IMG/VR virus record: IMGVR_UViG_3300035698_016797
Span: 1 to 64,000 of that record
From: a virus
Direction: 5' to 3' (one strand)
DNA length: 64,000 bases
The notes under the pieces were generated by a model. The model was not told the origin of the DNA, searched no databases, and saw nothing but the letters and a program-made list of their open reading frames with translations. Of this stretch, positions 1 to 64,000 are shown piece by piece. The first letter of the stretch is position 1, and each line of letters opens with the position of its first letter. The translations under genes were made by a program, and so were the position numbers.

Positions 1-279
1 ATAGGAGATATTCACGATTGTGGATATGAATACGCAGAACCCACATGGTCTGCTAAACAGATTCAAGATTGGTTTTTTAAGGACAATTTGACAACATGGA
101 TCATTGCCAAGTCAAAATATAAGTGGCTTGCCGCAACAAGACTAAAGAGGGTAGAGAAATACTACAAGCTTCTTAAGTATTGCGGTGGACCAGCATTCTG
201 GGCCAACAAAGGCTTAACACAAGAAGAACTTATAACCCTGTGCCAAAAGACTAAAAAGGAAGCTTCGGTAACTCAGTGA
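1..279 (+). CDS. DUF1353-like protein, 3' part
   Basis: The frame is open from the first base of the window, so the gene begins upstream; about 92 residues are visible. The motif IGDIHDCGYE near the visible start and the later stretch YYKLLKYCGGPAFW resemble the DUF1353 family, small phage and bacterial proteins with a conserved His-Asp followed by an aromatic/GG C-terminal part. The function of that family is not established. The stop codon (277-279) lies inside the following tRNA-Lys gene, so mRNA and tRNA overlap by 18 bases. Family call is tentative. Confidence 0.6.
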   Translation: MGDIHDCGYEYAEPTWSAKQIQDWFFKDNLTTWIIAKSKYKWLAATRLKRVEKYYKLLKYCGGPAFWANKGLTQEELITLCQKTKKEASVTQ

Positions 280-337
280 TTAGAGTGGCGGATTCTTAAT
301 CCGTAAGTCGTGGGTTTGAATCCCGCTCGGAGCACCA
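262..337 (+). tRNA. tRNA-Lys(CTT)
   Basis: Cloverleaf seen by hand: acceptor GCTTCGG pairs with TCGGAGC (one G-U and one T-G step), anticodon stem GCGGA/TCCGT, loop TTCTTAA giving anticodon CTT, T-loop TTTGAAT. CCA is encoded at 335-337. Confidence 0.95.
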
Positions 338-350
338 ACTAAAACAATAT

Positions 351-426
351 ATCCCTGTAACTCAGTAGACAGAGTGACTGCCTCCTAAGCAGTAAGCCGT
401 AGGTGCAACTCCTACCAGGGATACCA
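351..426 (+). tRNA. tRNA-Arg(CCT)
   Basis: Acceptor ATCCCTG/CAGGGAT, anticodon stem ACTGC/GCAGT, loop CTCCTAA giving anticodon CCT, which reads AGG. CCA is encoded at 424-426. Confidence 0.95.
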
Positions 427-431
427 AAATA

Positions 432-464
432 AAAGACCTGCATATGACATGTATACAGGTCTTT
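432..464 (+). terminator. Hairpin after the tRNA pair
   Basis: AAAGACCTG (432-440) pairs with CAGGTCTTT (456-464) around a 15-base loop. There is only a short U tract, so it may act as a weak terminator or a 3' processing hairpin for the tRNA-Lys/tRNA-Arg transcript. Confidence 0.55.
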
Positions 465-505
465 GACTATTATATACAGAACCCTTAACCAAAAGGAGGT
501 ACATA

Positions 506-919
506 ATGGTTCATCATACAACAAACAAGGGTGATCTAGGAGAGTGTAAATGTAGAGTTGATCTTATTCAACGTGGCTACACTGTGCTAATGCCCTTAAC
601 ACAACAGGAGCCATTTGATTTAGTCGCTTATAAAGATGGAAAATTCATCCGAATACAAGTAAAGTACAGATCTGTTAAAAAAGGATCTCTTTGTATTATG
701 ATGAGAAGCACATGGGCTACTAAAGGCGAAATACACAAAAAACCAGTTGATAAAAATGAGATAGATGTATTTTGCGTTTACTGTCCAGAAACAGACGAGT
801 GCTACTACTTCAAGCCGGAAATTTGCGACAAAGCTTTTACTCTCCGGGTGGAGAGGCCGAAAAACAATCAAACAGTTGGAATCAATTTTGCATCAGACTT
901 CCGAGAAATACCCGAGTAA
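506..919 (+). CDS. PD-(D/E)XK family endonuclease
   Basis: 137 residues, starting after a perfect AAAGGAGG ribosome site. The N-terminal NKGDLGECKCRVDLIQRGY, then PFDLVAYKDGKFIRIQVKYRS, matches the layout of small PD-(D/E)XK nucleases of the group I intron-associated type: a Glu in the first helix, Asp in the PFDLV strand, and the IQVK motif with the catalytic Lys. Such proteins resemble homing or Holliday-junction nucleases and cut DNA with a metal ion. No intron is visible beside it, so it is free-standing. The fold is well supported; the biological target is unknown. Confidence 0.8.
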   Translation: MVHHTTNKGDLGECKCRVDLIQRGYTVLMPLTQQEPFDLVAYKDGKFIRIQVKYRSVKKGSLCIMMRSTWATKGEIHKKPVDKNEIDVFCVYCPETDECYYFKPEICDKAFTLRVERPKNNQTVGINFASDFREIPE

Positions 920-937
920 TTTTTTTGGGAGAATGAA

Positions 938-1222
938 ATGGAATGTAACATATGTAAAGTGTATATTTACGGAGATGACAGTTTGACCTGTCCCGAGTGT
1001 GAAGGGATGGTGTGCGCTAACTGTTTTCATCTGCTTACGAGTATGTGTTTTGATTGTTCAGACAAAATAAAGGAAAGATCGAATGCGAAAAAACAACACA
1101 ACCTGGGACGAATATTTCTTTGGATTAGCGATGGTTTGCGCCTCAAGATCAAAAGACCCAAGTACCACAAACGGGGCGGTAATAGTCAACGAAGACGACT
1201 TGCCAGTAGGATTAGGATATAA
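938..1222 (+). CDS. Zinc-finger protein overlapping the deaminase gene
   Basis: The N-terminal half has a clear Cys pattern: CNIC, CPEC, CANC and CFDC within the first 45 residues, fitting two zinc sites of a RING/B-box-like or treble-clef fold. It starts after GGGAG. The frame stays open to 1222, 140 bases into the next gene, but the part after about residue 48 is basic and looks like a shadow of the deaminase frame. Either the protein really has this tail or the gene has lost its own stop. No function is inferred beyond zinc binding. Confidence 0.6.
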   Translation: MECNICKVYIYGDDSLTCPECEGMVCANCFHLLTSMCFDCSDKIKERSNAKKQHNLGRIFLWISDGLRLKIKRPKYHKRGGNSQRRRLASRIRI

Positions 1223-1817
1223 TGGATTTCTAAAAGGACTTGAAGATGTTGAAGAATACTGGAATGATAAGCTTGAAAAGTACAAGAGAGTTTACCACGC
1301 AGAGCGCAATGCTATAGCAAATGCCAATAATTCTGTCAAGGGGTGTAAAATGTACCTCTGGTCTTCTAAGGACTACTTTTCGTGTGAAGAGTGTGCGTCA
1401 TCAATTATCCAACATGGCATTTTAGAAGTTCACTTTATGAAAATTACAGACCAGGATACGAACGACTGGGGATTCGACAGTTCCAAGGAGCTTTTTGAAG
1501 AAGCTGGAGTAAAGATTTTTGTGCACGAAGATATCACAGATGAAGTCATTCTTCGAAAGTTAACCGAACTTAGAGGGAGCTGTAAGGATCTTGTGGAAAT
1601 AAAAAAGTCTATTGGCAAAGAAGTTGAAAATATGAAAATGTCGTTTGCTCAACAGATCATTTGCGATAAACTCATTCCACATATGCAATATGTTCCAGGT
1701 TTTCAGGGACACGGATTTACTCTTCGAGACGGTGACCTGAATCAAATAATGTCTCAAGAAGAAGCTAAGATTGTTAGAGAGTACTTGGAAAAATATTATA
1801 GAATCAGATTGCGTTAA
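1083..1817 (+). CDS. dCMP/cytidine deaminase-like protein with C-terminal extension
   Basis: 244 residues. The zinc-dependent deaminase core is visible: HAERNAIANAN (HAE motif, zinc His and catalytic Glu) near residue 73 and SCEEC (paired Cys ligands) near residue 103. Phage dCMP deaminases make dUMP for dTMP synthesis. The usual domain ends near residue 150; the last 90 residues (GSCKDLVEIKKSIGKEVENMK onward) are an extra helical domain I do not recognise. The start follows AAAGGAAAG. The specificity (dCMP rather than another cytidine substrate) is inferred from phage context. Confidence 0.85.
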   Translation: MRKNNTTWDEYFFGLAMVCASRSKDPSTTNGAVIVNEDDLPVGLGYNGFLKGLEDVEEYWNDKLEKYKRVYHAERNAIANANNSVKGCKMYLWSSKDYFSCEECASSIIQHGILEVHFMKITDQDTNDWGFDSSKELFEEAGVKIFVHEDITDEVILRKLTELRGSCKDLVEIKKSIGKEVENMKMSFAQQIICDKLIPHMQYVPGFQGHGFTLRDGDLNQIMSQEEAKIVREYLEKYYRIRLR

Positions 1818-1818
1818 T

Positions 1819-1847
1819 TTGACAAGTGTCAACTGTTCAGGTATAGT
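1819..1847 (+). promoter_or_regulatory. Sigma70-type promoter
   Basis: TTGACA (1819-1824), exactly 17 bases, then TATAGT (1842-1847). It lies directly after the deaminase stop and fires into a non-coding stretch that ends in a terminator about 140 bases on. Confidence 0.75.
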
Positions 1848-1852
1848 ATCTA

Positions 1853-1994
1853 ATGTGAGGACCGATATAAACTCACACGCTAAAATACGCTGACAAAAAT
1901 AAAGAGGCTCGTTATTTCACTATTGCATTGAAATACAGCTCAAGGTGCCCCAGCTCAGCTCACCTTATCGGGAATAAAACGGGGCACCTTTTTA
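1853..1994 (+). ncRNA. Candidate small RNA between promoter and terminator
   Basis: No plausible reading frame. The stretch begins 5-6 bases after a strong promoter, contains a TGTGAG...CTCACA hairpin and a TTTCA...TGAAA hairpin, and ends at an intrinsic terminator. That is the layout of an independently transcribed small RNA of about 140 nt. The start and function are inferred. Confidence 0.5.
1942..1994 (+). terminator. Intrinsic terminator
   Basis: AAGGTGCCCC (1942-1951) pairs with GGGGCACCTT (1981-1990), followed by TTTATT on the + strand. It sits between convergent units; the release-factor-like gene on the - strand ends inside it. Confidence 0.8.
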
Positions 1995-2327
1995 TTGGGG
2001 AAGATTTGGGTCAAACGTTTCTATCTTAAGGTTGCAAGGGCGCATTGCTTCATCAACACTGGCGTCCAAATGCCCCTCAGAGCGAGATACGGCCATTCTA
2101 AGCCACTTCTGGAACTTTTCCGACTCTACCATGCGCTTAAAGGCAATCTTCTTGTTACGTCCTTGTTTGCGCGTTTCACGACACTCTCCAACCGCCTTAG
2201 AGTCTCTATGCACAATACGCACACCGCTATTGCAGGTGTTCTGATGTTGGCCACCCTTTCCTCCAGAGCGAAATGTCTGAACGTCTAGGTCTTTTTTGGT
2301 TACACTAAGTATAGGTGTTCTTTTCAT
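1992..2327 (-). CDS. Release-factor-like GGQ protein
   Basis: 111 residues, essentially only the catalytic domain of class I release factors. The sequence FRSGGKGGQHQNTCNSGVRI carries the GGQ motif that triggers peptidyl-tRNA hydrolysis in the ribosomal A site. The codon-recognition domain of RF1/RF2 is absent, as in ArfB/RF-H-type rescue factors, and the basic stretch ETRKQGRNKKIAFKRM follows. It probably releases peptides from stalled ribosomes or acts on mitochondrial-ICT1-like substrates. With the tmRNA at 26 kb the phage would encode two rescue routes. The domain is certain; the exact role is inferred. Confidence 0.88.
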   Translation of the reverse strand: MKRTPILSVTKKDLDVQTFRSGGKGGQHQNTCNSGVRIVHRDSKAVGECRETRKQGRNKKIAFKRMVESEKFQKWLRMAVSRSEGHLDASVDEAMRPCNLKIETFDPNLPQ

Positions 2328-2333
2328 AATGTT

Positions 2334-2408
2334 TGGCTGTCCTACTAGGATTCGAACCTAGACTAGCTGGTCCAGAGCCAACCGTGCTTCCAATTACACT
2401 ATAGGACA
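2334..2408 (-). tRNA. tRNA-Gln(CTG)
   Basis: On the - strand: acceptor TGTCCTA/TAGGACA, anticodon stem GTTGG/CCAGC, loop CTCTGGA giving anticodon CTG. CCA is encoded at 2334-2336. Confidence 0.93.
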
Positions 2409-2420
2409 ATCCTTTCTTTG

Positions 2421-2996
2421 TTATCTACGAGATCTTATTGCAGGATCAGGATCAATATGAGGAGTTTGTACGAAATTGGCAGTGTACTCTCTAGTTAGTG
2501 GAGTTCTACCATTCTCTGCTAAAAACTCTTCCCTTTGACGTCTTGCTATTTCCTGATTAATACGCTCTCTTTCTAATGTCATATCAATATTTGGATATGC
2601 CTCTTCAAAACGATTCCAAGTTCCATAGTTGTTTGGATTCTCATTTCTAAAAAAAACTATCATTCCAATTTGATTAAAGTTGTTTTTAAGGACATGAATA
2701 TTTCGTATTGAATGACGACGTCCCCTAAAAGACCTGTGCCCTTGAGCAATATCTCTAATGAGCAAAGATACACAAGGGAATGACAAAGAGTGCATTTGTG
2801 CCGAAAATGACTCATACCTATCATTCGAATGTAGGTGTTGCAAATTTCCAGCTCTATCTAAAACTCCAGCTTCAGCTCTTAGATCAAGAGAAAAAAGACA
2901 AACCCTTTCGTTTCTCATATCAATAATGTCCAGTTCGAATTCGTTTGTTTCCAATATTACTACGTTTCTTGAATTGCCTAGTCTTGAGTTTAACAT
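2421..2996 (-). CDS. Hypothetical protein
   Basis: 192 residues, not recognised. Start taken at MLNSRLGNS after AAAGGATT; upstream extension would run into tRNA-Val. The C-terminal part is a charged helix (EAYPNIDMTLERERINQEI, then RRQREEF) and the protein ends RSRR. It lies between two tRNA genes on the same strand and is probably co-transcribed with them. Confidence 0.7.
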   Translation of the reverse strand: MLNSRLGNSRNVVILETNEFELDIIDMRNERVCLFSLDLRAEAGVLDRAGNLQHLHSNDRYESFSAQMHSLSFPCVSLLIRDIAQGHRSFRGRRHSIRNIHVLKNNFNQIGMIVFFRNENPNNYGTWNRFEEAYPNIDMTLERERINQEIARRQREEFLAENGRTPLTREYTANFVQTPHIDPDPAIRSRR

Positions 2997-3008
2997 TGTA
3001 ATCCTTTC

Positions 3009-3085
3009 TGGTGGGGTGTGCCAGACTTGAACTGGCGACCTCCTGAATGTCACCCAGGCGCTCTAGCCAACTGAGCTAACACCCC
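3009..3085 (-). tRNA. tRNA-Val(GAC)
   Basis: Acceptor GGGGTGT/ACACCCC, D-stem GCTC/GAGC, anticodon stem CCTGG/TCAGG, loop GTGACAT giving anticodon GAC. CCA is encoded. Confidence 0.93.
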
Positions 3086-3260
3086 ATCTAATTTCTTTCC
3101 TTGAAAGCGCCGTTATGACGCCAAGTGGCCAAAAAACAGTATTGACAATCCACACCGTTGGAACTCTCCAATATGACCACCCATAAGCTTTAATCTGTCT
3201 GCTAACAGCATACATACCCCACGAGATGGCAAACGGTGCATTGATATACCAATAGTTCAT
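3063..3260 (-). CDS. Small hydrophobic protein
   Basis: 65 residues, rich in Trp and Tyr, with a hydrophobic stretch VPTVWIVNTVFWPLGVITAL that could span a membrane. The start codon follows the stop of the upstream HNH gene immediately (TAAATG). The stop lies within the tRNA-Val gene, so the last 23 bases overlap a tRNA. Function unknown. Confidence 0.6.
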   Translation of the reverse strand: MNYWYINAPFAISWGMYAVSRQIKAYGWSYWRVPTVWIVNTVFWPLGVITALSRKEIRWGVSSVG

Positions 3261-3914
3261 TTACTTCTCCAATTCTACATTCCAATACATATCGCTAATG
3301 AAGTCTTCCCAAGATTTAGGTACACGCTTGAACGGCTTGTTCTTTGCGCTGTATACTGGCTCTATAGGGTCACTAAGCAAAGTCATACCACAATCTTTGA
3401 GAAGCATACTTCCCTTTAGGTTATTACACCTCTTACACGCAGTGGCAACATTTTTCCATTCTGTAGTTCCACCTCTGCAACGAGGATTAATGTGATCAAT
3501 ACTTAAATCTTTAGGGCTGAATCCTATTCCGCAATACTGACACACATACTGGTCTCTTTGAAAAACTGCTCTGCGTGTCAAAATTGCCTTGGTATACTTA
3601 CGCTTCTGATATTTGTTGAGAACGATGATTTCTGGAACCTTAATAGTTATTCCTGGAGAGCGAACCATTCCATTAGGATTCCTTTCCATCTCTTGAGCCG
3701 CAAGTACTGCATCGGACCAATTTGTGACCCATTCATCCCATGTGTATAGCTCACATGCTGAAAGTTTGCCATCTTCCTTCGTATATTGAAGAATCTTGGC
3801 TTTGTCTTGAAAAACCTTAATGATTGATCTATACGCAGGAATAAATCCCGCATACTCCCAACGGTGTCCTTTTTGGTTTACAACAAGAACCTTGCTATAT
3901 CTCAAAGCTTCCAT
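3261..3914 (-). CDS. HNH endonuclease
   Basis: 217 residues. The C-terminal half has the HNH module: CQYCG, then LSIDHINPRCRGGTTEWKN (the DH of the HNH core and the GG.T..N loop), then CKRCNNLKG, giving a zinc-stabilised beta-beta-alpha-metal nuclease. The N-terminal 110 residues are probably the DNA-recognition part. Free-standing HNH genes between tRNAs are typical homing nucleases in large phages. Start after AAGGAG. Confidence 0.9.
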   Translation of the reverse strand: MEALRYSKVLVVNQKGHRWEYAGFIPAYRSIIKVFQDKAKILQYTKEDGKLSACELYTWDEWVTNWSDAVLAAQEMERNPNGMVRSPGITIKVPEIIVLNKYQKRKYTKAILTRRAVFQRDQYVCQYCGIGFSPKDLSIDHINPRCRGGTTEWKNVATACKRCNNLKGSMLLKDCGMTLLSDPIEPVYSAKNKPFKRVPKSWEDFISDMYWNVELEK

Positions 3915-3933
3915 TTTTATAACTCCTTACGTT

Positions 3934-4011
3934 TGGCGGGAATGACGAGACTCGAACTCGCAACCTCCGACGTGACAGGCCGGTGCTCTGGACCAATTGA
4001 GCTACATCCCC
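3934..4011 (-). tRNA. tRNA-Asp(GTC)
   Basis: Acceptor GGGGATG/CATTCCC, anticodon stem CCGGC/GTCGG, loop CTGTCAC giving anticodon GTC, T-loop TTCGAGT. CCA is encoded. Confidence 0.94.
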
Positions 4012-4017
4012 ATATTG

Positions 4018-4093
4018 TGGTGAGCGTAGCAGGACTCGAACCTGCGGTAACCTCCTTGTAAAAGAGGGGCTTTTGCCACTAAGCTATACGCCC
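4018..4093 (-). tRNA. tRNA-Val(TAC)
   Basis: Acceptor GGGCGTA/TACGCTC, anticodon stem CCTCT/GGAGG, loop TTTACAA giving anticodon TAC (reads GUA). CCA is encoded. The preceding gene's stop codon falls inside its 5' end. Confidence 0.93.
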
Positions 4094-4323
4094 AATATTT
4101 CTTTCAATCCATCATCTTCTGTAGTGTCTGATTGAGTTTCTCTTCCATACCACTGTTCGCGTTGACGTGTTACCGTCTCAAACACTTTTAGGCAGTTACA
4201 CAGATAGTCTCGCAAAATAAAGTCTGGTGTATTACTATTTTTTTCCTTACTGTAGCGATTTATCAAACTAGTTAACTCACTTCTAAAATCTGGAGCATCT
4301 GCTTTTTTACTCATCTTTTTCAT
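4084..4323 (-). CDS. Conserved small phage protein
   Basis: 79 residues. The pattern FRSELTSLINRYSKEKNSN, then TPDFILRDYLCNCLKVFE and REQWYG, is one I know from many phage genomes as a small conserved protein without established function. The last 10 bases, including the TAG stop, overlap tRNA-Val(TAC). Confidence 0.8.
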   Translation of the reverse strand: MKKMSKKADAPDFRSELTSLINRYSKEKNSNTPDFILRDYLCNCLKVFETVTRQREQWYGRETQSDTTEDDGLKEILGV

Positions 4324-4333
4324 CTTTCTATAT

Positions 4334-4408
4334 TGGGGTGGTATACGAGAGTTGAACTCGCTCTAACTGGGCCACAACCAGTCGTGCTACCACTACACTA
4401 ATACCACC
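4334..4408 (-). tRNA. tRNA-His(GTG)
   Basis: Acceptor GTGGTAT/ATACCAC with an extra 5' G (G-1) opposite C73, the hallmark of tRNA-His. Anticodon stem ACTGG/CCAGT, loop TTGTGGC giving anticodon GTG. CCA is encoded. Confidence 0.94.
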
Positions 4409-4410
4409 AC

Positions 4411-4512
4411 CTATTTCTTCTTTTCTTCATCTTTCTTCCTGAAAATTCTATCATATCCTTCGTCCCATTTCTTTTTGTCACAAGGACGTGGTTTGTCACC
4501 TTTGCCTGCCAT
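4411..4512 (-). CDS. 33-residue conserved phage peptide (MAGKGDKPRP type)
   Basis: A short frame beginning MAGKGDKPRPCDKKKWDEGY and ending in RKKDEEKKK. The GKGDKPRP...YDRIF pattern is a recurrent tiny phage protein often found in early or late gene gaps. It follows a GGAG ribosome site and abuts tRNA-His. Function unknown. Confidence 0.75.
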   Translation of the reverse strand: MAGKGDKPRPCDKKKWDEGYDRIFRKKDEEKKK

Positions 4513-4521
4513 GCTAATCTC

Positions 4522-4746
4522 CTACTTCAATACCAATGTTGATATCTTGGAAGCTTCCTCTATTCTTTCTGAATCAGCCTCCATTTCGTCTAGTAAGTCT
4601 GCATGAAACTCTAACGAGAAATCACCAGCTCTAATCAGACCAACCAAAGCCTTGGTGTCACCGTTAAGCCTACTAATACGATCCATGGTACTAATAACCT
4701 CGTTCGTATTTCTGATCAACTCTACAATATCAAATTTGCTTTCCAT
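4522..4746 (-). CDS. Hypothetical helical protein
   Basis: 74 acidic residues predicted largely helical (FHADLLDEMEADSERIEEAS). No family recognised. It starts four bases before the end of the upstream gene region and is probably translated in the same operon. Confidence 0.65.
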   Translation of the reverse strand: MESKFDIVELIRNTNEVISTMDRISRLNGDTKALVGLIRAGDFSLEFHADLLDEMEADSERIEEASKISTLVLK

Positions 4747-4751
4747 GTGTT

Positions 4752-5060
4752 TTACCTTCTTGCTATTTCGACTGCCATTTTAAGAAGTTTCCATTTCGTA
4801 CGAGTAATGTCATCTACATTCTCCGGTTCATATCTAAGGATGTTTTGAGCCGCTTCTAAGAGACCGGGAGAAGAGGATCTTAATCGAGCGTTGACTTTTA
4901 TCTCATCACTGACATCTGGGTCATCTTCTATACACTTTAGACAATCATTGCCCAATTCAACACCGTGAATACAACACCCTGACCCAAAGTGACAAGACCG
5001 AGGAACTAATTGGTTTTCTTTATCTTTTCCTGGACCTAAATCCCATTCTAAATTTTTCAT
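4752..5060 (-). CDS. Hypothetical Cys-containing protein
   Basis: 102 residues with the start chosen at MKNLEWDLG after AGAAAGG; a longer frame would overlap tRNA-Glu. A cluster CHFGSGCCIHGVELGNDCLKC could bind one metal ion. The C-terminal part resembles phage proteins with the pattern LLEAAQNILRY...KWKLLKMAVE. Function unknown. Confidence 0.72.
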   Translation of the reverse strand: MKNLEWDLGPGKDKENQLVPRSCHFGSGCCIHGVELGNDCLKCIEDDPDVSDEIKVNARLRSSSPGLLEAAQNILRYEPENVDDITRTKWKLLKMAVEIARR

Positions 5061-5073
5061 ATCGTAACCTTTC

Positions 5074-5152
5074 TGGTAGCTCCAGGGGGATTTGAACCCT
5101 CCGTCTCTGCCTTGAGAGGGCAGCATCCTAAACCTAACTAGACGATGGAGCC
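5074..5152 (-). tRNA. tRNA-Glu(CTC)
   Basis: Acceptor GGCTCCA/TGGAGCT, anticodon stem CTGCC/GGCAG, loop CTCTCAA giving anticodon CTC. CCA is encoded. The D-region is slightly long. Confidence 0.9.
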
Positions 5153-5168
5153 TCATTCTTTTGATTAT

Positions 5169-5243
5169 TGGCAACCCCACGGGGAATCGAACCCACGCTT
5201 TCTTGGATGAAAACCAAGTGTCCTACCAATAGACGATGGGGTC
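5169..5243 (-). tRNA. tRNA-Glu(TTC)
   Basis: Acceptor GACCCCA/TGGGGTT, anticodon stem CTTGG/CCAAG, loop TTTTCAT giving anticodon TTC. CCA is encoded. Confidence 0.93.
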
Positions 5244-5249
5244 ACATTT

Positions 5250-5327
5250 TGGTGGGCGTAGAAGGATTTGAACCTTCGATTTCCTCCTTATCAGGGAGGC
5301 GTTCTAACCTGGCTAAACTATACGCCC
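5250..5327 (-). tRNA. tRNA-Ile(GAT)
   Basis: Acceptor GGGCGTA/TACGCCC, anticodon stem CCTCC/GGAGG, loop CTGATAA giving anticodon GAT. CCA is encoded. It overlaps the stop of the small gene upstream. Confidence 0.93.
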
Positions 5328-5488
5328 TCATTGACCAAGTCATCCCATTCAGCATCCATTTGCTGTAGGGCAACTGCAATCTGCTTCTTACCTTCTCTTC
5401 TAATCTTCTTTTTGAGAACTCTTTTAATTCTCTGTCTTGCTGGCTGAGACTCTTCTTCTAATGCATAACTTACAATACATTCTTTCAT
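5318..5488 (-). CDS. Small charged protein
   Basis: 56 residues beginning MKECIVSYALEEESQPARQR, with a basic middle (RIKRVLKKKIRREGKK) and acidic C-terminus. It starts after GGAG and its TAG stop lies within tRNA-Ile, repeating the mRNA/tRNA overlap seen at several places in this cluster. Function unknown. Confidence 0.6.
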   Translation of the reverse strand: MKECIVSYALEEESQPARQRIKRVLKKKIRREGKKQIAVALQQMDAEWDDLVNEGV

Positions 5489-5500
5489 TTTCAAACTCCT

Positions 5501-5574
5501 TGGCTACCCTTCTAGGACTCGAACCCAAACTAACTGGACCAAAACCAGTCGTGCTTCCATTACACCAAAGGGTA
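5501..5574 (-). tRNA. tRNA-Gln(TTG)
   Basis: Acceptor TACCCTT/AAGGGTA, anticodon stem ACTGG/CCAGT, loop TTTTGGT giving anticodon TTG. CCA is encoded. Confidence 0.93.
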
Positions 5575-5970
5575 TCATTTAACACATAGAGAACTTACTA
5601 CCTTTTTCAACTTTGTCAACCAATGATTCTTACCTTTCTTGATAAATGGGTCTATTTCACCCTTGTCGAAAAACAATCCTCCGCAAAATGTACACTTGTC
5701 TAGTTTGATACCTTCCTCTATCCAATAGCACATTTCACCTCTCGAACACTTTGGACATAGGTGATCCAATACAACCACCATCTTGCCACGACTCATTCGT
5801 TCCGCCTTCGCTTGTTTAGAAAGCTCTGTTATGTCTTCCTGCCTACCGGTTCTAATTTTTTCCAATTCTCCTTCATCGAGCCATATTGAATTGCAAACTT
5901 CGCACCAGTCAATAAGAACTCCTTCAAGAATTGTCTGTTTGGTTTTAGCATTACATCTTAAACATAACAT
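5575..5970 (-). CDS. Double zinc-ribbon (zf-TFIIB-like) protein
   Basis: 131 residues with two copies of the zf-TFIIB pattern. Copy 1: CLRC...GVLIDWCEVCNSIWLDEGEL. Copy 2: CPKC...GIKLDKCTFCGGLFFDKGEI. Each has two CxxC pairs and the trailing [WF][LF]D.GE motif. Between them is a charged helix. Such proteins are widespread in bacteria and phages; nucleic-acid or protein binding is likely but unproven. Start after GGAGAGAG. Confidence 0.85.
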   Translation of the reverse strand: MLCLRCNAKTKQTILEGVLIDWCEVCNSIWLDEGELEKIRTGRQEDITELSKQAKAERMSRGKMVVVLDHLCPKCSRGEMCYWIEEGIKLDKCTFCGGLFFDKGEIDPFIKKGKNHWLTKLKKVVSSLCVK

Positions 5971-5979
5971 TGCTCTCTC

Positions 5980-6291
5980 CTATTGATAATGTAGCTCTCT
6001 ATGGCAATTTGCACAAATAAGAATGCATTTTGCCACCTCTGCATCTATTCTGCTTTTACTCCACTTATCCTGTGAAGCTCTGTTTAGACCGTCTCCCTTC
6101 TCACTGACGTGATGAAAGTCCAAGGCACCGACACACTTATTGTATCCACATATGGAACAGCCTTTAATCTTAAAGCCGTCTATATATTTCTTAACTTCGG
6201 CCCTTCGTCTTGCCTGCTTGGACAAGTATTCTTCTTTATTCTCTCTGTAATGATTGTGTTTCCACAACTTTTGTTTTTCTGATTGTCTCAT
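5980..6291 (-). CDS. HNH endonuclease (homing-type)
   Basis: 103 residues, start at MRQSEKQKLW; upstream extension enters tRNA-Pro. The HNH core is clear: CSICGYNKC, then LDFHHVSEKG (HH), then CILICANCHRELH. The N-terminal RENKEEYLSKQARRR is a basic helix of the kind seen in the small phage HNH group with a Y..N...Y...Q..RR lead. A related gene lies at 62034-62429 on the same strand. Confidence 0.9.
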   Translation of the reverse strand: MRQSEKQKLWKHNHYRENKEEYLSKQARRRAEVKKYIDGFKIKGCSICGYNKCVGALDFHHVSEKGDGLNRASQDKWSKSRIDAEVAKCILICANCHRELHYQ

Positions 6292-6307
6292 ATGATACCT
6301 ATTAAAT

Positions 6308-6384
6308 TGGTCTGTGCGGCAAGATTTGAACTTGCGATTTCTTGGTCCCAAACCAAGCGTGATACCAGACTTCACTACGCACAG
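6308..6384 (-). tRNA. tRNA-Pro(TGG)
   Basis: Acceptor CTGTGCG/CGCACAG, anticodon stem CTTGG/CCAAG, loop TTTGGGA giving anticodon TGG. CCA is encoded. Confidence 0.93.
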
Positions 6385-6399
6385 TCACACACTTTTACT

Positions 6400-6476
6400 T
6401 GGTGGAGCTACTCGGAATCGAACCGAGGACATCCTGCTTGCAAAGCAGGTGCTCTATCCATCTGAGCTACAGCCCC
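6400..6476 (-). tRNA. tRNA-Ala(TGC)
   Basis: Acceptor GGGGCTG/TAGCTCC with a G-U pair, anticodon stem CCTGC/GCAGG, loop TTTGCAA giving anticodon TGC. CCA is encoded. First tRNA of the - strand cluster. Confidence 0.94.
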
Positions 6477-6483
6477 AAACAAA

Positions 6484-6513
6484 AGCCCCTGAGGATTTCT
6501 CCTGAGGGGCTTC
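6484..6513 (-). terminator. Terminator or processing hairpin upstream of the tRNA cluster
   Basis: On the - strand AAGCCCCTCAGGA pairs with TCCTCAGGGGCTT with one mismatch, followed by TTGTTT. It would end transcripts arriving from the 6.7-12.1 kb operon before the tRNA genes, or allow partial read-through. Confidence 0.65.
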
Positions 6514-6544
6514 ACTCTCTACGATATAACTAGGAAAGTACGTC

Positions 6545-6637
6545 CTAGACACACACGAGACAGCCCCTGCCGCATGGTGCGACCGGAATGGCTTCTTGTA
6601 CATCAAGATGCTGTCTTTGTGTTTTGTATAGTCTCAT
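6545..6637 (-). CDS. Possible 30-residue peptide
   Basis: Short frame MRLYKTQRQHLDVQEAIPVA ending CGRGCLVCV, preceded by GGAAAG at a suitable distance. Nothing else supports it; the surrounding 180 bases otherwise hold only the hairpin before tRNA-Ala. Confidence 0.3.
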   Translation of the reverse strand: MRLYKTQRQHLDVQEAIPVAPCGRGCLVCV

Positions 6638-6693
6638 AATGCTTTCCTTTCCATAAACGAATTGAATGCTTCTTTTTCTACTCTCTACATATA

Positions 6694-7188
6694 CTACTCT
6701 CTTAATTGAGAAATGTCAACACCTTTTGACAAATTTTCTTTTTTTCTGCCTCTTTTTTCAGTTCTTGCTGGAATTGTGAGGGTTTTTAGCAGTCTGCTGA
6801 TATCATTGTATATAGTGGCAATGGATGGACTGGGTCCATACTTCATGCCGTATATACCTTGCACATGGCGAGCAGATGGGGTTCCGTCAAACTCGTCTAT
6901 GATACATCTTACTCTTCCTCTTCTCTGACTTATTCTGTTTTGATTTTCAGTGACGAGGTCGAGCGGCCCCTTTACTCTATATCTAGTTTTACAACCACAC
7001 GAAATGGGACTTTGCAATCTTCCCACTTTAGTAAGACTATACAGGTGCTTCTCGCAAAGGTTTCCACACTCACATCTACAAATGGCCATTGTTCTATACT
7101 GAGAGCTAATCTGACGACGTTCAACGCCAACAATGGTTAGAGCATCAACTACCTTTCCTATATGTTTTCTTCCGGCCAGTCTTTTCAT
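6694..7188 (-). CDS. DNA-binding-like protein with CxCG...SCGC motif
   Basis: About 164 residues. The N-terminal GKVVDALTIVGVE and then CRCECGNLCE...SPISCGC match the recognition module found in phage AP2/HNH homing nucleases and related proteins (the pattern is G..f..L.V......W.C.CdCG...SCGC). No nuclease motif follows. The C-terminal half (RRGRVRCIIDEF...IYNDISRLL) looks like a helix-turn-helix. ATG chosen after AAGGAG with six-base spacing. Confidence 0.65.
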   Translation of the reverse strand: MKRLAGRKHIGKVVDALTIVGVERRQISSQYRTMAICRCECGNLCEKHLYSLTKVGRLQSPISCGCKTRYRVKGPLDLVTENQNRISQRRGRVRCIIDEFDGTPSARHVQGIYGMKYGPSPSIATIYNDISRLLKTLTIPARTEKRGRKKENLSKGVDISQLRE

Positions 7189-7216
7189 AACCAACTCCTT
7201 ATCGTTATCTCTTCCA

Positions 7217-7582
7217 TTAAGAAACTGTTATTGGCTTGTGTGGCTGCGTTTCTGTCGTTCCATTGTCACTCTCCAATATAGCCTCTAGTCTGTCCGTTTT
7301 AATCTTCATCCAAGATCGGACGTCGTCTTGTCCAAAAAACAAAGAGATTTGATCCGCCATCATTCGGACGTCTGCCAACTCTTCAAGCACCGCCTCTTTG
7401 CCCACCCTTCCTCTACTGAAGTGCATCAGGGCGACTACCAGTTCTGCCATCTCTTCTAGGAGTAGTCTCTCTTGAGACTTTATGCCCCACTTTTCAACAG
7501 CCTGTACCATTAGGGATTCGGCCCTGTTGTGATAGGAGATCTCTTCTCCATATTCGTTTGTATATGTGTATTCTGGAATCAT
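7217..7582 (-). CDS. MazG-like nucleotide pyrophosphohydrolase
   Basis: 121 residues. LLLEEMAELVVALMHFSRGR followed by VLEELADVRMMADQISLFFG gives the paired EExxEL...E[ED]xxD metal-binding helices of the all-alpha NTP-PPase superfamily (MazG and dUTPase-like). Such phage enzymes hydrolyse (d)NTPs or alarmones to alter host nucleotide pools. The substrate cannot be read from sequence. Confidence 0.85.
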   Translation of the reverse strand: MIPEYTYTNEYGEEISYHNRAESLMVQAVEKWGIKSQERLLLEEMAELVVALMHFSRGRVGKEAVLEELADVRMMADQISLFFGQDDVRSWMKIKTDRLEAILESDNGTTETQPHKPITVS

Positions 7583-7585
7583 ATA

Positions 7586-7921
7586 TTAGTCCTCTCCTAG
7601 TTTTCTCATTATGATCTTCTTTTTCCTATTCATCCAGTATATCTTAGCTTTATTCATTCCGTTACTCAGACCAAGGTCTGTATAGAAGACAATATAGTCC
7701 GCACATTCTCCCCATGCAAATCCAGCCTCAATACCTAGTTTTCGATCTTCAGGTATTTCATCACAGAGGATTCCTTCCTGAGTATAGAGCAAATGACTAG
7801 CAATAGGAGCTTCACCCCTATGAAGGGCGTCTGCCATACATTTACGGGCGTATGTTACATTCTCTTCTATTCTTCCTGCGTAGGGGCTTTCAATTACAAT
7901 TCTTATCATCTTGTTCTGCAT
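7586..7921 (-). CDS. DUF7768 / deoxyribosyltransferase-like protein
   Basis: 111 residues. The N-terminal MIRIVIESPYAGRIEENVTY and the later APIASHLLYTQ...EDRKLGIEAGFAW...DLGLSNGM match the DUF7768 family, distantly like nucleoside 2-deoxyribosyltransferases with a Rossmann-like fold. It overlaps the upstream gene by 32 bases. With its MazG-like neighbour, a role in nucleotide handling is plausible but inferred. Confidence 0.75.
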   Translation of the reverse strand: MQNKMIRIVIESPYAGRIEENVTYARKCMADALHRGEAPIASHLLYTQEGILCDEIPEDRKLGIEAGFAWGECADYIVFYTDLGLSNGMNKAKIYWMNRKKKIIMRKLGED

Positions 7922-8195
7922 TTTTCAATCCTTTCGCCTTTTCTGCCATCCTTATAAACTTGACAAGCTCAAGCCTTAGCCCTGCTGCCGCTTTTTCTAC
8001 CAACTCTTCTCCGGCAACCATGTCTGCCTGCTCAAGAGATTTGTGTAGCTGTTCCTCGGCTCTGATTAGAGAGCTAAAGTGACTTCGCGACAGACGTTGG
8101 CTAATGAGTGTGTCAATTAGTTCGTCAACAGTAAGGACAATAACCTTATTGCCTTCACGTACTTCAAACTTAGATTTCCATTCATCTTTGTCCAT
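7890..8195 (-). CDS. Hypothetical helical protein
   Basis: 101 residues, mostly charged helix (RSHFSSLIRAEEQLHKSLEQ, then ELVEKAAAGLRLELVKFIRM). No family recognised. Overlaps the start of the DUF7768 gene, implying translational coupling. Confidence 0.7.
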   Translation of the reverse strand: MDKDEWKSKFEVREGNKVIVLTVDELIDTLISQRLSRSHFSSLIRAEEQLHKSLEQADMVAGEELVEKAAAGLRLELVKFIRMAEKAKGLKNAEQDDKNCN

Positions 8196-8200
8196 AATTA

Positions 8201-8395
8201 CTACTCCACTATTAGATCTGGAAATTTACCACAACAATGATCTTCACTTTTCAAGTCAAATTTCAAATCTTTCGAAATTATATCCAACACATGAAAAACG
8301 GTGTGGGCATGACAAGAACATGTCACTTTTTGATCTCCATCAATATAGAGTGCCCATGCTCCGTCACTAAATAACAACTTTACCTTTTTCATCAT
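8201..8395 (-). CDS. Hypothetical small protein
   Basis: 64 residues with CSCHAH and DHCCG near the two ends, which could chelate a metal. Starts after GGGAGAAAG and overlaps the end of the upstream gene. Function unknown. Confidence 0.6.
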   Translation of the reverse strand: MMKKVKLLFSDGAWALYIDGDQKVTCSCHAHTVFHVLDIISKDLKFDLKSEDHCCGKFPDLIVE

Positions 8396-8792
8396 CTTTC
8401 TCCCTGGCCATATCCATAAATGTATTCAAATAGGCTTCTGTGGTTCTTTGTGTTATTTCCGTTTCCCTTTCTGACTCGTCTACCACTTTTTCTATCCTTT
8501 CCTGGATCTCGTTCATAAACTCCATGTAGTCTCCAATACGTCTGCTGAATTCAGTTTCGTTTTCTGAACCTTCGTCCCAAAGCTGATGAAACCTTCCTAC
8601 AATCTCTGAAACGTCTGAAAGAAGTTGAGTGTAAGACTTCATTACATACTGACGGGTTGTAACCGGCCTCAGGTCTGGATTTGTAATCTCGAACGCCCTT
8701 ACAAACTCCTTCTCTGCAAACTCCAGCTTACGGGTCATTGCCGTCTTCAGTAAGAATTCATACCTTTCTCGTTCTGGTGATATATCAACCAT
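8367..8792 (-). CDS. Hypothetical coiled-coil protein
   Basis: 141 residues, almost entirely charged helix. The stretch MEFMNEIQERIEKVVDESER suggests a coiled coil. GGAGG site precedes the start. Function unknown. Confidence 0.7.
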   Translation of the reverse strand: MVDISPERERYEFLLKTAMTRKLEFAEKEFVRAFEITNPDLRPVTTRQYVMKSYTQLLSDVSEIVGRFHQLWDEGSENETEFSRRIGDYMEFMNEIQERIEKVVDESERETEITQRTTEAYLNTFMDMAREKDDEKGKVVI

Positions 8793-8982
8793 TGACTACC
8801 TCCTTATGTTTGTTTTCACAAAGTTCAATTGCATGGTCAAGCTTCCTTGAGAACCTTGGAGTACTGATACAGAGGTCGTCAGGCTTAAGATGCTTAACCT
8901 CCTTCATAACCTCTTTGAGTCTCGATAGAGTGACCAGTTTGTCTTGAATTCTTTCTATCCCTGCATTACGAGCCTTATCCAT
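8785..8982 (-). CDS. Hypothetical small basic protein
   Basis: 65 residues from MDKARNAGIER, chosen because AAGGG lies nine bases upstream; a start three codons earlier is also possible. Overlaps both neighbours by a few bases. Helical, no family recognised. Confidence 0.55.
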   Translation of the reverse strand: MDKARNAGIERIQDKLVTLSRLKEVMKEVKHLKPDDLCISTPRFSRKLDHAIELCENKHKEVVNG

Positions 8983-9346
8983 AAAGTACATCCCTTGTAT
9001 AAACCTTTGCTCCACAAAATGGACAGAATTCAAGTGTATACGTACTGAACCTTGCTCCTGGGTAAAGCATGAGCATTTCCGTCTGTCCGTCTTCAAATTC
9101 AAAGATGTCAAGCTTGAGTCCGTAGAAGGGGTTGTTCAAAACTGACTGTAGGTGTCCACACGGTTCTAGCGTTCCATCTTCTGTTACTTTGCACTTTTCC
9201 ATATCATATACTCCTGTACGTTTTTCGCGCAACGCTATAATCCTTTTATCGCGCCACTCCTTGTTCCATGCCTCATCCTCTTCCATTTGATCAAAGAGAT
9301 CAGACGGCATGTTTTCACTACACCATTGTTTCCATTTTGGGTCCAT
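8975..9346 (-). CDS. Hypothetical protein with C-terminal zinc knuckle
   Basis: 123 residues. The end FCPFCGAKVY is a CxxC half-knuckle; an earlier CGHL could supply the other ligands. The central part YGLKLDIFEFEDGQTEMLML looks like paired strands. Function unknown. Confidence 0.68.
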   Translation of the reverse strand: MDPKWKQWCSENMPSDLFDQMEEDEAWNKEWRDKRIIALREKRTGVYDMEKCKVTEDGTLEPCGHLQSVLNNPFYGLKLDIFEFEDGQTEMLMLYPGARFSTYTLEFCPFCGAKVYTRDVLYG

Positions 9347-9348
9347 AA

Positions 9349-10053
9349 TTACTTCCTTGCGAATATATACCCTTGAGCATTAAACTTGGGCACATAGTCA
9401 CCTTTGCGCCAGTCAATTGGTCCACACTCTTTTTCGAACATGACTTTGAATCCAAGTGAATCCATACATGTCAAAAGGTCCGTATTTCCAATAGCCCATT
9501 GCCAAAATGAAGGTCGGCTAATTATTTCGACGTCTCTTTCCTCTTTGACGTTAGCAAGCTCTTTGAGCAGATTTGAATACACACTATCAACGTTTGGATC
9601 AAACGGTACTGTGTTTTCGAACTCTTCAAGGGACAAATCTGTAAGCCTGACTGTCTTGTCGGCAATATTCATTGGATTGTATACTACGACCACTTTCTTA
9701 CCATCACAGTGAAGCTTTAGGACTTCATCCCACGATGGATCAACCATATGCAGAAGGATGTCAAAAAACACAACAGTATCTACTCTTTTAGTTCTCCTTA
9801 CGACGTCCGAGTGTCCAATGCGTCCCTGAACCATACGAACCCTGTTATCATCGTCAACTTCTTCTGTCAATCCATCGGGACAATACTTATCAACAATTGT
9901 GCCACGAACACCCTTTAGATTGTTAGCCGCCCAGAATGTATATCCTGCCATGACGTCTCCAACTGCACCAAGCTCTGCGAAGTCTCTTGTTCCAAACTCT
10001 TCTGCCGCGATTCTTAAGAGCGAAAGCTTGTTTTCATTAAGATTAGATTTCAT
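9349..10053 (-). CDS. SAM-dependent methyltransferase-like protein
   Basis: 234 residues. FAELGAVGDVMAGYTFWAAN resembles a class I methyltransferase motif I (though G.G is altered), and VDTVVFFDILLHMVDPSWDE is typical of the motif IV region (the D...LlH...P pattern). The C-terminal FWQWAIGNTDLLTCMDSLGF followed by FEKECGPIDW fits a methyltransferase of the small-molecule or sugar type. Substrate unknown. Confidence 0.7.
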   Translation of the reverse strand: MKSNLNENKLSLLRIAAEEFGTRDFAELGAVGDVMAGYTFWAANNLKGVRGTIVDKYCPDGLTEEVDDDNRVRMVQGRIGHSDVVRRTKRVDTVVFFDILLHMVDPSWDEVLKLHCDGKKVVVVYNPMNIADKTVRLTDLSLEEFENTVPFDPNVDSVYSNLLKELANVKEERDVEIISRPSFWQWAIGNTDLLTCMDSLGFKVMFEKECGPIDWRKGDYVPKFNAQGYIFARK

Positions 10054-10062
10054 ACTAACTCC

Positions 10063-10476
10063 TTATACCAAATTTCTCTTTTCACCTGTTCCAAGAAACT
10101 TCTCCGACACATGCTCGCTTGCCTCATATGAAACGAGCGCAACCAACTGAATTTCTCTATACGTCATCTTTTTCCAACTACTTCTCAACCACTTCGGTAT
10201 CATACATCTCCAGTCTGGCAATGGAAGGGCATCTTCTTCTACATCTCTAAACTCTTCTCTGAACAAGTCAAGAGGGTTAAAGATTGTAGATATATGCTTG
10301 TGTAATTCTTCGTTTAATGTATACCCACACTCCGGCTCAAGCAAACCTATTGCTCGAAATAGTGTATCATCCATCGCATTCCAATCTTCTCCAATTGGAT
10401 CATTACCCTTCAAAATCTGGAGATACTGCTGGATGTCCCTCAAAGTCTTTTCTTTAGGCTTCTTCAATGGTCTCAT
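10063..10476 (-). CDS. Hypothetical protein
   Basis: 137 residues from MRPLKKPKEKTLRD, chosen after AAGGAG. Acidic middle, basic C-terminus (RSSWKKMTYREIQL). Not recognised. Its start lies within the end of the upstream gene. Confidence 0.65.
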   Translation of the reverse strand: MRPLKKPKEKTLRDIQQYLQILKGNDPIGEDWNAMDDTLFRAIGLLEPECGYTLNEELHKHISTIFNPLDLFREEFRDVEEDALPLPDWRCMIPKWLRSSWKKMTYREIQLVALVSYEASEHVSEKFLGTGEKRNLV

Positions 10477-10786
10477 TTTTCTTCTCCTTATCGTTCCACT
10501 CAACCACCTCATCTTGCTGCTTTTTATACAAAGCTGCGGCCACACTCAAATTGTTCCACAGCAAATCTCCAAGAGTCAGGTAATCATCAGGTGTGAGATT
10601 CTCATCTGAAGTCTCGCGCAATTTTTCCATTTCTGCCTTTAGATCTACCAAGAAGTGACGAGCTTGAATTGAAGTCTGCAAATAATGCTTATACATCATT
10701 CCTGGAAAGCCCATTATTTCTTCATCGTAATCTCCATTGAGGAATGATTTAATCTCAGATTCAGTCATTGATATATTCTTTACCAT
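10454..10786 (-). CDS. Hypothetical acidic helical protein
   Basis: 110 residues. SIQARHFLVDLKAEMEKLRE is helical, followed by LTPDDYLTLGDLLWNNLSVA. No family recognised. Overlaps the next gene by 23 bases. Confidence 0.68.
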   Translation of the reverse strand: MVKNISMTESEIKSFLNGDYDEEIMGFPGMMYKHYLQTSIQARHFLVDLKAEMEKLRETSDENLTPDDYLTLGDLLWNNLSVAAALYKKQQDEVVEWNDKEKKNETIEEA

Positions 10787-10787
10787 A

Positions 10788-11003
10788 TTACTTCACCCTT
10801 CTAAAACGCCGATACGGCAACATTGTCACTCCACCCAACACGATGAGCACAACTCCACTCATTATAGCTATCTCAAAACCTGTATCGCGAAATAAATTTT
10901 GGAACCCCTCTACTACGACACCTACCTTGGTAGCTGTGAGTCCTACCAGTATCAGCGTTCCGACTGCAATCATTCCTCCGCCTATATTCTGTTTCAAATA
11001 CAT
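10788..11003 (-). CDS. Two-helix membrane protein
   Basis: 71 residues with hydrophobic segments MIAVGTLILVGLTATKVGVV and FEIAIMSGVVLIVLGGVTML, and a basic RRFRRVK tail. First of several tiny membrane proteins in this operon. Function unknown. Confidence 0.7.
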   Translation of the reverse strand: MYLKQNIGGGMIAVGTLILVGLTATKVGVVVEGFQNLFRDTGFEIAIMSGVVLIVLGGVTMLPYRRFRRVK

Positions 11004-11017
11004 CTTAATCTCCTATC

Positions 11018-11266
11018 TTAAAGTCCCAGCTCATCAAGGATTGTCATGGGCTTTACGGTTAGAGTCTCTCTTTTGTTAAGAGTCCTTGAGTTGTCTTCAG
11101 TGCGTGCAAACATTGCACAAAGTGTCCCGATTCCAAATACGATTAAAGCTCCGGTAAACAAGTCGTGATTATAATCTTTCAGTGCAAACATGGAAAAGAC
11201 CAACTGTGCACAATTGACAGAGAGACCTCCAAGCATCAGACCTATACCTGCAATAAATGTTTTCAT
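11018..11266 (-). CDS. Two-helix membrane protein
   Basis: 82 residues. Segments FIAGIGLMLGGLSVNCAQLV and LFTGALIVFGIGTLCAMFA are likely transmembrane, followed by a polar tail. Overlaps the gene upstream by four bases. Function unknown. Confidence 0.7.
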   Translation of the reverse strand: MKTFIAGIGLMLGGLSVNCAQLVFSMFALKDYNHDLFTGALIVFGIGTLCAMFARTEDNSRTLNKRETLTVKPMTILDELGL

Positions 11267-11421
11267 GGTTTAATACCTGCCTGAGCCTTTGCTGAATCAA
11301 AATCATGCTTTGTCATCGGCTCGTTTGCATATTTTTTCAATGCGTAACCTTTACTAATTAGACCTCTCCATAAGCGTTGCCCGAGAGTACTGTTTCCAAC
11401 CGTAATATTTTTAGGTGTCAT
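11263..11421 (-). CDS. Small basic protein
   Basis: 52 residues from MTPKNITVGNSTLGQRLW after GGTGG. Contains KGYALKKYANEPMTKHDFD. Function unknown; ATGA-type overlap with the next gene. Confidence 0.6.
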   Translation of the reverse strand: MTPKNITVGNSTLGQRLWRGLISKGYALKKYANEPMTKHDFDSAKAQAGIKP

Positions 11422-11423
11422 AA

Positions 11424-11594
11424 TTACCACCATCCTAACTTGCTTCCGCAGTACAACAAGACTATTGAATATGCCAATATAACACCGGCACACAAGTTAA
11501 ATACATTTACCACTCGTGCTACCGGCTTCAAGCCTTCTGAAGAACTGATGTGTTCAAACTTTTGCCTGAGCATGAGAATGGTTACTTTATCCAT
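11424..11594 (-). CDS. Small single-span membrane protein
   Basis: 56 residues from MDKVTILMLRQKFEHIS, with a hydrophobic span VFNLCAGVILAYSIVLLYCG near the C-terminus. Preceded by GGAG. Function unknown. Confidence 0.6.
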   Translation of the reverse strand: MDKVTILMLRQKFEHISSSEGLKPVARVVNVFNLCAGVILAYSIVLLYCGSKLGWW

Positions 11595-11606
11595 ATCGTC
11601 AATCTC

Positions 11607-11741
11607 CTATTCTTTCCACTTACACTTCGTACATTTTTCAATTTCACTACTGCCAACGGCTATTGTGGAGCTTCCACATTCGGGACAACATATCCATATA
11701 CCGCTCGTATAGCCCAGTGCACATATTAAAAACCACTTCAT
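11607..11741 (-). CDS. Membrane-anchored zinc ribbon
   Basis: 44 residues from MKWFLICALGYTSGIWICCP. A hydrophobic N-terminus is followed by CPEC...CTKC, a short zinc ribbon. GGAG precedes the chosen ATG; a start four codons earlier is possible. Confidence 0.6.
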   Translation of the reverse strand: MKWFLICALGYTSGIWICCPECGSSTIAVGSSEIEKCTKCKWKE

Positions 11742-11824
11742 TATATACTCCATACTCCGCAAATAACCACGGCCAGATAAACGACATAAAAAGCCCACAT
11801 AATCCAGTCTATGTTTTTAAACAT
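11741..11824 (-). CDS. Tiny membrane peptide
   Basis: 27 residues beginning MFKNIDWIMWAFYVVYLAVV, a single hydrophobic helix. The start overlaps the stop of the upstream gene and the stop overlaps the next start, which supports translation by coupling. Confidence 0.45.
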   Translation of the reverse strand: MFKNIDWIMWAFYVVYLAVVICGVWSI

Positions 11825-12119
11825 CCATCTTTTCAGTGCTTTCATCTTCCACCTCTCTGTAAACGATAGTCATTTCGACCATTGCGCCATTCTCACTGAA
11901 CTCAATACGGTCCAGGATATGTCCTTCAATTGTGTCAATACGAGGAAGGGCCATATTTACAGCCGCCCCAAGCATATAGTTCCTTTGACCCCTTAGCTCT
12001 TTAGCTCTGAAACTTACGTCTGACAAGATTCTCTTCATAGTATTTTCCTTTTGTTTACGAACGGGTGGAGGCAACTTGCCTTCGAGACCTTCGATGAGTG
12101 CCAGCACTTTTTTACTCAT
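11817..12119 (-). CDS. Hypothetical protein, first gene of the - strand operon
   Basis: 100 residues from MSKKVLALIEGLEGKLPPPV after GAAAGGG. Basic N-terminus, acidic C-terminus (YREVEDESTEK). It lies closest to the divergent promoter region. Function unknown. Confidence 0.68.
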   Translation of the reverse strand: MSKKVLALIEGLEGKLPPPVRKQKENTMKRILSDVSFRAKELRGQRNYMLGAAVNMALPRIDTIEGHILDRIEFSENGAMVEMTIVYREVEDESTEKMDV

Positions 12120-12178
12120 ACTTTTCCCTTTCAAGATGGATTTGAGGACGCCTGTCTAATTCCATTGTTTACAGTTAC

Positions 12179-12206
12179 AATATACTGGTGTATTCATTTT
12201 AATCAA
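12179..12206 (-). promoter_or_regulatory. Promoter of the leftward operon
   Basis: On the - strand TTGATT, 16 bases, TATATT, ending about 60 bases before the first start codon. Only the consensus match and position support it. Confidence 0.55.
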
Positions 12207-12534
12207 GCTTTGTCGCTGACTTTTTTTGCGATTCTTCAGCGCCTTTAAGCCTGTAATATCGGTGACTTTTGTAGAATTACAAGTGAAAGTTGAGAATTTG
12301 ACGAATAATAGGCTGAGAGGAGAGTGGTGAGTTCAAGTTAAGAATAGGGGTGAGAATAAGTGCATATACCACCCCCTATGCTCTACATTCAGCTACAAAA
12401 AAAGAATATTTAGAATGCAACTAACACACTTTTATTATATTCTGTAGTATGGCAAGCTATGCCAAACAACAACCTGTGCGTGATGCGGGCGACGCACGAG
12501 GTTCACATTCACAAGCTCGTAGGAGAACGTTACG
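12207..12534. other. Divergent intergenic region
   Basis: Separates leftward from rightward transcription. It holds TAGGGGTG (12345 area) facing CACCCCCTA, and an A/T-rich TTTTATTATATTCT (about 12430) that may be the -10 region of the rightward promoter. Just before the next gene a GTGCG...CGCAC hairpin lies in the presumed leader. No gene seen. Confidence 0.4.
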
Positions 12535-13155
12535 ATGTCAGAGACACTGAACAAGGCACTCATGGAAGCAAGCGACGGAGTCGCTTCGCGTCTCGCACAG
12601 ATGCTCGCTGAGGGGACTTTGTCCCCTTTCATGGCCGTCCTTGTGGGCGGGCATGTGAACTTGGGACTTCGTCCCAAGATGGCACTTACCGGCTCCAAGG
12701 GAGCCAAAACGCTCGTAGTGGCAGAGCCACTTCGGATGAGCCTCTGCGAAGGCACGTTTCTCGCCAGCCCGCAAGCACAGGCACCCGAACTGGCAGAGCC
12801 AGTTCCAGCAGGGACAATTATGTTCACTCATGTGAAGCACCCGGCTTCCGACCGTTCCGGTCGGACCTACGTCTCCTCCTGCCGGACGGATCTGGACGGC
12901 ATGGCTCCCACGTTGCTCGCGGTGCGCAACCGGGTCAACGAAGCGTTGACCGTCGCCTTCCCGGACAAGGTGGCTGTGGCTGGCAAAGCCAGCGGCTCTG
13001 CCGATGTGTTGTCCCAAGTCGCGGCTGATCTCGCAAGCGCGAACATCGCCGTTCGGGAAGTGGCCATTGACCGTGGTTTTGCCCACGGAATGACCCCTGA
13101 CGCTATGAAAGCGATCTTGACACGGCACGGTCACGACGTGAGCACGCTTGGGTAG
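12535..13155 (+). CDS. Ala-rich protein encoded by hairpin-dense, G+C-rich DNA
   Basis: 206 residues starting MSETLNKALMEASDG after AGGAG with nine-base spacing. The protein is Ala/Val/Gly rich; I recognise no family. A short Cys/His content and AVLVGGHVNLGLRP in the first third suggest a folded domain. The DNA is clearly richer in G+C than its surroundings and carries at least nine perfect short inverted repeats with three-base loops (see separate entry). Because the region is G+C-rich, long frames also exist on the - strand, but only this frame has a good ribosome site and runs into a perfect terminator. It appears to be its own transcription unit, possibly acquired. Confidence 0.65.
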   Translation: MSETLNKALMEASDGVASRLAQMLAEGTLSPFMAVLVGGHVNLGLRPKMALTGSKGAKTLVVAEPLRMSLCEGTFLASPQAQAPELAEPVPAGTIMFTHVKHPASDRSGRTYVSSCRTDLDGMAPTLLAVRNRVNEALTVAFPDKVAVAGKASGSADVLSQVAADLASANIAVREVAIDRGFAHGMTPDAMKAILTRHGHDVSTLG

Positions 13156-13165
13156 TCGTCCCAAG
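12571..13165 (+). repeat. Array of perfect triloop hairpins inside a gene
   Basis: Stem/loop/stem positions: 12571-12587 (7 bp, loop GGA), 12611-12627 (7 bp, TTT), 12660-12678 (8 bp, TTC), 12691-12705 (6 bp, AAG; the 3' arm starts at 12700), 12717-12731 (6 bp, AGA), 12787-12805 (8 bp, AGA), 12847-12865 (8 bp, TTC), 12933-12951 (8 bp, AAG), 12979-12993 (6 bp, AAA). Two further hairpins with longer loops lie at 13071-13088 and 13147-13165. Stem sequences differ, so these are not copies of one repeat. Confidence 0.85.
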
Positions 13166-13176
13166 GCGCAAAGAGA

Positions 13177-13213
13177 GTGTGCCACCCCTTCGGGGGTGGT
13201 TACACTTTTTTTT
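13177..13213 (+). terminator. Strong intrinsic terminator
   Basis: GTGT-GCCACCCC, tetraloop TTCG, GGGGTGGT-ACAC, then eight T. Ends the hairpin-rich gene. Confidence 0.92.
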
Positions 13214-13239
13214 GTCTCTGTTGTGGTGTCTGGCATAAT
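13212..13239 (+). promoter_or_regulatory. Possible promoter for the coiled-coil gene
   Basis: TTGTCT, 16 bases, CATAAT. Located just after the terminator and before a 215-base leader. Weak consensus match. The rest of the 13240-13454 gap shows a CCAA...TTGG inverted repeat near 13420 and no gene. Confidence 0.35.
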
Positions 13240-13454
13240 ACCGCTTGATACCGCCACTTCTGTTTACCCCTTGTGTGTAGTAGGAAATTTGACCTCAGCT
13301 ATACCATACAGCGTGGTACGGTTGATGTCAAGCGTCCTGTTGTGTTCGCTTATGATAAAGCGTTCTAATGGGTTGTTTGAAGGGTTAAACTAGTAAATAC
13401 CTAGTTACCCAGTTTCCTCCAAGGTTCTATTCCATTTGGAAGGGCAAAGGAACC

Positions 13455-14327
13455 ATGTACGAATTCATCAACGCAATCCTCAGAGGTGAGGTTTCTCACC
13501 TAAAGACACTCTGTGCCGACCTTAACAGGCGGTTGAGGCAATCCAACACTATCGCTGATGACTACGGTCGTAAACTGGTAGTCGCACACCTTCAGGACGC
13601 ACACAACAAAGGCGTTTTTGACAGGCAGAGAGAATCACTCTCTCGTGCCATGTTCGCCAACATCGAAGCGCAAGAGGACATTGCAGCTCTCAAGATGGCC
13701 GTGAACCACAACGCTTCTGTGGTGGATGAGATCGAGAAATCTCTCACAGCTCAGTACTCTGGCGAAATCGAGAACGCCATACAGTATGCTCACTCACTGG
13801 AGCAGGAATTGGTGAACGTTAAGTCTGAGGCTCTCAGGACACAGACTCAACTGGGGATGCTCGAAGATCGCACCCTCGGTGATGATCCCAGTGATGTGCT
13901 GTTGCTTAACTCTCAAATTATGGCCGAAAGCAACAGATTTCTCCAAGACGAGATTGCGGCACTTCTCGTGGAGAAGGAAACGGCTAAGGAACAGCTCATC
14001 TTCGTCACTGGAGAGAGAGACTCCTTTGCTGAGAGTCTTGCACTATCCAGGGCCAGTGTACAAGAGATCACCCACAGTGCCATTCAGACCATATGGCTCA
14101 TGTCATACAATCGTTATGGAGAAGTGGGCACCGTATGCGTAGAGTGGCACGACCACAGTACTGCTGTGGCTCAAGCCTTCTCAGAGTTCATGAGAGAGAT
14201 GAAGCGGGCCAAGCTCCCTGTGTTCGCCGTCTGTACATTCGTCCATGAGCAGATTTCTCCTCGGTCAACAGGGAAACTGCAAAAGGACAAGCTCTTCGCC
14301 ATGATAAGAGCTATGATGTCCGCCTAG
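13455..14327 (+). CDS. Coiled-coil protein
   Basis: 290 residues. Residues about 20-200 are largely helical with heptad character (DIAALKMAVNHNASVVDEIE; LVNVKSEALRTQTQLGMLED). The C-terminal 80 residues (TVCVEWHDHSTAVAQAFSEF) look globular. AAAGGAACC precedes the ATG. Could be a structural or scaffold-like protein, but nothing diagnostic is present. Confidence 0.75.
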   Translation: MYEFINAILRGEVSHLKTLCADLNRRLRQSNTIADDYGRKLVVAHLQDAHNKGVFDRQRESLSRAMFANIEAQEDIAALKMAVNHNASVVDEIEKSLTAQYSGEIENAIQYAHSLEQELVNVKSEALRTQTQLGMLEDRTLGDDPSDVLLLNSQIMAESNRFLQDEIAALLVEKETAKEQLIFVTGERDSFAESLALSRASVQEITHSAIQTIWLMSYNRYGEVGTVCVEWHDHSTAVAQAFSEFMREMKRAKLPVFAVCTFVHEQISPRSTGKLQKDKLFAMIRAMMSA

Positions 14328-14342
14328 TGTTCTGCCTTGCCA

Positions 14343-14395
14343 CCTGTCCTATTGGGGTCGTACTTCACGATGCGCCCCGATAGGACGGGTTTCTT
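14343..14395 (+). terminator. Intrinsic terminator
   Basis: CCTGTCCTAT-GGGG pairs with CCCC-ATAGGACGGG (one-base bulges), followed by TTTCTT. Confidence 0.85.
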
Positions 14396-14448
14396 ACTGT
14401 ATAGCGTATATACAGTGTATATAGACGTTTTAACACTTTGGAGTCCAA

Positions 14449-14928
14449 ATGTACCGCAAAACACCCTCAAAAACACATATTTGCCCCATTTGTGGGCTAA
14501 AAGGGTGTGTTATGGACAGCGTAACTAGGGAGGGTATGCGTAATAGTACATGTGCGTACTACCCCAATGACTTCATTTCCCGATTCTTTATCCAACTTCT
14601 TTCCCAGCGTAATGATTTCTGTCCCTACATATTGCGTACATTTTGGCTATACACGCTACTGGTAGTGTGTGGCACTGTGTATATGTTGAATAACCGAAAA
14701 GATTCTTCGGAGGAATTACGGGATGTTGTTTCGGAGTATAGGATGGTATATGGTGTATATAGAGATGTATATGCTAGTCACTTATCTTTGGCCATTGATT
14801 TAAGCAGAAAAGGGTTGATTCAGACTCTCTTTTACATCCAAGTGTTGGCCCCCTGCCTTGAAAGGAGTAAGGGGAAAAGCGACCTTCCCGATACAGTTCC
14901 GTCGCTGATAGACCAACACCCGGATTGA
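14449..14928 (+). CDS. Zinc-ribbon and membrane-segment protein
   Basis: 159 residues. N-terminal CPICGLKGCVM supplies a zinc knuckle; residues about 55-78 (ILRTFWLYTLLVVCGTVYML) form a likely membrane span; the rest is soluble and helical. TTGGAG precedes the ATG. Function unknown. Confidence 0.6.
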   Translation: MYRKTPSKTHICPICGLKGCVMDSVTREGMRNSTCAYYPNDFISRFFIQLLSQRNDFCPYILRTFWLYTLLVVCGTVYMLNNRKDSSEELRDVVSEYRMVYGVYRDVYASHLSLAIDLSRKGLIQTLFYIQVLAPCLERSKGKSDLPDTVPSLIDQHPD

Positions 14929-14930
14929 GC

Positions 14931-15122
14931 AACTTACCGCACTGTAAAAATTGAAAGAGATGCCTCCTGTTAGTCTGGTCGTGGACTTTTACGCATGACT
15001 ATCGTGGCTATATGGAGGCATCTTATATCTACCTTATCCTGCTACTAGAGACTATCTGTATATGGTGGTTTCTAGTATAGGGATAATCTTATCCATTGTT
15101 TAAGCAAAACGTACCACACTGT
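14931..15122 (+). ncRNA. Structured intergenic element flanked by short repeats
   Basis: A long helix AGATGCCTCC (14958 area) facing GGAGGCATCT (about 15015) encloses a GTCGTGGAC/ATCGTGGC-containing arm; a second arm CTACTAGA...TCTAGTATAG and a GGATAATCTTATCC hairpin follow. The element is flanked by similar tracts ACCGCACTGTAA and ACCACACTGTAA. No reading frame. Whether it is transcribed separately is unknown. Confidence 0.4.
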
Positions 15123-15130
15123 AAGGTTAC

Positions 15131-15562
15131 ATGATGACGATAGCAAAGAAGCAGAAAATTGAACGCAGGGTATGGAACGGGATATACACTGTTGAGCAAG
15201 TACTCTCTAAGATTAAGCCTGTGAACGCTGTCGATGTGATGGTTGACTTTAATGGAAACCTCATAAAGATGAGTTCTCAGCGGTATTTGCTCTTTTCTCG
15301 CAGTTGCACATGCTGTGTATGTGGTGTTATCGGTATATTCTTCGCCAAGGAGAGACATTCAGGTAGCACAAGGTGGCATTTTAATCTATACGCCATTGAT
15401 GATGATGGCGATGAAGTGTTGATGACAAAAGATCACATTATTCCTCGCAGTAGAGGTGGGGAAAACACCCTCAATAACTATCAGACAATGTGCACTGTGT
15501 GTAACGGTAAGAAAGGTGATAAGGGTGAAAGCTCTTTACATATTCAACCTGATGTATCGTAA
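15131..15562 (+). CDS. HNH endonuclease
   Basis: 143 residues. CTCCVCG then DHIIPRSRGGENTLNNYQTM and CTVCNGKKGDKG form a complete HNH module of the type seen in free-standing phage nucleases. The preceding N-terminal 60 residues are probably a DNA-binding part. Start at the first or second ATG. Confidence 0.9.
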   Translation: MMTIAKKQKIERRVWNGIYTVEQVLSKIKPVNAVDVMVDFNGNLIKMSSQRYLLFSRSCTCCVCGVIGIFFAKERHSGSTRWHFNLYAIDDDGDEVLMTKDHIIPRSRGGENTLNNYQTMCTVCNGKKGDKGESSLHIQPDVS

Positions 15563-15580
15563 AAACGAAAGGACGTTGAA

Positions 15581-15796
15581 ATGCCTGCTCAAAACACAAT
15601 CAACATCAAACCTCTTACATGGGCTATCATTGGCCTTGGCCTTTTGACGGCATTGCTGTTTGAGGAGTGTGCTTTCACATACATCGGCATCTTCGTCGGT
15701 GTGGCAATTCGATACGTCTTTCCTCTTCGCACTTCTACCGGCAATGCTCCCAAAAAGAGATTGTCAACCATATGGCACGACTTCATCAATTCCTAA
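15581..15796 (+). CDS. Small membrane protein
   Basis: 71 residues with two hydrophobic segments (LTWAIIGLGLLTALLFEECA and FTYIGIFVGVAIRYVF) and a basic tail. Follows the HNH gene closely after GAAAGGACG. Function unknown. Confidence 0.65.
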   Translation: MPAQNTINIKPLTWAIIGLGLLTALLFEECAFTYIGIFVGVAIRYVFPLRTSTGNAPKKRLSTIWHDFINS

Positions 15797-15814
15797 TGTA
15801 AAGGGTAATGAATC

Positions 15815-16141
15815 ATGAAAATGATTGCTACGATAGGCTGTTCTCACGAGATCCGTAACATATTGCTCGCACTTGCAGCTACTGAAGTTGAAGTGATAGT
15901 GGTGGTTGGAGAGATGGAGCTTGAAGGCCCATCCATGGTTGCACTGTTGGACTCCAAAGTATTTCCTCCACAAAAAAGCTCTGACGATGGTCAATTGGCC
16001 ATTCGTACTGGTCGATTCCACCTCCTCATCCACCAAATCGAGGTGAAGAACATCGTTATCAATGCACACAGCGTGTGTATCAACCTCTGCAACAAGGACT
16101 ATACAAGACTTCCCATAAGCCACTATAAGGGGAAAAGATAA
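15815..16141 (+). CDS. Hypothetical protein
   Basis: 108 residues. An N-terminal alternating hydrophobic pattern (IRNILLALAATEVEVIVVVG) suggests a small alpha/beta domain. Stop and next start overlap (TAATG). Function unknown. Confidence 0.68.
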   Translation: MKMIATIGCSHEIRNILLALAATEVEVIVVVGEMELEGPSMVALLDSKVFPPQKSSDDGQLAIRTGRFHLLIHQIEVKNIVINAHSVCINLCNKDYTRLPISHYKGKR

Positions 16142-16572
16142 TGGCTAAGTTTGGAAGATCTGGATCTATGGAGATAGTGGACCATGTAAGAGGAAATGCT
16201 GAAAGTGCTCGTCGTACTTCTGGGATCTTTGGTCCACCAGTGTTAGCTGAAAGTCATACATGTAACCCTCCTGGCTTTGAAGGCAAGAGAGTTGTTCACA
16301 CCCTTGAACGTGGTGAAGAAGTGATGAAAGCTATTCTCACTATGATTGCACTGGCCAATGTCTCATGCCATGTTGAAAGTGATTTCAGCACAAGGGAAAA
16401 CGTTGGCCTCATCATGTCTGAACACGAGGAAGTTGCACTGTTCACCTGTCATTCAACACGAAGGAGTGACAATAGGGGCAAACAATCATTCACAGCAAAC
16501 GATGTGGACAGAATTGAACTCCTTGATCAAAGTCACGTTGCAGTGCTCGTCAAAATAAATGCATTTGTGTAA
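16141..16572 (+). CDS. Hypothetical protein, N-terminus shared with the next gene
   Basis: 143 residues starting MAKFGRSGSMEIVDHVR. The first 17 residues and the preceding AAAAGATA leader resemble those of the gene at 16594, suggesting duplication of the 5' end. The middle region (GEEVMKAILTMIALANVSCH) is helical. Not recognised. Confidence 0.68.
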   Translation: MAKFGRSGSMEIVDHVRGNAESARRTSGIFGPPVLAESHTCNPPGFEGKRVVHTLERGEEVMKAILTMIALANVSCHVESDFSTRENVGLIMSEHEEVALFTCHSTRRSDNRGKQSFTANDVDRIELLDQSHVAVLVKINAFV

Positions 16573-16593
16573 TCTAGTTAAGAGGAAAAGATA

Positions 16594-16935
16594 ATGGCTG
16601 GACTCGGAAGACTTGGACCTATGGCTGTTGAACCTGTCAGGTCTTGTCATTTTAACGTGGAACGTCTGCTCATCCATTGTGGTACTTGTTCAATTGAGTG
16701 TTGCATTGATGGATGGGAAGAAGGTTCAGATTACCATTGGAATCTTTGTGGTGTTCCAATATGGAGCAATGTATTGAGAGCCTTTGTGACTACGGAAAAC
16801 AATAGAACTCAAGTGGTGTTCCAGCCTAAAAATGTACAGACCATAAAGATTGCTGGAAGAAGCTGTGTTGTTCAGTTGTGCCGTGGTGTTGTTCCTATCA
16901 AACCTTTTGAAGAAACATATCCAAACGTGGAGTGA
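16594..16935 (+). CDS. Hypothetical Cys-rich protein
   Basis: 113 residues starting MAGLGRLGPMAVEPVR. CGTCSIECC and later WNLCG could form a metal site. It shares its N-terminal segment and ribosome-binding leader with the upstream gene. Function unknown. Confidence 0.68.
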   Translation: MAGLGRLGPMAVEPVRSCHFNVERLLIHCGTCSIECCIDGWEEGSDYHWNLCGVPIWSNVLRAFVTTENNRTQVVFQPKNVQTIKIAGRSCVVQLCRGVVPIKPFEETYPNVE

Positions 16936-17264
16936 TGATGAAAGATTGCATTGTCATGTATGGTGGTTTTGTGATGTTGCCTGCTTTAGTGGGTAGTATC
17001 ATCGTGTTAGCAAGAAAGTTGAGAAAGAAAGGGCAGACAGATGGACAGGTTGGCAGTAGGGCAAGGATCGACGTTCAAGCATTGTACAATGGTAAATCCG
17101 TTCGTGCTATGTGTAGTCGTGAGTGCAATCTTGGAGAAACTGAGTTGGATGAGAGAGAGGGTTGCCAAAGATCGCAAAGATGGAGTGGTGAACGACCACT
17201 TTCCTTGCGACGGAGCCATGCCTCTGTTCATGCGGGATTTTATCCTGCTCGATGGATCATGTAA
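16932..17264 (+). CDS. Membrane-anchored small protein, 3' part overlapping
   Basis: The N-terminal YGGFVMLPALVGSIIVLARK followed by KLRKKGQ looks like a genuine single-span membrane anchor and starts with ATGA coupling to the previous gene. Beyond about residue 38 the frame overlaps the next gene for 224 bases and has a composition unlike a folded protein. Either both frames are translated or the stop has been lost. Confidence 0.4.
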   Translation: MMMKDCIVMYGGFVMLPALVGSIIVLARKLRKKGQTDGQVGSRARIDVQALYNGKSVRAMCSRECNLGETELDEREGCQRSQRWSGERPLSLRRSHASVHAGFYPARWIM

Positions 17265-17613
17265 AGAACACTATCGAGTTGACCCAGATCCCAAAGACAG
17301 AATACACTACTGGCCTGTAGAGCAAAGTGAGAGAGAGTATGAAGACAGACCACATGGTGACAATGAACTGGTATTCAAACCCAATCCAGACGTGATATTC
17401 ATTCAGTTCCGTGCAGCTGATGAGGCTCCCGTCACTGTTGCTGGATTCCAGTTCAAGCCAAGATGGGAAAACAGTCACCAAGAGGCATTTGGCCAAGTTC
17501 TCCGTCATGGTGGAAACCATGATTGGAGCATGTCTGAACTGAAGGCTAATATCTTCTCAATGTGTGACCTCTACTACAGTCGCCACCTTCACCGCTTCAT
17601 TGCTCCTTCCTGA
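17041..17613 (+). CDS. Hypothetical protein
   Basis: 190 residues, starting after AAAGGG. The N-terminal stretch MVNPFVLCVVVSAILEKLSW is hydrophobic. The C-terminal 120 residues (DPDPKDRIHYWPVEQSERE onward) look globular and acidic. No family recognised. Confidence 0.68.
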   Translation: MDRLAVGQGSTFKHCTMVNPFVLCVVVSAILEKLSWMRERVAKDRKDGVVNDHFPCDGAMPLFMRDFILLDGSCKEHYRVDPDPKDRIHYWPVEQSEREYEDRPHGDNELVFKPNPDVIFIQFRAADEAPVTVAGFQFKPRWENSHQEAFGQVLRHGGNHDWSMSELKANIFSMCDLYYSRHLHRFIAPS

Positions 17614-17649
17614 TCCCAAGTAAAACTCAACGTGGTGTGAACACTGAGG

Positions 17650-17937
17650 ATGGGCGTTAATGGTATTGCCCTGCTGTTAGCGTTTGTCTTTAGTGTTCAC
17701 ATCATGTTGAACTCAACGAGGTGTATCATGTTGACCGTGAGAATGGCAAGAACAACAGGAAATTTGATCGTTGAGGATAAATTCCGCAAGAATAGAGCAG
17801 TTATCACGTTAAAGGGACAGATTCTCTTTATAAGTGGGCTGGCTGAAAGTGCGGTAAGATGGGCAGTGAAAGACTACGTTGATAAGTACCCTCGACCAAT
17901 AGGGTGTAAACACACATCCGTTCAGTGTTATGTATAA
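17650..17937 (+). CDS. Hypothetical protein with N-terminal hydrophobic segment
   Basis: 95 residues. GIALLLAFVFSVHIMLN may be a membrane anchor or signal. A basic middle section follows. Function unknown. Confidence 0.55.
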   Translation: MGVNGIALLLAFVFSVHIMLNSTRCIMLTVRMARTTGNLIVEDKFRKNRAVITLKGQILFISGLAESAVRWAVKDYVDKYPRPIGCKHTSVQCYV

Positions 17938-17957
17938 GGGAGAGAATAGAAAATACC

Positions 17958-18425
17958 ATGCAGTACTCTACATCCACATATAGTAGTAACTACTTTTCTA
18001 CGTCTGACCGTTCGTTAGACTATGGTAGTTATAACCTTGATGGGTTGAAGAGTTCTCCAAAGTCTCACATAAAGGTTCGCTTCCTGTCACATGGCAAGGT
18101 TAAAGCAAATGTGAGTGGTATTGTAGTGTCAGAACGTACTGATGATGGTGATTGCTCTATCAAAGAACAGTTTCCTGTCATTGTGTTGGTTGCCAATTTT
18201 GAAGGAGTGAGTAAGATTTACTCCACGGTGAGAAGCAATGGAGTTGTTCAGCATGATGTGTTCACTCTCGACGGCATTATGATGATAGAGCTTTTAGGAC
18301 GCATACCTCTGTATAAGGCACAAACTTATCTGGTTGAAATATGCAAAACTAAAGGCATTAAGACTGGTGGATGGCGTTTTTTGCTTGCCGACTGGCCAAG
18401 TCCACAAGAAGGAGTTGCAGCATGA
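17958..18425 (+). CDS. Hypothetical protein
   Basis: 155 residues from MQYSTSTYSSNYFSTSDRS; a start at 17925 is also open. Ser/Tyr-rich N-terminus, then alternating beta-like segments (SHIKVRFLSHGKVKANVSGI). Ends with ATGA overlap with the next gene. Confidence 0.62.
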   Translation: MQYSTSTYSSNYFSTSDRSLDYGSYNLDGLKSSPKSHIKVRFLSHGKVKANVSGIVVSERTDDGDCSIKEQFPVIVLVANFEGVSKIYSTVRSNGVVQHDVFTLDGIMMIELLGRIPLYKAQTYLVEICKTKGIKTGGWRFLLADWPSPQEGVAA

Positions 18426-18649
18426 GTGGAATAAAGGAAATGACTTGTCAATGTCAAATCTTTACGCTCTCGTATGAAGACTCTGACTGTGGACAAACAA
18501 TAGAGTGTCCTCTTTGTCATAGATATATGACGTTGAAGGACAGAGGATTTCTTAACAGCGAGAGAACGTTTGAGCCTACTCTCTCTGCTCCTGGACATGG
18601 AATTGATTTACAACAGGCTCTGAAAGAATTGAACGAAGCATGGGGTTGA
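18422..18649 (+). CDS. Small zinc-ribbon protein
   Basis: 75 residues from MSGIKEMTCQCQIFTLSYED after AAGGAG; CQC...CGQTIECPLCHRYM gives four cysteines spaced like a zinc ribbon. Function unknown. Confidence 0.68.
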   Translation: MSGIKEMTCQCQIFTLSYEDSDCGQTIECPLCHRYMTLKDRGFLNSERTFEPTLSAPGHGIDLQQALKELNEAWG

Positions 18650-18672
18650 TACCTCTAAAGAAAGGGCAGACA

Positions 18673-19233
18673 ATGGAATTCGGCATCACGGGTACACAAA
18701 TCGGGTTGACTGATTTACAGAGTGCGAAAGTTCATAACGTGCTGGAACGTATTTGTGCCAGAATCAAACCTCGTGTTGAAAAAGGTGAAAGCCTCATTCT
18801 TCACGAAGGGTGTTGTGTTGGTGCTGATGATCAAATTACCACAATGTTCCTGGCAATGGCTTCTTATGCTTTCGTCACCGAACATCCTCCTGCAAACACT
18901 AGCAAGATGGTTCCTCATATCAATGGAAATACTCGACTAGATCCACACCCATATCTGGTTAGAAACCGACACATCGTTGATTCGAGTGAGTTTATTCTTG
19001 CTTGTCCAAAGCAAATGACGGAAAACCAGCGTGGTGGGACATGGTACACCATCAGATATGCCAGAGCACAAAATGTACCAATCGTGATAGTGTGGCCAGA
19101 TGGAAGTGCCACTCACGAAGGAGATTTTGAGTTCATCAATCAGACCGAGAATGTTGCCACCATCAACAAGATGGCAGGAAATGTTGACGATCCTATGTAT
19201 GCACCAATTTCATTTAAAGAGGATGAAGAATGA
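18673..19233 (+). CDS. SLOG-like Rossmann protein with MYAPISF tail
   Basis: 186 residues from MEFGITGTQIGLTDLQ after AAAGGG. The opening GITGT and ILHEGCCVGADDQITTMFLA match the SLOG/DUF2493/DprA-LOG nucleotide-binding pattern (G[ST].G.T, then H.G.C.GaD). Such domains bind nucleotides or their derivatives and appear in phage-defence and nucleotide-signalling systems. The last 20 residues, DDPMYAPISFKEDEE, carry a short motif repeated in the next two large genes. SLOG assignment is fairly good; ligand unknown. Confidence 0.7.
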   Translation: MEFGITGTQIGLTDLQSAKVHNVLERICARIKPRVEKGESLILHEGCCVGADDQITTMFLAMASYAFVTEHPPANTSKMVPHINGNTRLDPHPYLVRNRHIVDSSEFILACPKQMTENQRGGTWYTIRYARAQNVPIVIVWPDGSATHEGDFEFINQTENVATINKMAGNVDDPMYAPISFKEDEE

Positions 19234-19697
19234 AAAAGATTCTTCTTAAAGTAGCAAGGTTGGATGGTGTTACGACAGAGTTGTTTATCAACTTAATGCT
19301 ACGCTTTTCTAACTTTTTGTCGAATTGGGCCGATTACGAAACTAATCGGCTACTCTTCGTAGAAGTACGCATTGGAGCCAAGGCTAGAGCACGGTTTCAG
19401 TTCGTTGGATGGACAGTTGAAGAGGCAAGAGATGAGATGGACAACAACTTGCCTGATGGATACCTTTCAGTGCCGTATGTAAACGGTCTGTTTGCAGAAG
19501 ATAGCGTGGTATTAAGACCACTCGATGTACTTGTGTTTATTCCTCCAACAGCAAAAAGGATATTATTCGTATCATGGCTAAGAAAACAAAAGTCCCAACT
19601 GAGACATTGGACTTTGGTACTGCTGGAAAGATTAAGGTTGTGCTGGTCCAAGGTTCGCTTGTGCCTAATTCTATTCTCCCAGAGACGGTCGAGGTAG
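19230..19697 (+). CDS. Possible MoaD/ThiS-like beta-grasp protein
   Basis: The frame codes 155 residues but the reliable part is about 110. Residues 61-106 read WTVEEARDEM, then VNG at 84-86, then VVLRPLDVLVFIPPTAKR. This is the order seen in MoaD-type ubiquitin-like proteins: a helix after strand 2, a VNG turn and a D.V.FIPP C-terminal strand. There is no terminal GG. The rest overlaps the next gene by 124 bases and looks like read-through of another frame. Assignment is by pattern only. Confidence 0.45.
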   Translation: MKKILLKVARLDGVTTELFINLMLRFSNFLSNWADYETNRLLFVEVRIGAKARARFQFVGWTVEEARDEMDNNLPDGYLSVPYVNGLFAEDSVVLRPLDVLVFIPPTAKRILFVSWLRKQKSQLRHWTLVLLERLRLCWSKVRLCLILFSQRRSR

Positions 19698-19909
19698 AAT
19701 CAGGCTTCGTGTATGGGAGATACCCATTCGACGTTAAAGATTCAAAGTGCTTTCGGTATATTGTCAGTATGACCGGTAACGGTTCACGTTCGGACACTAA
19801 CTATATCAACATAGGAAGACACACTACAAGAGCGTGCTATGTAAGGAATATGAGGAAGACGTGCACTGCCAAATTTAAGGTGGTATCTGGTTCTGTTCGT
19901 GCTGCGTAG
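19574..19909 (+). CDS. Hypothetical basic protein
   Basis: 111 residues starting MAKKTKVPTETLDFGTAG, with alternating beta-like sequence and basic C-terminus (RHTTRACYVRNMRK). Its start lies within the preceding frame, with AAAGG 14 bases upstream. Function unknown. Confidence 0.62.
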   Translation: MAKKTKVPTETLDFGTAGKIKVVLVQGSLVPNSILPETVEVESGFVYGRYPFDVKDSKCFRYIVSMTGNGSRSDTNYINIGRHTTRACYVRNMRKTCTAKFKVVSGSVRAA

Positions 19910-19968
19910 AGTGAAACGTGTCAGTTCGACACGACACTATAAACCCATTCTGCAAAAGGAGCAAGAAA

Positions 19969-20247
19969 ATGGGTAAGGGCAAGGGTTCGATGGTTTCATT
20001 GTTTAGCGTTGGACAAGTGATTGTCTTTCGTGACAATGATGAAAGTGGAAAAGCCATCGACAGAGTAGGTCGCATAACCAAACTTCACAAGTCCTGCACT
20101 TGCGGAGTTGCGGAAATCCATCCTCTTGACGAGAAGGGGAAACAAAAGAAGCTGGCAAGAAAGCTGAGAGGCGTTCACAATGCGAATGCAAAACAGCTTG
20201 AAGAGCTTCGTCAAGCCATGGCAGAGAAGGAACAAAGTCATGAGTAG
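19969..20247 (+). CDS. Hypothetical protein
   Basis: 92 residues from MGKGKGSMVSLFSVGQVIVF after AAGGAG. The first half looks like a small beta-barrel (GQVIVFRDNDESGKAIDRVG), then a charged helix. Its stop overlaps the next start. Confidence 0.65.
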   Translation: MGKGKGSMVSLFSVGQVIVFRDNDESGKAIDRVGRITKLHKSCTCGVAEIHPLDEKGKQKKLARKLRGVHNANAKQLEELRQAMAEKEQSHE

Positions 20248-21181
20248 GAAGATCGTTCAGAAATTGGCTATCACATTTCGTGTAGCCTTCATCTCTAAGC
20301 GTGACGGCAAGTACCTCAAGTACTTTCGTACATATGTTCCATTCCCGGAACACATGGCACTTCCTGGGCAAATATTTGCCGGAAACTCGTATGTTACGGC
20401 TTTCAAAATTGCTCTTGGATACAACAACAAGTTCGAGAATAAGAAAGATTTCTCTGTACGTGAGTATTCGTACAGGAAGTCTCAAGTGACAGAGGAAGGG
20501 AAGAGACGTGTCATTAAAGCCTATGAGAATGGTGACATGGAAGCGTATGCTAAAGAAGGTACGCTAATGGTCTCTCCTCACAGAGCTGTTGCTCGACGCT
20601 ACCAAGTGCTTCCACTCGTCATGGTTTGCTGTGACACGGTCGAAGGAGTTGAGTGGCGTTGGAGACTTGAGTATACCGAGATTGACCTTGAGGCACAATC
20701 CATGAGTGATAGAGATGGTGACAGGGTGATTCCTCTGCTACCAGACTATTCTGCTTATGGAGAAGACGTGTCTCCATCGAAGGATTCTAACGAACCACCT
20801 CCTGTTATGGGACAAGAGGTGATTGAGTACGACGAAACAGATGCGAACAGTGTGCCTAAAATGCTTATTCGTCTCGAAGACGAAGGGTTTGAGATGAAGG
20901 TGCATGAACGTAGAGGAAAGAATGATGGTGAACCTCTCAATCTTGCTCAGAAAAGAACAAAAGCCAAGAAAGATACCGCATTGAGAGAGAGACAAGGGAT
21001 TGTTAACGCTATCACGGCTGAAGTTCCAATCCTCACAACGGTTGAGAGCGATTCCTTGTACGATCCAATTATCATCGGAAGAGAATATGATGATGCTGAG
21101 CCAGTAACGGCAACCAAACCAGAACAGACAATCGCGGCTGAAGACCCAATGTATAAATCAATTAGCTTCGAGGAGAAATGA
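20240..21181 (+). CDS. Large protein with repeated MYxPI-type C-terminal motifs
   Basis: 313 residues from MSRKIVQKLAITFRVAFI. The N-terminal 140 residues look globular; the C-terminal third is acidic and disordered. Near the end are SLYDPIIIGREYDD and DPMYKSISFEEK, versions of the motif also found at the ends of the SLOG-like gene upstream and the zinc-finger gene downstream. No enzyme motif seen. Confidence 0.7.
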   Translation: MSRKIVQKLAITFRVAFISKRDGKYLKYFRTYVPFPEHMALPGQIFAGNSYVTAFKIALGYNNKFENKKDFSVREYSYRKSQVTEEGKRRVIKAYENGDMEAYAKEGTLMVSPHRAVARRYQVLPLVMVCCDTVEGVEWRWRLEYTEIDLEAQSMSDRDGDRVIPLLPDYSAYGEDVSPSKDSNEPPPVMGQEVIEYDETDANSVPKMLIRLEDEGFEMKVHERRGKNDGEPLNLAQKRTKAKKDTALRERQGIVNAITAEVPILTTVESDSLYDPIIIGREYDDAEPVTATKPEQTIAAEDPMYKSISFEEK

Positions 21182-22590
21182 TGAGTAGCAAGAAATTCAC
21201 GGCTTTTGAACTTGGCACCGACGGCAAACCGATTGAAGAGGTATGCCCCAAGGGAACAACAAGTCCTGTTACGTTGCATCGTCTCATTCGTAAGGCTTCC
21301 GGTGATACTGGTGAAAACGGACATCTCAAGCCAATGAGTAGTGTAGATGCAGACAAAAACATCGAAGTCATCTCCGCTTGTGGCACGCTAGAAATCAATG
21401 GCAAGAAGTACGAAGTGCGAACCGTTGGTGACAATTCCGATTTCGGCAACATGGGAAATGAGTTCGGCGGTTTGATGGAGGCGGCGCTTGAGGAAATCTC
21501 AGAATGCCCCGTTTGTCGTGGACACATCGTTCCAGATGCCAACCTGTGGATGTCAGAAGATGGTCTCGAAGGCTTCGTCCATGATGAATGCAAGGATCTG
21601 TTCGGCAAGGCCATTGAAAGAGGAAAAGCAGAAGATCACGAGAACAAGCGTGAACGTTTCCGTCAACGCCGCTACAAAGAACTCCAAGTGTTGATGCATG
21701 ACGCGGAACTTGAGGCGAGAGCAGACAGGCTTGAGTGGGTTGATCCTGAGCCTCCTGAATCCTTCCCAGAAGGTGCTGAAAGATGCTTCCTCTGTTCTGG
21801 CCATGTAACTATCGGAAACAACAATGTTGTTCCTCGTGATGTCCTCCGTGGACAAATTCAAGACACCGGTGAGGCTTGCTACGCACACATCGAATGCCTC
21901 CGCAATGAAGTACTGAAAGATCCAGAGTTACGGATTTTGATGTTCTTCGAGTCTTATGGGTTGAGACTTCACGAAGAAGTCATCAAGTCGTGCGTCAAGC
22001 TCCAAGCCGCTATCAAGTATGGCTTGATTCGCCGGTTGAGAGAAGAGTATGGTGGAAACACGGTTGTTCGTCGTGATGCTGTTGCTCCAGAGCAACTGAT
22101 AACAGAGTCTGCAAGAAGTCTGCGAGCTGGAGATTTCCTCGGACTGGCACATACTGGTCAAGAGGTGCCCGTTGCGGCTATGTCTCACATTACGGATGAG
22201 ATTACTCTTGCAGCACGTCATGCAAGTGACATGCTCAGAGAACGTCTCAATCTTCAACCGGCTCCTGTTGCAGGGATTCGACCGGTAAGAGACGGTGTGA
22301 ACATGATTACTCACGAAGGGGAAATGTACGCTCCCATCATCATCGGTAACGATGAAGACGGTGTAATAGAAACCAATGCCGATGAAACTATTCCGGTCAG
22401 TGGTGGAACTTCCAACGAGAACGAAGTGGTAAAAACCATCATGCTGGATGAAGGATCTGTTGCCAAGGATATGTATGCTCCCATCTCATTCGCAAGTGAA
22501 GAAACACAGTGTGTAGCCTGTGGAGGTACTGAAGTTGCCTCTAGCGGTGAACCGTGTGTTCCATGTCAGCAAAAGAAAGACTCCAAGTAG
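21181..22590 (+). CDS. Multi-zinc-finger protein with MYAPI motifs
   Basis: 469 residues. At least two fingers of the pattern CxxC-(about 20-26)-H/D-xx-C are visible: CPVCRGHI...FVHDEC and CFLCSGHV...AHIEC, plus a terminal CVACGG...CVPC knuckle. Between them is a charged helical region. The C-terminal third contains EMYAPIIIGNDED and KDMYAPISFASEE. The same kind of CxxC...HxxC finger is repeated four times in the protein at 35518. These may be protein- or RNA-binding modules; no enzymatic motif. Confidence 0.72.
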   Translation: MSSKKFTAFELGTDGKPIEEVCPKGTTSPVTLHRLIRKASGDTGENGHLKPMSSVDADKNIEVISACGTLEINGKKYEVRTVGDNSDFGNMGNEFGGLMEAALEEISECPVCRGHIVPDANLWMSEDGLEGFVHDECKDLFGKAIERGKAEDHENKRERFRQRRYKELQVLMHDAELEARADRLEWVDPEPPESFPEGAERCFLCSGHVTIGNNNVVPRDVLRGQIQDTGEACYAHIECLRNEVLKDPELRILMFFESYGLRLHEEVIKSCVKLQAAIKYGLIRRLREEYGGNTVVRRDAVAPEQLITESARSLRAGDFLGLAHTGQEVPVAAMSHITDEITLAARHASDMLRERLNLQPAPVAGIRPVRDGVNMITHEGEMYAPIIIGNDEDGVIETNADETIPVSGGTSNENEVVKTIMLDEGSVAKDMYAPISFASEETQCVACGGTEVASSGEPCVPCQQKKDSK

Positions 22591-22626
22591 GGATTGCGCG
22601 AGTGCGGTGCAGTTCGCAGTGTAAGT

Positions 22627-22672
22627 AGGAGAGGGTGCGTCCATTCGGGGCGCACCCTAACTCCTCTTTTTT
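22627..22672 (+). terminator. Strong intrinsic terminator
   Basis: AGGAG-GGGTGCG pairs with CGCACCC-CTCCT, followed by CTTTTTT. Confidence 0.9.
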
Positions 22673-22699
22673 GTCACCGTATTTCGCATTAGATAGATA
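22671..22699 (+). promoter_or_regulatory. Sigma70-type promoter
   Basis: TTGTCA (22671-22676), 17 bases, TAGATA (22694-22699), immediately after the terminator and 50 bases before the next start codon. Confidence 0.6.
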
Positions 22700-22750
22700 T
22701 GTGTTTACATCGACCTTTCATTTTCCCCAGCCATCTTCTAGGAGTTTATT

Positions 22751-23218
22751 ATGTCTAACTTTGTATTTGGTGCTCTTCAAATAGCTCTTGGACTGACGGC
22801 GTGTTTTGCTGGGATGATTGGATTTGTCATCGTGTGTGCGTTGTCTGTTGGATGTTACATGAAAAGGAAAGAAATAAAAGAATGTAAAGCTACAGAAGAG
22901 GAACAAAGACCAAAAACTCTTCTTGCTACTGATTATATAAAAGACCTTCAAGGTCTTGGAGCTGAAACCAGGCTCAACATAAACAGATTTAAGAGGCAAC
23001 ATAGAAGGTCTCAAGTGGTAGTGATGAGCACAGGACTTCAACACTATGAAAAGGATACTCCACGTTGGTGTTGTGTTAAATGCAACACAGTCTCCTATCA
23101 TCACTTCGCAGTAATTGCTCCCGGTGGCGGTCCAAAAGAAATAGTTCCGTACTGCTGGGAGTGTCACAAACCACTCCAGTATATGCAACCCGTCAGAGGA
23201 ATGGAGACGTTCATTTGA
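22751..23218 (+). CDS. Membrane-anchored zinc-ribbon protein
   Basis: 155 residues. The N-terminal ALQIALGLTACFAGMIGFVI VCALSVG stretch is hydrophobic, and CCVKC...YCWECH in the C-terminal half gives a zinc ribbon. The soluble domain would face one side of the membrane. Function unknown. Confidence 0.65.
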   Translation: MSNFVFGALQIALGLTACFAGMIGFVIVCALSVGCYMKRKEIKECKATEEEQRPKTLLATDYIKDLQGLGAETRLNINRFKRQHRRSQVVVMSTGLQHYEKDTPRWCCVKCNTVSYHHFAVIAPGGGPKEIVPYCWECHKPLQYMQPVRGMETFI

Positions 23219-23246
23219 AGTATGAACGTGAAGTGTTGATGTCCAG

Positions 23247-23396
23247 ATGCATACTATGACTCCCACTGGTCAGCAAATGACAAACAAACCATACAAAATT
23301 GCATTCCATGAACATTATGTTGTGGAAATAAGCCTTGTTTCCAACCTGTACATAGTGCTAAACGAGAGCGCAGTGATAATAAGATTGGGGATGTGA
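23247..23396 (+). CDS. Small hypothetical protein
   Basis: 49 residues beginning MHTMTPTGQQMTNKPYKIAF, with beta-like HYVVEISLVSNLYIVLNESA. No strong ribosome site; the third or a later Met may be the true start. It ends three bases before the next start. Confidence 0.45.
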   Translation: MHTMTPTGQQMTNKPYKIAFHEHYVVEISLVSNLYIVLNESAVIIRLGM

Positions 23397-23398
23397 CA

Positions 23399-23758
23399 AT
23401 GTCTTATGATACAAGCATAAAAAGTCGTACTGAGGTCAGGCTTTCTCTCCTCATTATGGCAATCAGCAAAAGTCCTGTCAAGCTGTACATTGGAGAAAAG
23501 CTCTACTCGGACGGAACGGTTGAGTATCGTACAAACAGCGGCCCAGGTAGTGGCACAGAAATGCACAAAGGAATGGATGACGGAGCATTTGTCATCCGTA
23601 CGAGTACTGTGGTAGCTCTCTTTGAAAAACTCATATTCTTCCAAAAAGCAGACGTTGAGTCAATCGAGGTCATCAGTGGCGACGAAGAAAGTCACATTGA
23701 AATCCACCTAAAAGACAACTCGTACAAGGATTGTACGGTAGAAGAAGGTGAGAGATGA
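23399..23758 (+). CDS. Hypothetical protein
   Basis: 119 residues, alternating beta and helix (KLYIGEKLYSDGTVEYRTNS). Start at ATGTCTTATG; ATGA overlap with the next gene. Not recognised. Confidence 0.65.
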   Translation: MSYDTSIKSRTEVRLSLLIMAISKSPVKLYIGEKLYSDGTVEYRTNSGPGSGTEMHKGMDDGAFVIRTSTVVALFEKLIFFQKADVESIEVISGDEESHIEIHLKDNSYKDCTVEEGER

Positions 23759-23976
23759 GCACACAAATAGATCTGACTCTTTCGATACAAAGCGATTCAA
23801 TTGCCGAACAGGTTGGCAGTGAATTAGACAGCAACGAGTCTGTGTGTGAATTTGTTGATTTGTTGATAGGTTCACATTTTGATACAAGAAGTATAAATGA
23901 CAGTGTAGTTGACCTTTTCATTTCACAGCTACATGAGCAGCTTGATAGAACAAAAGAAGAGATAATCAACGGATAG
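23755..23976 (+). CDS. Small acidic protein
   Basis: 73 residues, acidic and helical (SVCEFVDLLIGSHFDTRSIN). ATGA coupling to the upstream gene. Function unknown. Confidence 0.62.
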   Translation: MSTQIDLTLSIQSDSIAEQVGSELDSNESVCEFVDLLIGSHFDTRSINDSVVDLFISQLHEQLDRTKEEIING

Positions 23977-23997
23977 TGTAAAAAACGAGGTTTTATC

Positions 23998-24180
23998 ATG
24001 AGTAAAGACGCCTTGCAAGAACTACGCAAAAGCCTTGGAATGGGTCCGGGTGAACTTCTTAGGTCTACAAATGGACTGACTGGAGACATTCTGTCCGTTG
24101 AAGGAGACAATGTCACCATTGGTGTTGTTTCAACTGGTGAAATCGTAACGGTCCCAAAAAATCGTTTGATGAAAAAGTGA
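23998..24180 (+). CDS. Small protein with SH3-like pattern
   Basis: 60 residues. GLTGDILSVEGDNVTIGVVS and GEIVTVPKNRLM resemble a KOW/SH3-like beta-barrel. Function unknown. Confidence 0.62.
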   Translation: MSKDALQELRKSLGMGPGELLRSTNGLTGDILSVEGDNVTIGVVSTGEIVTVPKNRLMKK

Positions 24181-24185
24181 ACATG

Positions 24186-24248
24186 TTGGAACAGAGCGGA
24201 TAGTATACAGGTTAATGAATGTTTCTCAAACACTGTCCGTTCTCTTCC
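24186..24248 (+). repeat. Leader element, copy 1 (before tRNA-like gene)
   Basis: TTGGAACAGAGCGGATAGTA (24186 onward) and ACTGTCCGTTCTCTTCC (24232-24248) match, apart from two substitutions and a 24-base loop insertion, the element just before the tmRNA at 25998-26037. The two arms pair GCGGATAGT with ACTGTCCGT. It is likely a promoter or processing leader for stable RNA genes. Confidence 0.7.
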
Positions 24249-24292
24249 TATATGATTTGTGGAGGTTGATCCTTTGGACACCTGCACATCCA

Positions 24293-24387
24293 CGCAGGGT
24301 GGTGGATATGACGCTAAGTTCGTCGCCATGCCGGTGCTGCCATAGTGCCACCGGAGATTGCAGGTGGGAATCCTGCCCCTGCTACCA
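24293..24387 (+). tRNA. Degenerate tRNA-Leu(AAG)-like gene
   Basis: Acceptor CGCAGGG pairs with CCCTGCT (first pair mismatched), followed by A and encoded CCA (24385-24387). Anticodon stem TGACG/CGTCG, loop CTAAGTT giving AAG (24316-24318). A long variable arm CCGGTG...CACCGG fits tRNA-Leu. But only nine bases (TGGTGGATA) lie between acceptor and anticodon stems, so the D-arm is essentially missing, and the T-loop reads TGGGAAT instead of TTCGAAT. Either a decaying tRNA or a tRNA-like RNA with another job. Confidence 0.45.
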
Positions 24388-24410
24388 TTTTAAAAAGGTG
24401 AGAAAGCGTT

Positions 24411-24668
24411 ATGAACTTGACACCCTTAGGATATGTCCTCCTCATTAAAGGAGGGTCTGAAGTACAACACTTTCGTACTGAACACATGTCTGAAGTTGAA
24501 TATCACATCGCAAAAGCTCAAAAAGATGCAGACGTGAAAGGGTCGAAGCTGTTTGTATCTCTACAAGCTAATTGGGCAACGGAGTACAAGGGTAAAAGAA
24601 AAACGGTTGAACCTCAAGCTCCAACCAATGAATCGCCAGAGATATGTGTAACCGTAGAATTACAATGA
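24411..24668 (+). CDS. Hypothetical protein
   Basis: 85 residues beginning MNLTPLGYVLLIKGGSEVQH. Ends in beta-like ICVTVELQ. AAAAAGGTGAG site precedes the ATG. Function unknown. Confidence 0.6.
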   Translation: MNLTPLGYVLLIKGGSEVQHFRTEHMSEVEYHIAKAQKDADVKGSKLFVSLQANWATEYKGKRKTVEPQAPTNESPEICVTVELQ

Positions 24669-24691
24669 AATGACCTTGAGAGGAATGTACG

Positions 24692-25042
24692 ATGTCACGT
24701 AAAGACGATGAAATAAGAATGAAAATGCTCAAGGAAGCTATTAAGCTCTATCAGGCACGCTCTCTTTCTTCTGAAATTTTCAGATATTTAACATTTGCTT
24801 CTTCAGAGCAGGTTGTTGAAATAAGGATTTTAGAGGACAACGTCTCAGACATTGACTTGAGAATGGTCAGAACTTTGATCGTAAAAATAGCAGGACTAAT
24901 CATCACGGGTAAGTCTGAAAGAGATCTCGTAGCAAAACACGATGGCTCATATAGTCCGAAGAGTGAGAAGGCTAAAAGTGACATATTGAAACTCTTCGAA
25001 GTGGGCGAGAAGTTTATGGAAGACTACCCTCTTGCCTCATAA
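24692..25042 (+). CDS. Hypothetical helical protein
   Basis: 116 residues, mostly helical, basic N-terminus (MSRKDDEIRMKMLKEAIKLY). Preceded by GAGAGGAATG. Not recognised. Confidence 0.65.
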   Translation: MSRKDDEIRMKMLKEAIKLYQARSLSSEIFRYLTFASSEQVVEIRILEDNVSDIDLRMVRTLIVKIAGLIITGKSERDLVAKHDGSYSPKSEKAKSDILKLFEVGEKFMEDYPLAS

Positions 25043-25059
25043 ATGGAAGGTAAAGTCGT

Positions 25060-25980
25060 ATGTTTCAGAATAAATACATCTTTCCTCACGACGTCAATAT
25101 AGACAGAGAGCTGTACCTTCGTGTTTTCAAAATGGTCCCAGAACGAATTAAGGATGTTCTTCGGACATTAAGCGATGAAAACCATTATGGAGTACAAAAG
25201 ACACTGGTTACTCATCCAATGATGAGATTACTCAGTTCTTATGTTGGAGAAGATGCTCATAAAATTGATAGTGATGCTTTGCTTTCCAACGAAGTACGTA
25301 CAGTCTATGCTCTTAGTGACGATGATTATATTGTAACATATGTTGCAATGACTCATGCGGCCAAGCTATATAAGCACGACATCGCAAAGAAAAGCCGCTT
25401 TTATCAAACTCTGCTTTCTATCAAAGGCGTTGGTAAGGCTACGGCTACGGCAATATTGACACAATGGAGTGATGCACAGCTGTTTTGCAGAGCGAATAAG
25501 ATGAAAGCATGTGCCCTTCTGACAACTAATATTCTAACCTTCATCAAAAAATCAATACCGGAACATGATTGGCTAGTCTTGTGGCATGATGTTTGGCAAA
25601 AAGAACAAATCTTTTGCGAAGAAGAGCATCTACACGATAAATACTTCAAGTATAACCCATTCACTTCGTTTATGTGGAGAGCGCACAGGAGAGCTTCTCA
25701 ACTTTTGAATCCAAAAAGGATACTCTTCAAAGGATTCAATGAAACAGGAACCCCAAAATATCTCTTCCAGTTCAGCAATTACGACGACTATGGTGATGGA
25801 CTAGATGATCAAGAGTGGAACCTCGAACTGTCAATGAAAAAATGGGAAACTTCGCTTGATGCCAAATTTGGGTATGTCCACATTTCTATTTGTGTTGAAG
25901 ACAAAGAGGACTGTGACAATGTGTGGATTGAAACCATTTGCGAAGCGTATTTGACACATGCTCGAAAATCAAAAAGCTAA
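25060..25980 (+). CDS. Hypothetical 306-residue protein
   Basis: Residues about 113-128 read SIKGVGKATATAILTQW, a helix-hairpin-helix-like G.G..TA motif that often contacts DNA backbone; the C-terminal half is acidic. No nuclease or glycosylase active-site motif was found beside it. Could be a DNA-binding protein, with low certainty. Confidence 0.6.
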   Translation: MFQNKYIFPHDVNIDRELYLRVFKMVPERIKDVLRTLSDENHYGVQKTLVTHPMMRLLSSYVGEDAHKIDSDALLSNEVRTVYALSDDDYIVTYVAMTHAAKLYKHDIAKKSRFYQTLLSIKGVGKATATAILTQWSDAQLFCRANKMKACALLTTNILTFIKKSIPEHDWLVLWHDVWQKEQIFCEEEHLHDKYFKYNPFTSFMWRAHRRASQLLNPKRILFKGFNETGTPKYLFQFSNYDDYGDGLDDQEWNLELSMKKWETSLDAKFGYVHISICVEDKEDCDNVWIETICEAYLTHARKSKS

Positions 25981-25997
25981 AACAATATGTGACCATA

Positions 25998-26037
25998 TTG
26001 GAACAGAGCAGATAGTATATACTGTCTGTTCTCTTCC
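25998..26037 (+). repeat. Leader element, copy 2 (before tmRNA)
   Basis: TTGGAACAGAGCAGATAGTA (25998 onward) and ACTGTCTGTTCTCTTCC (26021-26037) face each other as an inverted repeat centred on the palindrome AGTATATACT. Nearly identical arms precede the tRNA-like gene at 24293. It ends five bases before the tmRNA 5' end. Confidence 0.72.
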
Positions 26038-26042
26038 CATTT

Positions 26043-26468
26043 GGGGGCGACATGGTTTCGACATGATTAGTGTAAGGTGTACTGCAAGCGGTGGTTGGAC
26101 GAATGGCCACCTAAAAAATCGCCCAAACAAGTAACTCGTAAAGAGACTACTTTCACTGGCTTGAGGCCGGTTGCACGTAAGAGCGTTCTCGCTTTTGCAA
26201 TTGCTGCCTAATCGAGCTATCACCTCATAAGGGGTGCGTCTTTGGTGCCGATGCTCGCTGAGCGTCAACGGCGAAAAGTAGCGAGCAAAGCCTCTCTCTG
26301 ATGTTCTAATGAGAGTTGTAGTTTGAGAACTTAGCGAATGCCAACGGGTTGCTCACACTCGTCCTTGTAATATGGCAGAGCGAATAGTGGACAATGCGAG
26401 ACAAGCTTGTAGAGGTATGCCGATGTAGCTTTTTGTGGACGCGGGTTCGATTCCCGCCGCCTCCACCA
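26043..26468 (+). ncRNA. ssrA: tmRNA (ssrA)
   Basis: 426 nt. The 5' GGGGGCGACATGGTTTCGAC and 3' GCGGGTTCGATTCCCGC plus CGCCTCC-ACCA form the tRNA-like half (acceptor GGGGGCG/CGCCTCC, encoded CCA at 26466-26468). Pseudoknot-like helices fill the interior. The tag frame ends GTT CTC GCT TTT GCA ATT GCT GCC TAA (stop 26209-26211), i.e. ...VLAFAIAA. If translation resumes after the AACT at 26133-26136, the tag is 24 codons. tmRNA rescues stalled ribosomes by trans-translation. It lies in the intergenic space of a + strand operon. Confidence 0.95.
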
Positions 26469-26489
26469 CTCAATCTGTAAGAAAGCGAG

Positions 26490-26792
26490 ATGTCAATGAG
26501 GAACGACTACAAAGAGACTGGAACAAGAGAAGAAGATGATTTCCAAGAATTCCCCTTTGGTAGAAATTGTCCTATTTTGGTGATTGGCATATTGAAGGGG
26601 AACAAGGGGATATGGAAAGAGGAAGCTTGTGGCGAGTCTCATCTTGCGAGCCTTTTGAAAGAGGCAAAAGAAAAGTGCAAGCGTGGAAGTATTGAGCTAG
26701 TCGGAGTGTGGCCCGGAAAGTGGTCAACCGACTTGTTTGACCTCAATTTCAAGTATTGCTGGGACAAGATGAAGTCTCAAAACAGAATGTGA
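26490..26792 (+). CDS. Hypothetical protein
   Basis: 100 residues. PILVIGILKGNKGIWKEEAC followed by KRGSIELVGVWPGKWSTDLF suggests a compact alpha/beta fold. Follows the tmRNA by 22 bases. Function unknown. Confidence 0.65.
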   Translation: MSMRNDYKETGTREEDDFQEFPFGRNCPILVIGILKGNKGIWKEEACGESHLASLLKEAKEKCKRGSIELVGVWPGKWSTDLFDLNFKYCWDKMKSQNRM

Positions 26793-26817
26793 TAACACCA
26801 CTTCATAAGGAATCATC

Positions 26818-27180
26818 ATGGAAGCTAACTTTTTCAGCACTAGTTTTGAAGCCCACATTTCTCATGTTCACAAGGGTGTTGCACAACTGGATGGTGACAA
26901 TGAAGAATCATTTACAGTAGAGGCGTCAATGGACGAAGGGTCCATAGACATAGAGTTCATTGACTTTGACTGTAGTTACGCTCCAAATTCTGACAGGGGT
27001 TTGTTGGAACTCCCTAATGGAGGTTCGGTCAGAAATTTCTGCCTTCCGACAAAGGCGATGTTCGGAATGGTTTTGGCAACTGCCGAAATGTTCAAAGATG
27101 CTGATTGTATTGACTATTTTGCAGAAAAGATGAGCGAAGTTAACGCCATAGTTCAGCAAAAGAGGTCTGATAATGATTAG
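26818..27180 (+). CDS. Hypothetical acidic protein
   Basis: 120 residues, Asp/Glu-rich (SMDEGSIDIEFIDFDCSYAP). Overlaps the next start by eight bases. Not recognised. Confidence 0.65.
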   Translation: MEANFFSTSFEAHISHVHKGVAQLDGDNEESFTVEASMDEGSIDIEFIDFDCSYAPNSDRGLLELPNGGSVRNFCLPTKAMFGMVLATAEMFKDADCIDYFAEKMSEVNAIVQQKRSDND

Positions 27181-27451
27181 ATTTCTACTTTTTCTGTTCT
27201 CAAAAGCTACCAACTCACTGCTTTTCATCTGTGCCAAACGTGGACACCGCTGGAAAGACATAAGTTTCAACTCATACTCAATACCTACAGTGCAAGAGTG
27301 CAAGTCTTGTCATGTTACCAGAAAGATTGAATCTAAACCTGCGATGTTCGGAAGCATGAGAACAAGCAACTTCTTCTGGATCTATTCAGACGGCACGGAA
27401 GTCCCGGATGAAAGAGTACTCAAACATGTGGGAGTGACCATTGAAGACTGA
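27173..27451 (+). CDS. DUF1660-like small protein
   Basis: 92 residues. CAKRGHRWKDISFNSYSIPT, then CKSCHVTR match the pattern C..[FR]GH.W.......C.[RS]C of a small phage family (DUF1660). Residues 5-20 are hydrophobic. Function of the family unknown. Confidence 0.65.
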   Translation: MIRFLLFLFSKATNSLLFICAKRGHRWKDISFNSYSIPTVQECKSCHVTRKIESKPAMFGSMRTSNFFWIYSDGTEVPDERVLKHVGVTIED

Positions 27452-27887
27452 ATTCCACGCCGGAGATAGATTGTTATATCTCGGAGGGGGAAGTCCTGCG
27501 TCTTGCAAAAACCATGTTATTGCTCGGGTGTTAAGAAGCAGCTATTGTTACCTCGAATCCAACGGTAGAAGCTTTAGTCAAGCTGTTTTTGCCAAGTTGT
27601 TTTCTGAGCAAAAAGACAACGGTACGTCTTGTGTTGGAAATCATTTTTTAGACTCTGCCAGTTGGAAAGTGGTTCAATCTTCACACTCTTTTGTTTCTGG
27701 TTCTCCTCAGTTCCCAGGAATATACATCATTAAAGATTCCAGATGGGATGGTCATGCCGTAGAGGTGGTTATCAACAATGGAATTACACGGATTTCCAGC
27801 AATCCATGGATAGATTCATGGCTGGTATGTAATGGCCATAAGGCATCGTTCAGATTTATAGGAAGGAGACATGGTGATGAAGATTGA
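27441..27887 (+). CDS. Hypothetical protein (TTG start)
   Basis: 148 residues. A TTG at 27441 lies six bases after GGGAG, which supports it as start. Contains ASCKNHVIARVLRSSYCYLE and many aromatic residues. ATGGTGATGA overlap with the next gene. Not recognised. Confidence 0.58.
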   Translation: MKTEFHAGDRLLYLGGGSPASCKNHVIARVLRSSYCYLESNGRSFSQAVFAKLFSEQKDNGTSCVGNHFLDSASWKVVQSSHSFVSGSPQFPGIYIIKDSRWDGHAVEVVINNGITRISSNPWIDSWLVCNGHKASFRFIGRRHGDED

Positions 27888-28245
27888 TTATGGTAATCTT
27901 ACACGTTCCCAGTTAGGAGCAATCAATCTGAAGTCTTATTTCTTCTCCGATGGAGGAGTGGTTCAGGTTGATAATCGCTTTTATTCTTCCCCTTATGGAA
28001 ACATTAAAGTTGACGATGTAAAATCTGGATACTTGGGAATGGTGATTGTAAGCAATGGCTATCTTGGTAAAATCAAAGGAGTGGACAGATATTCGTTAAC
28101 CCTTAGGTTCAATCCACGTTACAGCGATTCTTGTTCACATCAAGGATCTCTTGAAGTGAGAGGATTTACCCTTCCATCAATTGAGATGATAGACGGAATG
28201 GTTGGTAGGGCAATCGGCAAGTTTGCATCAGAGTTAGTCAACTAG
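27871..28245 (+). CDS. Hypothetical protein
   Basis: 124 residues, Ser/Gly/Tyr-rich beta-like protein after GGAAGGAG. Not recognised. Confidence 0.63.
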   Translation: MVMKIDYGNLTRSQLGAINLKSYFFSDGGVVQVDNRFYSSPYGNIKVDDVKSGYLGMVIVSNGYLGKIKGVDRYSLTLRFNPRYSDSCSHQGSLEVRGFTLPSIEMIDGMVGRAIGKFASELVN

Positions 28246-28262
28246 TACGAGGAAATCACATT

Positions 28263-28805
28263 ATGCAAGAAACGGCAGTTCAAATCGTCACACATCTTAT
28301 TCTACTTGTTTACGTTCCGTACCTTGTGTTGCGCTACATACACAGGTGGTTCGCAAACCGTAATGCCAGCGTAAGGAAAGGGATTCGTTGGTTGTATCCC
28401 AAAGGTAACCGGGAACAGCACGTCGCTTTACAGGCGATGACGAACAGCTCTCCTGACGGCTGGGTGAAATGTAACGTCATATATCCATGTCCTATTGGAA
28501 AAAAGTCGAGAACTTGTAAGAAGAATCCTATGGACTGTTACAATATCGGTCAGTTCAAATGGGATTCTGTTCTTGGAGTTTACATATTCAAACAATTCGT
28601 TGATTCTCCCAACGAAGGATCGTGCCCGGCAAACTCCCCAAACAACGAATGCTCACTTATGATTGCGTTCAACGCGAAACACGTCAATAGCCTTTCGATT
28701 TCCCCCATGAGGTCTCATGATTCGGTAAGTATTGCATTCAGGCAAAAGAAATCCAAAGCGTCATTCGTCCAGCCATCATCTCTAAATGAGGAGGAAATAC
28801 CATAG
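28263..28805 (+). CDS. N-terminally anchored Cys-containing protein
   Basis: 180 residues. Residues 7-25 (QIVTHLILLVYVPYLVLRY) form a likely membrane anchor, followed by a basic segment and a Cys-rich stretch (CPIGKKSRTCKKNPMDC). Function unknown. Confidence 0.6.
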   Translation: MQETAVQIVTHLILLVYVPYLVLRYIHRWFANRNASVRKGIRWLYPKGNREQHVALQAMTNSSPDGWVKCNVIYPCPIGKKSRTCKKNPMDCYNIGQFKWDSVLGVYIFKQFVDSPNEGSCPANSPNNECSLMIAFNAKHVNSLSISPMRSHDSVSIAFRQKKSKASFVQPSSLNEEEIP

Positions 28806-28880
28806 GCCAGTAACAACTTAAAGAGTATCCGAGATCCATGCCTTTCAAAAAGTTCAGTATTCCGACATGAAAGTTCTATT

Positions 28881-29438
28881 ATGAAAACCACAAGCCGCGC
28901 CTTCACATTCATCGAGATACTCACATGTATTGCTATCGTCGCCCTCATCGCCGGAATTTTCCTCTGCGCAATGGACAAGTCGAAGTCCGGTTCGCCCGAC
29001 AATCCTCACGCCACGGTCGTCTTTCAGAGTGAAGAATCCGTGACCGTTGTCGAACTCGACATCGCACCTCCGGCCATCATCGACCGTCTCTGCAACACAT
29101 ACGTTCCGTACGAACCAACCAACATGTTCACCTGCATCGGCGGGAATGTTGACTACGGGCCTTCGTTCAATGCTCAACTCCTCAGTATGGAAGTGACAAA
29201 AACGATTAACGCTGACACGATGCCATATATCGACATACATCGAAGCGGCAACATCGTTACATCGCGGCCAGCGGATTCGAAGGGGATGTTTGCACTCAAC
29301 GATCTCATCGAGGTTCTGATGGTTCAGAACGAGATGAATCAGCTGCAACATGAGAATATGGAAACGGCCACCGCCATACTGATGTGTCCGACGAGTCTTA
29401 ACGACGCCACCGAGAATTATAAAACATACAATTCCTGA
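28881..29438 (+). CDS. Prepilin-like protein in a separate transcription unit
   Basis: 185 residues. The N-terminus MKTTSRAFTFIEILTCIAIV continuing ALIAGIF is a typical type IV prepilin/pseudopilin leader: basic start, F-T-[FL]-I-E-[IL]-L and a long hydrophobic helix, normally cleaved before the first F and methylated. The C-terminal part is globular and not recognised. Its DNA is richer in G+C than its neighbours, and it ends in its own strong terminator, so it may be a late acquisition (moron). It would depend on a host prepilin peptidase. Confidence 0.75.
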   Translation: MKTTSRAFTFIEILTCIAIVALIAGIFLCAMDKSKSGSPDNPHATVVFQSEESVTVVELDIAPPAIIDRLCNTYVPYEPTNMFTCIGGNVDYGPSFNAQLLSMEVTKTINADTMPYIDIHRSGNIVTSRPADSKGMFALNDLIEVLMVQNEMNQLQHENMETATAILMCPTSLNDATENYKTYNS

Positions 29439-29468
29439 TTTCTGCCACGGCAAACGACCTGTTCTCCT

Positions 29469-29507
29469 GGTGGCCCCGGCACCTATGCTGGGGCCACCGC
29501 TTTTTCT
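29469..29507 (+). terminator. Strong intrinsic terminator
   Basis: GGTGGCCCC (29469-29477) pairs with GGGGCCACC (29490-29498), followed by GCTTTTTCTCTTT. Confidence 0.92.
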
Positions 29508-29531
29508 CTTTCACCCGAAAGAAAGGCTATA

Positions 29532-29789
29532 ATGCAATTTGAAACCAGAGCAGATGTTGGCGAAGAAGTCTTTGTTATTCACGAAGGTAAGATTCACAAA
29601 CAAAAAATCAGAAACATCACGGTTTACTTTGATGAAACAGGAAGTGCGAAAGAAAGATACGTCGTTGCTGTAAGAAATAAAGACCAAAAACATGTTGTTA
29701 CAAACATGAACATTAACCGTGAGAATCTAGTCTTTAGCATTGAAGAATTGTCCCAGCATCCATTCTGGACCGACTTTCGCAAGGGGTAA
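29532..29789 (+). CDS. Small protein of the (G)[DE]E[IV]F[VL][IV] family
   Basis: 85 residues. VGEEVFVIHEGKIHKQKIRN and the end LVFSIEELSQHPFW closely parallel the genes at 54101 and 54682 and, more weakly, the broken gene at 61355. All share an N-terminal beta-hairpin with EVFxx and a late V.[FY].[IV]E[GE]L..H..W motif. A phage paralogue family of unknown function. Confidence 0.72.
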   Translation: MQFETRADVGEEVFVIHEGKIHKQKIRNITVYFDETGSAKERYVVAVRNKDQKHVVTNMNINRENLVFSIEELSQHPFWTDFRKG

Positions 29790-29796
29790 GTGAGAC

Positions 29797-30453
29797 ATGG
29801 ACACTGCAAACAAAAATCCAGCCGACACAGACTTTGTCACAGCAGCAATGATGCTCGTGAAGCCACTACCAATTTCTCCTGACGTTGACGACAACTCCAC
29901 AAAGATAGCAGGGAGCGAATACCGCAAAGCTCGTGTTATAGTCACCACAAAGTGCGACAGGACATGTCGTTACTGTTGCAATAGTTATCCTCACATCCTT
30001 CAACAAGCACGCAAAATCCAGAACATCTCAGACATTAAGGGTTATGATGAAATCATAATCACTGGTGGAGAGCCACTGTTGGACGCCAATCGCACTCTTG
30101 ATCTGATAATGGAAGCGAGAGAGTATAACACTGGTGCATCGTTCTACCTCTATACTGCGGTCTTTACGACCGGTGTATGGAGAATCCTTCCGTGGATAGA
30201 GGGACTGCATTACACCATACATTCTGACGCCAGTGCACATGATATCGGCCAGTTCGAGAACATGCAGAGAACTGTTGGTAGAAATAAACACACACACACA
30301 AAGTCACATTTTCTGACCATTGCAAACGATGTTTCCCTTGTGGTGCCTGTCATTCCAGACGTATGGACACAGGTTAGAACTAAACCGTTTAAGAGCGAGT
30401 CTGAATGTCACGTACCGAAAAGTGAAACTCTATTCCTGTTGAAAGAGGTGTGA
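29797..30453 (+). CDS. Short radical SAM protein
   Basis: 218 residues. ARVIVTTKCDRTCRYCCNSY contains the CxxxCxxC motif that binds the 4Fe-4S cluster, and IIITGGEPLLDANRT is the GGEP SAM-binding motif. The enzyme would use SAM to generate a 5'-deoxyadenosyl radical. It is shorter than most family members, and the C-terminal half of the barrel is reduced. The substrate is unknown. It follows the small paralogue gene directly. Confidence 0.85.
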   Translation: MDTANKNPADTDFVTAAMMLVKPLPISPDVDDNSTKIAGSEYRKARVIVTTKCDRTCRYCCNSYPHILQQARKIQNISDIKGYDEIIITGGEPLLDANRTLDLIMEAREYNTGASFYLYTAVFTTGVWRILPWIEGLHYTIHSDASAHDIGQFENMQRTVGRNKHTHTKSHFLTIANDVSLVVPVIPDVWTQVRTKPFKSESECHVPKSETLFLLKEV

Positions 30454-30455
30454 CA

Positions 30456-30812
30456 ATGAGTATCCATTCAATTATAAAAGGCATCGCCTCTCTCGACATG
30501 TATGGGTTGGCCAAGGTTCAAAAGGCCAGAGCAATCAGACTAGAGGAGCTTCAGAGAAAAGTTGTAATGGCCAAACGGAAACGTAATCCGGCAGTCATTG
30601 ACTTCCTTAAACACGAAGAGCAAATTACGAGAGACTCTAACGGAGTGAGAGTTTTGAAGAAGGAGATGCTTTGGTGTATGAAAACCATGGCCGCTAACGA
30701 TGCAATCAATGCATGGAAAAAGCTCCTTTGTTGTGCTTCGTGTGATGAGAATGTTAGTGCTCTTTTTCTGGCACTCGGCAAGTGGCACGCAGAGAGGCTG
30801 AAAGAGGTATAA
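30456..30812 (+). CDS. Hypothetical basic helical protein
   Basis: 118 residues from MSIHSIIKGIASLDMYGLAK. Basic central helix (RLEELQRKVVMAKRKRNPAV). Not recognised. Confidence 0.63.
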   Translation: MSIHSIIKGIASLDMYGLAKVQKARAIRLEELQRKVVMAKRKRNPAVIDFLKHEEQITRDSNGVRVLKKEMLWCMKTMAANDAINAWKKLLCCASCDENVSALFLALGKWHAERLKEV

Positions 30813-30814
30813 TC

Positions 30815-31348
30815 ATGGACAAACCTCACATGCCTTCAATTTGCGTACTTAATCCGACAGCCTTCTCAACAGGCTACCACGGAAGACCACGAGAACGCTG
30901 GCTTACTGACGACATATACGGCAAAGGTTCAACAGTTGGATTTGTTAGTCGTAACAGTGTTATCAATGCAGACTCTGATATGAAAAGGATCATGGTCAGT
31001 GTTCCCGGTTCGGTTCTTTCTCACGAATGGGAGTCTCGAAAGGCACACAAAGCTTTTCCTCAAGTCTCTTTTGGTGGCTATTATCAAGTTGACCGACTTC
31101 TCGTCATGGATGACGTCCACAAGTGGTGTCACCATCACCTTGAGTTTGAAGACATTCGTACAGTGTGGGATATTCATATCGAACTAACATCAGAAGTTCG
31201 TCTTTCTTTGTCCGAAAGTATGACTGGGTGTCAATGTGAAATTGACAAATATGGAGAAACCTTGTGCATTAGCAAGGACGAAGGCGATGTTGTATTCTCC
31301 ATAGAAAACGCAAGAGTACTTCAAGCAACGTTAAATAGGATTCTTTAA
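30815..31348 (+). CDS. Hypothetical protein
   Basis: 177 residues from MDKPHMPSICVLNPTAF after AAAGAGG. Contains HKWCHHHLEFEDIRTVW, a His-rich stretch. Not recognised. Confidence 0.63.
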   Translation: MDKPHMPSICVLNPTAFSTGYHGRPRERWLTDDIYGKGSTVGFVSRNSVINADSDMKRIMVSVPGSVLSHEWESRKAHKAFPQVSFGGYYQVDRLLVMDDVHKWCHHHLEFEDIRTVWDIHIELTSEVRLSLSESMTGCQCEIDKYGETLCISKDEGDVVFSIENARVLQATLNRIL

Positions 31349-31354
31349 CAAGAT

Positions 31355-31431
31355 TCACGGGTAGCTCAGTTGGCAGAGCAGCTTCTGAAACATGGAGTGT
31401 GTCGGTGGTTCGAGTCCATCCCTGTGAACCA
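31355..31431 (+). tRNA. tRNA of uncertain identity
   Basis: Acceptor TCACGGG/CCTGTGA, D-stem GCTC/GAGC, T-stem GGTGG/CCATC with TTCGAGT loop, encoded CCA at 31429-31431. The anticodon arm is irregular: the best stem GCTTC/GGAGT encloses an eight-base loop TGAAACAT. If the loop is read as CTGAAAC the anticodon would be GAA (Phe), but then the stem pairs poorly. It is separated from the main tRNA cluster. Confidence 0.75.
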
Positions 31432-31453
31432 TTTTTTTTAGGGAAAATTTCTC

Positions 31454-32254
31454 ATGAAAAAAAACCCCACCTGGAAAGAATATGTTGACAATTCTATTTG
31501 TCAATACCCAACTCTGTATGCGAAATCAAACTGGGAAGATAGCGAATTTTCAGTTGCACATCAGACGTTTATAGTTCTAGGAAACGGAATGGAATGGGGA
31601 ACTATGAATGGAACAAAATTCGTTCTTGGTGAAGATCAGCATGAAAGAATTAATGGAGAATGGGAAAAAGTAGGTTTTGCCGTTTTAGCAGATGTTGAAC
31701 ATCCTCTACATCGGTTCATAAACAACGTATGGTGGGAGAGGATGGACGAGCATTATCACAACAAAGAAATGTATTTTTCTAAGCCTCCAGAAGCTGGAGA
31801 CGAGGAGTATACATATCTACAACAAAGTGAATTTGAAGGAAAACCTTTCCCAGATTTTTGCGGACCACGCATAGTTCGTCATGATACTCGTGTTTTTAAC
31901 CCCAAAATCAAACGTCCTGAACGGCCATATCCCAACTTTCAGAGAACCTATTCTAAGGCATGGCTGATTGAACCAGAAAAGATTGAACCAGACTGGCTAT
32001 TGGCCATGCTCAAGCACCATGAGCACTGGTTTAACTACTTCACTACAAACGAAAATCCACACTTACATGTGGCAACTGGGCCAGAATATTTAGAGAGATG
32101 GAAAGATTTAACAGTTGCAAAAGTACAAGAAGACTGGAGGGTTCCGGTATGGAATGGTTCCAATATTGATGAGGCAGTTCAATACCTCAGAGATAAGCAG
32201 TTGAAAGAAAACATCACATTTCTAAGAGAAACCGTGGAAAGATTAAGAGTGTAA
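31454..32254 (+). CDS. Hypothetical protein
   Basis: 266 residues, rich in Trp and His. NVWWERMDEHYHNKEMYFSK and MLKHHEHWFNYFTT suggest a metal- or ligand-binding fold. Ends with an ATGA-type overlap with the cupin gene. Not recognised. Confidence 0.68.
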   Translation: MKKNPTWKEYVDNSICQYPTLYAKSNWEDSEFSVAHQTFIVLGNGMEWGTMNGTKFVLGEDQHERINGEWEKVGFAVLADVEHPLHRFINNVWWERMDEHYHNKEMYFSKPPEAGDEEYTYLQQSEFEGKPFPDFCGPRIVRHDTRVFNPKIKRPERPYPNFQRTYSKAWLIEPEKIEPDWLLAMLKHHEHWFNYFTTNENPHLHVATGPEYLERWKDLTVAKVQEDWRVPVWNGSNIDEAVQYLRDKQLKENITFLRETVERLRV

Positions 32255-32715
32255 TGAAACCTTACCGCAAATTCGGTAAATGGTTCCAAATACGATGGAA
32301 AGAAGCGTTGGGCAAGCCAGAATGTCCCTACCTCTATCGTTGGACACTGATTATCTGTGGATTTTCAATACGTCTTCACCATTGGTTGAGAAGTGATGAT
32401 AACCGCTACTTCCACGACCATTCCTGTAATCTCATCTCAATCATCCTAAAGGGACGCTATACAAACGTTATTCCTCTCAATGATACAAGCCCAGATGTTA
32501 CCAACGCTCGCTTTATACAGGCTGGAGCATGGCGTCCTTGGTTTGCTAAGGCAACTGCCAAACACTACCTTTCTATTCCTTCTGAGGGAGCGTGGACGTT
32601 ACTGTTCCAAGGAAGACCTTTCCATAAATGGGGTTTTTACGTGAACGGTAAAAAAGTCCGTCCATTAAAGTACTTTCATCGTTTCGGGATAATTCAAAAT
32701 GAAGACTACCAATAA
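32254..32715 (+). CDS. Cupin-like phage protein
   Basis: 153 residues. RLHHWLRSDDNRYFHDHSCN then LISIILKGRYTN and WTLLFQGRPFHKWGFYVNGK match a phage/bacterial cupin family (SDD...HDH, then a G[RK]Y and a W.L...G...WGF motif). The two His of HDH are probable metal ligands. Its enzymatic activity is unknown. Confidence 0.75.
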   Translation: MKPYRKFGKWFQIRWKEALGKPECPYLYRWTLIICGFSIRLHHWLRSDDNRYFHDHSCNLISIILKGRYTNVIPLNDTSPDVTNARFIQAGAWRPWFAKATAKHYLSIPSEGAWTLLFQGRPFHKWGFYVNGKKVRPLKYFHRFGIIQNEDYQ

Positions 32716-32725
32716 GGTGACAAAC

Positions 32726-33034
32726 ATGAGACTCAAAAGAACACGCAAAAACTTCGGTGGTGGCAGTGGAAGGTGCACCCATGAAGGCGTCAAGTTTAGA
32801 GTCGTAGTTTGGGAGTTGACCAAAGGCACTCAAACGGTCATTGAGAGTAGACTTTTTGGTAGCAGTATGGAACTTCGTTTCGACGGAGAGCACATATTCA
32901 AATCTGATATTGAATGCGCAGGACAACTTACAGGTGGAGAAATCATAAGACTCATCGACGTGGAGAGAAAAGCTGCGTATGAAAGTGGAAGAGATTCCAA
33001 GCTGAAACAGATCAAAACGGCATTGGGATTATAG
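32726..33034 (+). CDS. Hypothetical protein
   Basis: 102 residues from MRLKRTRKNFGGGSGRC after AAGGTG. Beta-like core, helical C-terminus. Not recognised. Confidence 0.62.
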   Translation: MRLKRTRKNFGGGSGRCTHEGVKFRVVVWELTKGTQTVIESRLFGSSMELRFDGEHIFKSDIECAGQLTGGEIIRLIDVERKAAYESGRDSKLKQIKTALGL

Positions 33035-33038
33035 TTTA

Positions 33039-33287
33039 ATGATCAATCATCGCACAATAAAAGGTGCATGTCCACGTTGTTATAAAAATCCATGCACCTG
33101 TGGACACATGGCAGAACAGGAAGCGTGGGAAGCAGCATTCAAGGCGTGCCTACAGAGACCAACGTGGACAGCACGAGAGCGTGAAATACGTGCAAAATCT
33201 TCAGCAAAACTGACAGGAATAGAGCCAATTGAAGGGGCTGATTCGTTAGACGTTTTTGGAGTCCTAATAGAATCATTGAAAGGGTAG
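33039..33287 (+). CDS. Small zinc-knuckle protein
   Basis: 82 residues. CPRCYKNPCTCGH at the N-terminus gives four closely spaced Cys for one zinc; a helical tail follows. Function unknown. Confidence 0.65.
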   Translation: MINHRTIKGACPRCYKNPCTCGHMAEQEAWEAAFKACLQRPTWTAREREIRAKSSAKLTGIEPIEGADSLDVFGVLIESLKG

Positions 33288-33291
33288 AAAG

Positions 33292-33783
33292 ATGAGAAAA
33301 AGAAACTTTACATTGCTGGAACTCGTGGTTTGCTTCTGTTTCCTTGTGATCCTTGGAGCTATTGCCTGCAAAATCCTTTTTGGATGCCAGAAGAAAAACC
33401 ATCCAATCACCGTGAGCGAGCAAACCGTTGAAGTTACTATTAAGCTCGATAGTGACGTAATTGCAGGCTTAACAAACGGCTTAATGGAGTCTTTTAAGAA
33501 AGAAATGACTGCAAGGATTGAATCCGAGGCAAAGGCTGCGTTTATTAAAGCCAAGAAGGACATTAAAGAAGAACGTTGGGACAACACAGTACATCCTAGT
33601 GGTGAGACGGTAAAGGAAGAGGAACCGGAAAAACCGAAACCTCCTCCAACTCCAGAAGGTCCGAAACCTCCTACAGCGCCAGAGGTTAAACCTGAACCTC
33701 AACCAGAATCGGTAGAAAAGTCTACTCTCGTGGAAGTTCCAGCTAAAAAGATCAGAAAATGGGATAATTCTATACATCATTAA
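33292..33783 (+). CDS. Prepilin-like protein with proline-rich tail
   Basis: 163 residues. MRKRNFTLLELVVCFCFLVI followed by LGAIACKIL is a second type IV prepilin-like leader (RN-FTLLEL). The middle is a charged helix; residues about 105-140 are Pro/Glu-rich (EPEKPKPPPTPEGPKPP), consistent with an extended stalk. Unlike 28881 it sits in the local operon. Surface or membrane localisation is likely. Confidence 0.72.
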   Translation: MRKRNFTLLELVVCFCFLVILGAIACKILFGCQKKNHPITVSEQTVEVTIKLDSDVIAGLTNGLMESFKKEMTARIESEAKAAFIKAKKDIKEERWDNTVHPSGETVKEEEPEKPKPPPTPEGPKPPTAPEVKPEPQPESVEKSTLVEVPAKKIRKWDNSIHH

Positions 33784-33850
33784 TGTGTATTTGAGCATTC
33801 CACGGATGAAGAGCCTCCACAAGCTACGGCTGACAGATAAGGGAAATAAG

Positions 33851-34228
33851 ATGATCACAGATTGGGAAGGTAGAATACGTGATATAATCGCGACCTGTGC
33901 GGGAGACTCTCACATTCGATTCAACATCACAACTCACGAATTCTCTTGTCGCATCACCTCTTCTGACAGCGTCGTTCTGTATTATGTAAACTGTGGATCT
34001 GACATACTCCATTGTAATGGCATCCCTGGAGTGTTTAATGGAGAACACATTTTGACCGATGCCAAGAGTGGAAAGTACAATTTAAAAAATGGCGTTAAGA
34101 GATTGATGGATACTGACATCTTTTTTAAGAGCAGTATTCAAGCACGTTCTGCTGCTTTTGCATGGATTCTCAACCATTATAGCAAAAATGCTCAAATACA
34201 CATTAATGAGGCATTTCAATGTATTTAG
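33851..34228 (+). CDS. Possible diverged member of the tandem family
   Basis: 125 residues from MITDWEGRIRDIIATCAG after AAGGGA. The C-terminus SSIQARSAAFAWILNHYSKN resembles the ends of the three following paralogues (A...F..W..N....I). Overlaps the next gene by ten bases. Confidence 0.6.
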   Translation: MITDWEGRIRDIIATCAGDSHIRFNITTHEFSCRITSSDSVVLYYVNCGSDILHCNGIPGVFNGEHILTDAKSGKYNLKNGVKRLMDTDIFFKSSIQARSAAFAWILNHYSKNAQIHINEAFQCI

Positions 34229-34536
34229 ACGTGTTTTACAAAACAAATCTGTCTGAGCAGGCATTTTTGGCTATTGACGAAGTTGCCCAAAGAATGCATA
34301 TTAGAATAGCCGGAAGTAGACGCAACGATGCATATATGTGTTATGGGAATTTTGGTGGGATCAAAAAATATCTGCGCCATCAAGGTGTTTGGAAAGAATA
34401 CTCTGTGGAAGATGGAGATATTGTAACCGGAGAAAATGCCGGTAATGTTTGGGACGCATACTATCCACACAGCAGAGCTGCGTTTTCCGCATTTCTCACA
34501 TGGTGTATGAACAATAAACAGATTCCAAGTCTTTAG
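34219..34536 (+). CDS. Tandem paralogue 1
   Basis: 105 residues. Shares with the next two genes the order: N-terminal helix, [IL][RN]I.GS, then YLR.[QD]G.W[KQ].[FY][ST].[ED]D..I, then W[DN][AG][YF]Y...[RQ]A...FL.WC.N[NH]K. Function unknown. Confidence 0.7.
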   Translation: MYLDVFYKTNLSEQAFLAIDEVAQRMHIRIAGSRRNDAYMCYGNFGGIKKYLRHQGVWKEYSVEDGDIVTGENAGNVWDAYYPHSRAAFSAFLTWCMNNKQIPSL

Positions 34537-34546
34537 GAGTGTTTCA

Positions 34547-34867
34547 ATGAGTAGATATCTGTCACTAAATTTTGAAACAGGCTTTGCTCCTGAAGCACTA
34601 GTCATGATTGATGAACTTGCCAGAGTTATGGATGTAGACATCAATCAAAGCAAAAGAATCAGCGCAAGTATGTGCGGTGGACGTATTGATGGACGCAGAA
34701 AGTCTCTGCGTAATGACGGCACATGGCAAGAATTTACTGATGAGGATCGGAAAATAGTAGTCTCAGAACATAGAGCAATTTGGAATGGCTACTTCCCATC
34801 TTATCGGGCTGTAATGGTTGCGTTTATTATGTGGTGCGTCAACCACAATAAGGTTTCAATCCTTTAA
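34547..34867 (+). CDS. Tandem paralogue 2
   Basis: 106 residues, same architecture as its neighbours (SLRNDGTWQEFTDEDRKIVV; WNGYFPSYRAVMVAFIMWCV). Product of local duplication; function unknown. Confidence 0.7.
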   Translation: MSRYLSLNFETGFAPEALVMIDELARVMDVDINQSKRISASMCGGRIDGRRKSLRNDGTWQEFTDEDRKIVVSEHRAIWNGYFPSYRAVMVAFIMWCVNHNKVSIL

Positions 34868-34878
34868 AGGTCAATATT

Positions 34879-35202
34879 ATGTCAGCATATTTGAGATTAG
34901 ACTTTGACCCTGGAATTTCAGTTGCTGCTGTTCATGCTGCAAGTGAATTTGGAAGATCTATTGATCTGAGAATTCAAGGTTCCGAAGGCTGTCTGTCATG
35001 TTCCAGCTATATCCGTAATGGTAGTAATGGACAGCAATATCTTAGAAAAGATGGGATTTGGAAAGTCTTTACCCCAGAAGACCGCAGAATATGCGATTCA
35101 GGACAAAGGGAAACTTGGGATGGATTTTATGGAAACAATCAAAAAGCTGTTACTGCATTCCTGATATGGTGCATTAACAACAAGAAGATAGGCGCATTAT
35201 GA
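34879..35202 (+). CDS. Tandem paralogue 3
   Basis: 107 residues, same architecture (YLRKDGIWKVFTPEDRRICD; WDGFYGNNQKAVTAFLIWCI). Function unknown. A further relative, apparently frameshifted, is at 60091-60448. Confidence 0.7.
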   Translation: MSAYLRLDFDPGISVAAVHAASEFGRSIDLRIQGSEGCLSCSSYIRNGSNGQQYLRKDGIWKVFTPEDRRICDSGQRETWDGFYGNNQKAVTAFLIWCINNKKIGAL

Positions 35203-35597
35203 ATTTCTTTCCGATAGGATTTCAACCAGAGGGAGAAGATCCATTACATCCTGACGACTATCATTTCCACACGATTAATAGGATGTTCGCATACGCTTTT
35301 TCTTGTCAACTTTGTAGACACTTCCAACCGGTCCCGGAAGATGCACTCTTTATCACGAAAGCTACATTTTACAGTATGCCCGTACTTGAGGCATGTCTCG
35401 TATGTACGGACATCGAAAACGAGGAAACAATGCAATGGGCTTACATAGTTGAGACCATTTTACCAACAACTTGGGATGAAGAGGCAAAGATATGGATACA
35501 AAACGAAGCGGAACAACATGACATTGTCTTCAATTTTAATCATACTAACTCCAATGGGTGTGCTAACGATAGTGTGCATCGCATTGGTTTTAATTGA
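35199..35597 (+). CDS. Hypothetical Cys-containing protein
   Basis: 132 residues. CQLCRHF and CLVC in the middle could form one zinc site. The last 80 bases overlap the start of the next gene if that begins at 35518. Function unknown. Confidence 0.55.
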   Translation: MNFFPIGFQPEGEDPLHPDDYHFHTINRMFAYAFSCQLCRHFQPVPEDALFITKATFYSMPVLEACLVCTDIENEETMQWAYIVETILPTTWDEEAKIWIQNEAEQHDIVFNFNHTNSNGCANDSVHRIGFN

Positions 35598-37194
35598 CAA
35601 AATGGTTGAAAGCATAGAAGAAGAAGGAAATAGATGGTTGAACCATGACATCTATTTGGTCCAATTTGCAGAACTAAAGAGAGGATGTATTTCAATGTCA
35701 GATGGCAAGCAGAACTACAGAGAAACAGACACGCTATTACGCTTTAATGGTGACAAAGACAATTCTGTAAAGACAAAGTTGTGTCGCGTAGCCTTAAGGC
35801 CGGTTAAAAGTTGGAGATCAACCAATCAGGACAAGGACTGTTGGTATTCCATCTTTGCGTGTATTCAAGATGGAAAACAAAAGTGGTTGTTAAAAAGGCA
35901 ATCCATCCATCAAGACACTATAAAATCGTCTGTGAGCGAAACTATCATTCCACACGCGAACGGAATGAACATTCTCAAAAGCCAAAATGAATCAAAAGTC
36001 ACCACCTTCAGACAAGAAGGTTTCAGTGGTTCAAACATTATGGCTGGCTTTTTCAACAACACTCTTACTATGGGGCAGAGTTCGAAGAGAATATTCGACA
36101 TCCTCACCGAATCGTTGGCTACCGAAGCTGATGACTCACCTCTTGTCAACACCCCGGAATATGACCCTGAAGACGATCTTACTACAAGGTATCGCTGCAA
36201 GGGAACAACCACCGGCAGAACAAATGGATTTATGTTGCGCCAAATAGACAGTGAACTCGAATGTATCTATTGCAACACCATGAGATGTGATGTCTTGTTT
36301 GTTACTTCCACAGATAGAGAAGTACCGTGTCATGGAGACTGTCTTGAGGCGGAAGTAGAGATGAATCCAGATGTCGGGATTGCTCTGGTAATACATGAAA
36401 CAGTGTTCGGAGGCATTCCAGAAGGCAGGCTTCCTGCTGGAGTAAATGTGCTTGAAACACCACTATCTAACTCCTCTGTTCCAGAAGACGACAAGTGTTG
36501 TTTCTGTGACAAGAAAAAGTGCACCGCTGACGGATATGTAAAAGGTAAACTAACATCCTTTCACAGACTCTGTGCCCTCAAACAGCTCACCCTTACACCT
36601 TGGGATGCTGAACTTGAATCTTTGATAGGTGACACCGTACTTATTCCAAGTGGAAGAGTTCCTCAAAGTATGGTTCCACACAAGGCTGTATGTTTTATGT
36701 GTGGAGTTTCTGGGGCAGACAGGGTCGCAACAGACTTCGTTAATGGCCAACCACGATTTCTGCATATCAAATGCCTAGAGGATGAGATCAACAAGGATGG
36801 GATGACAGAGGATGACCTCCTTGATCTTGCCACAGAACTTATGAAAGACAGACAGATAGAAGAGTGCTGGTATTGTGGAAACAAAGAAGGCAAACTTATC
36901 TGGTCAGAGGAATATTGTGTATGGGTTCACAAAGAATGCGTTATCAGAGACGTAATGGAAGACTCTGCCGACGCAATCAACCTCAACATTGCCGCAGAAC
37001 TTCTCACCCAAGAAGAATTGAACATCCCGCAAATAATACAAGAAACTGGTAAATGTAAAGAGCTGAACGGTTGTGTCAAGATGGCTCACATTTTCCTGAG
37101 AAGGGTAAATGATATGCTCGAAGGAGAAGAGAATGTCTTCGAACCTGCTCCCAACTGGATTACGAAGTTGGAAGAGGCATTAGACAATGAATGA
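35518..37194 (+). CDS. Four-zinc-finger protein
   Basis: 558 residues if started at 35518, which adds a likely membrane segment (SSILIILTPMGVLTIVCIAL); an alternative start at 35695 (MSDGKQNYRE, after AGAGGA) gives a soluble protein. The C-terminal two-thirds hold four related fingers: CIYCNTMRC...CHGDC, CCFCDKKKC...FHRLC, CFMCGVSG...LHIKC and CWYCGNKEG...VHKEC, each CxxC-(17-20)-[HC]xxC, like the fingers in 21181. Possibly protein- or nucleic-acid-binding. Confidence 0.65.
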   Translation: MTLSSILIILTPMGVLTIVCIALVLIDKMVESIEEEGNRWLNHDIYLVQFAELKRGCISMSDGKQNYRETDTLLRFNGDKDNSVKTKLCRVALRPVKSWRSTNQDKDCWYSIFACIQDGKQKWLLKRQSIHQDTIKSSVSETIIPHANGMNILKSQNESKVTTFRQEGFSGSNIMAGFFNNTLTMGQSSKRIFDILTESLATEADDSPLVNTPEYDPEDDLTTRYRCKGTTTGRTNGFMLRQIDSELECIYCNTMRCDVLFVTSTDREVPCHGDCLEAEVEMNPDVGIALVIHETVFGGIPEGRLPAGVNVLETPLSNSSVPEDDKCCFCDKKKCTADGYVKGKLTSFHRLCALKQLTLTPWDAELESLIGDTVLIPSGRVPQSMVPHKAVCFMCGVSGADRVATDFVNGQPRFLHIKCLEDEINKDGMTEDDLLDLATELMKDRQIEECWYCGNKEGKLIWSEEYCVWVHKECVIRDVMEDSADAINLNIAAELLTQEELNIPQIIQETGKCKELNGCVKMAHIFLRRVNDMLEGEENVFEPAPNWITKLEEALDNE

Positions 37195-38248
37195 TGAGTT
37201 TGTCATCAATTGTTCAAGTGCATGGAATCTATGTCCCACGTTTCCGACCATGATTCCTGAGGGATGTGGCTCTTTACATCCAAGAATGATGAGATCTACT
37301 TGGAAGACTGCAATACATCTGTATGTTGCATGTCATTTTAGAACGCACAAAACACAAGAAATGGTGCGTTCGATTGAACTCCCCTCTGATGCGATTACAT
37401 TTCTACACAACAACGAAGGTTCAATCAGAAGCAAGTGGGAGACTCACAGACTGGAAGCTATTAAGTTTGCGGCAAAAGCGTTTGCAGAACCAAACCAACT
37501 TTCATTGTTACAACTGATGGCAAAATATGAAAGAGTTGTATTTCGTTCAAGAGATACGTTTCTTGGGGTTAACGATTCTGGAGAAGGTGCCAATCAATGG
37601 CTCACATCAATGTGTGACAGCGTGCAGAATTATCACTTCCACAAAATGTTTATCATTGCCAAAGGTTCTGTTTATAACGGGAAAACAACTGGAACTTTAC
37701 TGTATCCTGAATGTAAGTGTGGTGCCAATTTGGGAAGATGCTATTCAATCCCAATGAGCAGAACCTCTTTTACTGTCGCAAAAAGAATGTTGGCAAACTA
37801 TGGATTTTCATTCATCTTAGATCCAAATCATCAAGCGTTGATGGAGGTGGACCAAGAAGAAGATGGTAGAATTGTCATAATTGATGGCACACTTGCAACC
37901 AAGGATGACGACAAGGTAAAATTTCAAACCGTATTGAGGAAGATATACACTTATCTTTTGTCAGCAGATTGTGAATCCCATGAACAGGAAAGACGTAAAA
38001 GTCATCAGCATAGAAGACGAACTGCAAGACGTCCTCATGTGGCAAAACATCGAATGGCATCGACGTTTACAATGTTCGGAACTCCTTTTGTATCTACTTC
38101 TTTTGCAGATGCATTTGATATTAACATTCCGATTGCAGAAGAGGAACCTCCGACTCTTCGAAACCTTGAACATCTAAGACCATCACAAAGAACAACTATG
38201 CAACAAAGAACAGCCTCATTCATTGACAGAAGAAGGAATACACGATGA
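37187..38248 (+). CDS. Hypothetical protein with basic linker
   Basis: 353 residues. The first 260 look globular (MCDSVQNYHFHKMFIIAKGS; CKCGANLGRC). About residue 265-285 is very basic (ERRKSHQHRRRTARRP), and the final 65 residues (MFGTPFVSTSFADAFDINIP) look like a different domain. Within the basic segment another frame begins MNRKDVKVISIEDELQDVLM at 37980, also protein-like, so a recoding or fusion event is possible. Confidence 0.6.
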   Translation: MNDEFVINCSSAWNLCPTFPTMIPEGCGSLHPRMMRSTWKTAIHLYVACHFRTHKTQEMVRSIELPSDAITFLHNNEGSIRSKWETHRLEAIKFAAKAFAEPNQLSLLQLMAKYERVVFRSRDTFLGVNDSGEGANQWLTSMCDSVQNYHFHKMFIIAKGSVYNGKTTGTLLYPECKCGANLGRCYSIPMSRTSFTVAKRMLANYGFSFILDPNHQALMEVDQEEDGRIVIIDGTLATKDDDKVKFQTVLRKIYTYLLSADCESHEQERRKSHQHRRRTARRPHVAKHRMASTFTMFGTPFVSTSFADAFDINIPIAEEEPPTLRNLEHLRPSQRTTMQQRTASFIDRRRNTR

Positions 38249-38478
38249 GTAAAAGAAAAAAGAAAGCTGAATGTTTTTTCTGCAACAAAAAGGCAGACCG
38301 TGGAGACTTGGTCTCAATCTGTTACTCTGGAAAAAAGGATGACGGTACACCGTTCAGGACCGTAGTTAAAGCCTGTCTTGCACATCATGGAGTGCCAGAA
38401 TTGGCTAAAGAATACGAAGACCACGTCAACAGACAACAGGAGGAAACCCCGGATGAAGAAACTACACCGTCGTCATGA
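38245..38478 (+). CDS. Small zinc-finger protein
   Basis: 77 residues. CFFCNKKADRGDLVSICYSG and CLAHHG give a C..C...C..HH arrangement; similar to the fingers in 35518. First gene of the ubiquitin-like region by position. Confidence 0.62.
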   Translation: MSKRKKKAECFFCNKKADRGDLVSICYSGKKDDGTPFRTVVKACLAHHGVPELAKEYEDHVNRQQEETPDEETTPSS

Positions 38479-38644
38479 GCAGAAGAAACGCCCTCTTGGG
38501 GTTGGAGCAATGAACTCCACACTTTTCACTCAAGTGAAGGGTAAGTGCGAGATAGCTGCCGCAGGCAGCTGTAAAGCTTCAAGTCTTGCCAACTGTCTGT
38601 CATGCAGTGTTGGAAAAAGCGTTCTCAACATCAAGCCTGAGTAA
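38453..38644 (+). CDS. Small Cys protein
   Basis: 63 residues from MKKLHRRHEQKKRPLGVG after AGGAGG. CEIAAAGSCKASSLANCLSC contains four Cys. Function unknown. Confidence 0.55.
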   Translation: MKKLHRRHEQKKRPLGVGAMNSTLFTQVKGKCEIAAAGSCKASSLANCLSCSVGKSVLNIKPE

Positions 38645-38678
38645 ACACAGAATTCACAGTCGAAGGAGAAAGGACATC

Positions 38679-39206
38679 ATGATTAACGTACTGAAAGATG
38701 GAGCAGAAAGTACCATTGCAGGTGGTACTCTTCAGGATCTCATCAAGATCTTGAGCATCGGAGATGACTGGCAAATCAAGGTTGGAGGGATGGTTATTCC
38801 AAGCAACTCCGAAATCGAATTTTCAGATGGACACGAAGTCGTCTTCTCTTCGCCAGCATATCTACGCCTCTCTGAGAGCGACGAGAGTGTGGACGATACC
38901 GCTGAGGGTTCCAACGCAACGTCACCGGCAATGGAAGCGGTTGCCGCAGCGGGAATTCTCACAGCCGATACGGAAGCAGCACTTGCCGAACAGTTGGCAT
39001 CGACACCTTCAATTCGCATCATAGTCAGGAGTAAATCAATTGTCCTGCTTAATGATGGAAAGCCAACCCTGCATGACAAACTGCCAACTCCGTCGAAACT
39101 CAAGACGGCGCTTCACGTCATGGATGTTTTCCCTCTGTTGGGAACCTCCATTATTGTATGGAAGAAGAAAATAGAAGATGAGAATTCAGAAACACCTACC
39201 CCGTGA
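38679..39206 (+). CDS. Ubiquitin-like (beta-grasp) domain protein
   Basis: 175 residues from MINVLKDGAESTIAGGTLQD after AAAGGAC. Residues 1-58 follow the beta-grasp order: two strands, helix (TLQDLIKIL), strand W.I.VGG, and SDGHEVVFSSP, like one unit of the triple Ubl at 39785. An Ala/Ser-rich linker leads to a second small domain (SIRIIVRSKSIVLLNDG). No C-terminal GG. It is probably a partner or a diverged modifier in the same locus. Confidence 0.6.
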   Translation: MINVLKDGAESTIAGGTLQDLIKILSIGDDWQIKVGGMVIPSNSEIEFSDGHEVVFSSPAYLRLSESDESVDDTAEGSNATSPAMEAVAAAGILTADTEAALAEQLASTPSIRIIVRSKSIVLLNDGKPTLHDKLPTPSKLKTALHVMDVFPLLGTSIIVWKKKIEDENSETPTP

Positions 39207-39411
39207 TCGTGGCAACTGTGATGGTTGTCTTGAAAGATGTAGATACTCCCTCTCTTCGCCGGAAAGCAAAGGGTGTATGAAAGCAGAAGGAGTAGCACGA
39301 ACAGGGGTAAAAGAACAATCGAACATTCGCAGTGAAGTTGGCAAACTAAATGCCAACCTCGCTTTAACCCTAGGTGTAGAGGAGGATAAAACATGCGCTG
39401 ACGGAAAATGA
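39178..39411 (+). CDS. Small Cys-cluster protein
   Basis: 77 residues. GNCDGCLERCRYSLSSPESK followed by GC supplies four Cys, as in some small iron- or zinc-binding proteins. Overlaps both neighbours by a few bases. Function unknown. Confidence 0.55.
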   Translation: MRIQKHLPRDRGNCDGCLERCRYSLSSPESKGCMKAEGVARTGVKEQSNIRSEVGKLNANLALTLGVEEDKTCADGK

Positions 39412-39761
39412 ACATTCTTCATATCAGCAACTCTAACATCAAGTCGTCACTCTTGTTTTGGAAGCAGATCCATTCTGCGATCCAAACAACTGTCCAATGG
39501 TCACCAGCTTTCAACCTGGAGGAGATTTTAGACCTTGATCTAAGTATGTATGACCTTGTCATCTACGAAGAAAAGGTAGGGCTTACTTCTCTGGCAGTAC
39601 AAATGTCTGAAAACCAACACTTGGCAGAAATCATTAACCATATCAACCATAAGCTCTATGTGGTAACGCGTAGGAGATCTACGCATTCCAATACTGGGGT
39701 AGCAGTTTTTACAAGTCGGAAAGATATTCTTTCTGCACTGCAAGCCCAAAATGCGCGATAA
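39408..39761 (+). CDS. Hypothetical protein
   Basis: 117 residues. An alternating alpha/beta pattern (MNILHISNSNIKSSLLFWKQ; MYDLVIYEEK) resembles a small flavodoxin-like fold, without a clear motif. ATGA coupling to the gene before. Confidence 0.58.
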   Translation: MNILHISNSNIKSSLLFWKQIHSAIQTTVQWSPAFNLEEILDLDLSMYDLVIYEEKVGLTSLAVQMSENQHLAEIINHINHKLYVVTRRRSTHSNTGVAVFTSRKDILSALQAQNAR

Positions 39762-39784
39762 GCGCAAAATTGTGGAGGTGACTC

Positions 39785-40417
39785 ATGTCACAGAACGTAG
39801 CAGTATCATTCGGCGTCAACAAGATGAACCTGGAAATCGCAGGCCAGAGCCTCGCCACCGTCGCGCATCAGCTGAAGAGCCTCTTGGGGCTTGCCGGTGG
39901 CGAAACCCAGAAAGTCAATGGTCGCGAAGCTGCCAATGACTACATCCTCAAGGCTGGCGACAGGCTTGAGTTTGTGAAGGTCAGTGGTCGCAAGGGTGCA
40001 AACGTCTCCGTGACGTTCGGCGTCAACAAGATGAACCTGGAAATCTCAGGCCAGAGTCTGGCAACGGTTGCTCACCAGCTCAAGTCCCTCCTGGGACTTG
40101 CCGGTGGTGAGACCCAGAAGGTCAATGGTCGTACAGTGGCCAATGACTACATCCTCAAGGCTGGTGACAGGCTTGAGTTTGTGAAGGTCAGTGGTCGCAA
40201 GGGTTCGATCGCCGTCAGTGCCGGTGTGAACCGTATGGACCTGGAGCTGGCTGGTAAGACTGTCAGCCAGGTTCGTAAAGAGCTGGCAAGCCTGCTCCAC
40301 ATCGACAATACGTGGAAAGCGGAAGTCAATGGTGCCACCTGTGGTGCCACCAAACGCCTCCGCAACGGTGACAGTCTGGAATTCATCAAGGATTCCGGCA
40401 CCAAGGGTGATGGCTGA
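39785..40417 (+). CDS. Triple-repeat ubiquitin-like protein
   Basis: 210 residues made of three tandem beta-grasp units of 69, 68 and about 73 residues. Each unit has VN[KR]M[ND]LE, a helix (SLATVAHQLKSLLG), VNG, and [LR].[AN]GD.LEF.K, ending SG[RT]KG. The pattern is that of PRTRC system protein C/ThiS-like ubiquitin relatives, which also end in GTKG. Units 1 and 2 are almost identical in protein and share long identical DNA tracts. After unit 3 only DG follows the KG, so a JAMM protease could expose KG ends, as in poly-ubiquitin. Modifier function is inferred. Confidence 0.8.
   Translation: MSQNVAVSFGVNKMNLEIAGQSLATVAHQLKSLLGLAGGETQKVNGREAANDYILKAGDRLEFVKVSGRKGANVSVTFGVNKMNLEISGQSLATVAHQLKSLLGLAGGETQKVNGRTVANDYILKAGDRLEFVKVSGRKGSIAVSAGVNRMDLELAGKTVSQVRKELASLLHIDNTWKAEVNGATCGATKRLRNGDSLEFIKDSGTKGDG
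39811..40410 (+). repeat. Three tandem Ubl coding repeats
   Basis: Units start near 39811, 40018 (207 bases on) and 40222 (204 bases on). Units 1 and 2 share the first 30 bases and the last 70 bases nearly exactly, but differ by synonymous changes in the middle, which suggests gene conversion or selection on the protein. Unit 3 is more diverged. Confidence 0.85.
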
Positions 40418-40448
40418 AACCATCAAATGCTATTGATGTAGCATTAGA

Positions 40449-40488
40449 GTCGGAGGGGGAATGTTCCCCTTCCGACTTTTTCTTTCCA
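40449..40488 (+). terminator. Intrinsic terminator after the triple Ubl
   Basis: GTCGGAGGGGGAA pairs with TTCCCCTTCCGAC (one G-U), followed by TTTTTCTTT. It may lower expression of the downstream E2/E1 genes relative to the Ubl. Confidence 0.88.
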
Positions 40489-40519
40489 AACTGCACTAAA
40501 ACATGGAGGAATAACCAAC

Positions 40520-41251
40520 ATGGCGGCTCCAACCACAGTTCGAACCTACATTCGTATGGAAGGTGAGAGCACTGAACTAGTAGAGGAACGAGTCAAAAAG
40601 AGCTTTGAGACTGAATCTTTTCTTGAAGCACTGAGGCTCGAAGCTGGACTATCGTCCGGTCTCATTCCTCAAGATTGCATCTTCTTCTTCCGTAAACCAC
40701 CAACATCGGCAGAATCCGGTGATGATGCAGTTTACGTGATGGAAAAAGAACCTCGTACGGTCACTATGCACTTTCGCAATTCCGGTGCCAGCGGTAGCGG
40801 AACCGTTCATCCACTCAAAGTGTCTCTTCCGTACTGTCTTTTCTTCATACCCGTTAGAGGTGGAAACATACAGGACATTTGGCCAGTATGTTCAAAGCAG
40901 CGCATCAAAACCATAGATGATCCCATCTTTGTGTTGCCGATACCAAACGTGTACGATTCGGGCCATGGAAGAATTTGTGTTGGAAATCTTCGCATCGACA
41001 ATGAGAGTCCCATCCATGTGAGACTTAACAAGTTGGTGTCGATGGTTTTCACGTCTGAGTTCAACTTGGATTTGACCACGATCTATCCTTCTGTGATGGT
41101 GAAGAAGTCTGGTGAAGATCCATCCATTTTTGGATGGGCACACAAGTCGGAAGGCAATTCGTTGTTTGGATGCTCCGATGAGGTAGAGTACCTGCCTCAT
41201 AATTACGGAACATTCAAAGGTCTAATGGGGAATATAGGATGTCAACTGTAA
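40520..41251 (+). CDS. E2-like protein (PRTRC protein B-type)
   Basis: 243 residues. The middle TVHPLKVSLPYCLFFIPVRG and then VLPIPNVYDSGHGRICVGN follow the PRTRC_B/Prok-E2_D pattern (P...F......W......PL...P..NV...G.[VI]C.G), which is described as an E2/UBC-fold member. Cys153 in RICVG is the conserved residue in the place where PRTRC_B has VCLG; whether it forms a thioester is unknown. Located between the Ubl and the JAMM/E1 genes. Homology is by motif, not by search. Confidence 0.65.
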   Translation: MAAPTTVRTYIRMEGESTELVEERVKKSFETESFLEALRLEAGLSSGLIPQDCIFFFRKPPTSAESGDDAVYVMEKEPRTVTMHFRNSGASGSGTVHPLKVSLPYCLFFIPVRGGNIQDIWPVCSKQRIKTIDDPIFVLPIPNVYDSGHGRICVGNLRIDNESPIHVRLNKLVSMVFTSEFNLDLTTIYPSVMVKKSGEDPSIFGWAHKSEGNSLFGCSDEVEYLPHNYGTFKGLMGNIGCQL

Positions 41252-41595
41252 AGCAGTTTGACAGAATATTGAGTGCAACTGAAAACATTCCAACCGTCAA
41301 TGCTCAACCAATCAGTTCCGTGTTTGGGGTTTTGACAAAAAACAGTGTTCCTCGGTTGCTGACAATTACCGGAAATGCGACAACTATCATGTTGGCGCAG
41401 TTTTTACTGTTCTTGCGCAGACAGTTGAAGCATGTAAAATGTTTGATGGTCCTTGACAACAAAAACAAGGGTCAAGTAGATCGCGCATTCGTTAAGGCTG
41501 AAGTGATTCAGAGAGACAGAGATGCTGCAAAAGCCATTGCGGCCAAGAAAAAAACCAAGGGTAAGACGGTCAAAAAGACCAAGGAGTTGTTCTGA
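41239..41595 (+). CDS. Hypothetical protein of the Ubl locus
   Basis: 118 residues, basic C-terminus (KKKTKGKTVKKTKELF). RLLTITGNATTIMLAQFLLF looks like a buried alpha/beta core. Overlaps both the E2-like and JAMM genes, so it is tightly coupled. Not recognised. Confidence 0.65.
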   Translation: MSTVKQFDRILSATENIPTVNAQPISSVFGVLTKNSVPRLLTITGNATTIMLAQFLLFLRRQLKHVKCLMVLDNKNKGQVDRAFVKAEVIQRDRDAAKAIAAKKKTKGKTVKKTKELF

Positions 41596-42680
41596 TGAAC
41601 AGATTCGTGACGTCCCAAGGCATCCCAATCATTACAATGGAAGATGGAGATGATGTGGAGTCCATTACGGACCCCATCTGTTTCATCGTTTCATCCAAAG
41701 GTTGCTTCGTAAAGAAGACCAATCGGTTCTACACTTCCGTAACCGCAACAGGAAAAGACGGAATCAGCGTGCTTGGAGAAGTCAAGCCGTTCGTATCTTT
41801 CGCAGTAACAAAGCTGCCGCTTCCGACATTCCGTGCCATTCGCCAGTTCTTCACTGATGTCTACAAGAAGATGCAATCTGAAGTGGCCATCATGTTGTAC
41901 TACGATTTCGATGCGAAGTTGTGGTTGTGGGTGGTTCCTGAGCAGAAGGTAACTGCCGCCAGTGTTGACTATGAGGAGACCGACAAATCCATCATCATCA
42001 ACCAGGACAACGAACGTATTGAAGGTCCGGTTCCAGACAGCTTTACGAAGCTCGGAAGTATCCATTCTCATGCAGGAATGGGAGCCTTCCATTCTGGTAC
42101 TGACAACGCTGACGAATTCCACTTCGACGGCCTACACATCACCATCGGCTCGTTCAACAAGGCAAGCAGTGGAGATTGTTCGTACTCTGCACGCTGGATC
42201 ATCGCCGGAGAAGAAGTGAAGACTGAAATCACGGAAGTGGTTGCAGATCTCGATCCTCCTGGAGAATACCCCGAAGATGCTCATGAAGCAGTAAAGAAGG
42301 GTACATCTGCCAGTCGCACTTATGGATCAGGACGTTCCATTGGTGCCGGTACAGGAAAAGGAGGTGCGGGTCAATCGGGAATAACAAACCCTACCCAGGC
42401 GGCGAAAGGCCGCCAGACGACGCAGACGACTCAGAGTGGCAAGCCTGGTACGAAACCTGGGGAAGGTGCGACGGTGGATACAACTGGTAAAGCTCCAGCG
42501 ACTGGTAAAGCTCCAGCGACTGGTAAAGCTCCAGCGACTGGTAAAGCTCCGACAACTGGGAAAGGTCCAGTGAAGGGTTTGACGGCAGGTGACACTCAAG
42601 CAGTGACTCCTCTCGTTCCGGCGAAAGGTTCAGAAGAAAAACCGGGCCAGGAAAAAAAAACCAAGACAGAGTCATCGTAG
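41595..42680 (+). CDS. JAMM/JAB metalloprotease-like protein (PRTRC protein A-type)
   Basis: 361 residues. GSIHSHAGMGAFHSGTDNAD holds the JAMM zinc site H157-x-H159-x7-S-x2-D170; E96 may be the catalytic Glu. These enzymes cleave isopeptide or linear bonds after ubiquitin-like proteins. The last 150 residues are low-complexity, ending in four near-copies of TGKAPA and a charged tail, probably a flexible adaptor. AAGGAG precedes the ATG, which overlaps the previous stop. A natural substrate would be the KG-ended triple Ubl. Confidence 0.82.
   Translation: MNRFVTSQGIPIITMEDGDDVESITDPICFIVSSKGCFVKKTNRFYTSVTATGKDGISVLGEVKPFVSFAVTKLPLPTFRAIRQFFTDVYKKMQSEVAIMLYYDFDAKLWLWVVPEQKVTAASVDYEETDKSIIINQDNERIEGPVPDSFTKLGSIHSHAGMGAFHSGTDNADEFHFDGLHITIGSFNKASSGDCSYSARWIIAGEEVKTEITEVVADLDPPGEYPEDAHEAVKKGTSASRTYGSGRSIGAGTGKGGAGQSGITNPTQAAKGRQTTQTTQSGKPGTKPGEGATVDTTGKAPATGKAPATGKAPATGKAPTTGKGPVKGLTAGDTQAVTPLVPAKGSEEKPGQEKKTKTESS
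42482..42560 (+). repeat. 18-base tandem repeat in the JAMM gene
   Basis: Four copies of ACTGGTAAAGCTCCAGCG (the last diverged) encode TGKAPA. Copy number could vary by slippage. Confidence 0.9.
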
Positions 42681-42747
42681 AGAATCCGGCGAGTGCGGGA
42701 ATACAATTCCTGAAAACGACTCCAGATCAGAGCAGTTCATAGAAAGA

Positions 42748-42834
42748 ATGGTCGAAAGGTTCGGCTCTGAAGTTGGAGACAATCTTCAAGAGGCTGTTGA
42801 GTTGGCACGAGCCAGCCAACAGTCAGAAGGATAG
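42748..42834 (+). CDS. Possible 28-residue peptide
   Basis: MVERFGSEVGDNLQEAVELA...QSEG, ending six bases before the E1-like start. The same frame is open for 60 more bases upstream without a good start. Weakly supported. Confidence 0.35.
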   Translation: MVERFGSEVGDNLQEAVELARASQQSEG

Positions 42835-42840
42835 AACGAT

Positions 42841-43551
42841 ATGTACAAGAATGTCATAGTTATTGGCTGTGGAGGAATTGGATCACATCTTCTTCCTCCG
42901 CTGACACGATTCTTCGCTTCAATGGAGAAAGAGAAGCGTCCCAAGGAAATGAGAATCGTTGATGGAGACAAGTATGAGCAAGGCAATGCCGATCGGCAAG
43001 AGTTTGTTGCTCGTCAAGTCAACCAGAATAAAGCAGAGGCGCAGAAGGAACGCTGTTCAGTCATTCACGAAGGAATGATGGACTACTATGCGTTCCCGGA
43101 ATACCTCGGTAGCGGCAATATTGACAGCATTATTGAAGAGGATTCAATTATCTTCATGTGTGTTGACAATCATGTTTGTCGCAGTATTGTGTCGAAACAC
43201 TGTCAAACGTTGAACAACGTTGCTCTCATCACGGGAGCAAACGAACTCACCGACGGCAACGTACAGATTTACGTCAGAAAAGATGGAAAGGATATGTCTC
43301 CTCCAATAGAAAAGAGACATCCTGAAATCAGCACGGCGAAAGATGGTGACAGATCAATGATGAGCTGTGAGGAGATTGAGAAGTTGCCCGGTGGTGGACA
43401 AATCATTCTGGTGAATGCTACCGCCGCGAATCTTCAATTTCAACTCGCTTGGGAATGGCTCTCTATCGGAAAGCTTCCTTTCGAGGAGGTATATTTCGAC
43501 GTTGAGTCAATCGGAATGCGTGGGGTGCCAAATGACTACTCCAAAAAGTAG
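42841..43551 (+). CDS. E1/ThiF-like adenylating enzyme (PRTRC ThiF type)
   Basis: 236 residues. VIGCGGIGSH (residues 7-16) is the Rossmann ATP loop; VDGDKYEQGNADRQEF (40-55) has the D..D, N49 and R52Q53 of the E1 active site; CVDNHVCR (107-114) follows. Candidate catalytic Cys176 is in MMSCEEIEKLPGGGQI, where E1 enzymes of the PRTRC group have a Cys before a GGQ. It would adenylate the C-terminus of the Ubl. Family assignment is good; substrate specificity is inferred from the neighbours. Confidence 0.85.
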   Translation: MYKNVIVIGCGGIGSHLLPPLTRFFASMEKEKRPKEMRIVDGDKYEQGNADRQEFVARQVNQNKAEAQKERCSVIHEGMMDYYAFPEYLGSGNIDSIIEEDSIIFMCVDNHVCRSIVSKHCQTLNNVALITGANELTDGNVQIYVRKDGKDMSPPIEKRHPEISTAKDGDRSMMSCEEIEKLPGGGQIILVNATAANLQFQLAWEWLSIGKLPFEEVYFDVESIGMRGVPNDYSKK

Positions 43552-44341
43552 CACAGCTCCTCCGGTAAAAAAGTCGGAAGCAAAAGCCAAAACAACCGCC
43601 AAGAAGGACGAGAAAAAAGCCGTAGTAAAGAAGGCTGACAAAGCTTCTGCGGCACCTATTCTGATTCCTGAAGAAATGAGGATTAGGTGTTTGTTTGTTG
43701 ATGGACTGGCTCCAAATCACGTAATAGTTGCCTACGGAGACGACAATGCGTCTTTGCTGAGCACTGGAGTGTGTGTTCGTGATCCAGAAAACAATAAACG
43801 GTTTTATCATATCACACAAATGTTGGTTGGTTTCACCCCAGAAACGGCCGGTCCTTACTTTCAGCCGTTGACTGGTCAAATGTTGCTGGCATCATTGAAG
43901 CATCACAAGGCTAAACTGACATTTCCTTTGACTGTATTTAGAGTTGTTCATCTGTGGGAAGATGGGAACATCATTGGATGGTCAAAAAGAAGTCAAGAGA
44001 AAGCCTTGGAGCGCAGTACTTCGATGTATCTCTGTGCACAGTGTAAAATTTCTGTGACAAATGGAGTTTACGCTCCTGGATGCTCTCCGTATTCAGAGGT
44101 TATAGCTAAAGCTGTAACCATGGCAGAGAGTAAAGTTGCGTTTCACAATCTGTTGGCAACTCGTGTGATTGAAGGCAACCACGATTTATGGTCGTTCTTG
44201 TCGGCCAACGCCTACCTTGATAGTCTGTGTACAAGGTGTCGTCTCTTGGCAATAAAAAGCCTAACTGGAGAAATAGTTACTCAGATTGCGACAACAGGAA
44301 GAATGAAACCGGTGTTTCAAAACGAAAAGGAGGTTGAGTAA
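43532..44341 (+). CDS. Hypothetical protein of the Ubl locus
   Basis: 269 residues. The first 35 residues are a Lys/Ala-rich linker (KKSEAKAKTTAKKDEKKAVV); the rest is globular with possible zinc site (CAQC...GC; LCTRC). Overlaps the E1-like stop. Could correspond to a PRTRC accessory gene but shows no recognisable motif. Confidence 0.68.
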   Translation: MTTPKSSTAPPVKKSEAKAKTTAKKDEKKAVVKKADKASAAPILIPEEMRIRCLFVDGLAPNHVIVAYGDDNASLLSTGVCVRDPENNKRFYHITQMLVGFTPETAGPYFQPLTGQMLLASLKHHKAKLTFPLTVFRVVHLWEDGNIIGWSKRSQEKALERSTSMYLCAQCKISVTNGVYAPGCSPYSEVIAKAVTMAESKVAFHNLLATRVIEGNHDLWSFLSANAYLDSLCTRCRLLAIKSLTGEIVTQIATTGRMKPVFQNEKEVE

Positions 44342-45270
44342 TGGCTCAACAAGTAGTCTCTCATACCGTTTATATGACGGCAGAGACGGATGTAACTTTA
44401 CCACAGCTGGAAGGAGCAAACGAAGCTCTCGTTGAAGAGCTTAGAGTACTTCTTCTTGGCAATAAGAAGGTTGAAGCGGTTCAGAAGTTTCGTCTGGCAA
44501 CAGGCTGTTCTCTGAAGGATGCTGTAGACCGACTGATTATCGGCTGGTGGATGGAGTTTGCACAAAGTCTCATTGATCCGTCAAAATACCCAGAAAAGTG
44601 CTGTTTCAATTGTGTTGGAACGTGCGGCAAACTTGCCAATCTTCAATCTACAAATGGAGCAAAACTTTGGGACATTGACAATCAGATTCCATGTGGAACC
44701 AATTGCAGTGTGTTTATGACCCTTGAAGCCCTCAAGAAGAGTTTGGTGATCAAGGATAGCGCAGTACAGGTAAAACTTACCAACTCTGCCAACAGCAGTG
44801 TGACGAACATCATCGTTGACACTCCTATTGTGAAGACAGAAAGAAGCAATCGTGATGGCAAGGTTCTTGAAACGAAGTTTGTGATCCACTCAAAATCACA
44901 AGTTGTAACAAAAGTTTCAGGTGCAATCTGCAAACTGTTTCTTGCCGGTTTCCAATGGTCCTCAACCAATGGTTTCGAAGGAACTCTGACTGTTGGGACA
45001 TGTGAACCAAAAAGCAAGGAAACGTGGGAAAAATATCTTGAAAGAGCTTCTGAGGAAGTAAGAAAAGCTCGTGAGTGCGTCACCGAAACGTACCAGGCAA
45101 TGGATGAAAAGACTTTGTTCGCGGCTATGGAAAAATTCCTGACAAAGCGTGGACTGAAGAATGTTATTGCCAACTATAACGGTGATATTGAGTCTCTGTG
45201 TGACGACATGTTCCCAGATCAGGAACTGGTGTATGTTGCCATTGAATTCGCAAGGGAAGATTTGTCATGA
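44341..45270 (+). CDS. Hypothetical Cys-rich protein of the Ubl locus
   Basis: 309 residues starting after AAAAGGAGG. CCFNCVGTCGKLANLQSTNG then CGTNCSVF gives six Cys in the middle; otherwise alpha/beta. Not recognised. The TAATG overlap with the preceding gene implies coupling. Confidence 0.68.
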   Translation: MAQQVVSHTVYMTAETDVTLPQLEGANEALVEELRVLLLGNKKVEAVQKFRLATGCSLKDAVDRLIIGWWMEFAQSLIDPSKYPEKCCFNCVGTCGKLANLQSTNGAKLWDIDNQIPCGTNCSVFMTLEALKKSLVIKDSAVQVKLTNSANSSVTNIIVDTPIVKTERSNRDGKVLETKFVIHSKSQVVTKVSGAICKLFLAGFQWSSTNGFEGTLTVGTCEPKSKETWEKYLERASEEVRKARECVTETYQAMDEKTLFAAMEKFLTKRGLKNVIANYNGDIESLCDDMFPDQELVYVAIEFAREDLS

Positions 45271-46169
45271 TTGTTATGATTGACCAATACGTTAAATTGC
45301 CAGACACTTCCGATTTCAAACCCATTGTTCCGAAGAATGCCAATGAAGGAAAAATCATTCTTCAATTCAAAACGACCTTTCGGAATCCTGAGACGCTCAG
45401 TATTATGAAAGATTGTCTGTTGTCCGCCGGTCATGAATGTGAAAGTTCTCGCATTGACCAGAAATGGTTAAATGAAGCCTTCACGCCAATCATGCACGAA
45501 ATGATCAAAGGGTTTGTTATATGGGGACTGCCGACCTTCATGAAGAAGGCAAGAGAGCATTCTCCAAGAGGGTTCGGAAGTGGTAGTAAAAGACGAGTTT
45601 TTATGAGAAGCCTCTTTGATCAGTTTTTGGAAGAGGGTTTTGCCTTAAAGTCGGCAGAAAACTTTGCACTCTCATCATTCTCTTCTATTGGATGGAGAAT
45701 GCCTGAAAGTATTCGTGTTAGAGGACAAGGTTGGACTACTCAAATTGCTCGCTCTTTCGGAAACTTTATTAACAATGTAAACCGTGGCAGAACGTCACAT
45801 TCAATCCTCAACGTGCTAAGAAGTTGTACTCCATACCCGTATGTGACAGAAGAGGGAGATCAGTTCGTACTTCCAAACAGTGACAATAAAAATGTGGTTG
45901 ATGCATGTCATCAGTTCACTAACATTATGAACGGCGTCATGGATAACACGAACGCAATATTCAACGAGATTGAATGGGTCTCTGACACCATGTCAGACAT
46001 GAATCCTTGCGGTAGAGCAGGATGTAACGAAGGAAACATGTGTTCAAGCTGTTACGATAGGCTGTACGATCTTGTTGATGGATGTGCCGGAAAGACTGAC
46101 GCTAACAGGTATTTTGTGACAGCTGTTGAAAATCGAGAAACCTTTGATAGCATAACGCCGTCAGAATAA
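45267..46169 (+). CDS. Hypothetical protein with C-terminal Cys cluster
   Basis: 300 residues. The end NPCGRAGCNEGNMCSSCYDR can bind zinc (C..C....C..C). The N-terminal two-thirds is helical and not recognised. ATGA coupling upstream. Confidence 0.68.
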   Translation: MIVMIDQYVKLPDTSDFKPIVPKNANEGKIILQFKTTFRNPETLSIMKDCLLSAGHECESSRIDQKWLNEAFTPIMHEMIKGFVIWGLPTFMKKAREHSPRGFGSGSKRRVFMRSLFDQFLEEGFALKSAENFALSSFSSIGWRMPESIRVRGQGWTTQIARSFGNFINNVNRGRTSHSILNVLRSCTPYPYVTEEGDQFVLPNSDNKNVVDACHQFTNIMNGVMDNTNAIFNEIEWVSDTMSDMNPCGRAGCNEGNMCSSCYDRLYDLVDGCAGKTDANRYFVTAVENRETFDSITPSE

Positions 46170-46200
46170 CAACATTTAGTATTCAAGAAGGAACAGGAAA

Positions 46201-46962
46201 ATGGAAGAAACACCATCGTTCGTAGCAGAGGCACAGCGCCAACTTGAAGCGCAGAATGCAACACTTCAAGCAGAAGCGGAGGCTATGCTACAACAAACCG
46301 CGCAAAACGAAGAAAACATATCGGAACGTGTTACGGCTCAAGTCCCAGAAATGATGACGGCAGACAATGTTCTGTCTGAAGAACGTGAAAAAATGGCAAT
46401 TCTATATGCCGTAAACACGTATCTTGTCATCACCAATCGTGGATTTGGAGTTATTGACCTACTTAATTCGTGGGTAAGCAGCACTGGGTCAACGATTCCG
46501 GTTATGGATTTCTCGTGGTGTTCCGACAACTTGATCAACACCAACATCTTGAATGGGACAGTAAAACTTGATGACATTGTTGATTGGTTGAAGTCAATTG
46601 ACCCAACTCTCAGCGAAATGTTTCTTTGCTTCCATGGCAAGGTTGACGACACATTTGTCCAATTGGTTGCCAACATGGGCAGAGCAGAAGGTCTTCTGCC
46701 TTTCGCAGTTAAACTTTCACGTTCTTTCGACAAGATACCCGAGGGTACAAGAGGCTTTATCTGGCCACTTCCAAAAGGGGCAGGAAAACTCGAAGGCATG
46801 GAAGGTTTTGTACCTATCTTGCTGGAAAAAGAATTCCCCTTCTGTCACTCGTTTGAGATGGTGACTGGTGAGCCGATAGAAGGAGTCAATAAAAGAGGTT
46901 TCTTCATCTCACTTTCTTGCTTAGAACAGGATAATGGGGTGATGGTTGCCAAAAAGTGTTAA
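46201..46962 (+). CDS. Hypothetical protein, gene before the reverse transcriptase
   Basis: 253 residues. Coiled-coil N-terminus (AQRQLEAQNATLQAEAEAML), then an alpha/beta domain (IPVMDFSWCSDNLINTNILN). Ends ten bases before the RT start; AAGAAGGAACAGG site. Function unknown, but adjacency makes it a candidate RT partner. Confidence 0.65.
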   Translation: MEETPSFVAEAQRQLEAQNATLQAEAEAMLQQTAQNEENISERVTAQVPEMMTADNVLSEEREKMAILYAVNTYLVITNRGFGVIDLLNSWVSSTGSTIPVMDFSWCSDNLINTNILNGTVKLDDIVDWLKSIDPTLSEMFLCFHGKVDDTFVQLVANMGRAEGLLPFAVKLSRSFDKIPEGTRGFIWPLPKGAGKLEGMEGFVPILLEKEFPFCHSFEMVTGEPIEGVNKRGFFISLSCLEQDNGVMVAKKC

Positions 46963-46971
46963 GGAGTACGT

Positions 46972-48249
46972 ATGCTGAATCAATTGTCACGACAGTTTGG
47001 AGAGCTGCCAGTAGAACTTGTTGCTAAAGATCAAAGCGACATTCCGATAGTGTCGTTTATTCAAGCTAGGCATGGGCCGGTATTGCCTGGTCGAAATATA
47101 AACGAGAAGGCATTTGGCCAACTACTTGAACTTCTGCTCGAAGGCAAGATTGTCAGAGTTAGATGTAATATAGATGCTTTTGCTCAAGAGATGGAGCATC
47201 TGAGAAAACTTGCATCTAAAAATGTTCTCATGGTATCTGCTACGGATATTTGGGAACATAATAGAGGTGAAGTTTACAAATTCAGGTTTAACGCATCAAG
47301 CGAATACTATATGGGACTTGATGAATTAGTAAATCCTGTTGATATAATTGCTTCTGTTCTTGGAGTGGAGGGAGAACTCCTTACAAGTCTTATGGCAGAT
47401 ATTTCGTCTCACTACAATCGCTTTCCATTGACAAAAAGGGATGGTTCGCAAAGATGGATTAACGCTCCAGACGATGATCTGAAAGGGGTTCAGAGACGCA
47501 TAATGAACAGAATGCTTTATCGTGGATGGGCAACTCCATGTGCTCACGGATTCATTCATGGAAAAAGTATTAAGACAAACGCAGAACGTCATGTTGGAGC
47601 CAAGGTTGTCGTCAAAATGGACATATCCAAATTCTTTGACAACATAGGAATTGACAAACTTAATACAGCCTTTGTTCCTCTGCTGAAAGCAGAAGAGCTT
47701 TTCACAATCAATTTTATCTCATCGTTGTGTACTCTCAACGGGGTCACCCCACAAGGAGCACCAACGAGTCCCGCACTATCAAATCTCGTGGTAAGAAACA
47801 TGGACTTTGCCCTCATGGGTTTAGCCAGAAAACATCACGCAGTCTACACGAGATATGCTGATGATTTGGTATTTTCCTCGAAAGATAATCGTGCATTACC
47901 ATCAATCATCCCTTTGGTAATGAACGTTGTCAACTCGAATGGGTTCCGAATCAACATGAGAAAAACCGGAGTCTTTCGCGACGGTGGAAGAATGCCGGTA
48001 ACCGGACTGGTAATCAATAAACATACAAACGTTCCTCGTAAGGAGCGTTATAAAGTACGTGCGGAGCTTCATAACATTGCAACTGGAAGAAAACCTGCAA
48101 GCGAAGAGGATCTTCAGCGTCTCGCCGGAAAGGTGGCGTTCATCAATATGGCGAATCCGCAACAGGGAGCACGTTTTGATAGTTTGATGACAGCAGCAAA
48201 GGCTGGTGCCGTACAATCAACGGAAGGTGCGGAAAACAATGACAGTTGA
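46972..48249 (+). CDS. Retron-type reverse transcriptase
   Basis: 425 residues. From residue 145 the RT core shows: RWINAPDDDLKGVQRRI, AHGFIHGKSIKTNAERH (N203-A-x-x-H207), VVKMDISKFFDNI (D217), GVTPQGAPTSPALSNLV, YTRYADDLVFS (YADD 295-298), GFRINMRKTG and PVTGLVIN (VTG 343-345). NAxxH and VTG are the diagnostic retron motifs; QGxxxSP excludes diversity-generating elements. The first 140 residues are an unrecognised N-terminal domain. AAGGAG starts the gene. It would copy msr-msd RNA into a branched RNA-DNA molecule. No ncRNA lies directly upstream; see the four RNAs downstream. Confidence 0.92.
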   Translation: MLNQLSRQFGELPVELVAKDQSDIPIVSFIQARHGPVLPGRNINEKAFGQLLELLLEGKIVRVRCNIDAFAQEMEHLRKLASKNVLMVSATDIWEHNRGEVYKFRFNASSEYYMGLDELVNPVDIIASVLGVEGELLTSLMADISSHYNRFPLTKRDGSQRWINAPDDDLKGVQRRIMNRMLYRGWATPCAHGFIHGKSIKTNAERHVGAKVVVKMDISKFFDNIGIDKLNTAFVPLLKAEELFTINFISSLCTLNGVTPQGAPTSPALSNLVVRNMDFALMGLARKHHAVYTRYADDLVFSSKDNRALPSIIPLVMNVVNSNGFRINMRKTGVFRDGGRMPVTGLVINKHTNVPRKERYKVRAELHNIATGRKPASEEDLQRLAGKVAFINMANPQQGARFDSLMTAAKAGAVQSTEGAENNDS

Positions 48250-48436
48250 CAACATTACAGTAGACAAAATCCCAGACGAAATTGAAGAATGCTTCAACCA
48301 AGCAGGAATCACACTGGAACAATTAGACGAAGCTTCTCTGCTTCTGGAAGAAAAATATGGAATCACGCTAGCACTCACAACCCACTTCGACAGTAAAGAA
48401 GAGGAACATATTGTTCTAGCCAGACCAATTCCGTAA
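48239..48436 (+). CDS. Small acidic protein after the RT
   Basis: 65 residues from MTVDNITVDKIPDEIEEC. The start overlaps the RT stop by eleven bases, so it is coupled to the RT. Acidic, helical. Possible RT partner; function unknown. Confidence 0.62.
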   Translation: MTVDNITVDKIPDEIEECFNQAGITLEQLDEASLLLEEKYGITLALTTHFDSKEEEHIVLARPIP

Positions 48437-48516
48437 ATATAGACTTTCGTTGACTTTGACTGCATAGACGTGCTCTTGACGGTGGGAATGAGGTAAAAAC
48501 CGTCACGGACGAGATC

Positions 48517-48547
48517 AAAAAGGAGTCTTATTTAAAAGACTTTTTCT
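48517..48547 (+). terminator. Intrinsic terminator of the Ubl-RT operon
   Basis: AGTCTT...AAGACT with A-rich 5' flank and TTTTTCTCG after it. Just before it, TTGACGGT (48477 area) pairs with ACCGTCA to form another stem-loop. Confidence 0.8.
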
Positions 48548-48663
48548 CGTTCTTTTATATTAATTCCTCTCATGCATATGCTATCAGCTCTGATGTTTCA
48601 TCTGAGTGTAGTTTACATTCACAGCGTAGAGCGACACGGGGTCGCCTCCTGCTGTTAGAACGA
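48547..48663 (+). other. Structured gap, possible fifth, diverged ncRNA locus
   Basis: TCGTTCT (48547 area) faces AGAACGA (48658 area). Between them lie CAGC followed by a GATG-TTT-CATC hairpin, a TGTA-GTT-TACA hairpin, and ACAGC..GCGAC-ACGGG-GTCGC..GCTGT. The last looks msd-like. But the ATT-GG and AAG-AAT signatures of the four clear loci are missing, so I do not count it with them. Confidence 0.35.
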
Positions 48664-48697
48664 CCGTCTACTGTTGAAAACACGAAAAGGAAAGCAA

Positions 48698-48892
48698 ATG
48701 TCAGATAAAGAACACAAAACGACAGAAAAGGTATTTTTAATACCCGAAGAAGAAGTGGTTATAATGACGTCAGACTCAAGCTCTGAGGTTGTACAAAAAC
48801 CAGAAGGTGTTTCTGTAAAATTGATTTCTCCAGAAGGAGTTACGGTTACAGAGGCAGACGCCAAAGATACGATCCTTCAGATAGAGGGATAA
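48698..48892 (+). CDS. Small acidic protein before ncRNA 1
   Basis: 64 residues from MSDKEHKTTEKVFLIPEE after AAAGGAAAG. Beta-like repeats (SVKLISPEGVTVTEADAKDT). Ends eight bases before the first ncRNA locus. Function unknown. Confidence 0.6.
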   Translation: MSDKEHKTTEKVFLIPEEEVVIMTSDSSSEVVQKPEGVSVKLISPEGVTVTEADAKDTILQIEG

Positions 48893-48900
48893 CATAACGC

Positions 48901-49071
48901 TGTAGATTGGTTTTAGCCAGATGTTTCATCTGGGAGATTATTACGTGGGCATCATAGTGAATACTACAAGTATTCACATTAAAGCCCCAGAGAGAGCCTA
49001 TCACGACTCGGCAGTCGTCCAAAGACGACTTTAGTCGTACCGGCTCACTCTCGGGGCTTAAAGAATCTACA
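48901..49071 (+). ncRNA. Retron-like ncRNA 1 (candidate msr-msd)
   Basis: a1 TGTAGATT (48901-48908) pairs perfectly with a2 AATCTACA (49064-49071). After a1 comes GG, so G48909 is the predicted branch G. msr-like hairpins: CCAGATG-TTT-CATCTGG (48917-48933) and GTGAATAC-TACAA-GTATTCAC (48957-48977). msd-like helix: AAGCCCC.GAGA.GAGCC (48982-48998) with GGCTC.CTCT.GGGGCTT (49042-49059), enclosing two ACGACT/AGTCGT hairpins. Template end AAAG precedes a2, so the predicted DNA begins CTTT. It sits between two genes with no terminator of its own. Confidence 0.72.
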
Positions 49072-49096
49072 AAACAAATAAAAGTGATATATACAT

Positions 49097-49750
49097 ATGG
49101 AACAACAAGAAGGTAACTTGGTGCCAATCTTCTTCTGTGAAAAACTTTCCAAAGCAGAAGTAATAGCTTGGCGAAGAGTTATCAACGTAGCATATTCCTC
49201 TCTATCCAAAGAGGAAAAGAGTGTAATTCCCCCGTTTTATGTGTACTGTACAATGGTGAGTTCTCTGTATCACACCTTTAATGCACATTTACATATGATG
49301 GAAAAGATGATGGATCAGTTCGCACAGGACAAAGTGTGGTCATATGCGTTCTTACAAGATCCTGAAATACGCAATGAGAACATTCCAGAAGAAGAGTTCC
49401 AAAGAATAGTAATAGCCAATCATCGTACACACTTGACTCCAGATCTTTCTCCAGAAATGGTAGTGTTTCACGAAATGTGGCACTTCATACTGTTCAGTCT
49501 TCATAAAATTCCGTACGTAGTAGAGAACAGGAAACAAGTCGAAGGAATGTGTGACAAGAATGCAATTATGTCATACGTTAGAATGTTGATTCGCAATCCT
49601 CAATACTCCTCCAACACAGAAGATGGAGAAGTGAGGTTGCTTGAGAAAAGAGTTAGACTGTGGCGCTCCCAAATGGAAGAAAAAGACATGCCATTAGCGC
49701 AAATCGAAAACAATATGCTCAAAGGAGTAGGAGAACTTCTCAATGACTGA
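49097..49750 (+). CDS. Zinc metallopeptidase-like protein
   Basis: 217 residues. VVFHEMWHFILFS contains H125-E126-x-x-H129, the HExxH zinc site; EGMCDKNAI about 25 residues later could provide the third ligand, as in SprT/IrrE-like gluzincins. The rest is not recognised. It lies directly after ncRNA 1 and before RuvB; its start overlaps none of them. A retron effector role is conceivable, but only from its position. Confidence 0.72.
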   Translation: MEQQEGNLVPIFFCEKLSKAEVIAWRRVINVAYSSLSKEEKSVIPPFYVYCTMVSSLYHTFNAHLHMMEKMMDQFAQDKVWSYAFLQDPEIRNENIPEEEFQRIVIANHRTHLTPDLSPEMVVFHEMWHFILFSLHKIPYVVENRKQVEGMCDKNAIMSYVRMLIRNPQYSSNTEDGEVRLLEKRVRLWRSQMEEKDMPLAQIENNMLKGVGELLND

Positions 49751-50822
49751 ATCAGTGACAATTAGTGAAGAGGGAGCACTTAGACCAACAACTCTCGAAT
49801 CTTTTGTTGGGCAAGAGAGCATTCTCGAACAAATACAAGTGTCATTGATTTCAGCACTTCGAAGAAAGGCTCCATTTCCACACCTATTGCTTGCAGGTCC
49901 ACCTGGACTTGGCAAGACAACGTTGGCAGAAATTGTGGCTCGTGAACGCGGAGTTCCATTTATTTCTGCGATGGCATCATCAATATCATCAGACGAAGAG
50001 TTAGACGCCATTTTTGGCAAGCTTCCAATTGATGGATACGACGTCCGAACTGGAAAGGTGGTAGACGAGGATTCTGTAATACAGGCAGTAGTGTTCGTTG
50101 ACGAAGTTCACAGACTCAAGAGATCTGTAACAGAAACTCTGCACACCGCACTAGAAGACTTTAGAGTTACTCTTAAAAAGAAAAATCCAGTAACCGGACA
50201 AAACAATGCGGAACTTTACTGGCTTCCTCGCTTCACATTTATTGGCGCAACAAACTATCTTGGTACGTTACCAAGACCTTTCGTAGACAGATTCCCTCTA
50301 CAGTTCATTTTCGAAACATACTCCGATGAAGATTTATCATCTGTGATCTCTTTTTCAAGCAAACAACTAGGTTTTAACATTGATTCAGACAGTATCGCTG
50401 TTATTGCAAATAAAAGTAGAGGAACTCCACGAATTGCAAACAGGTTCTTGCTACTTTGCAGAGATGTTGCGATTGCGATGCTCGACGGAAGTGTAGAGTT
50501 TGACAACAGCATTACAATACAACACGTTGAAGAAATGCTTCGCATTCAAGAGATTGATGATCTTGGATTGTCAAGATTAGACAGGAGAGTTCTTCAATAT
50601 CTTGCGACCATGAAACGTCCTGTTGGACTGAAGTCGGTAGCTCAGGGCGTTGACGAAGATGTCAAAACAATTGAATTCTTTGTTGAACCATGGCTTGTGA
50701 AACAGAAGTTGATAGCCAAAACCAGCCGTGGTCGCATCGTTACAACACTTGGTCAAAGACATATTGGAGATCAAGTAGAAGATTTGGATACGTTTGGACT
50801 CAGAAGATTAGTACAATCATAA
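49743..50822 (+). CDS. ruvB: Holliday-junction branch-migration helicase RuvB-like
   Basis: 359 residues. LRPTTLESFVGQESI, Walker A GPPGLGKTT (52-60), Walker B VVFVDEVHRL (about 117-126), and ATNYLGTLPRPFVDRF (sensor 1/arginine-finger region) match RuvB, including the C-terminal winged-helix part (LDRRVLQYLATMKRPVGLKS). RuvB is the AAA+ motor on four-way DNA junctions. Some family motifs are changed, so it is a diverged phage version. It overlaps the peptidase stop. Confidence 0.9.
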   Translation: MTESVTISEEGALRPTTLESFVGQESILEQIQVSLISALRRKAPFPHLLLAGPPGLGKTTLAEIVARERGVPFISAMASSISSDEELDAIFGKLPIDGYDVRTGKVVDEDSVIQAVVFVDEVHRLKRSVTETLHTALEDFRVTLKKKNPVTGQNNAELYWLPRFTFIGATNYLGTLPRPFVDRFPLQFIFETYSDEDLSSVISFSSKQLGFNIDSDSIAVIANKSRGTPRIANRFLLLCRDVAIAMLDGSVEFDNSITIQHVEEMLRIQEIDDLGLSRLDRRVLQYLATMKRPVGLKSVAQGVDEDVKTIEFFVEPWLVKQKLIAKTSRGRIVTTLGQRHIGDQVEDLDTFGLRRLVQS

Positions 50823-50838
50823 ACAGGAGACTGGAAAA

Positions 50839-51267
50839 ATGACAAGTGAAGAAGCGACTGTGCTTATTGATTCTGTCAAAGTGATGACAGGAGTTATGAT
50901 AGAAGCACTGGAAGAAATCAAACAAATCAAAACTCGTATGGAATTCCAGACTGCACTACAGTCTACAATTGCATCCTCATTAAGAGATGAAAATACAACC
51001 GTAGCCGAATTTCTCGCCGACATCAGTGCCAGCTCAGGTCTGACAGCCGAATGTGAAACAGAAATGCGAGATTTTTTCGCAATCTCAGATCCAGAGACTG
51101 CTTTTTCAGGACCAATAGGAACGGATGAAACTCCTCCAGAGAGAGAGGTTGACGAAGAAGTTGAAGTACGTCATTATGGAGATTTGGAAGATCTGACCCA
51201 ATCCATGGACTCAGACGGTCTTCCTGTAGATCCAAAAGAACTCGAAGATGCAGCAGGTATTTACTAA
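50839..51267 (+). CDS. Hypothetical acidic helical protein
   Basis: 142 residues. Helical N-terminus (MIEALEEIKQIKTRMEFQTA), acidic C-terminus. Starts 17 bases after RuvB. It may be a RuvB partner, but no motif supports this. Ends eight bases before ncRNA 2. Confidence 0.6.
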   Translation: MTSEEATVLIDSVKVMTGVMIEALEEIKQIKTRMEFQTALQSTIASSLRDENTTVAEFLADISASSGLTAECETEMRDFFAISDPETAFSGPIGTDETPPEREVDEEVEVRHYGDLEDLTQSMDSDGLPVDPKELEDAAGIY

Positions 51268-51274
51268 TTTTTAA

Positions 51275-51523
51275 TTGATCAATTGGCTTGATTCATCAAG
51301 TGTCACGTTAGTTTTCTAGTTCCATGTGCCGGTTGTTTGCAGGATTCGTAAACAGAATGGCTTTGGTTAGATTACTTGAGTGGTATATTGTGAATCGTTT
51401 GTGATGTATCATCACAATGTGACAATGTGCAAGAGTATATTTTATGTTGACTCACTCTGGCGGCCTGGTAACTTATTGTATAACTTACCAGGCAGCCTAA
51501 GATGGTCAAAAAGAATTGATCAA
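51275..51523 (+). ncRNA. Retron-like ncRNA 2 (candidate msr-msd)
   Basis: a1 TTGATCAATT (51275-51284) pairs with a2 AATTGATCAA (51514-51523); GG follows a1 (predicted branch G51285). Hairpins: CTTGA-TTCA-TCAAG (51287-51300), TTGTGATG-TAT-CATCACAA (51399-51417). msd-like composite helix: TTGAC (51447), GGC, GCCTGGTAA (51463-51471) with TTACCAGGC (51485-51493), GCC, GTCAA (51505-51509). AAAAAG precedes a2. Independent of gene frames; the following gene starts 28 bases later. Confidence 0.7.
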
Positions 51524-51550
51524 CAAGTTTATATTTAGAAGAGGAATAAA

Positions 51551-51895
51551 ATGGACATAATCATAAACTATGTACCAAACGGAATTTGCATTGACGAATT
51601 CAACTTTGAACAGGAGTATGAAAAGTCAATACGTAGGTATGCACGCGCAGTTAAGGATGGGGTTCGAACTCACACCTATAGAATAAGAACGTGTCTTGGA
51701 ATCGAAATGATAAGACTCCTTATTTTTCGTAAAGAATTTCCAGCTGAAGACGTTCAAGTAATCTGGAATAATAACCTAATTACGTTTGACGATACTGCGA
51801 GAACTGATTGGTGGCCAAACGGATTTTGTGACAGAAAAGACAGAATTCTCGAAGAATTTCTAGGATGGAACAAACCATTAGTAACGGAGGAATGA
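51551..51895 (+). CDS. Hypothetical protein
   Basis: 114 residues. Basic middle (SIRRYARAVKDGVRTHTYRI), Trp/Asn-rich end. AAGAGGAATAAA site precedes the ATG. Not recognised. Confidence 0.6.
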   Translation: MDIIINYVPNGICIDEFNFEQEYEKSIRRYARAVKDGVRTHTYRIRTCLGIEMIRLLIFRKEFPAEDVQVIWNNNLITFDDTARTDWWPNGFCDRKDRILEEFLGWNKPLVTEE

Positions 51896-51898
51896 AGG

Positions 51899-52204
51899 AT
51901 GAGCAAGGGTAAGAATAGCAAACAGGCAAACGCGAAACGTGAACGTCAAAAAAGACGCAGAGACGAAAAACGTAATCGCACCAAAGCAGAGCGCAAAGCA
52001 CGCAGAGCAGACATTAAACGAACCTCAAAGGTTGGAGTAAGACGCAACACCTCGAAAGAAGAAGATACCGAGCAATTGCACGCAATCGTTAAAGAAACGC
52101 TGAATCAAGCCGTAGGACATAAGCCTTCGGTAAATGCCGCTCAACTTTTTGACCAACATATGGCACTACAACAGTCAAAAACTGCGGAAGGAAGAGGAAG
52201 ATGA
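51899..52204 (+). CDS. Small highly basic protein
   Basis: 101 residues, first half very rich in Lys/Arg (KRERQKRRRDEKRNRTKAER). Probably nucleic-acid binding or disordered; not recognised. ATGA overlap with the RNA ligase. Confidence 0.62.
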   Translation: MSKGKNSKQANAKRERQKRRRDEKRNRTKAERKARRADIKRTSKVGVRRNTSKEEDTEQLHAIVKETLNQAVGHKPSVNAAQLFDQHMALQQSKTAEGRGR

Positions 52205-53274
52205 GTTCAGTTATAGCACCAGTGGCAACAATCGACAAAATCGAGCCACACCCAAACGCCGACAGACTCAAGCTTGCAACCGTACTAGGTTGGCAGACCG
52301 TCATTCCAATTGACAGTTCATGGAAAGAGGGAGACATCTGCGTCTTCGTTCCTCCAGACTGTCTACTTCCATCCAAGTGGGCAGAGCACTGGGGAGTGAC
52401 AAAATTCTTGGCCAAGAACAACAGAGTACGACGTATCAACCTTAGAGGAGAAGCGTCTTACGGATTTATCCAGCAGATTCCAGACGACATGTCTGTTACC
52501 ATTGGAGACAATCTCTCTGACGAGCTTGGTCTTGGCAAGTACTACCCTCCTCCTCCGAAGTGTAATGGTGGACCGAATCAAGGCAAGGGTGTGAGAACAC
52601 ATCCGTTGGTGCAGAAATACACCAACATCGAGTCCATCAGAAACTTCCCGTTCATTCTGGAGGTTGGAGAAGAGGTGGTAATCACAGAGAAAATTCACGG
52701 CTCCAATGTTAAAATTGGTCTCGTCAATGGTGAAGAGGTTGCATCCTCCATGAAGGTTCAAAGGGCAAAACCTGAGCACGAGGGTGAGTCTCCCGACGAA
52801 CTTGTCAAGGCCAATCGCTACTGGGGACCATGGTTTGCCCCTGGAATCAAGGATCTCATCTACTCCATTTACGAATCCTGCAAACAACCGGCACAGATTC
52901 TCTTGTATGGAGAGGTGTACGGATCTGGCATTCAGAAGGGATTCATGTATGGCCTAGACCAAGACAAGCAAGGGTTCCTGTCATTCGACATTTTGGTACA
53001 AGGACACTACCTTGGCTGGGAAGAGTTCCACGAACTGTGCACAACCTTCGGGGTTGGTACTCCAACCATCCTTTACAGAGGTCCGTTCATAGACCTTGCC
53101 CACATCAAAACCATTTGCGATGGCAACACATCTCTTGGTGGAGATCATGTGAGAGAGGGTGGAGTAATCAGACCCGTTGTGGAACGTCGCGCAGAAAAGG
53201 GTAACAGAGTTTGCTTCAAGTACAGAACCGACAGGTATCTTACTGGTAAGTTTGCAGACTCTCAAGACATATAG
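52201..53274 (+). CDS. RNA ligase (Rnl5/DraRnl-like)
   Basis: 357 residues. EKIHGSNVKIG contains the nucleotidyl-lysine motif K164-x-x-G; YGEVYGSGIQKG, EGGVIRPV and FKYRTDRYL are the later ligase motifs. An OB-fold-like N-terminus (IDKIEPHPNADRLKLATVLG) fits the Deinococcus DRB0094/Rnl5 family, which seals RNA nicks. Probably repairs RNAs cut by host anticodon nucleases, in keeping with the many phage tRNAs. Confidence 0.88.
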   Translation: MSSVIAPVATIDKIEPHPNADRLKLATVLGWQTVIPIDSSWKEGDICVFVPPDCLLPSKWAEHWGVTKFLAKNNRVRRINLRGEASYGFIQQIPDDMSVTIGDNLSDELGLGKYYPPPPKCNGGPNQGKGVRTHPLVQKYTNIESIRNFPFILEVGEEVVITEKIHGSNVKIGLVNGEEVASSMKVQRAKPEHEGESPDELVKANRYWGPWFAPGIKDLIYSIYESCKQPAQILLYGEVYGSGIQKGFMYGLDQDKQGFLSFDILVQGHYLGWEEFHELCTTFGVGTPTILYRGPFIDLAHIKTICDGNTSLGGDHVREGGVIRPVVERRAEKGNRVCFKYRTDRYLTGKFADSQDI

Positions 53275-53284
53275 GGTAAACACT

Positions 53285-53485
53285 ATGGCAAAAGCAGACG
53301 TTGAAAACATAGAGTTGTGTGAGTCTGGCTGTTGTGACGGATGGTCCTCTATGCTCAAAGAGGTGAATGGGGAGTGTCCAGAGTGTGAAACGCCAACAGT
53401 CGATGGAGAAGCTGCATATGGATGCAACTGGTCTCCATTTACCTGTACAACCTGTGGGTATAGAGGATGTGATGATTCTTGTTGA
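53285..53485 (+). CDS. Small Cys-rich zinc protein
   Basis: 66 residues from MAKADVENIELCESGCCDGW. Cys pairs CESGCC, CPEC, CTTC and CDDSC. Zinc binding probable. Function unknown. Confidence 0.62.
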   Translation: MAKADVENIELCESGCCDGWSSMLKEVNGECPECETPTVDGEAAYGCNWSPFTCTTCGYRGCDDSC

Positions 53486-53543
53486 GCCGAATGATGACTG
53501 TAAAATTCTCAAACGAGACTACTCTTAAATATAAAGGAACACT

Positions 53544-54104
53544 ATGAAAGAAATACTTGTCGTAGATATAGAAACCACAGGATTCCTGAAACAAGGTGGA
53601 CTGATTGTCGAAATTGGAATTGTCAGTCTTGATCTGGACACAGGTGGAATTTCCGTACTGTTTGACTCCGTCGTTAAGGAAGGTGGATTTGGCCGTCAAC
53701 ACGCACAATCACCATTCGGATGGATCTTCCAAAATTCAAACTTAACATATGAAGACGTTGTAGCCTCAGAAAACCTCAAATGTCATATGTATCAACTTCA
53801 GACGATCTTTGACAATCATCCACTCGGTGCAACGGCATTCAATAAACAGTTTGACTTCGGGTTCTTGAAAGCACGGGGGTTGCACTTCAGAGAGCTTCCG
53901 TGCATTATGCTTGAAGCCTGTCCTGTTGTTAACCTTCCTCCAAATCGTGGTCGTTCAACACCTAAATGGCCTAAGGTAGAAGAGGCGTGGGAATATCTCT
54001 TTCCAAACAATGATTATGTTGAACAACATCGTGCCATTGATGATGTTGAACATGAGGCGATGATTCTTCACGAACTTTACATGCTTGGAAGGTATACGAT
54101 ATGA
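53544..54104 (+). CDS. DnaQ-like 3'-5' exonuclease
   Basis: 186 residues. VVDIETTGFL (D8, E10) is Exo I; ATAFNKQFDFGFL Exo II; EQHRAIDDVEHEA Exo III with the HxxxxxD order of the DEDDh class. Single-domain exonuclease, DNA or RNA. ATGA coupled to the next gene. Confidence 0.9.
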   Translation: MKEILVVDIETTGFLKQGGLIVEIGIVSLDLDTGGISVLFDSVVKEGGFGRQHAQSPFGWIFQNSNLTYEDVVASENLKCHMYQLQTIFDNHPLGATAFNKQFDFGFLKARGLHFRELPCIMLEACPVVNLPPNRGRSTPKWPKVEEAWEYLFPNNDYVEQHRAIDDVEHEAMILHELYMLGRYTI

Positions 54105-54361
54105 CCATTGACACAAAAGCAAATGTTGGAGATGAAATCTTTGTCATTTTTGACAACGATATACAGAAGTGTAAAATTTTAGATATCAAAATCATTACTG
54201 CTGAAACCTATACCGTTGAGAAGTATTCAGTAATGGTGGAGACAGGTAGTCGTGGAGAGCGAAAATCCTTAACTGTACAAGATACAGACTTAGTCTTCAA
54301 GGTAGAAGGATTGATAAAGCATCCACACTGGTCACGAATTGCCAGAGCTAAGGCTAAATGA
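54101..54361 (+). CDS. Small paralogue of 29532
   Basis: 86 residues. VGDEIFVIFDNDIQKCKILD and LVFKVEGLIKHPHWSR match the family described at 29532. Function unknown. Confidence 0.7.
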   Translation: MTIDTKANVGDEIFVIFDNDIQKCKILDIKIITAETYTVEKYSVMVETGSRGERKSLTVQDTDLVFKVEGLIKHPHWSRIARAKAK

Positions 54362-54370
54362 GGTGACTCC

Positions 54371-54667
54371 ATGTCTATGAATCTTAATGTCACATTTGAT
54401 GGCCTGCCTGGAAGCCTAAGACAAACCTCAAGCCAAATCTCATACATGTGTATTGTTCAACCAGACGGTGCTATTCCCGGTATTCTCACTGGTAAAAAGG
54501 CAAAACATGCTCTTGAAATTTACTTACAGTGGATAAGATACTCTCTTAATGGAGTGTGGGAATCAGAAGAGGAATTACGAAGTGCTAACGCAGGCGTAAA
54601 AGAACACATTGAAAGCGTTAGGGGGATGATTCATTCATCCAAGAAAATTGAAGTATGGGTAATGTAA
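54371..54667 (+). CDS. Hypothetical protein
   Basis: 98 residues, small alpha/beta protein (SQISYMCIVQPDGAIPGILT). Lies between two paralogues of the 29532 family. Not recognised. Confidence 0.62.
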   Translation: MSMNLNVTFDGLPGSLRQTSSQISYMCIVQPDGAIPGILTGKKAKHALEIYLQWIRYSLNGVWESEEELRSANAGVKEHIESVRGMIHSSKKIEVWVM

Positions 54668-54681
54668 AATGAGGTGTTACA

Positions 54682-54966
54682 ATGCACTTTAGCTCAAAAT
54701 ACAACATTGATGATGAAGTCTTCCTTGTCCATCAAAACAGAATCATTAAAGGAAGTATTTTAGACATCAAAGTTGCCGTCAACAGAAAAAGAGGGCTTCC
54801 AACAAGTGCCCCTCCTGCTGCTAAGAGAATCTGTCTCATCTCTTACAATATTACATTCAAACTTCCTGGATCAAGAAAAGTCCACACAATGTGGCTAGAA
54901 GAAGAAGATGTTGTTTTCTACGTAGAAGGTTTGTTTTTCCACAAACGTTGGGGAAGTTCTAAATAA
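54682..54966 (+). CDS. Small paralogue of 29532
   Basis: 94 residues. IDDEVFLVHQNRIIKGSILD and VVFYVEGLFFHKRW show the family motifs; the middle has an insertion (KRGLPTSAPPAAKRI). Confidence 0.7.
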   Translation: MHFSSKYNIDDEVFLVHQNRIIKGSILDIKVAVNRKRGLPTSAPPAAKRICLISYNITFKLPGSRKVHTMWLEEEDVVFYVEGLFFHKRWGSSK

Positions 54967-54974
54967 CTTTCTAA

Positions 54975-55431
54975 TGGAGTGAACGAAGAGTCTACGCTGA
55001 GAGAAGTGTGATGTGCCCTCTTGAAAGGGTATGGTAAAACTTCGCTACGGACGGAGGAATATCTCTTCGGAAGAACATCCTTGGTGGGATGCATACCACT
55101 AAGGAACCGAGTGAAAGTCTCGGCCACCTATTTTGATGTACAGCGTTAGCTCATGATGGCGAGAGCGTCCTGTAATTGGGTATGGCGGAGGTTCGAGTCC
55201 TCTCCTGTACATCTTTATGTTGTCCAAAAGTCCCACTGCTCATGGTGGAGTAAAGGGAACGTGCTTGGTCTTACTAGCTGTGGGACGCCTGTTTATAGGT
55301 AGCGGAAGCTAGGAGGCTGTTTCTCCGGTCTGTTTTGGCAGGTGCAGTCGTCAGATACGTTTGCACTGAGGTGTACTTTAATGTGAAAAATGGGTCACAT
55401 TAATGCCCAACCTGCCCCCTACATTTTTTTT
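54975..55431 (+). ncRNA. Large structured RNA with embedded tRNA-like domain
   Basis: About 450 bases without a frame, ending in a terminator-like 3' domain: GGCAGGT (55337 area) pairs with ACCTGCC (55410 area), followed by CCCCTACATTTTTTTT. A tRNA-like domain is closed by GATGTACAG/CTGTACATC (55135-55213): D-arm GCTC...GAGC and T-arm GGAGG-TTCGAGT-CCTCT, but the acceptor is nine pairs and there is no CCA. Other helices: TCCTTGGTGG...CCACTAAGGA, CCGAG...CTCGG, GTCCCAC...GTGGGAC, TAGC-GGAA-GCTA, TTAATGTG...CACATTAA. Giant phage RNAs such as GOLLD may contain tRNAs; I cannot establish a match. Confidence 0.6.
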
Positions 55432-55456
55432 CCAATCCAAACAAGAAAGGTATATC

Positions 55457-55715
55457 ATGACAACCAGAGTATGGAATATGCGGTAATGCTTGGGGATACG
55501 AACCCTTGACTACAGCAAATGTGCACGAAATAACATGCAGGTCGTGTAAAAAGAATATGGGTTCATACTTAGAGAAGGAGCGCAAGCGAGAAGAGCGTGT
55601 ACTGCGTAACCTACAAAGACAAATACGCAAAATAGCCGCTACTATTCTCGAACTTGAGAATGAAAAGCGGGCCGTGAGCAAAAAGATCAGCGACATGTTA
55701 AACAAAATTCAATAA
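55457..55715 (+). pseudogene. Frameshifted or recoded zinc-ribbon/coiled-coil gene
   Basis: Starts at ATG after AAGAAAGG: MTTRVWN, then the frame stops. In the +1 frame the sequence continues CGNAWGYEPLTTANVHEIT, then CRSCKKNMG and a coiled-coil tail to 55715. Reading AAT-A-TGC with one base skipped gives a continuous protein with CG...CRSC. I do not know if this is programmed +1 frameshifting, a real mutation or an assembly error. A TTG at 55506 would otherwise start a shortened protein. Confidence 0.55.
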
Positions 55716-55731
55716 AGTCAGGAGAAGTATT

Positions 55732-55932
55732 ATGGGACTGAAAGAATTTAGAGATCCAAACGGCGAAGCACGTCGTCCAGAGTGGAATCGTCCAAACAAA
55801 AAAGCAGCAGCAAATCTCAAGAGACGCGTAAAGGGACACAACTCCGTCATTGGTGGTGTACCCTCCAACGTTGTATCTTCTCATACCGGCAACTGTCCCG
55901 GAAGCATGAAAATTCCCGGACGCGGAGCATAA
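55732..55932 (+). CDS. Small basic protein
   Basis: 66 residues (MGLKEFRDPNGEARRPEWNR). Basic, Pro/Gly-rich. AGGAGAAG precedes the ATG. Ends 18 bases before ncRNA 3. Confidence 0.58.
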   Translation: MGLKEFRDPNGEARRPEWNRPNKKAAANLKRRVKGHNSVIGGVPSNVVSSHTGNCPGSMKIPGRGA

Positions 55933-55950
55933 TCAGACAGACCTGACAAT

Positions 55951-56379
55951 TTCTCATTGGCTTGGTCCTCGGACAGCTTGATGAATCATCAAGCCGCTAA
56001 CATATTGAGGTCTCAATTCTCATCAAAGCGAGAATTGATTCCATGAAATATACTTTATTATACTAATTCCGCATTTGAATTCACAGGATGATAACTACTG
56101 AGAACCTGGAATCCGGCGTACATCTCATCTGTTAATGAGATGCTGTGCCGCCACAAGGCGGCACTCTGCCGGACACCTGGACTCAGAGTTCTAATCACAC
56201 CAGGTTCCTCCTCGAAGACTTACTGGGAAACCCAGTAAGAGCCAGCAGTTCCCTGGGGGACGCCCAGGGAAAGGCAGGCTGGACCAGGCTACACCTGGTC
56301 TGGGAATATCTTCGAGCCACCTGGTTCTGCAAATTCACAGGCTCATTAGTATATTAATGATATATTTCAAGAATGGGAA
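55951..56379 (+). ncRNA. Retron-like ncRNA 3, largest (candidate msr-msd)
   Basis: a1 TTCTCATT (55951-55958) pairs with a2 AATGGGAA (56372-56379; one G-U). GG follows a1; AAG precedes a2. msr-like hairpins: GCTTGATG-AAT-CATCAAGC (55976-55994) and TCAATTCTC...GAGAATTGA (56013-56038). msd-like region is about 280 bases of branched helices: TCCGGC/GCCGGA enclosing CATCTCAT...ATGAGATG and GCCGCC-ACAA-GGCGGC; CTCGAAGA (56211) with TCTTCGAG (56308) enclosing CTTACTGGG-AAA-CCCAGTAAG, TTCCCTGGG...CCCAGGGAA and GACCAGG...CCTGGTC. Eight CCWGG sites lie within 56105-56324. Confidence 0.62.
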
Positions 56380-56383
56380 TTCT

Positions 56384-56635
56384 ATGATTCATTGGATTGC
56401 ATACTAGTTGCATGTGTGATGTTTCATCACACTTTAACATTAACATAGAAAATAAGTATCCTTTCTCAGCAAAGAACCCACAGGGTTTTTGCTGCGAGGA
56501 TGCTTATGGCTCCTGGATGGTACTGAATTAAAATGAATTGGCAATTGATTTTAATACAGCACAATCACGCGCTGCACTTTCTGCTGCTCTACGCTCAGCA
56601 GAGTTCAGCTCTCAGGAACCTTAAGAATGAATCGT
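56384..56635 (+). ncRNA. Retron-like ncRNA 4 (candidate msr-msd)
   Basis: a1 ATGATTCATT (56384-56393) pairs over ten bases (one G-U) with a2 AATGAATCGT (56626-56635). GG follows a1; TTAAG precedes a2. Hairpins: GTGTGATG-TTT-CATCACAC (56414-56432); ATAAGTATCC (56452-56461) with GGATGCTTAT (56498-56507) enclosing CAGCAAA..AACCC-ACA-GGGTT..TTGCTG; ATTAAAAT.AATT-GGC-AATT.ATTTTAAT (56527-56555); CTGCTG...CAGCAG. It begins four bases after ncRNA 3 ends, in tandem. Confidence 0.68.
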
Positions 56636-56740
56636 ATTTTAGGAGTATCGTCTAACGAAATAGGATACTGTGGTAGCAATACCCAGAGATGCAGGACTAT
56701 CCCTGTTACTCCAACTTTAGAGTTTGTTGATTTTAGCTCC

Positions 56741-56768
56741 TTGAACCCATGACAAAGTGTGGTATATT
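56741..56768 (+). promoter_or_regulatory. Possible promoter for the ribonucleotide reductase
   Basis: TTGAAC, 16 bases, TATATT, 80 bases before the RNR start. A CCCGGC...GTCGGG hairpin follows in the leader. The 56636-56740 stretch also contains AGTATC...GATACT and CAGG...CCCTG helices but no frame. Confidence 0.45.
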
Positions 56769-56849
56769 CTAGTACTATATAGGAGTCCCGGCCAAAAATG
56801 CTGTCGGGTAGAATTTCTTATCCAGTACAAAGACTCAAGGAGATTTATA

Positions 56850-58724
56850 ATGGTTGATTTTGCAAACGAATTGTCTAAGTTTGTCTTCGTGCGTTCATAT
56901 GCACGTTGGCAACCCGAACTTGGACGCAGAGAGACGTGGGAAGAGGTTGTGGATCGTGTTCTAACTTTCTTGTTGGAGGAGAGAGGTGAACACATTCCAG
57001 AGAAAACTGTACGCAAAATTAGAGAATACATGTTGACTTTCAACGTGATGCCATCCATGAGGTTGGTTTGGACAGCAGGTGCTCCGGCAAGAAAAGACAA
57101 TACGTGCATTTACAACTGTGCGTTTTCCAACATAGATAGTATCGAATCTTTTGCAGAAAACCTATACATCTTAATGTGTGGATCTGGGTTTGGATTCTCC
57201 GTTAGCAGAGAAGCTATCTCTAAACTTCCTATCGTTCCAAACATTGATGTTATGAACGTTGTATATCATACCGTTGACGATTCTCGTGAAGGATGGTCCA
57301 ACTCACTAAAAGTTTTACTTACCGAACTGTACGAAGGGCGATTTGTTCATTTTGATTACAGTGAAGTGAGACCCGAAGGTGCACGTCTTCAAACTATGGG
57401 TGGAAAAGCTTCTGGTCCAGCACCACTTATCAATCTTCATACCTTTGTTACGGAAACACTTTTGGAAGCACAAGGTAGACAACTCACCTCTGTTGAATGT
57501 CACGACATCTGTACTCAAATAGCAGAAGCAGTGGTTGTTGGTGGAGTAAGACGCTCTTCTGAAATCTCATTGTCCGACTTAGACGATATGGATATGAGAC
57601 ATGCTAAAGATTGGCCATTTCCTGCAAAAAGAATGATGGCAAACAACTCTGCAATCTACAGAGAAAAACCGTCTGCAACAGAGTTTCTGGCAGAATGGTC
57701 TGCACTGGCATCTTCTGGCACTGGAGAAAGAGGAATATTCAATCTTGAGGGTGTACGTAATACCGCTCCATCCAGACGTGATGAAAAACTAATCGAAGGG
57801 TGCAATCCTTGTGGAGAAATCTCTCTTCGTAATAAACAGTTTTGCAATCTTACAGAGGTTGTGGTAAAACCAGATGACGATCTCGATACATTGCTTGATA
57901 AAGTTGAAACTGCAACCTGGCTAGGTACAATACAGTCTACATTCACACATTTCCCATTCATCAGTCCAGAGTGGAAGAAGAATTGTGAAGAGGAAAGATT
58001 GCTTGGAGTTTCTCTCACAGGACTATGTGACAACCCGAAGATAATCGAACCGATGGTTCTTAAGGCACTGAAAAATAGAGTGAGGAAAGTTGCCAGACGT
58101 GCCGCCAAATCACTCAACGTTTCATATCCTAAAGCATTAACGTGTATAAAGCCATCAGGTACTGTTTCTCAACTGGTAAACGCTTCATCAGGGTTGCATT
58201 CCAGATATTCACAATTCTATATGAGACGCTTTCGCATCTCTAAAATGGACTCTCTGTTTCACATGATGAGGGATCAAGGTTTTGACTTCGTTCCAGAAGT
58301 AAACCAAGAACCGGAAACTGCATCAACATGGGTTTGTAGCTTCCCCGTAAAGGCTCCATCCGAATCGTTGAAAAGATCAGACTTAGATGCAATAGACCAA
58401 CTGGAAATATACCAAACCATCAAAGAAAACTGGTGCGAACACAACGCTTCATGTACGGTGTACATCAAAGATGATGAGTGGTTTGAAGTTGGTAATTGGG
58501 TTTACAAACATTGGGATATAGTGAATGGATTGAGTTTTCTGCCGTATGATAATGGTAGATACCAATTAGCTCCATTTGAAGAGATTTCAGAAGAACAGTT
58601 TGTGGAGCAAAATGAACAGCAAATACCAATTGACTATTCGCAATTAGGAACTTACGAAAATGATGACAACACCGATGGTGCAAAAACATATGCTTGCTCT
58701 GGTGACAAGTGCGAACTCAAGTAA
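56850..58724 (+). CDS. Class II (adenosylcobalamin) ribonucleotide reductase
   Basis: 624 residues from MVDFANELSKFVFVRSYARW after AAGGAGATTTATA. MPSMRLVWTAGAPARKDNTC with IYNCAF and LMCGSGFGFSV are typical of monomeric B12-dependent RTPR; GCNPCGEISLRNKQFCNLTE contains the catalytic Cys motif; KPSGTVSQLVNASSGLHSRY is a conserved active-site segment; the end ACSGDKCELK carries the C-terminal redox Cys pair. It makes dNTPs from NTPs without a small subunit, and depends on host cobalamin. Length is near that of the L. leichmannii-type enzyme. Confidence 0.93.
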   Translation: MVDFANELSKFVFVRSYARWQPELGRRETWEEVVDRVLTFLLEERGEHIPEKTVRKIREYMLTFNVMPSMRLVWTAGAPARKDNTCIYNCAFSNIDSIESFAENLYILMCGSGFGFSVSREAISKLPIVPNIDVMNVVYHTVDDSREGWSNSLKVLLTELYEGRFVHFDYSEVRPEGARLQTMGGKASGPAPLINLHTFVTETLLEAQGRQLTSVECHDICTQIAEAVVVGGVRRSSEISLSDLDDMDMRHAKDWPFPAKRMMANNSAIYREKPSATEFLAEWSALASSGTGERGIFNLEGVRNTAPSRRDEKLIEGCNPCGEISLRNKQFCNLTEVVVKPDDDLDTLLDKVETATWLGTIQSTFTHFPFISPEWKKNCEEERLLGVSLTGLCDNPKIIEPMVLKALKNRVRKVARRAAKSLNVSYPKALTCIKPSGTVSQLVNASSGLHSRYSQFYMRRFRISKMDSLFHMMRDQGFDFVPEVNQEPETASTWVCSFPVKAPSESLKRSDLDAIDQLEIYQTIKENWCEHNASCTVYIKDDEWFEVGNWVYKHWDIVNGLSFLPYDNGRYQLAPFEEISEEQFVEQNEQQIPIDYSQLGTYENDDNTDGAKTYACSGDKCELK

Positions 58725-58869
58725 GATTGAAGAGCACAGGATTGAAAACCCCATGTTTCCATATGTGATACAGCAAAGAGATCCAATTCTGCATGGAATA
58801 AGGGCTGGATTAAGCCCCACTCGTGATGCAGAAAATGCTCAAATCGCAAAAGGTTGGGCTGGACTATGA
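58690..58869 (+). CDS. Small hypothetical protein
   Basis: 59 residues. Start chosen within the RNR end (MLALVTSANSSKIEEHRIEN); GTG at 58702 is an alternative. ATGA overlap with the lipoprotein gene. Function unknown. Confidence 0.45.
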   Translation: MLALVTSANSSKIEEHRIENPMFPYVIQQRDPILHGIRAGLSPTRDAENAQIAKGWAGL

Positions 58870-59321
58870 AGAAACAACGAACACTCTTTATAGCTCTTCT
58901 TCTGTCCTTGATCATTACATCGTGTAATGTTTTGGGACAGGAAAAGAAGGGACTGTTAGACGGTTTTGGATTGGATTCTCCAACCTCTAAAGAGGAGAAA
59001 AACTTTACATGTGATCCTAAGCCCGCACCAAAACCTCCTGCACAGCACTCTTCGGCAGAGGGGATTCCTCCACTACCTCTTCCGGTGGTCCCTCTAAGAA
59101 GAACGGAAAAGAAGAATCCTCCAAAGCCACCCGTTCTAGTTGTAAAGATAGACACCGGTAAAGATGGTGACTGGAATACGAACCCACAGGATATTGAGAA
59201 TCTTCTCAAATGGATGGCAAAGGATCTAGGTGTACATTTCAGTTCTCAAAATCGCAGATTAGAAGATATTTTAGGAATCAGACAAGAAAGAAGACTGGTA
59301 AAAAAAGAAAGGTCAAGGTAA
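58866..59321 (+). CDS. Lipoprotein with proline-rich region
   Basis: 151 residues from MKKQRTLFIALLLSLIITSC. This is a signal peptide with lipobox ITSC-N. Residues 55-95 are Pro/Lys-rich (PKPAPKPPAQHSSAEG; PPLPLPVVPLRR). Could be an outer-membrane spanin subunit, but no partner is clear. TAATG overlap with the next gene. Confidence 0.7.
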   Translation: MKKQRTLFIALLLSLIITSCNVLGQEKKGLLDGFGLDSPTSKEEKNFTCDPKPAPKPPAQHSSAEGIPPLPLPVVPLRRTEKKNPPKPPVLVVKIDTGKDGDWNTNPQDIENLLKWMAKDLGVHFSSQNRRLEDILGIRQERRLVKKERSR

Positions 59322-59803
59322 TGCAAATTACTCTCAACACGGCGCTGAAACGAAAAAAGCGTGTACTTGGTTGGATGACAAAGGTGTCAACAAAAATCAA
59401 GATACACAATTCAAGACAAATTGTTGAAGGTGACGAAAGTCCAAAAGTAAACATTGACGATTTACTGAAAGAGCACGAAGCTCTCACTGCACACCTTATA
59501 GAGTTGAAGACGGCAATTGCGATTGCCAACGCTCCAATTCAGTCAAGTATTTTCAAACTTTCCGAGTTAAAAAGCGGAGCTACAATGTTAGCTCAAATGG
59601 CAACCAGAGAAGGAAAGTTCCCTTCGCGGTACGGTATGGGAGAGGTGCAAATGTTTGACATCTTCGAAGCTCAAATTAAAGAAGAAGAGGTTGAAGGAAT
59701 GCAGGAGTCTATTGCAGACGCAATCGAATGCACGCAAGAAGCTCTGGAAAAGCATAACGCGACCACAATCATCGAAATCGAAGATTATAAGTATAATCCC
59801 TAA
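59321..59803 (+). CDS. DIP1984/septicolysin-like helical protein, tentative
   Basis: 160 residues. LNTALKRKKRVLGWMTKVST, DDLLKEHEALTAHLIELKTA and LSELKSGATMLAQMATREG follow the order of the DIP1984 family (L.EAL..R..L...I..L......L..EL..L..LI..IN.TN.......L...L..RD). Function of that family is unclear. The match is weak and by eye. Confidence 0.5.
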   Translation: MQITLNTALKRKKRVLGWMTKVSTKIKIHNSRQIVEGDESPKVNIDDLLKEHEALTAHLIELKTAIAIANAPIQSSIFKLSELKSGATMLAQMATREGKFPSRYGMGEVQMFDIFEAQIKEEEVEGMQESIADAIECTQEALEKHNATTIIEIEDYKYNP

Positions 59804-60090
59804 CCAATTTGGGTGGTGTGTAGTGTTGAAAGAAAAGTTGGCCGACAGACACTCTTCGGAATGTTTGAAAGCACAAATTCTGCTTAGGCAGATGCAAATG
59901 GACTGAAAATCCATACTCCTTAATGGGGAATAGAATTGTATTGATAGAGATGAATGAAAACCTTAAACATAGAGCCTAGTGCTTGTCAAGACTCAAATCT
60001 CATGACTTCAATGTTCAAGATTCTTTCGTCATATATCAAAACTTATCAAGACGACTTTCCTCTTAATGCTCACACCACCCTCCTTTTATT
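59804..60090 (+). other. Gap with short frames only
   Basis: Two short frames: 59823-59906 (GTG start, LKEKLADRHSSECLKAQILL) after GGGTGGTG, and 60002-60094 (MTSMFKILSSYIKTYQDDFP), whose TGA overlaps the ATG at 60091. Neither has strong support. No clear hairpin or promoter seen. Confidence 0.3.
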
Positions 60091-60448
60091 ATGATAAAAA
60101 TACGACATACACACGAAATCATTGAAGACGTGTTTTCCTTGTGTTCGGAAAAAAACAAGGATAGACTTAAAAAACTGGGCAGATAACAATAGCCTAAGAA
60201 TCAATCAGGAGCATCCAAAAGGTACAACTCACTACTTTCTTGTTTTTCGTTGTTCGCGCAATACTAACAAGTGGTTGATGGCCGACCACACCTGGACAGC
60301 TCTTACCTCAAAAGACCGTACAATTATAGACAAGTGGATCTATAGTGACGGAGAGCGTTGGGATGCATACTGCACCACGTACGAAGAAGCGGAAGGCAGA
60401 CTTATTGCCTTTCTGGCAAACCACAAACTAACAGCAGGTAGAAAATGA
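60091..60448 (+). pseudogene. Frameshifted relative of the 34-35 kb tandem family
   Basis: ATG at 60091 opens MIKIRHTHEIIEDVFSLCSE and stops at 60186. The second frame (open 60122-60448) reads LKNWADNNSLRI..., then WTALTSKDRTIIDKWIYSDG and ERWDAY...LIAFLANHK, clearly like the tandem paralogues. Joining the two needs a frame change within the A-rich tract GGAAAAAAACAAGG...TTAAAAAACTGG. Could be transcription slippage, a mutation or a sequencing error. Confidence 0.5.
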
Positions 60449-60603
60449 AGAAGAGAAATACAAAAAAGACTTCGAGCAGAGAAGCTGAAAAGCGTAGCGA
60501 CCGTTACGACAGAAGGCAAAAGGAAAAAGATCGAAGCATTACACGACGCAATGCACGCAAGGAAAAGACAAAATACAGCGTGGATGAAGATAATGATGAA
60601 TAA
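60445..60603 (+). CDS. Small, highly charged protein
   Basis: 52 residues (MKKRNTKKTSSREAEKRSDR...). ATGA coupling with both neighbours. Probably disordered, basic. Function unknown. Confidence 0.58.
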   Translation: MKKRNTKKTSSREAEKRSDRYDRRQKEKDRSITRRNARKEKTKYSVDEDNDE

Positions 60604-61240
60604 CTCAGCAAGAATATATGAAGATGCAAAAAAGTGTGAATACAAAGAAGGTCATATTTGCGACCATCCGGCAGAAGCGGCCAAATGGTGCTATGACTGC
60701 GAGATAAGAGATGCGGTAGATGGAGAAAAAGTTCAATATCGCAAACTTTATGCAGATTTTCCAAATCTGTTCAGACAGAATTCTTTACCTTCAACTGAAA
60801 GTTGCATGTCATATAAGGCTGCAATTTCAGAAGGTTGGTTGCCACTTTTGCGAAAAACGTGCGAAAAGCTAAAAGCACAAAACGAAGCAAATGGCACAAA
60901 TATCGAATTTTCACAAATCAAGGAAAAATTCGGCTGTTTGAGAATTTACCTTGACAATTCAGACGAAGAGGCTTATAAAATCACAAGCGAAGCAGAAACC
61001 GAATCTGCAACAATTTGTGAGTCATGTGGGAAACCTGGAAAAAGACGTAAAGGTGGATGGATTCTCACAATGTGTGATTCTTGCAATACGGAAAGAGAAG
61101 AAACAAAGCGTAAGGAGAGAGAATGGCTCGAATCTCGAAAACGCAAATGTTCCAAATGTGAAAATATGACATATGTCAAAGAAGGCGTTCCAGACGAAGA
61201 GTTGGTGTGTTTTCGTTGTACGAGAGATGAAAGCAAATGA
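60593..61240 (+). CDS. Zinc-finger protein with EKFGxLRxY domain
   Basis: 215 residues from MMNNSARIYEDAKKCE. GWLPLLRKTCEKLKAQNEAN, then SQIKEKFGCLRIYLDN and CESCGKPGKRRKGGWILTMC with CSKC...CFRC. The KEKFG.LR.Y segment is a recurring phage/bacterial module next to a zinc ribbon. Function of the module unknown. Confidence 0.7.
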   Translation: MMNNSARIYEDAKKCEYKEGHICDHPAEAAKWCYDCEIRDAVDGEKVQYRKLYADFPNLFRQNSLPSTESCMSYKAAISEGWLPLLRKTCEKLKAQNEANGTNIEFSQIKEKFGCLRIYLDNSDEEAYKITSEAETESATICESCGKPGKRRKGGWILTMCDSCNTEREETKRKEREWLESRKRKCSKCENMTYVKEGVPDEELVCFRCTRDESK

Positions 61241-61365
61241 AATACATCAAAACAATTGCAATAGTTGCTCTGCTTTCAACATTTGTTTCGTGTGCACGGT
61301 CCAGATGCAAAACAGAACCTCCTCTCTACTACGATACAACCATAGATTATCACAATGTCTGCTGA
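61237..61365 (+). CDS. Small lipoprotein
   Basis: 42 residues: MKYIKTIAIVALLSTFVSCA... lipobox FVSC-A after a hydrophobic signal. ATGA coupling to the gene before. Possible partner of the larger lipoprotein at 58866. Confidence 0.65.
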   Translation: MKYIKTIAIVALLSTFVSCARSRCKTEPPLYYDTTIDYHNVC

Positions 61366-61576
61366 TCTTCCGAGGTAAAGACTTTTTACAGACGAATTCT
61401 GTAAAGGAGAAGATGTCTTCGTAATAAGAACAAGACACGGATGGTTTGACGGAAAACTTAAAGCTAGAATTGTAGAAATAAACAAACATTGCTGTACTGT
61501 AAAATGTCTGCAAGGTGAATTCAAAGACTTTATGTTCGAAATTGAGCATCCACGAGACATAAGGAAAAAAATGTAA
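61355..61576 (+). pseudogene. 29532-family gene with in-frame TAA
   Basis: ATG at 61355 gives MSADLPR, then TAA (61376-61378), after which the same frame continues FTDEFCKGEDVFVIRTRHGW...FEIEHP to a stop at 61574-61576. EDVFVI...FDGKLKARIVEI is family-like. No other start lies before GEDVFVI. Either readthrough, a nonsense mutation or an unusual start. TAATG overlap with the next gene. Confidence 0.5.
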
Positions 61577-61974
61577 TGCTAAATAAAACACAGCTGAATA
61601 GAGTAAATTCGAGACTGAATAGTATTGTTGATGCAAAAGTGAAAGCTTTTAAAGCACAACAGGGAATTCAGTCTGCCGAAGATGTAATCAGAGCATATTT
61701 CGAAAATCACAAGGAAGAGTTGGCAGATGCCATTCTTGAGACTAAAGGAGCCTTGATGAGTTCTTACACTCACAGAAATGCTGTTAGTGCCCATCCAATT
61801 GCCATGCAGGCAACCCTTGCCGAACAAACGGCTAGAGATGCTTGTGAAGTTCAGGCAAAGGATTACTCGAAAGCCTTAGAAGAAGAAGTGGCAACCATAA
61901 TGGACGAACTTTACCTTGGTGAAGGCGACGCAAAGAATAGGATTTCAACATTCAGAGCGTTTGAGCCTGAATAA
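61576..61974 (+). CDS. Hypothetical helical protein
   Basis: 132 residues, helical (MLNKTQLNRVNSRLNSIVDA; TARDACEVQAKDYSKALEEE). Overlaps the stop of the broken gene before. Not recognised. Confidence 0.62.
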   Translation: MLNKTQLNRVNSRLNSIVDAKVKAFKAQQGIQSAEDVIRAYFENHKEELADAILETKGALMSSYTHRNAVSAHPIAMQATLAEQTARDACEVQAKDYSKALEEEVATIMDELYLGEGDAKNRISTFRAFEPE

Positions 61975-62033
61975 TACATTTCTGAAATGTGGAATGTTGG
62001 CTTAGAAGCAGCCAGAACGAAAGTTCCGCCAAA

Positions 62034-62429
62034 TCAGTCATTATTAGAGTGTTCAATACGATGACAATTAGCACATAGCAAATTACACTTGTCAAGCTCT
62101 CCTTTAATTCTCTCAAATGATCGAGTATTGCTTCCAATTGCAAGTTCTTTAACATTTGAGTCTACATGGTGAAAGTCAAATACTTCAAGATGGTTTATGT
62201 TATTATATCCACATGATGCACATTTTCCACCTTTGTATAATACGGCCATCCTCTTAATATTACGTCTTCTGACTAAACTGTAAGCTTTGCGACAATCAAT
62301 ACACAGCTGATCGTAATATTTCCAAATTTGACCATTCTTACCATGTTGTTGTTGCTTGTAGAATTCTGAAATTTGTTTTGTGCGCTTGCAAGCTTTGCAA
62401 GTCTTTTCTAAGGCTTCAATTGCTTTCAT
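62034..62429 (-). CDS. HNH homing endonuclease, opposite strand
   Basis: 131 residues. CKACKRTKQISEFYKQ then CIDCRK form one zinc site; CASCGYNN, FDFHHVD and CNLLCANCHRIEH form the HNH core. The opposite orientation to all surrounding genes points to recent insertion as a mobile homing gene. Related to 5980-6291. Confidence 0.9.
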   Translation of the reverse strand: MKAIEALEKTCKACKRTKQISEFYKQQQHGKNGQIWKYYDQLCIDCRKAYSLVRRRNIKRMAVLYKGGKCASCGYNNINHLEVFDFHHVDSNVKELAIGSNTRSFERIKGELDKCNLLCANCHRIEHSNND

Positions 62430-62731
62430 GATATCCTCCTATTGCAATATGACTACTCATTACTATATTACAACTAATAAGTGTAATTTGTCACTTGAAA
62501 ATTCTAATAATGGCTGATTTGGTGCATCTAAGGAGTGGGACAAGTACCCAGCCAAGTGAGACTCGGCTTGGTCACAGAGCCAGAGATGACTTCTGGGACA
62601 AATACAGCTAGTGGAAAAGCACCCCGTAACTGGTAAGGCAAATCCTTCTCTTTGGCGTAATAGCACACCACATTTCCTTTCGTCTGTTCAAGTTAACGAC
62701 AATTCTCAAAATAAAAAACGGAGTAACAGTC
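62430..62731. other. Structured intergenic region
   Basis: Contains CCAAG...CTTGG (62552-62571 area), GTCA...TGAC (62571-62589 area) and GGGAC...GTACCC-like short helices. No ATT-GG/AAG-AAT signature, so not counted with the retron-like RNAs. No gene seen apart from the flanking starts. Confidence 0.35.
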
Positions 62732-63058
62732 ATGATGGATAGCAAAGAAATTATACTCAGAATGCTCGACGTCATTCTTGCCGAAGCATTGATTGAAAGA
62801 GCATCACAAATAAGATTCATCGACATCAGTGATGTCAAATTGTCGGTAGAATTTCTAATTGACGATGAGTGGGAAATTTGTGAAGAGATTCCTATTTATC
62901 TAGCGGACTCTATTCTTGAAGGAATCGTTTCCGTGGACAACACAATCAGAAATACCACCTTGCCTTTTGGAGATCAAAAAGAAACTGCCGTTAAAATCAT
63001 AGTCTCTCAACGTGACAATGTTACAACGGTTAAGCTAGAACCATGTCAACCACAATAG
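62732..63058 (+). CDS. Hypothetical acidic protein
   Basis: 108 residues, acidic and helical (ILRMLDVILAEALIERASQI). Overlaps the next gene by 16 bases. Not recognised. Confidence 0.65.
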   Translation: MMDSKEIILRMLDVILAEALIERASQIRFIDISDVKLSVEFLIDDEWEICEEIPIYLADSILEGIVSVDNTIRNTTLPFGDQKETAVKIIVSQRDNVTTVKLEPCQPQ

Positions 63059-63270
63059 AATGTGAGTTCCCATTCAAATCTTGCGTCCTGATAACAGAAC
63101 TTGGCTTAAGTGGAATAGTAGTAGCCGTCCTTTGGGACAGAGATGGAGTATTATACAAAGTAAGATATTTCCATGAAAAATCTGCAAAGGAAGTCTATTT
63201 CTTCTTTGAGGAATTGACAGCTGTTACCAGCGAGGATGGCACACCGAAAATGATAGGATTTGTGAAGTAA
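63043..63270 (+). CDS. Small beta-rich protein
   Basis: 75 residues (SCVLITELGLSGIVVAVLWD...). May be a distant member of the 29532 family (V.FF.EEL pattern). TAATG overlap with the next gene. Confidence 0.58.
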   Translation: MSTTIECEFPFKSCVLITELGLSGIVVAVLWDRDGVLYKVRYFHEKSAKEVYFFFEELTAVTSEDGTPKMIGFVK

Positions 63271-63635
63271 TGGCAATCTTTATAATTTTAATAGGAATAC
63301 TAACACTAAGGTTTGTGTACTGCAAAACCAGGATGCCACACTACTCTGAGCCTCCTCCAAGAATTGTCTCAAAAGCTACCTCTTATGGATATGGAAATCA
63401 CACCTTTCATGCTAATTCAACCAAAGAGGCTGAACAAATCATGGCTTCCTTCGATAGGGCTGACAAAAGGGATAAAATAGAAGAAGCTTTGAAAAAATTT
63501 AATTGGTGTCACATTTTGGACGCACGCAGGAAGTGTTCATTATGTGGCATTGATAGATATAGTCCAGAGTGGGAAACAAGATGTCCACAATCAAGCTACG
63601 AAATATGTGTAGAACACTACGGATTGAACCCGTGA
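63270..63635 (+). CDS. N-terminally anchored zinc protein
   Basis: 121 residues. MAIFIILIGILTLRFVYCKT is a membrane anchor; CSLCGIDRYSPEWETRCPQS near the C-terminus gives a partial zinc site. Function unknown. Confidence 0.6.
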   Translation: MAIFIILIGILTLRFVYCKTRMPHYSEPPPRIVSKATSYGYGNHTFHANSTKEAEQIMASFDRADKRDKIEEALKKFNWCHILDARRKCSLCGIDRYSPEWETRCPQSSYEICVEHYGLNP

Positions 63636-63684
63636 GTTCATTTTAGAGGAACAAATTCAAATAAAAAATTGGACGAGAACAATC

Positions 63685-64000
63685 ATGAGTAAACAAAAAC
63701 ATAGAAGACAAACCGTGTGGGTTGGTGGAGACTTCCACTTTGATCACTGGCCAATCAATTTCCATTGCAACAGAGGATTCGACAACGTTGACGATATGAA
63801 TGATGCTCTCGTTCACAATTGGAACAGCAGAGTAAATAAAGGTGACCTGATGATTGTAGTTGGTGACCTTGCGTGGAAGCGACACAGAAAGTGGTGCAAC
63901 GTCCTGAACGGGAGTAAGATTCTCGTGCGAGGAAACCACGACAAGATGCCATTGCTGTCACTAGAACAATTCTCAGAGGTACACGACACGTTGTGCCGTA
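63685..64000 (+). CDS. Metallophosphoesterase, 5' part
   Basis: 105 residues before the window ends. VWVGGDFHFDHWPINFHCNR has the D-x-H metal motif, IVVGDLAW the GD(L/V) motif and VRGNHDK the GNHD motif of the calcineurin-like superfamily. The enzyme cleaves phosphoesters; substrate unknown. The gene continues beyond the window. Confidence 0.88.
   Translation, partial: MSKQKHRRQTVWVGGDFHFDHWPINFHCNRGFDNVDDMNDALVHNWNSRVNKGDLMIVVGDLAWKRHRKWCNVLNGSKILVRGNHDKMPLLSLEQFSEVHDTLCR

Follow-up and report, generated by a model that had tools for sequence, protein, structure and literature searches.

A phage retron reverse transcriptase followed by several probable templates that share recognition signals

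Retrons have mostly been studied as bacterial defence cassettes that comprise one reverse transcriptase (RT) and one template, and in classical retrons the non-coding RNA (ncRNA) lies just upstream of the RT gene, which is the commonest layout and no strict requirement. In the closest known relative of the system considered here, Retron-Eco1 (Ec86), region Y of the RT binds a stem of 8 bp that ends in a UUU loop (PMC6868368). Several msr-msd copies have been described in Retron-Nex1 (Ne160), where they were interpreted as duplications and no RT lies within a kilobase of them (PMC6868368). This work concerns a window of 64,000 nucleotides, i.e., the whole stretch of DNA that was analysed, which starts at position 1 of a virus record of 181,030 bp (IMGVR_UViG_3300035698_016797). 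Since this record carries a 127-bp direct terminal repeat, the genome is probably complete. The best overall explanation of our observations, to which we give a probability of about 0.8, is a phage retron in which one RT copies several templates that differ in their msds and have their msr signals in common. This single phage RT very probably copies at least four retron-type templates, one of which is the structured RNA from which the analysis started, ncRNA 1 (Table 1). The parts of such a retron are known, and what differs is the presence of several templates per RT, their downstream position and their recurrence in large phages. A search of the open-access literature gave no account of phage retrons with more than one template, most subscription papers being outside this coverage.

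Table 1. Features of the retron region, in window coordinates (a slash, here and in the text, marks the inner end of a1 or a2).
Feature	Position	Strand	Description
Retron reverse transcriptase	46972-48249	+	425 aa; RVT_1 7.7e-25 (assigned from sequence profiles and predicted fold)
65-aa ORF	48239-48436	+	Overlaps the RT stop; possible partner; no family above cut-off
Hairpin GATGTTTCATC (48592 hairpin)	48588-48606	+	Without complete a1/a2 frame; doubtful or decayed unit
ncRNA 1	48901-49071	+	171 nt; candidate retron-type msr-msd template
a1 of ncRNA 1, TGTAGATT	48901-48908	+
Likely priming G of ncRNA 1	48909	+	Alternative: G48916, in UAGC
UUU-loop hairpin of ncRNA 1	48917-48933	+	CCAGATG-TTT-CATCTGG; likely RT recognition hairpin
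Second hairpin of ncRNA 1	48957-48977	+	GTGAATACT-ACA-AGTATTCAC; 9 bp, ACA loop
msd-like stem of ncRNA 1	48982-49059	+	Long, interrupted
a2 of ncRNA 1, AATCTACA	49064-49071	+	AAAG directly 5' of a2
Second full unit	51275-51523	+	a1 TTGATCAATT/GG; hairpin TTGTGATGTATCATCACAA at 51399-51417; AAAAAG/AATTGATCAA
Third full unit	55951-56379	+	a1 TTCTCATT/GG; hairpin 55976-55994, AAU loop; CAAG/AATGGGAA
Fourth full unit	56383-56636	+	a1 TATGATTCATT/GG; hairpin 56414-56432, UUU loop; TTAAG/AATGAATCGTA

Judged from profiles, motifs and modelled structure, the RT gene is that of a retron. Its best PADLOC profile was RT_XIII (1.7e-78), comparison with PDB sequences pointed to the Ec86 RT (8e-33), and the NCBIfam model retron_St85_RT was matched at 1.7e-64, under its strict cut-off. 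Alignments placed NAERH (NAxxH, region X), YADD (YxDD) and VTG (region Y) at the expected motifs. The AF2 model reached a mean pLDDT of 79, with most of the RT domain above 80, and the 18 best Foldseek matches of this model in the PDB were all retron RTs; the N-terminal 120 residues or so were modelled with low confidence and belong to no family. Retron profiles and structures scored far above Drt, diversity-generating retroelement (DGR) and group II RTs, and a DGR or DRT reading of the gene was discarded because those classes rank far below retron RTs.

The RNA itself has the anatomy that such an RT would be expected to use. The original prediction described ncRNA 1 as a retron-like structure made of a perfect a1/a2 helix, a seven-pair hairpin with a UUU loop, a second hairpin of eight pairs and a long msd-like stem. 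The a1/a2 helix was recovered where it had been placed, with eight Watson-Crick pairs, as were the UUU-loop hairpin, with seven pairs, and the msd-like stem, which is interrupted; the second hairpin is present, but its length is nine base pairs and not eight. The statement that Ec86 uses a UUU loop proved correct too, in line with the stem bound by region Y of RT-Eco1 (PMC6868368). With a retron RT recognised by profile, motif and predicted fold, and with an RNA that shows a1/a2, a G directly 3' of a1, short-loop msr hairpins and a long msd stem, the retron-like reading is supported. When the sequence was scanned blindly for an a1 with GG after it, then a triloop hairpin and an a2, exactly the interval of ncRNA 1 was returned, which fills the gap between an ORF end at 48892 and an ORF start at 49097. 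Its minimum free energy (MFE) is -71.2 kcal/mol, compared with -38.5 (sd 3.7) in dinucleotide shuffles (z -8.8), and none of 200 shuffles folded as well. The predicted DNA copy of 48979-49063, about 85 nt long, also folds by itself (z -7.1). The classical UAGC motif occurs at 48914-48917, six bases further in than a1/GG, and is found in ncRNA 1 only. Because GG stands right after a1 in all four units, G48909 is, by analogy, most likely the priming G; G48916, within UAGC, is an alternative absent from the original prediction. No orthologue of ncRNA 1 was found in viral contigs, and a covariation signal is consequently absent for this RNA.

Three further units with the same frame are present in the phage genome. 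All four full units lie on the + strand, downstream of the RT gene, the nearest being 650 bases away and the three others within the next 7.6 kb, and they have in common the end signals ATT/GG and AAG/AAT. A strict pattern (a1 of at least eight pairs then GG, a triloop hairpin of at least seven pairs, and AAG before a2) had four matches in the 181-kb genome, on the + strand only, and none in 20 Markov-shuffled genomes, a result that is no independent test of AAG, since this element was added after it had been sighted in the units. In line with this, the whole genome has four copies of the hairpin core GATGTWTCATC, always on the + strand and no further than 10 kb beyond the RT start, on its downstream side; a fifth hairpin, that of the third unit, has an AAU loop. 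The second, third and fourth units folded with z-scores of -5.6 (whole region), -10.1 (with a1/a2 paired in the MFE structure) and -6.7, respectively. No long local similarity was found among the units, and their msds are for this reason considered unrelated. The 48592 hairpin was rejected as a full unit, as no frame with matching ends was found around it; its region folds slightly better than shuffles (z -2.0).

It could be argued that ncRNA 1 is the sole working template of an ordinary retron with a displaced ncRNA, the others being decayed copies or unrelated structured RNAs. ncRNA 1 is indeed nearest to the RT, shortest, most canonical and the only unit with UAGC, the 48592 hairpin is already incomplete, and the msd-like region of the third unit, about 375 nt, exceeds known msDNA lengths (about 40-160 bases). 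We nevertheless consider this unlikely, as the a1/a2 helix, the GG, the hairpin and the AAG end are all intact in the three siblings, whose folding far surpasses that of shuffles, and as several intact units are also found in related phages (see below). Several templates for one RT thus remain our preferred reading.

Other observations concern the sequence of these units and of the surrounding DNA. The third unit contains, at 55995-56371, a very long and branched msd-like region with many perfect nested hairpins, which, if copied, would be far longer than known msDNAs. A 28-nt segment of the second unit (51325-51352) has an exact inverted match in the RNA-ligase ORF (52868-52895), with similarity ending sharply on both sides; as the match is inverted, the ncRNA strand of this unit is antisense to the ligase mRNA. 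A template switch, a recombination scar or antisense control are possible origins. Spacer-like targeting by the units was considered and rejected: this is the sole exact match of at least 17 bases that any unit has elsewhere in the genome, so that unit-to-genome matching is not systematic. Elsewhere in the window, at least five perfect triloop palindromes of 7-8 bp lie in about 400 apparently coding bases (12560-12960), and the noncoding segment 55000-55430 contains a tRNA-Ile (aat) call and more hairpin-rich sequence, with no Rfam match.

Similar units recur beside related RTs. Searches of viral contigs for close relatives of the phage gave nothing with the RT by itself, with the RuvB-like or the RNA-ligase gene, or with the exact string of the hairpin, and relatives were recovered through an RT alignment only. 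Among the 442 relatives that this alignment retrieved from viral contigs, the 80 best were retained, and 80 RT loci from genome contigs served as a bacterial comparison set. A generic scan outside ORFs, for a1/G, a G-NNN-C triloop hairpin and G/a2, gave 25 units on the coding strand versus one on the reverse strand in a phage group of 18 loci (L018-L042), 6 versus 1 in a second phage group (14 loci), 17 versus 2 in 43 other viral loci and 13 versus 2 in the 80 bacterial loci. A looser scan that allowed a1/a2 mismatches (23 forward, 16 reverse) was too noisy, and the stricter one was used. Before G/a2 was made part of the scan, G before a2 was present in 22 of 25 coding-strand units and in one of nine reverse-strand units. 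Within the L018-L042 group, seven of the 18 loci have two to six units each, with the maximum of six in L019 and three or more in L024. None of the 80 bacterial loci had more than one unit of the G-NNN-C loop type, a limit that applies to this type because the scan detects only such loops. The matches in the other viral loci are mostly single units shortly upstream of the RT, i.e., the classical layout, as is the case for prophage retrons, and these matches act as a positive control of the scan. Unit coordinates in the relatives were picked by complementarity. The ends TATA/G...TAG/TATA are found in all six units of L019. In an ortholog pair of the same group (L021 and L025), the closing helix and the triloop hairpin are still paired despite changes on both sides, in a structure picked by RNAalifold from the two sequences. 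A quick tree grouped the window RT with other phage RTs, at weak support, and gave no support for a single clade of all multi-unit RTs. Upstream of the RT of another relative (L036, 8350-9700), a series of hairpins lies between triloop hairpins, spaced by the repeated string GGAAAGGTAGGC.

This recurrence also bears on whether the units have anything to do with the RT. Phage intergenic hairpins are common, and the units might have another role, as terminators, processing sites or small RNAs of the phage, and resemble retron RNAs by chance. Such a coincidence appears very improbable: the layout of a1/GG, triloop hairpin and AAG/a2 is found only near the RT, terminator prediction called no site of intrinsic type at ncRNA 1, an Rfam covariance-model search gave no match, and like anatomy stands beside related RTs with a strand bias of 25:1. 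Unit anatomy, confinement near the RT and recurrence beside related phage RTs therefore all favour templates of the RT.

The genes next to the RT differ between lineages. In the window, they comprise small unassigned ORFs, a 253-aa ORF without family, a 217-aa HEMWH protein and a RuvB-like ATPase, and no PADLOC effector or other PADLOC retron protein was found among nine neighbouring proteins. In the L018-L042 group, a MoxR/RavA-like ATPase and a ViaA-like VWA protein are conserved upstream of the RT, which is followed by a protein of about 160 aa, likewise conserved, that has no family and overlaps the RT end. In 16 viral loci (L038-L097), the RT stands in constant order between a RecJ/DHH-like gene and an RNase H gene, as if the phage supplied its own processing enzymes. 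In the second phage group, a RecJ/DHH-like protein and an RNase H flank the RT, which fits the known requirement of retrons for RNase H1 (PMC8989520). The window has neither the RavA/ViaA-like pair nor the RecJ/DHH-like and RNase H set. Three candidate equivalences were rejected. The AAA gene of the window, which is RuvB-like, matches the RavA-like gene of the relatives only in the generic AAA core; the 217-aa HEMWH protein showed no match to the N-terminus of the ViaA-like protein; and the protein of about 160 aa, considered as a possible RNase H, did not match the one of the second group. Directly upstream of the retron region, at 39785-43551, the phage carries a ubiquitin-like conjugation set with triple beta-grasp (ThiS-like), Prok-E2_D-like, Prok-JAB-like and ThiF (E1-like) genes.

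As to function, the system may be an ordinary anti-phage retron that excludes competitors, with the ORF at 48239-48436, the ORF at 48698-48892 or the 253-aa ORF as its effector, and with templates that provide redundancy or several triggers. Well-studied retrons are all defence systems with an effector (PMC12548924, PMC8989520), and the RT stop codon is overlapped by the 65-aa ORF. We regard this as a serious possibility, yet not the probable one, given that the neighbours yielded no PADLOC effector and have no family, and that related phages have other conserved partners, either RavA/ViaA-like or RecJ/DHH-like with RNase H. A counter-host or competitor-directed role is proposed here instead, because a single code is common to several different msds, beside which no toxin of a known retron lies; counter-defence or competition between phages is a first guess, and the weakest step of the proposal.

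From a mechanistic point of view, ncRNA 1 would act as the msr-msd template of a phage-borne retron. By analogy with characterised retrons (PMC6868368), we infer binding, priming and cDNA synthesis by the window RT: region Y, in its C-terminal part, would bind the UUU-loop hairpin, the primer would be the 2'-OH of the G next to a1 (most likely G48909), and copying would begin just 5' of a2 (AAAG/) and end after the msd stem. The product would be an msDNA of roughly 85 nt, folded as a hairpin. The same RT would serve at least three further templates in the next 7.6 kb and, as the units have shared msr-side signals and unrelated msds, one RT would thus yield a set of different msDNAs. This set of hairpin DNAs may act on host or competitor factors, as decoys for DNA-sensing defence proteins or in the exclusion of other phages. 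More broadly, and tentatively, with odds somewhat below even, large phages may have made of the retron a multi-template msDNA factory, in which one RT would read ncRNAs with a common msr code (a1/G, triloop hairpin, G/a2) and differing msds and would supply several distinct hairpin DNAs in the course of infection, as counter-defence decoys or competitor-directed agents, with lineage-specific partner genes. If the multi-template reading is true, a code between RT and template, formed by the hairpin loop and the a1/a2 ends, would have a natural use in trans, for the synthesis of a set of DNAs, and the purpose of phage retrons would become testable. It would also offer natural multi-template designs for the production of ssDNA in cells, and reveal phage lineages in which the retron is part of a conserved neighbourhood rather than passing cargo.

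Compared with known systems, the closest likeness is to Retron-Eco1 (Ec86), in terms of the RT fold, the NAxxH, YADD and VTG motifs, the a1/a2 frame, the UUU-loop hairpin that region Y binds in Ec86 and an msd of similar size. By contrast, Ec86 has one template adjoining the RT and a known effector, whereas the window has at least four probable templates downstream and no effector recognised; at a1, Ec86 has UAGC and all four window units have ATT/GG. The presence of several msr-msd copies in one stretch recalls Retron-Nex1, but those copies have no nearby RT, while the window units have an RT near them and unrelated msds. PADLOC type XIII provides the best RT profile, yet no partner profile matched among the window neighbours tested. 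The classical layout, with one ncRNA shortly upstream, differs from that of the four window units, all downstream. The L018-L042 phages, whose retron loci none of the papers searched describes, are similar in having several units per RT with a1/G, a G-NNN-C triloop hairpin and G/a2, and a similar region Y. Their RT identity to the window RT is only about 30-38%, their units are found on either side of the RT whereas those of the window are downstream only, and they have the RavA/ViaA-like pair and the 160-aa protein, both of which the window lacks. Compared with the usual one RT and one template, the system is thus that of a phage RT with at least four different probable templates, and with relatives that have up to six.
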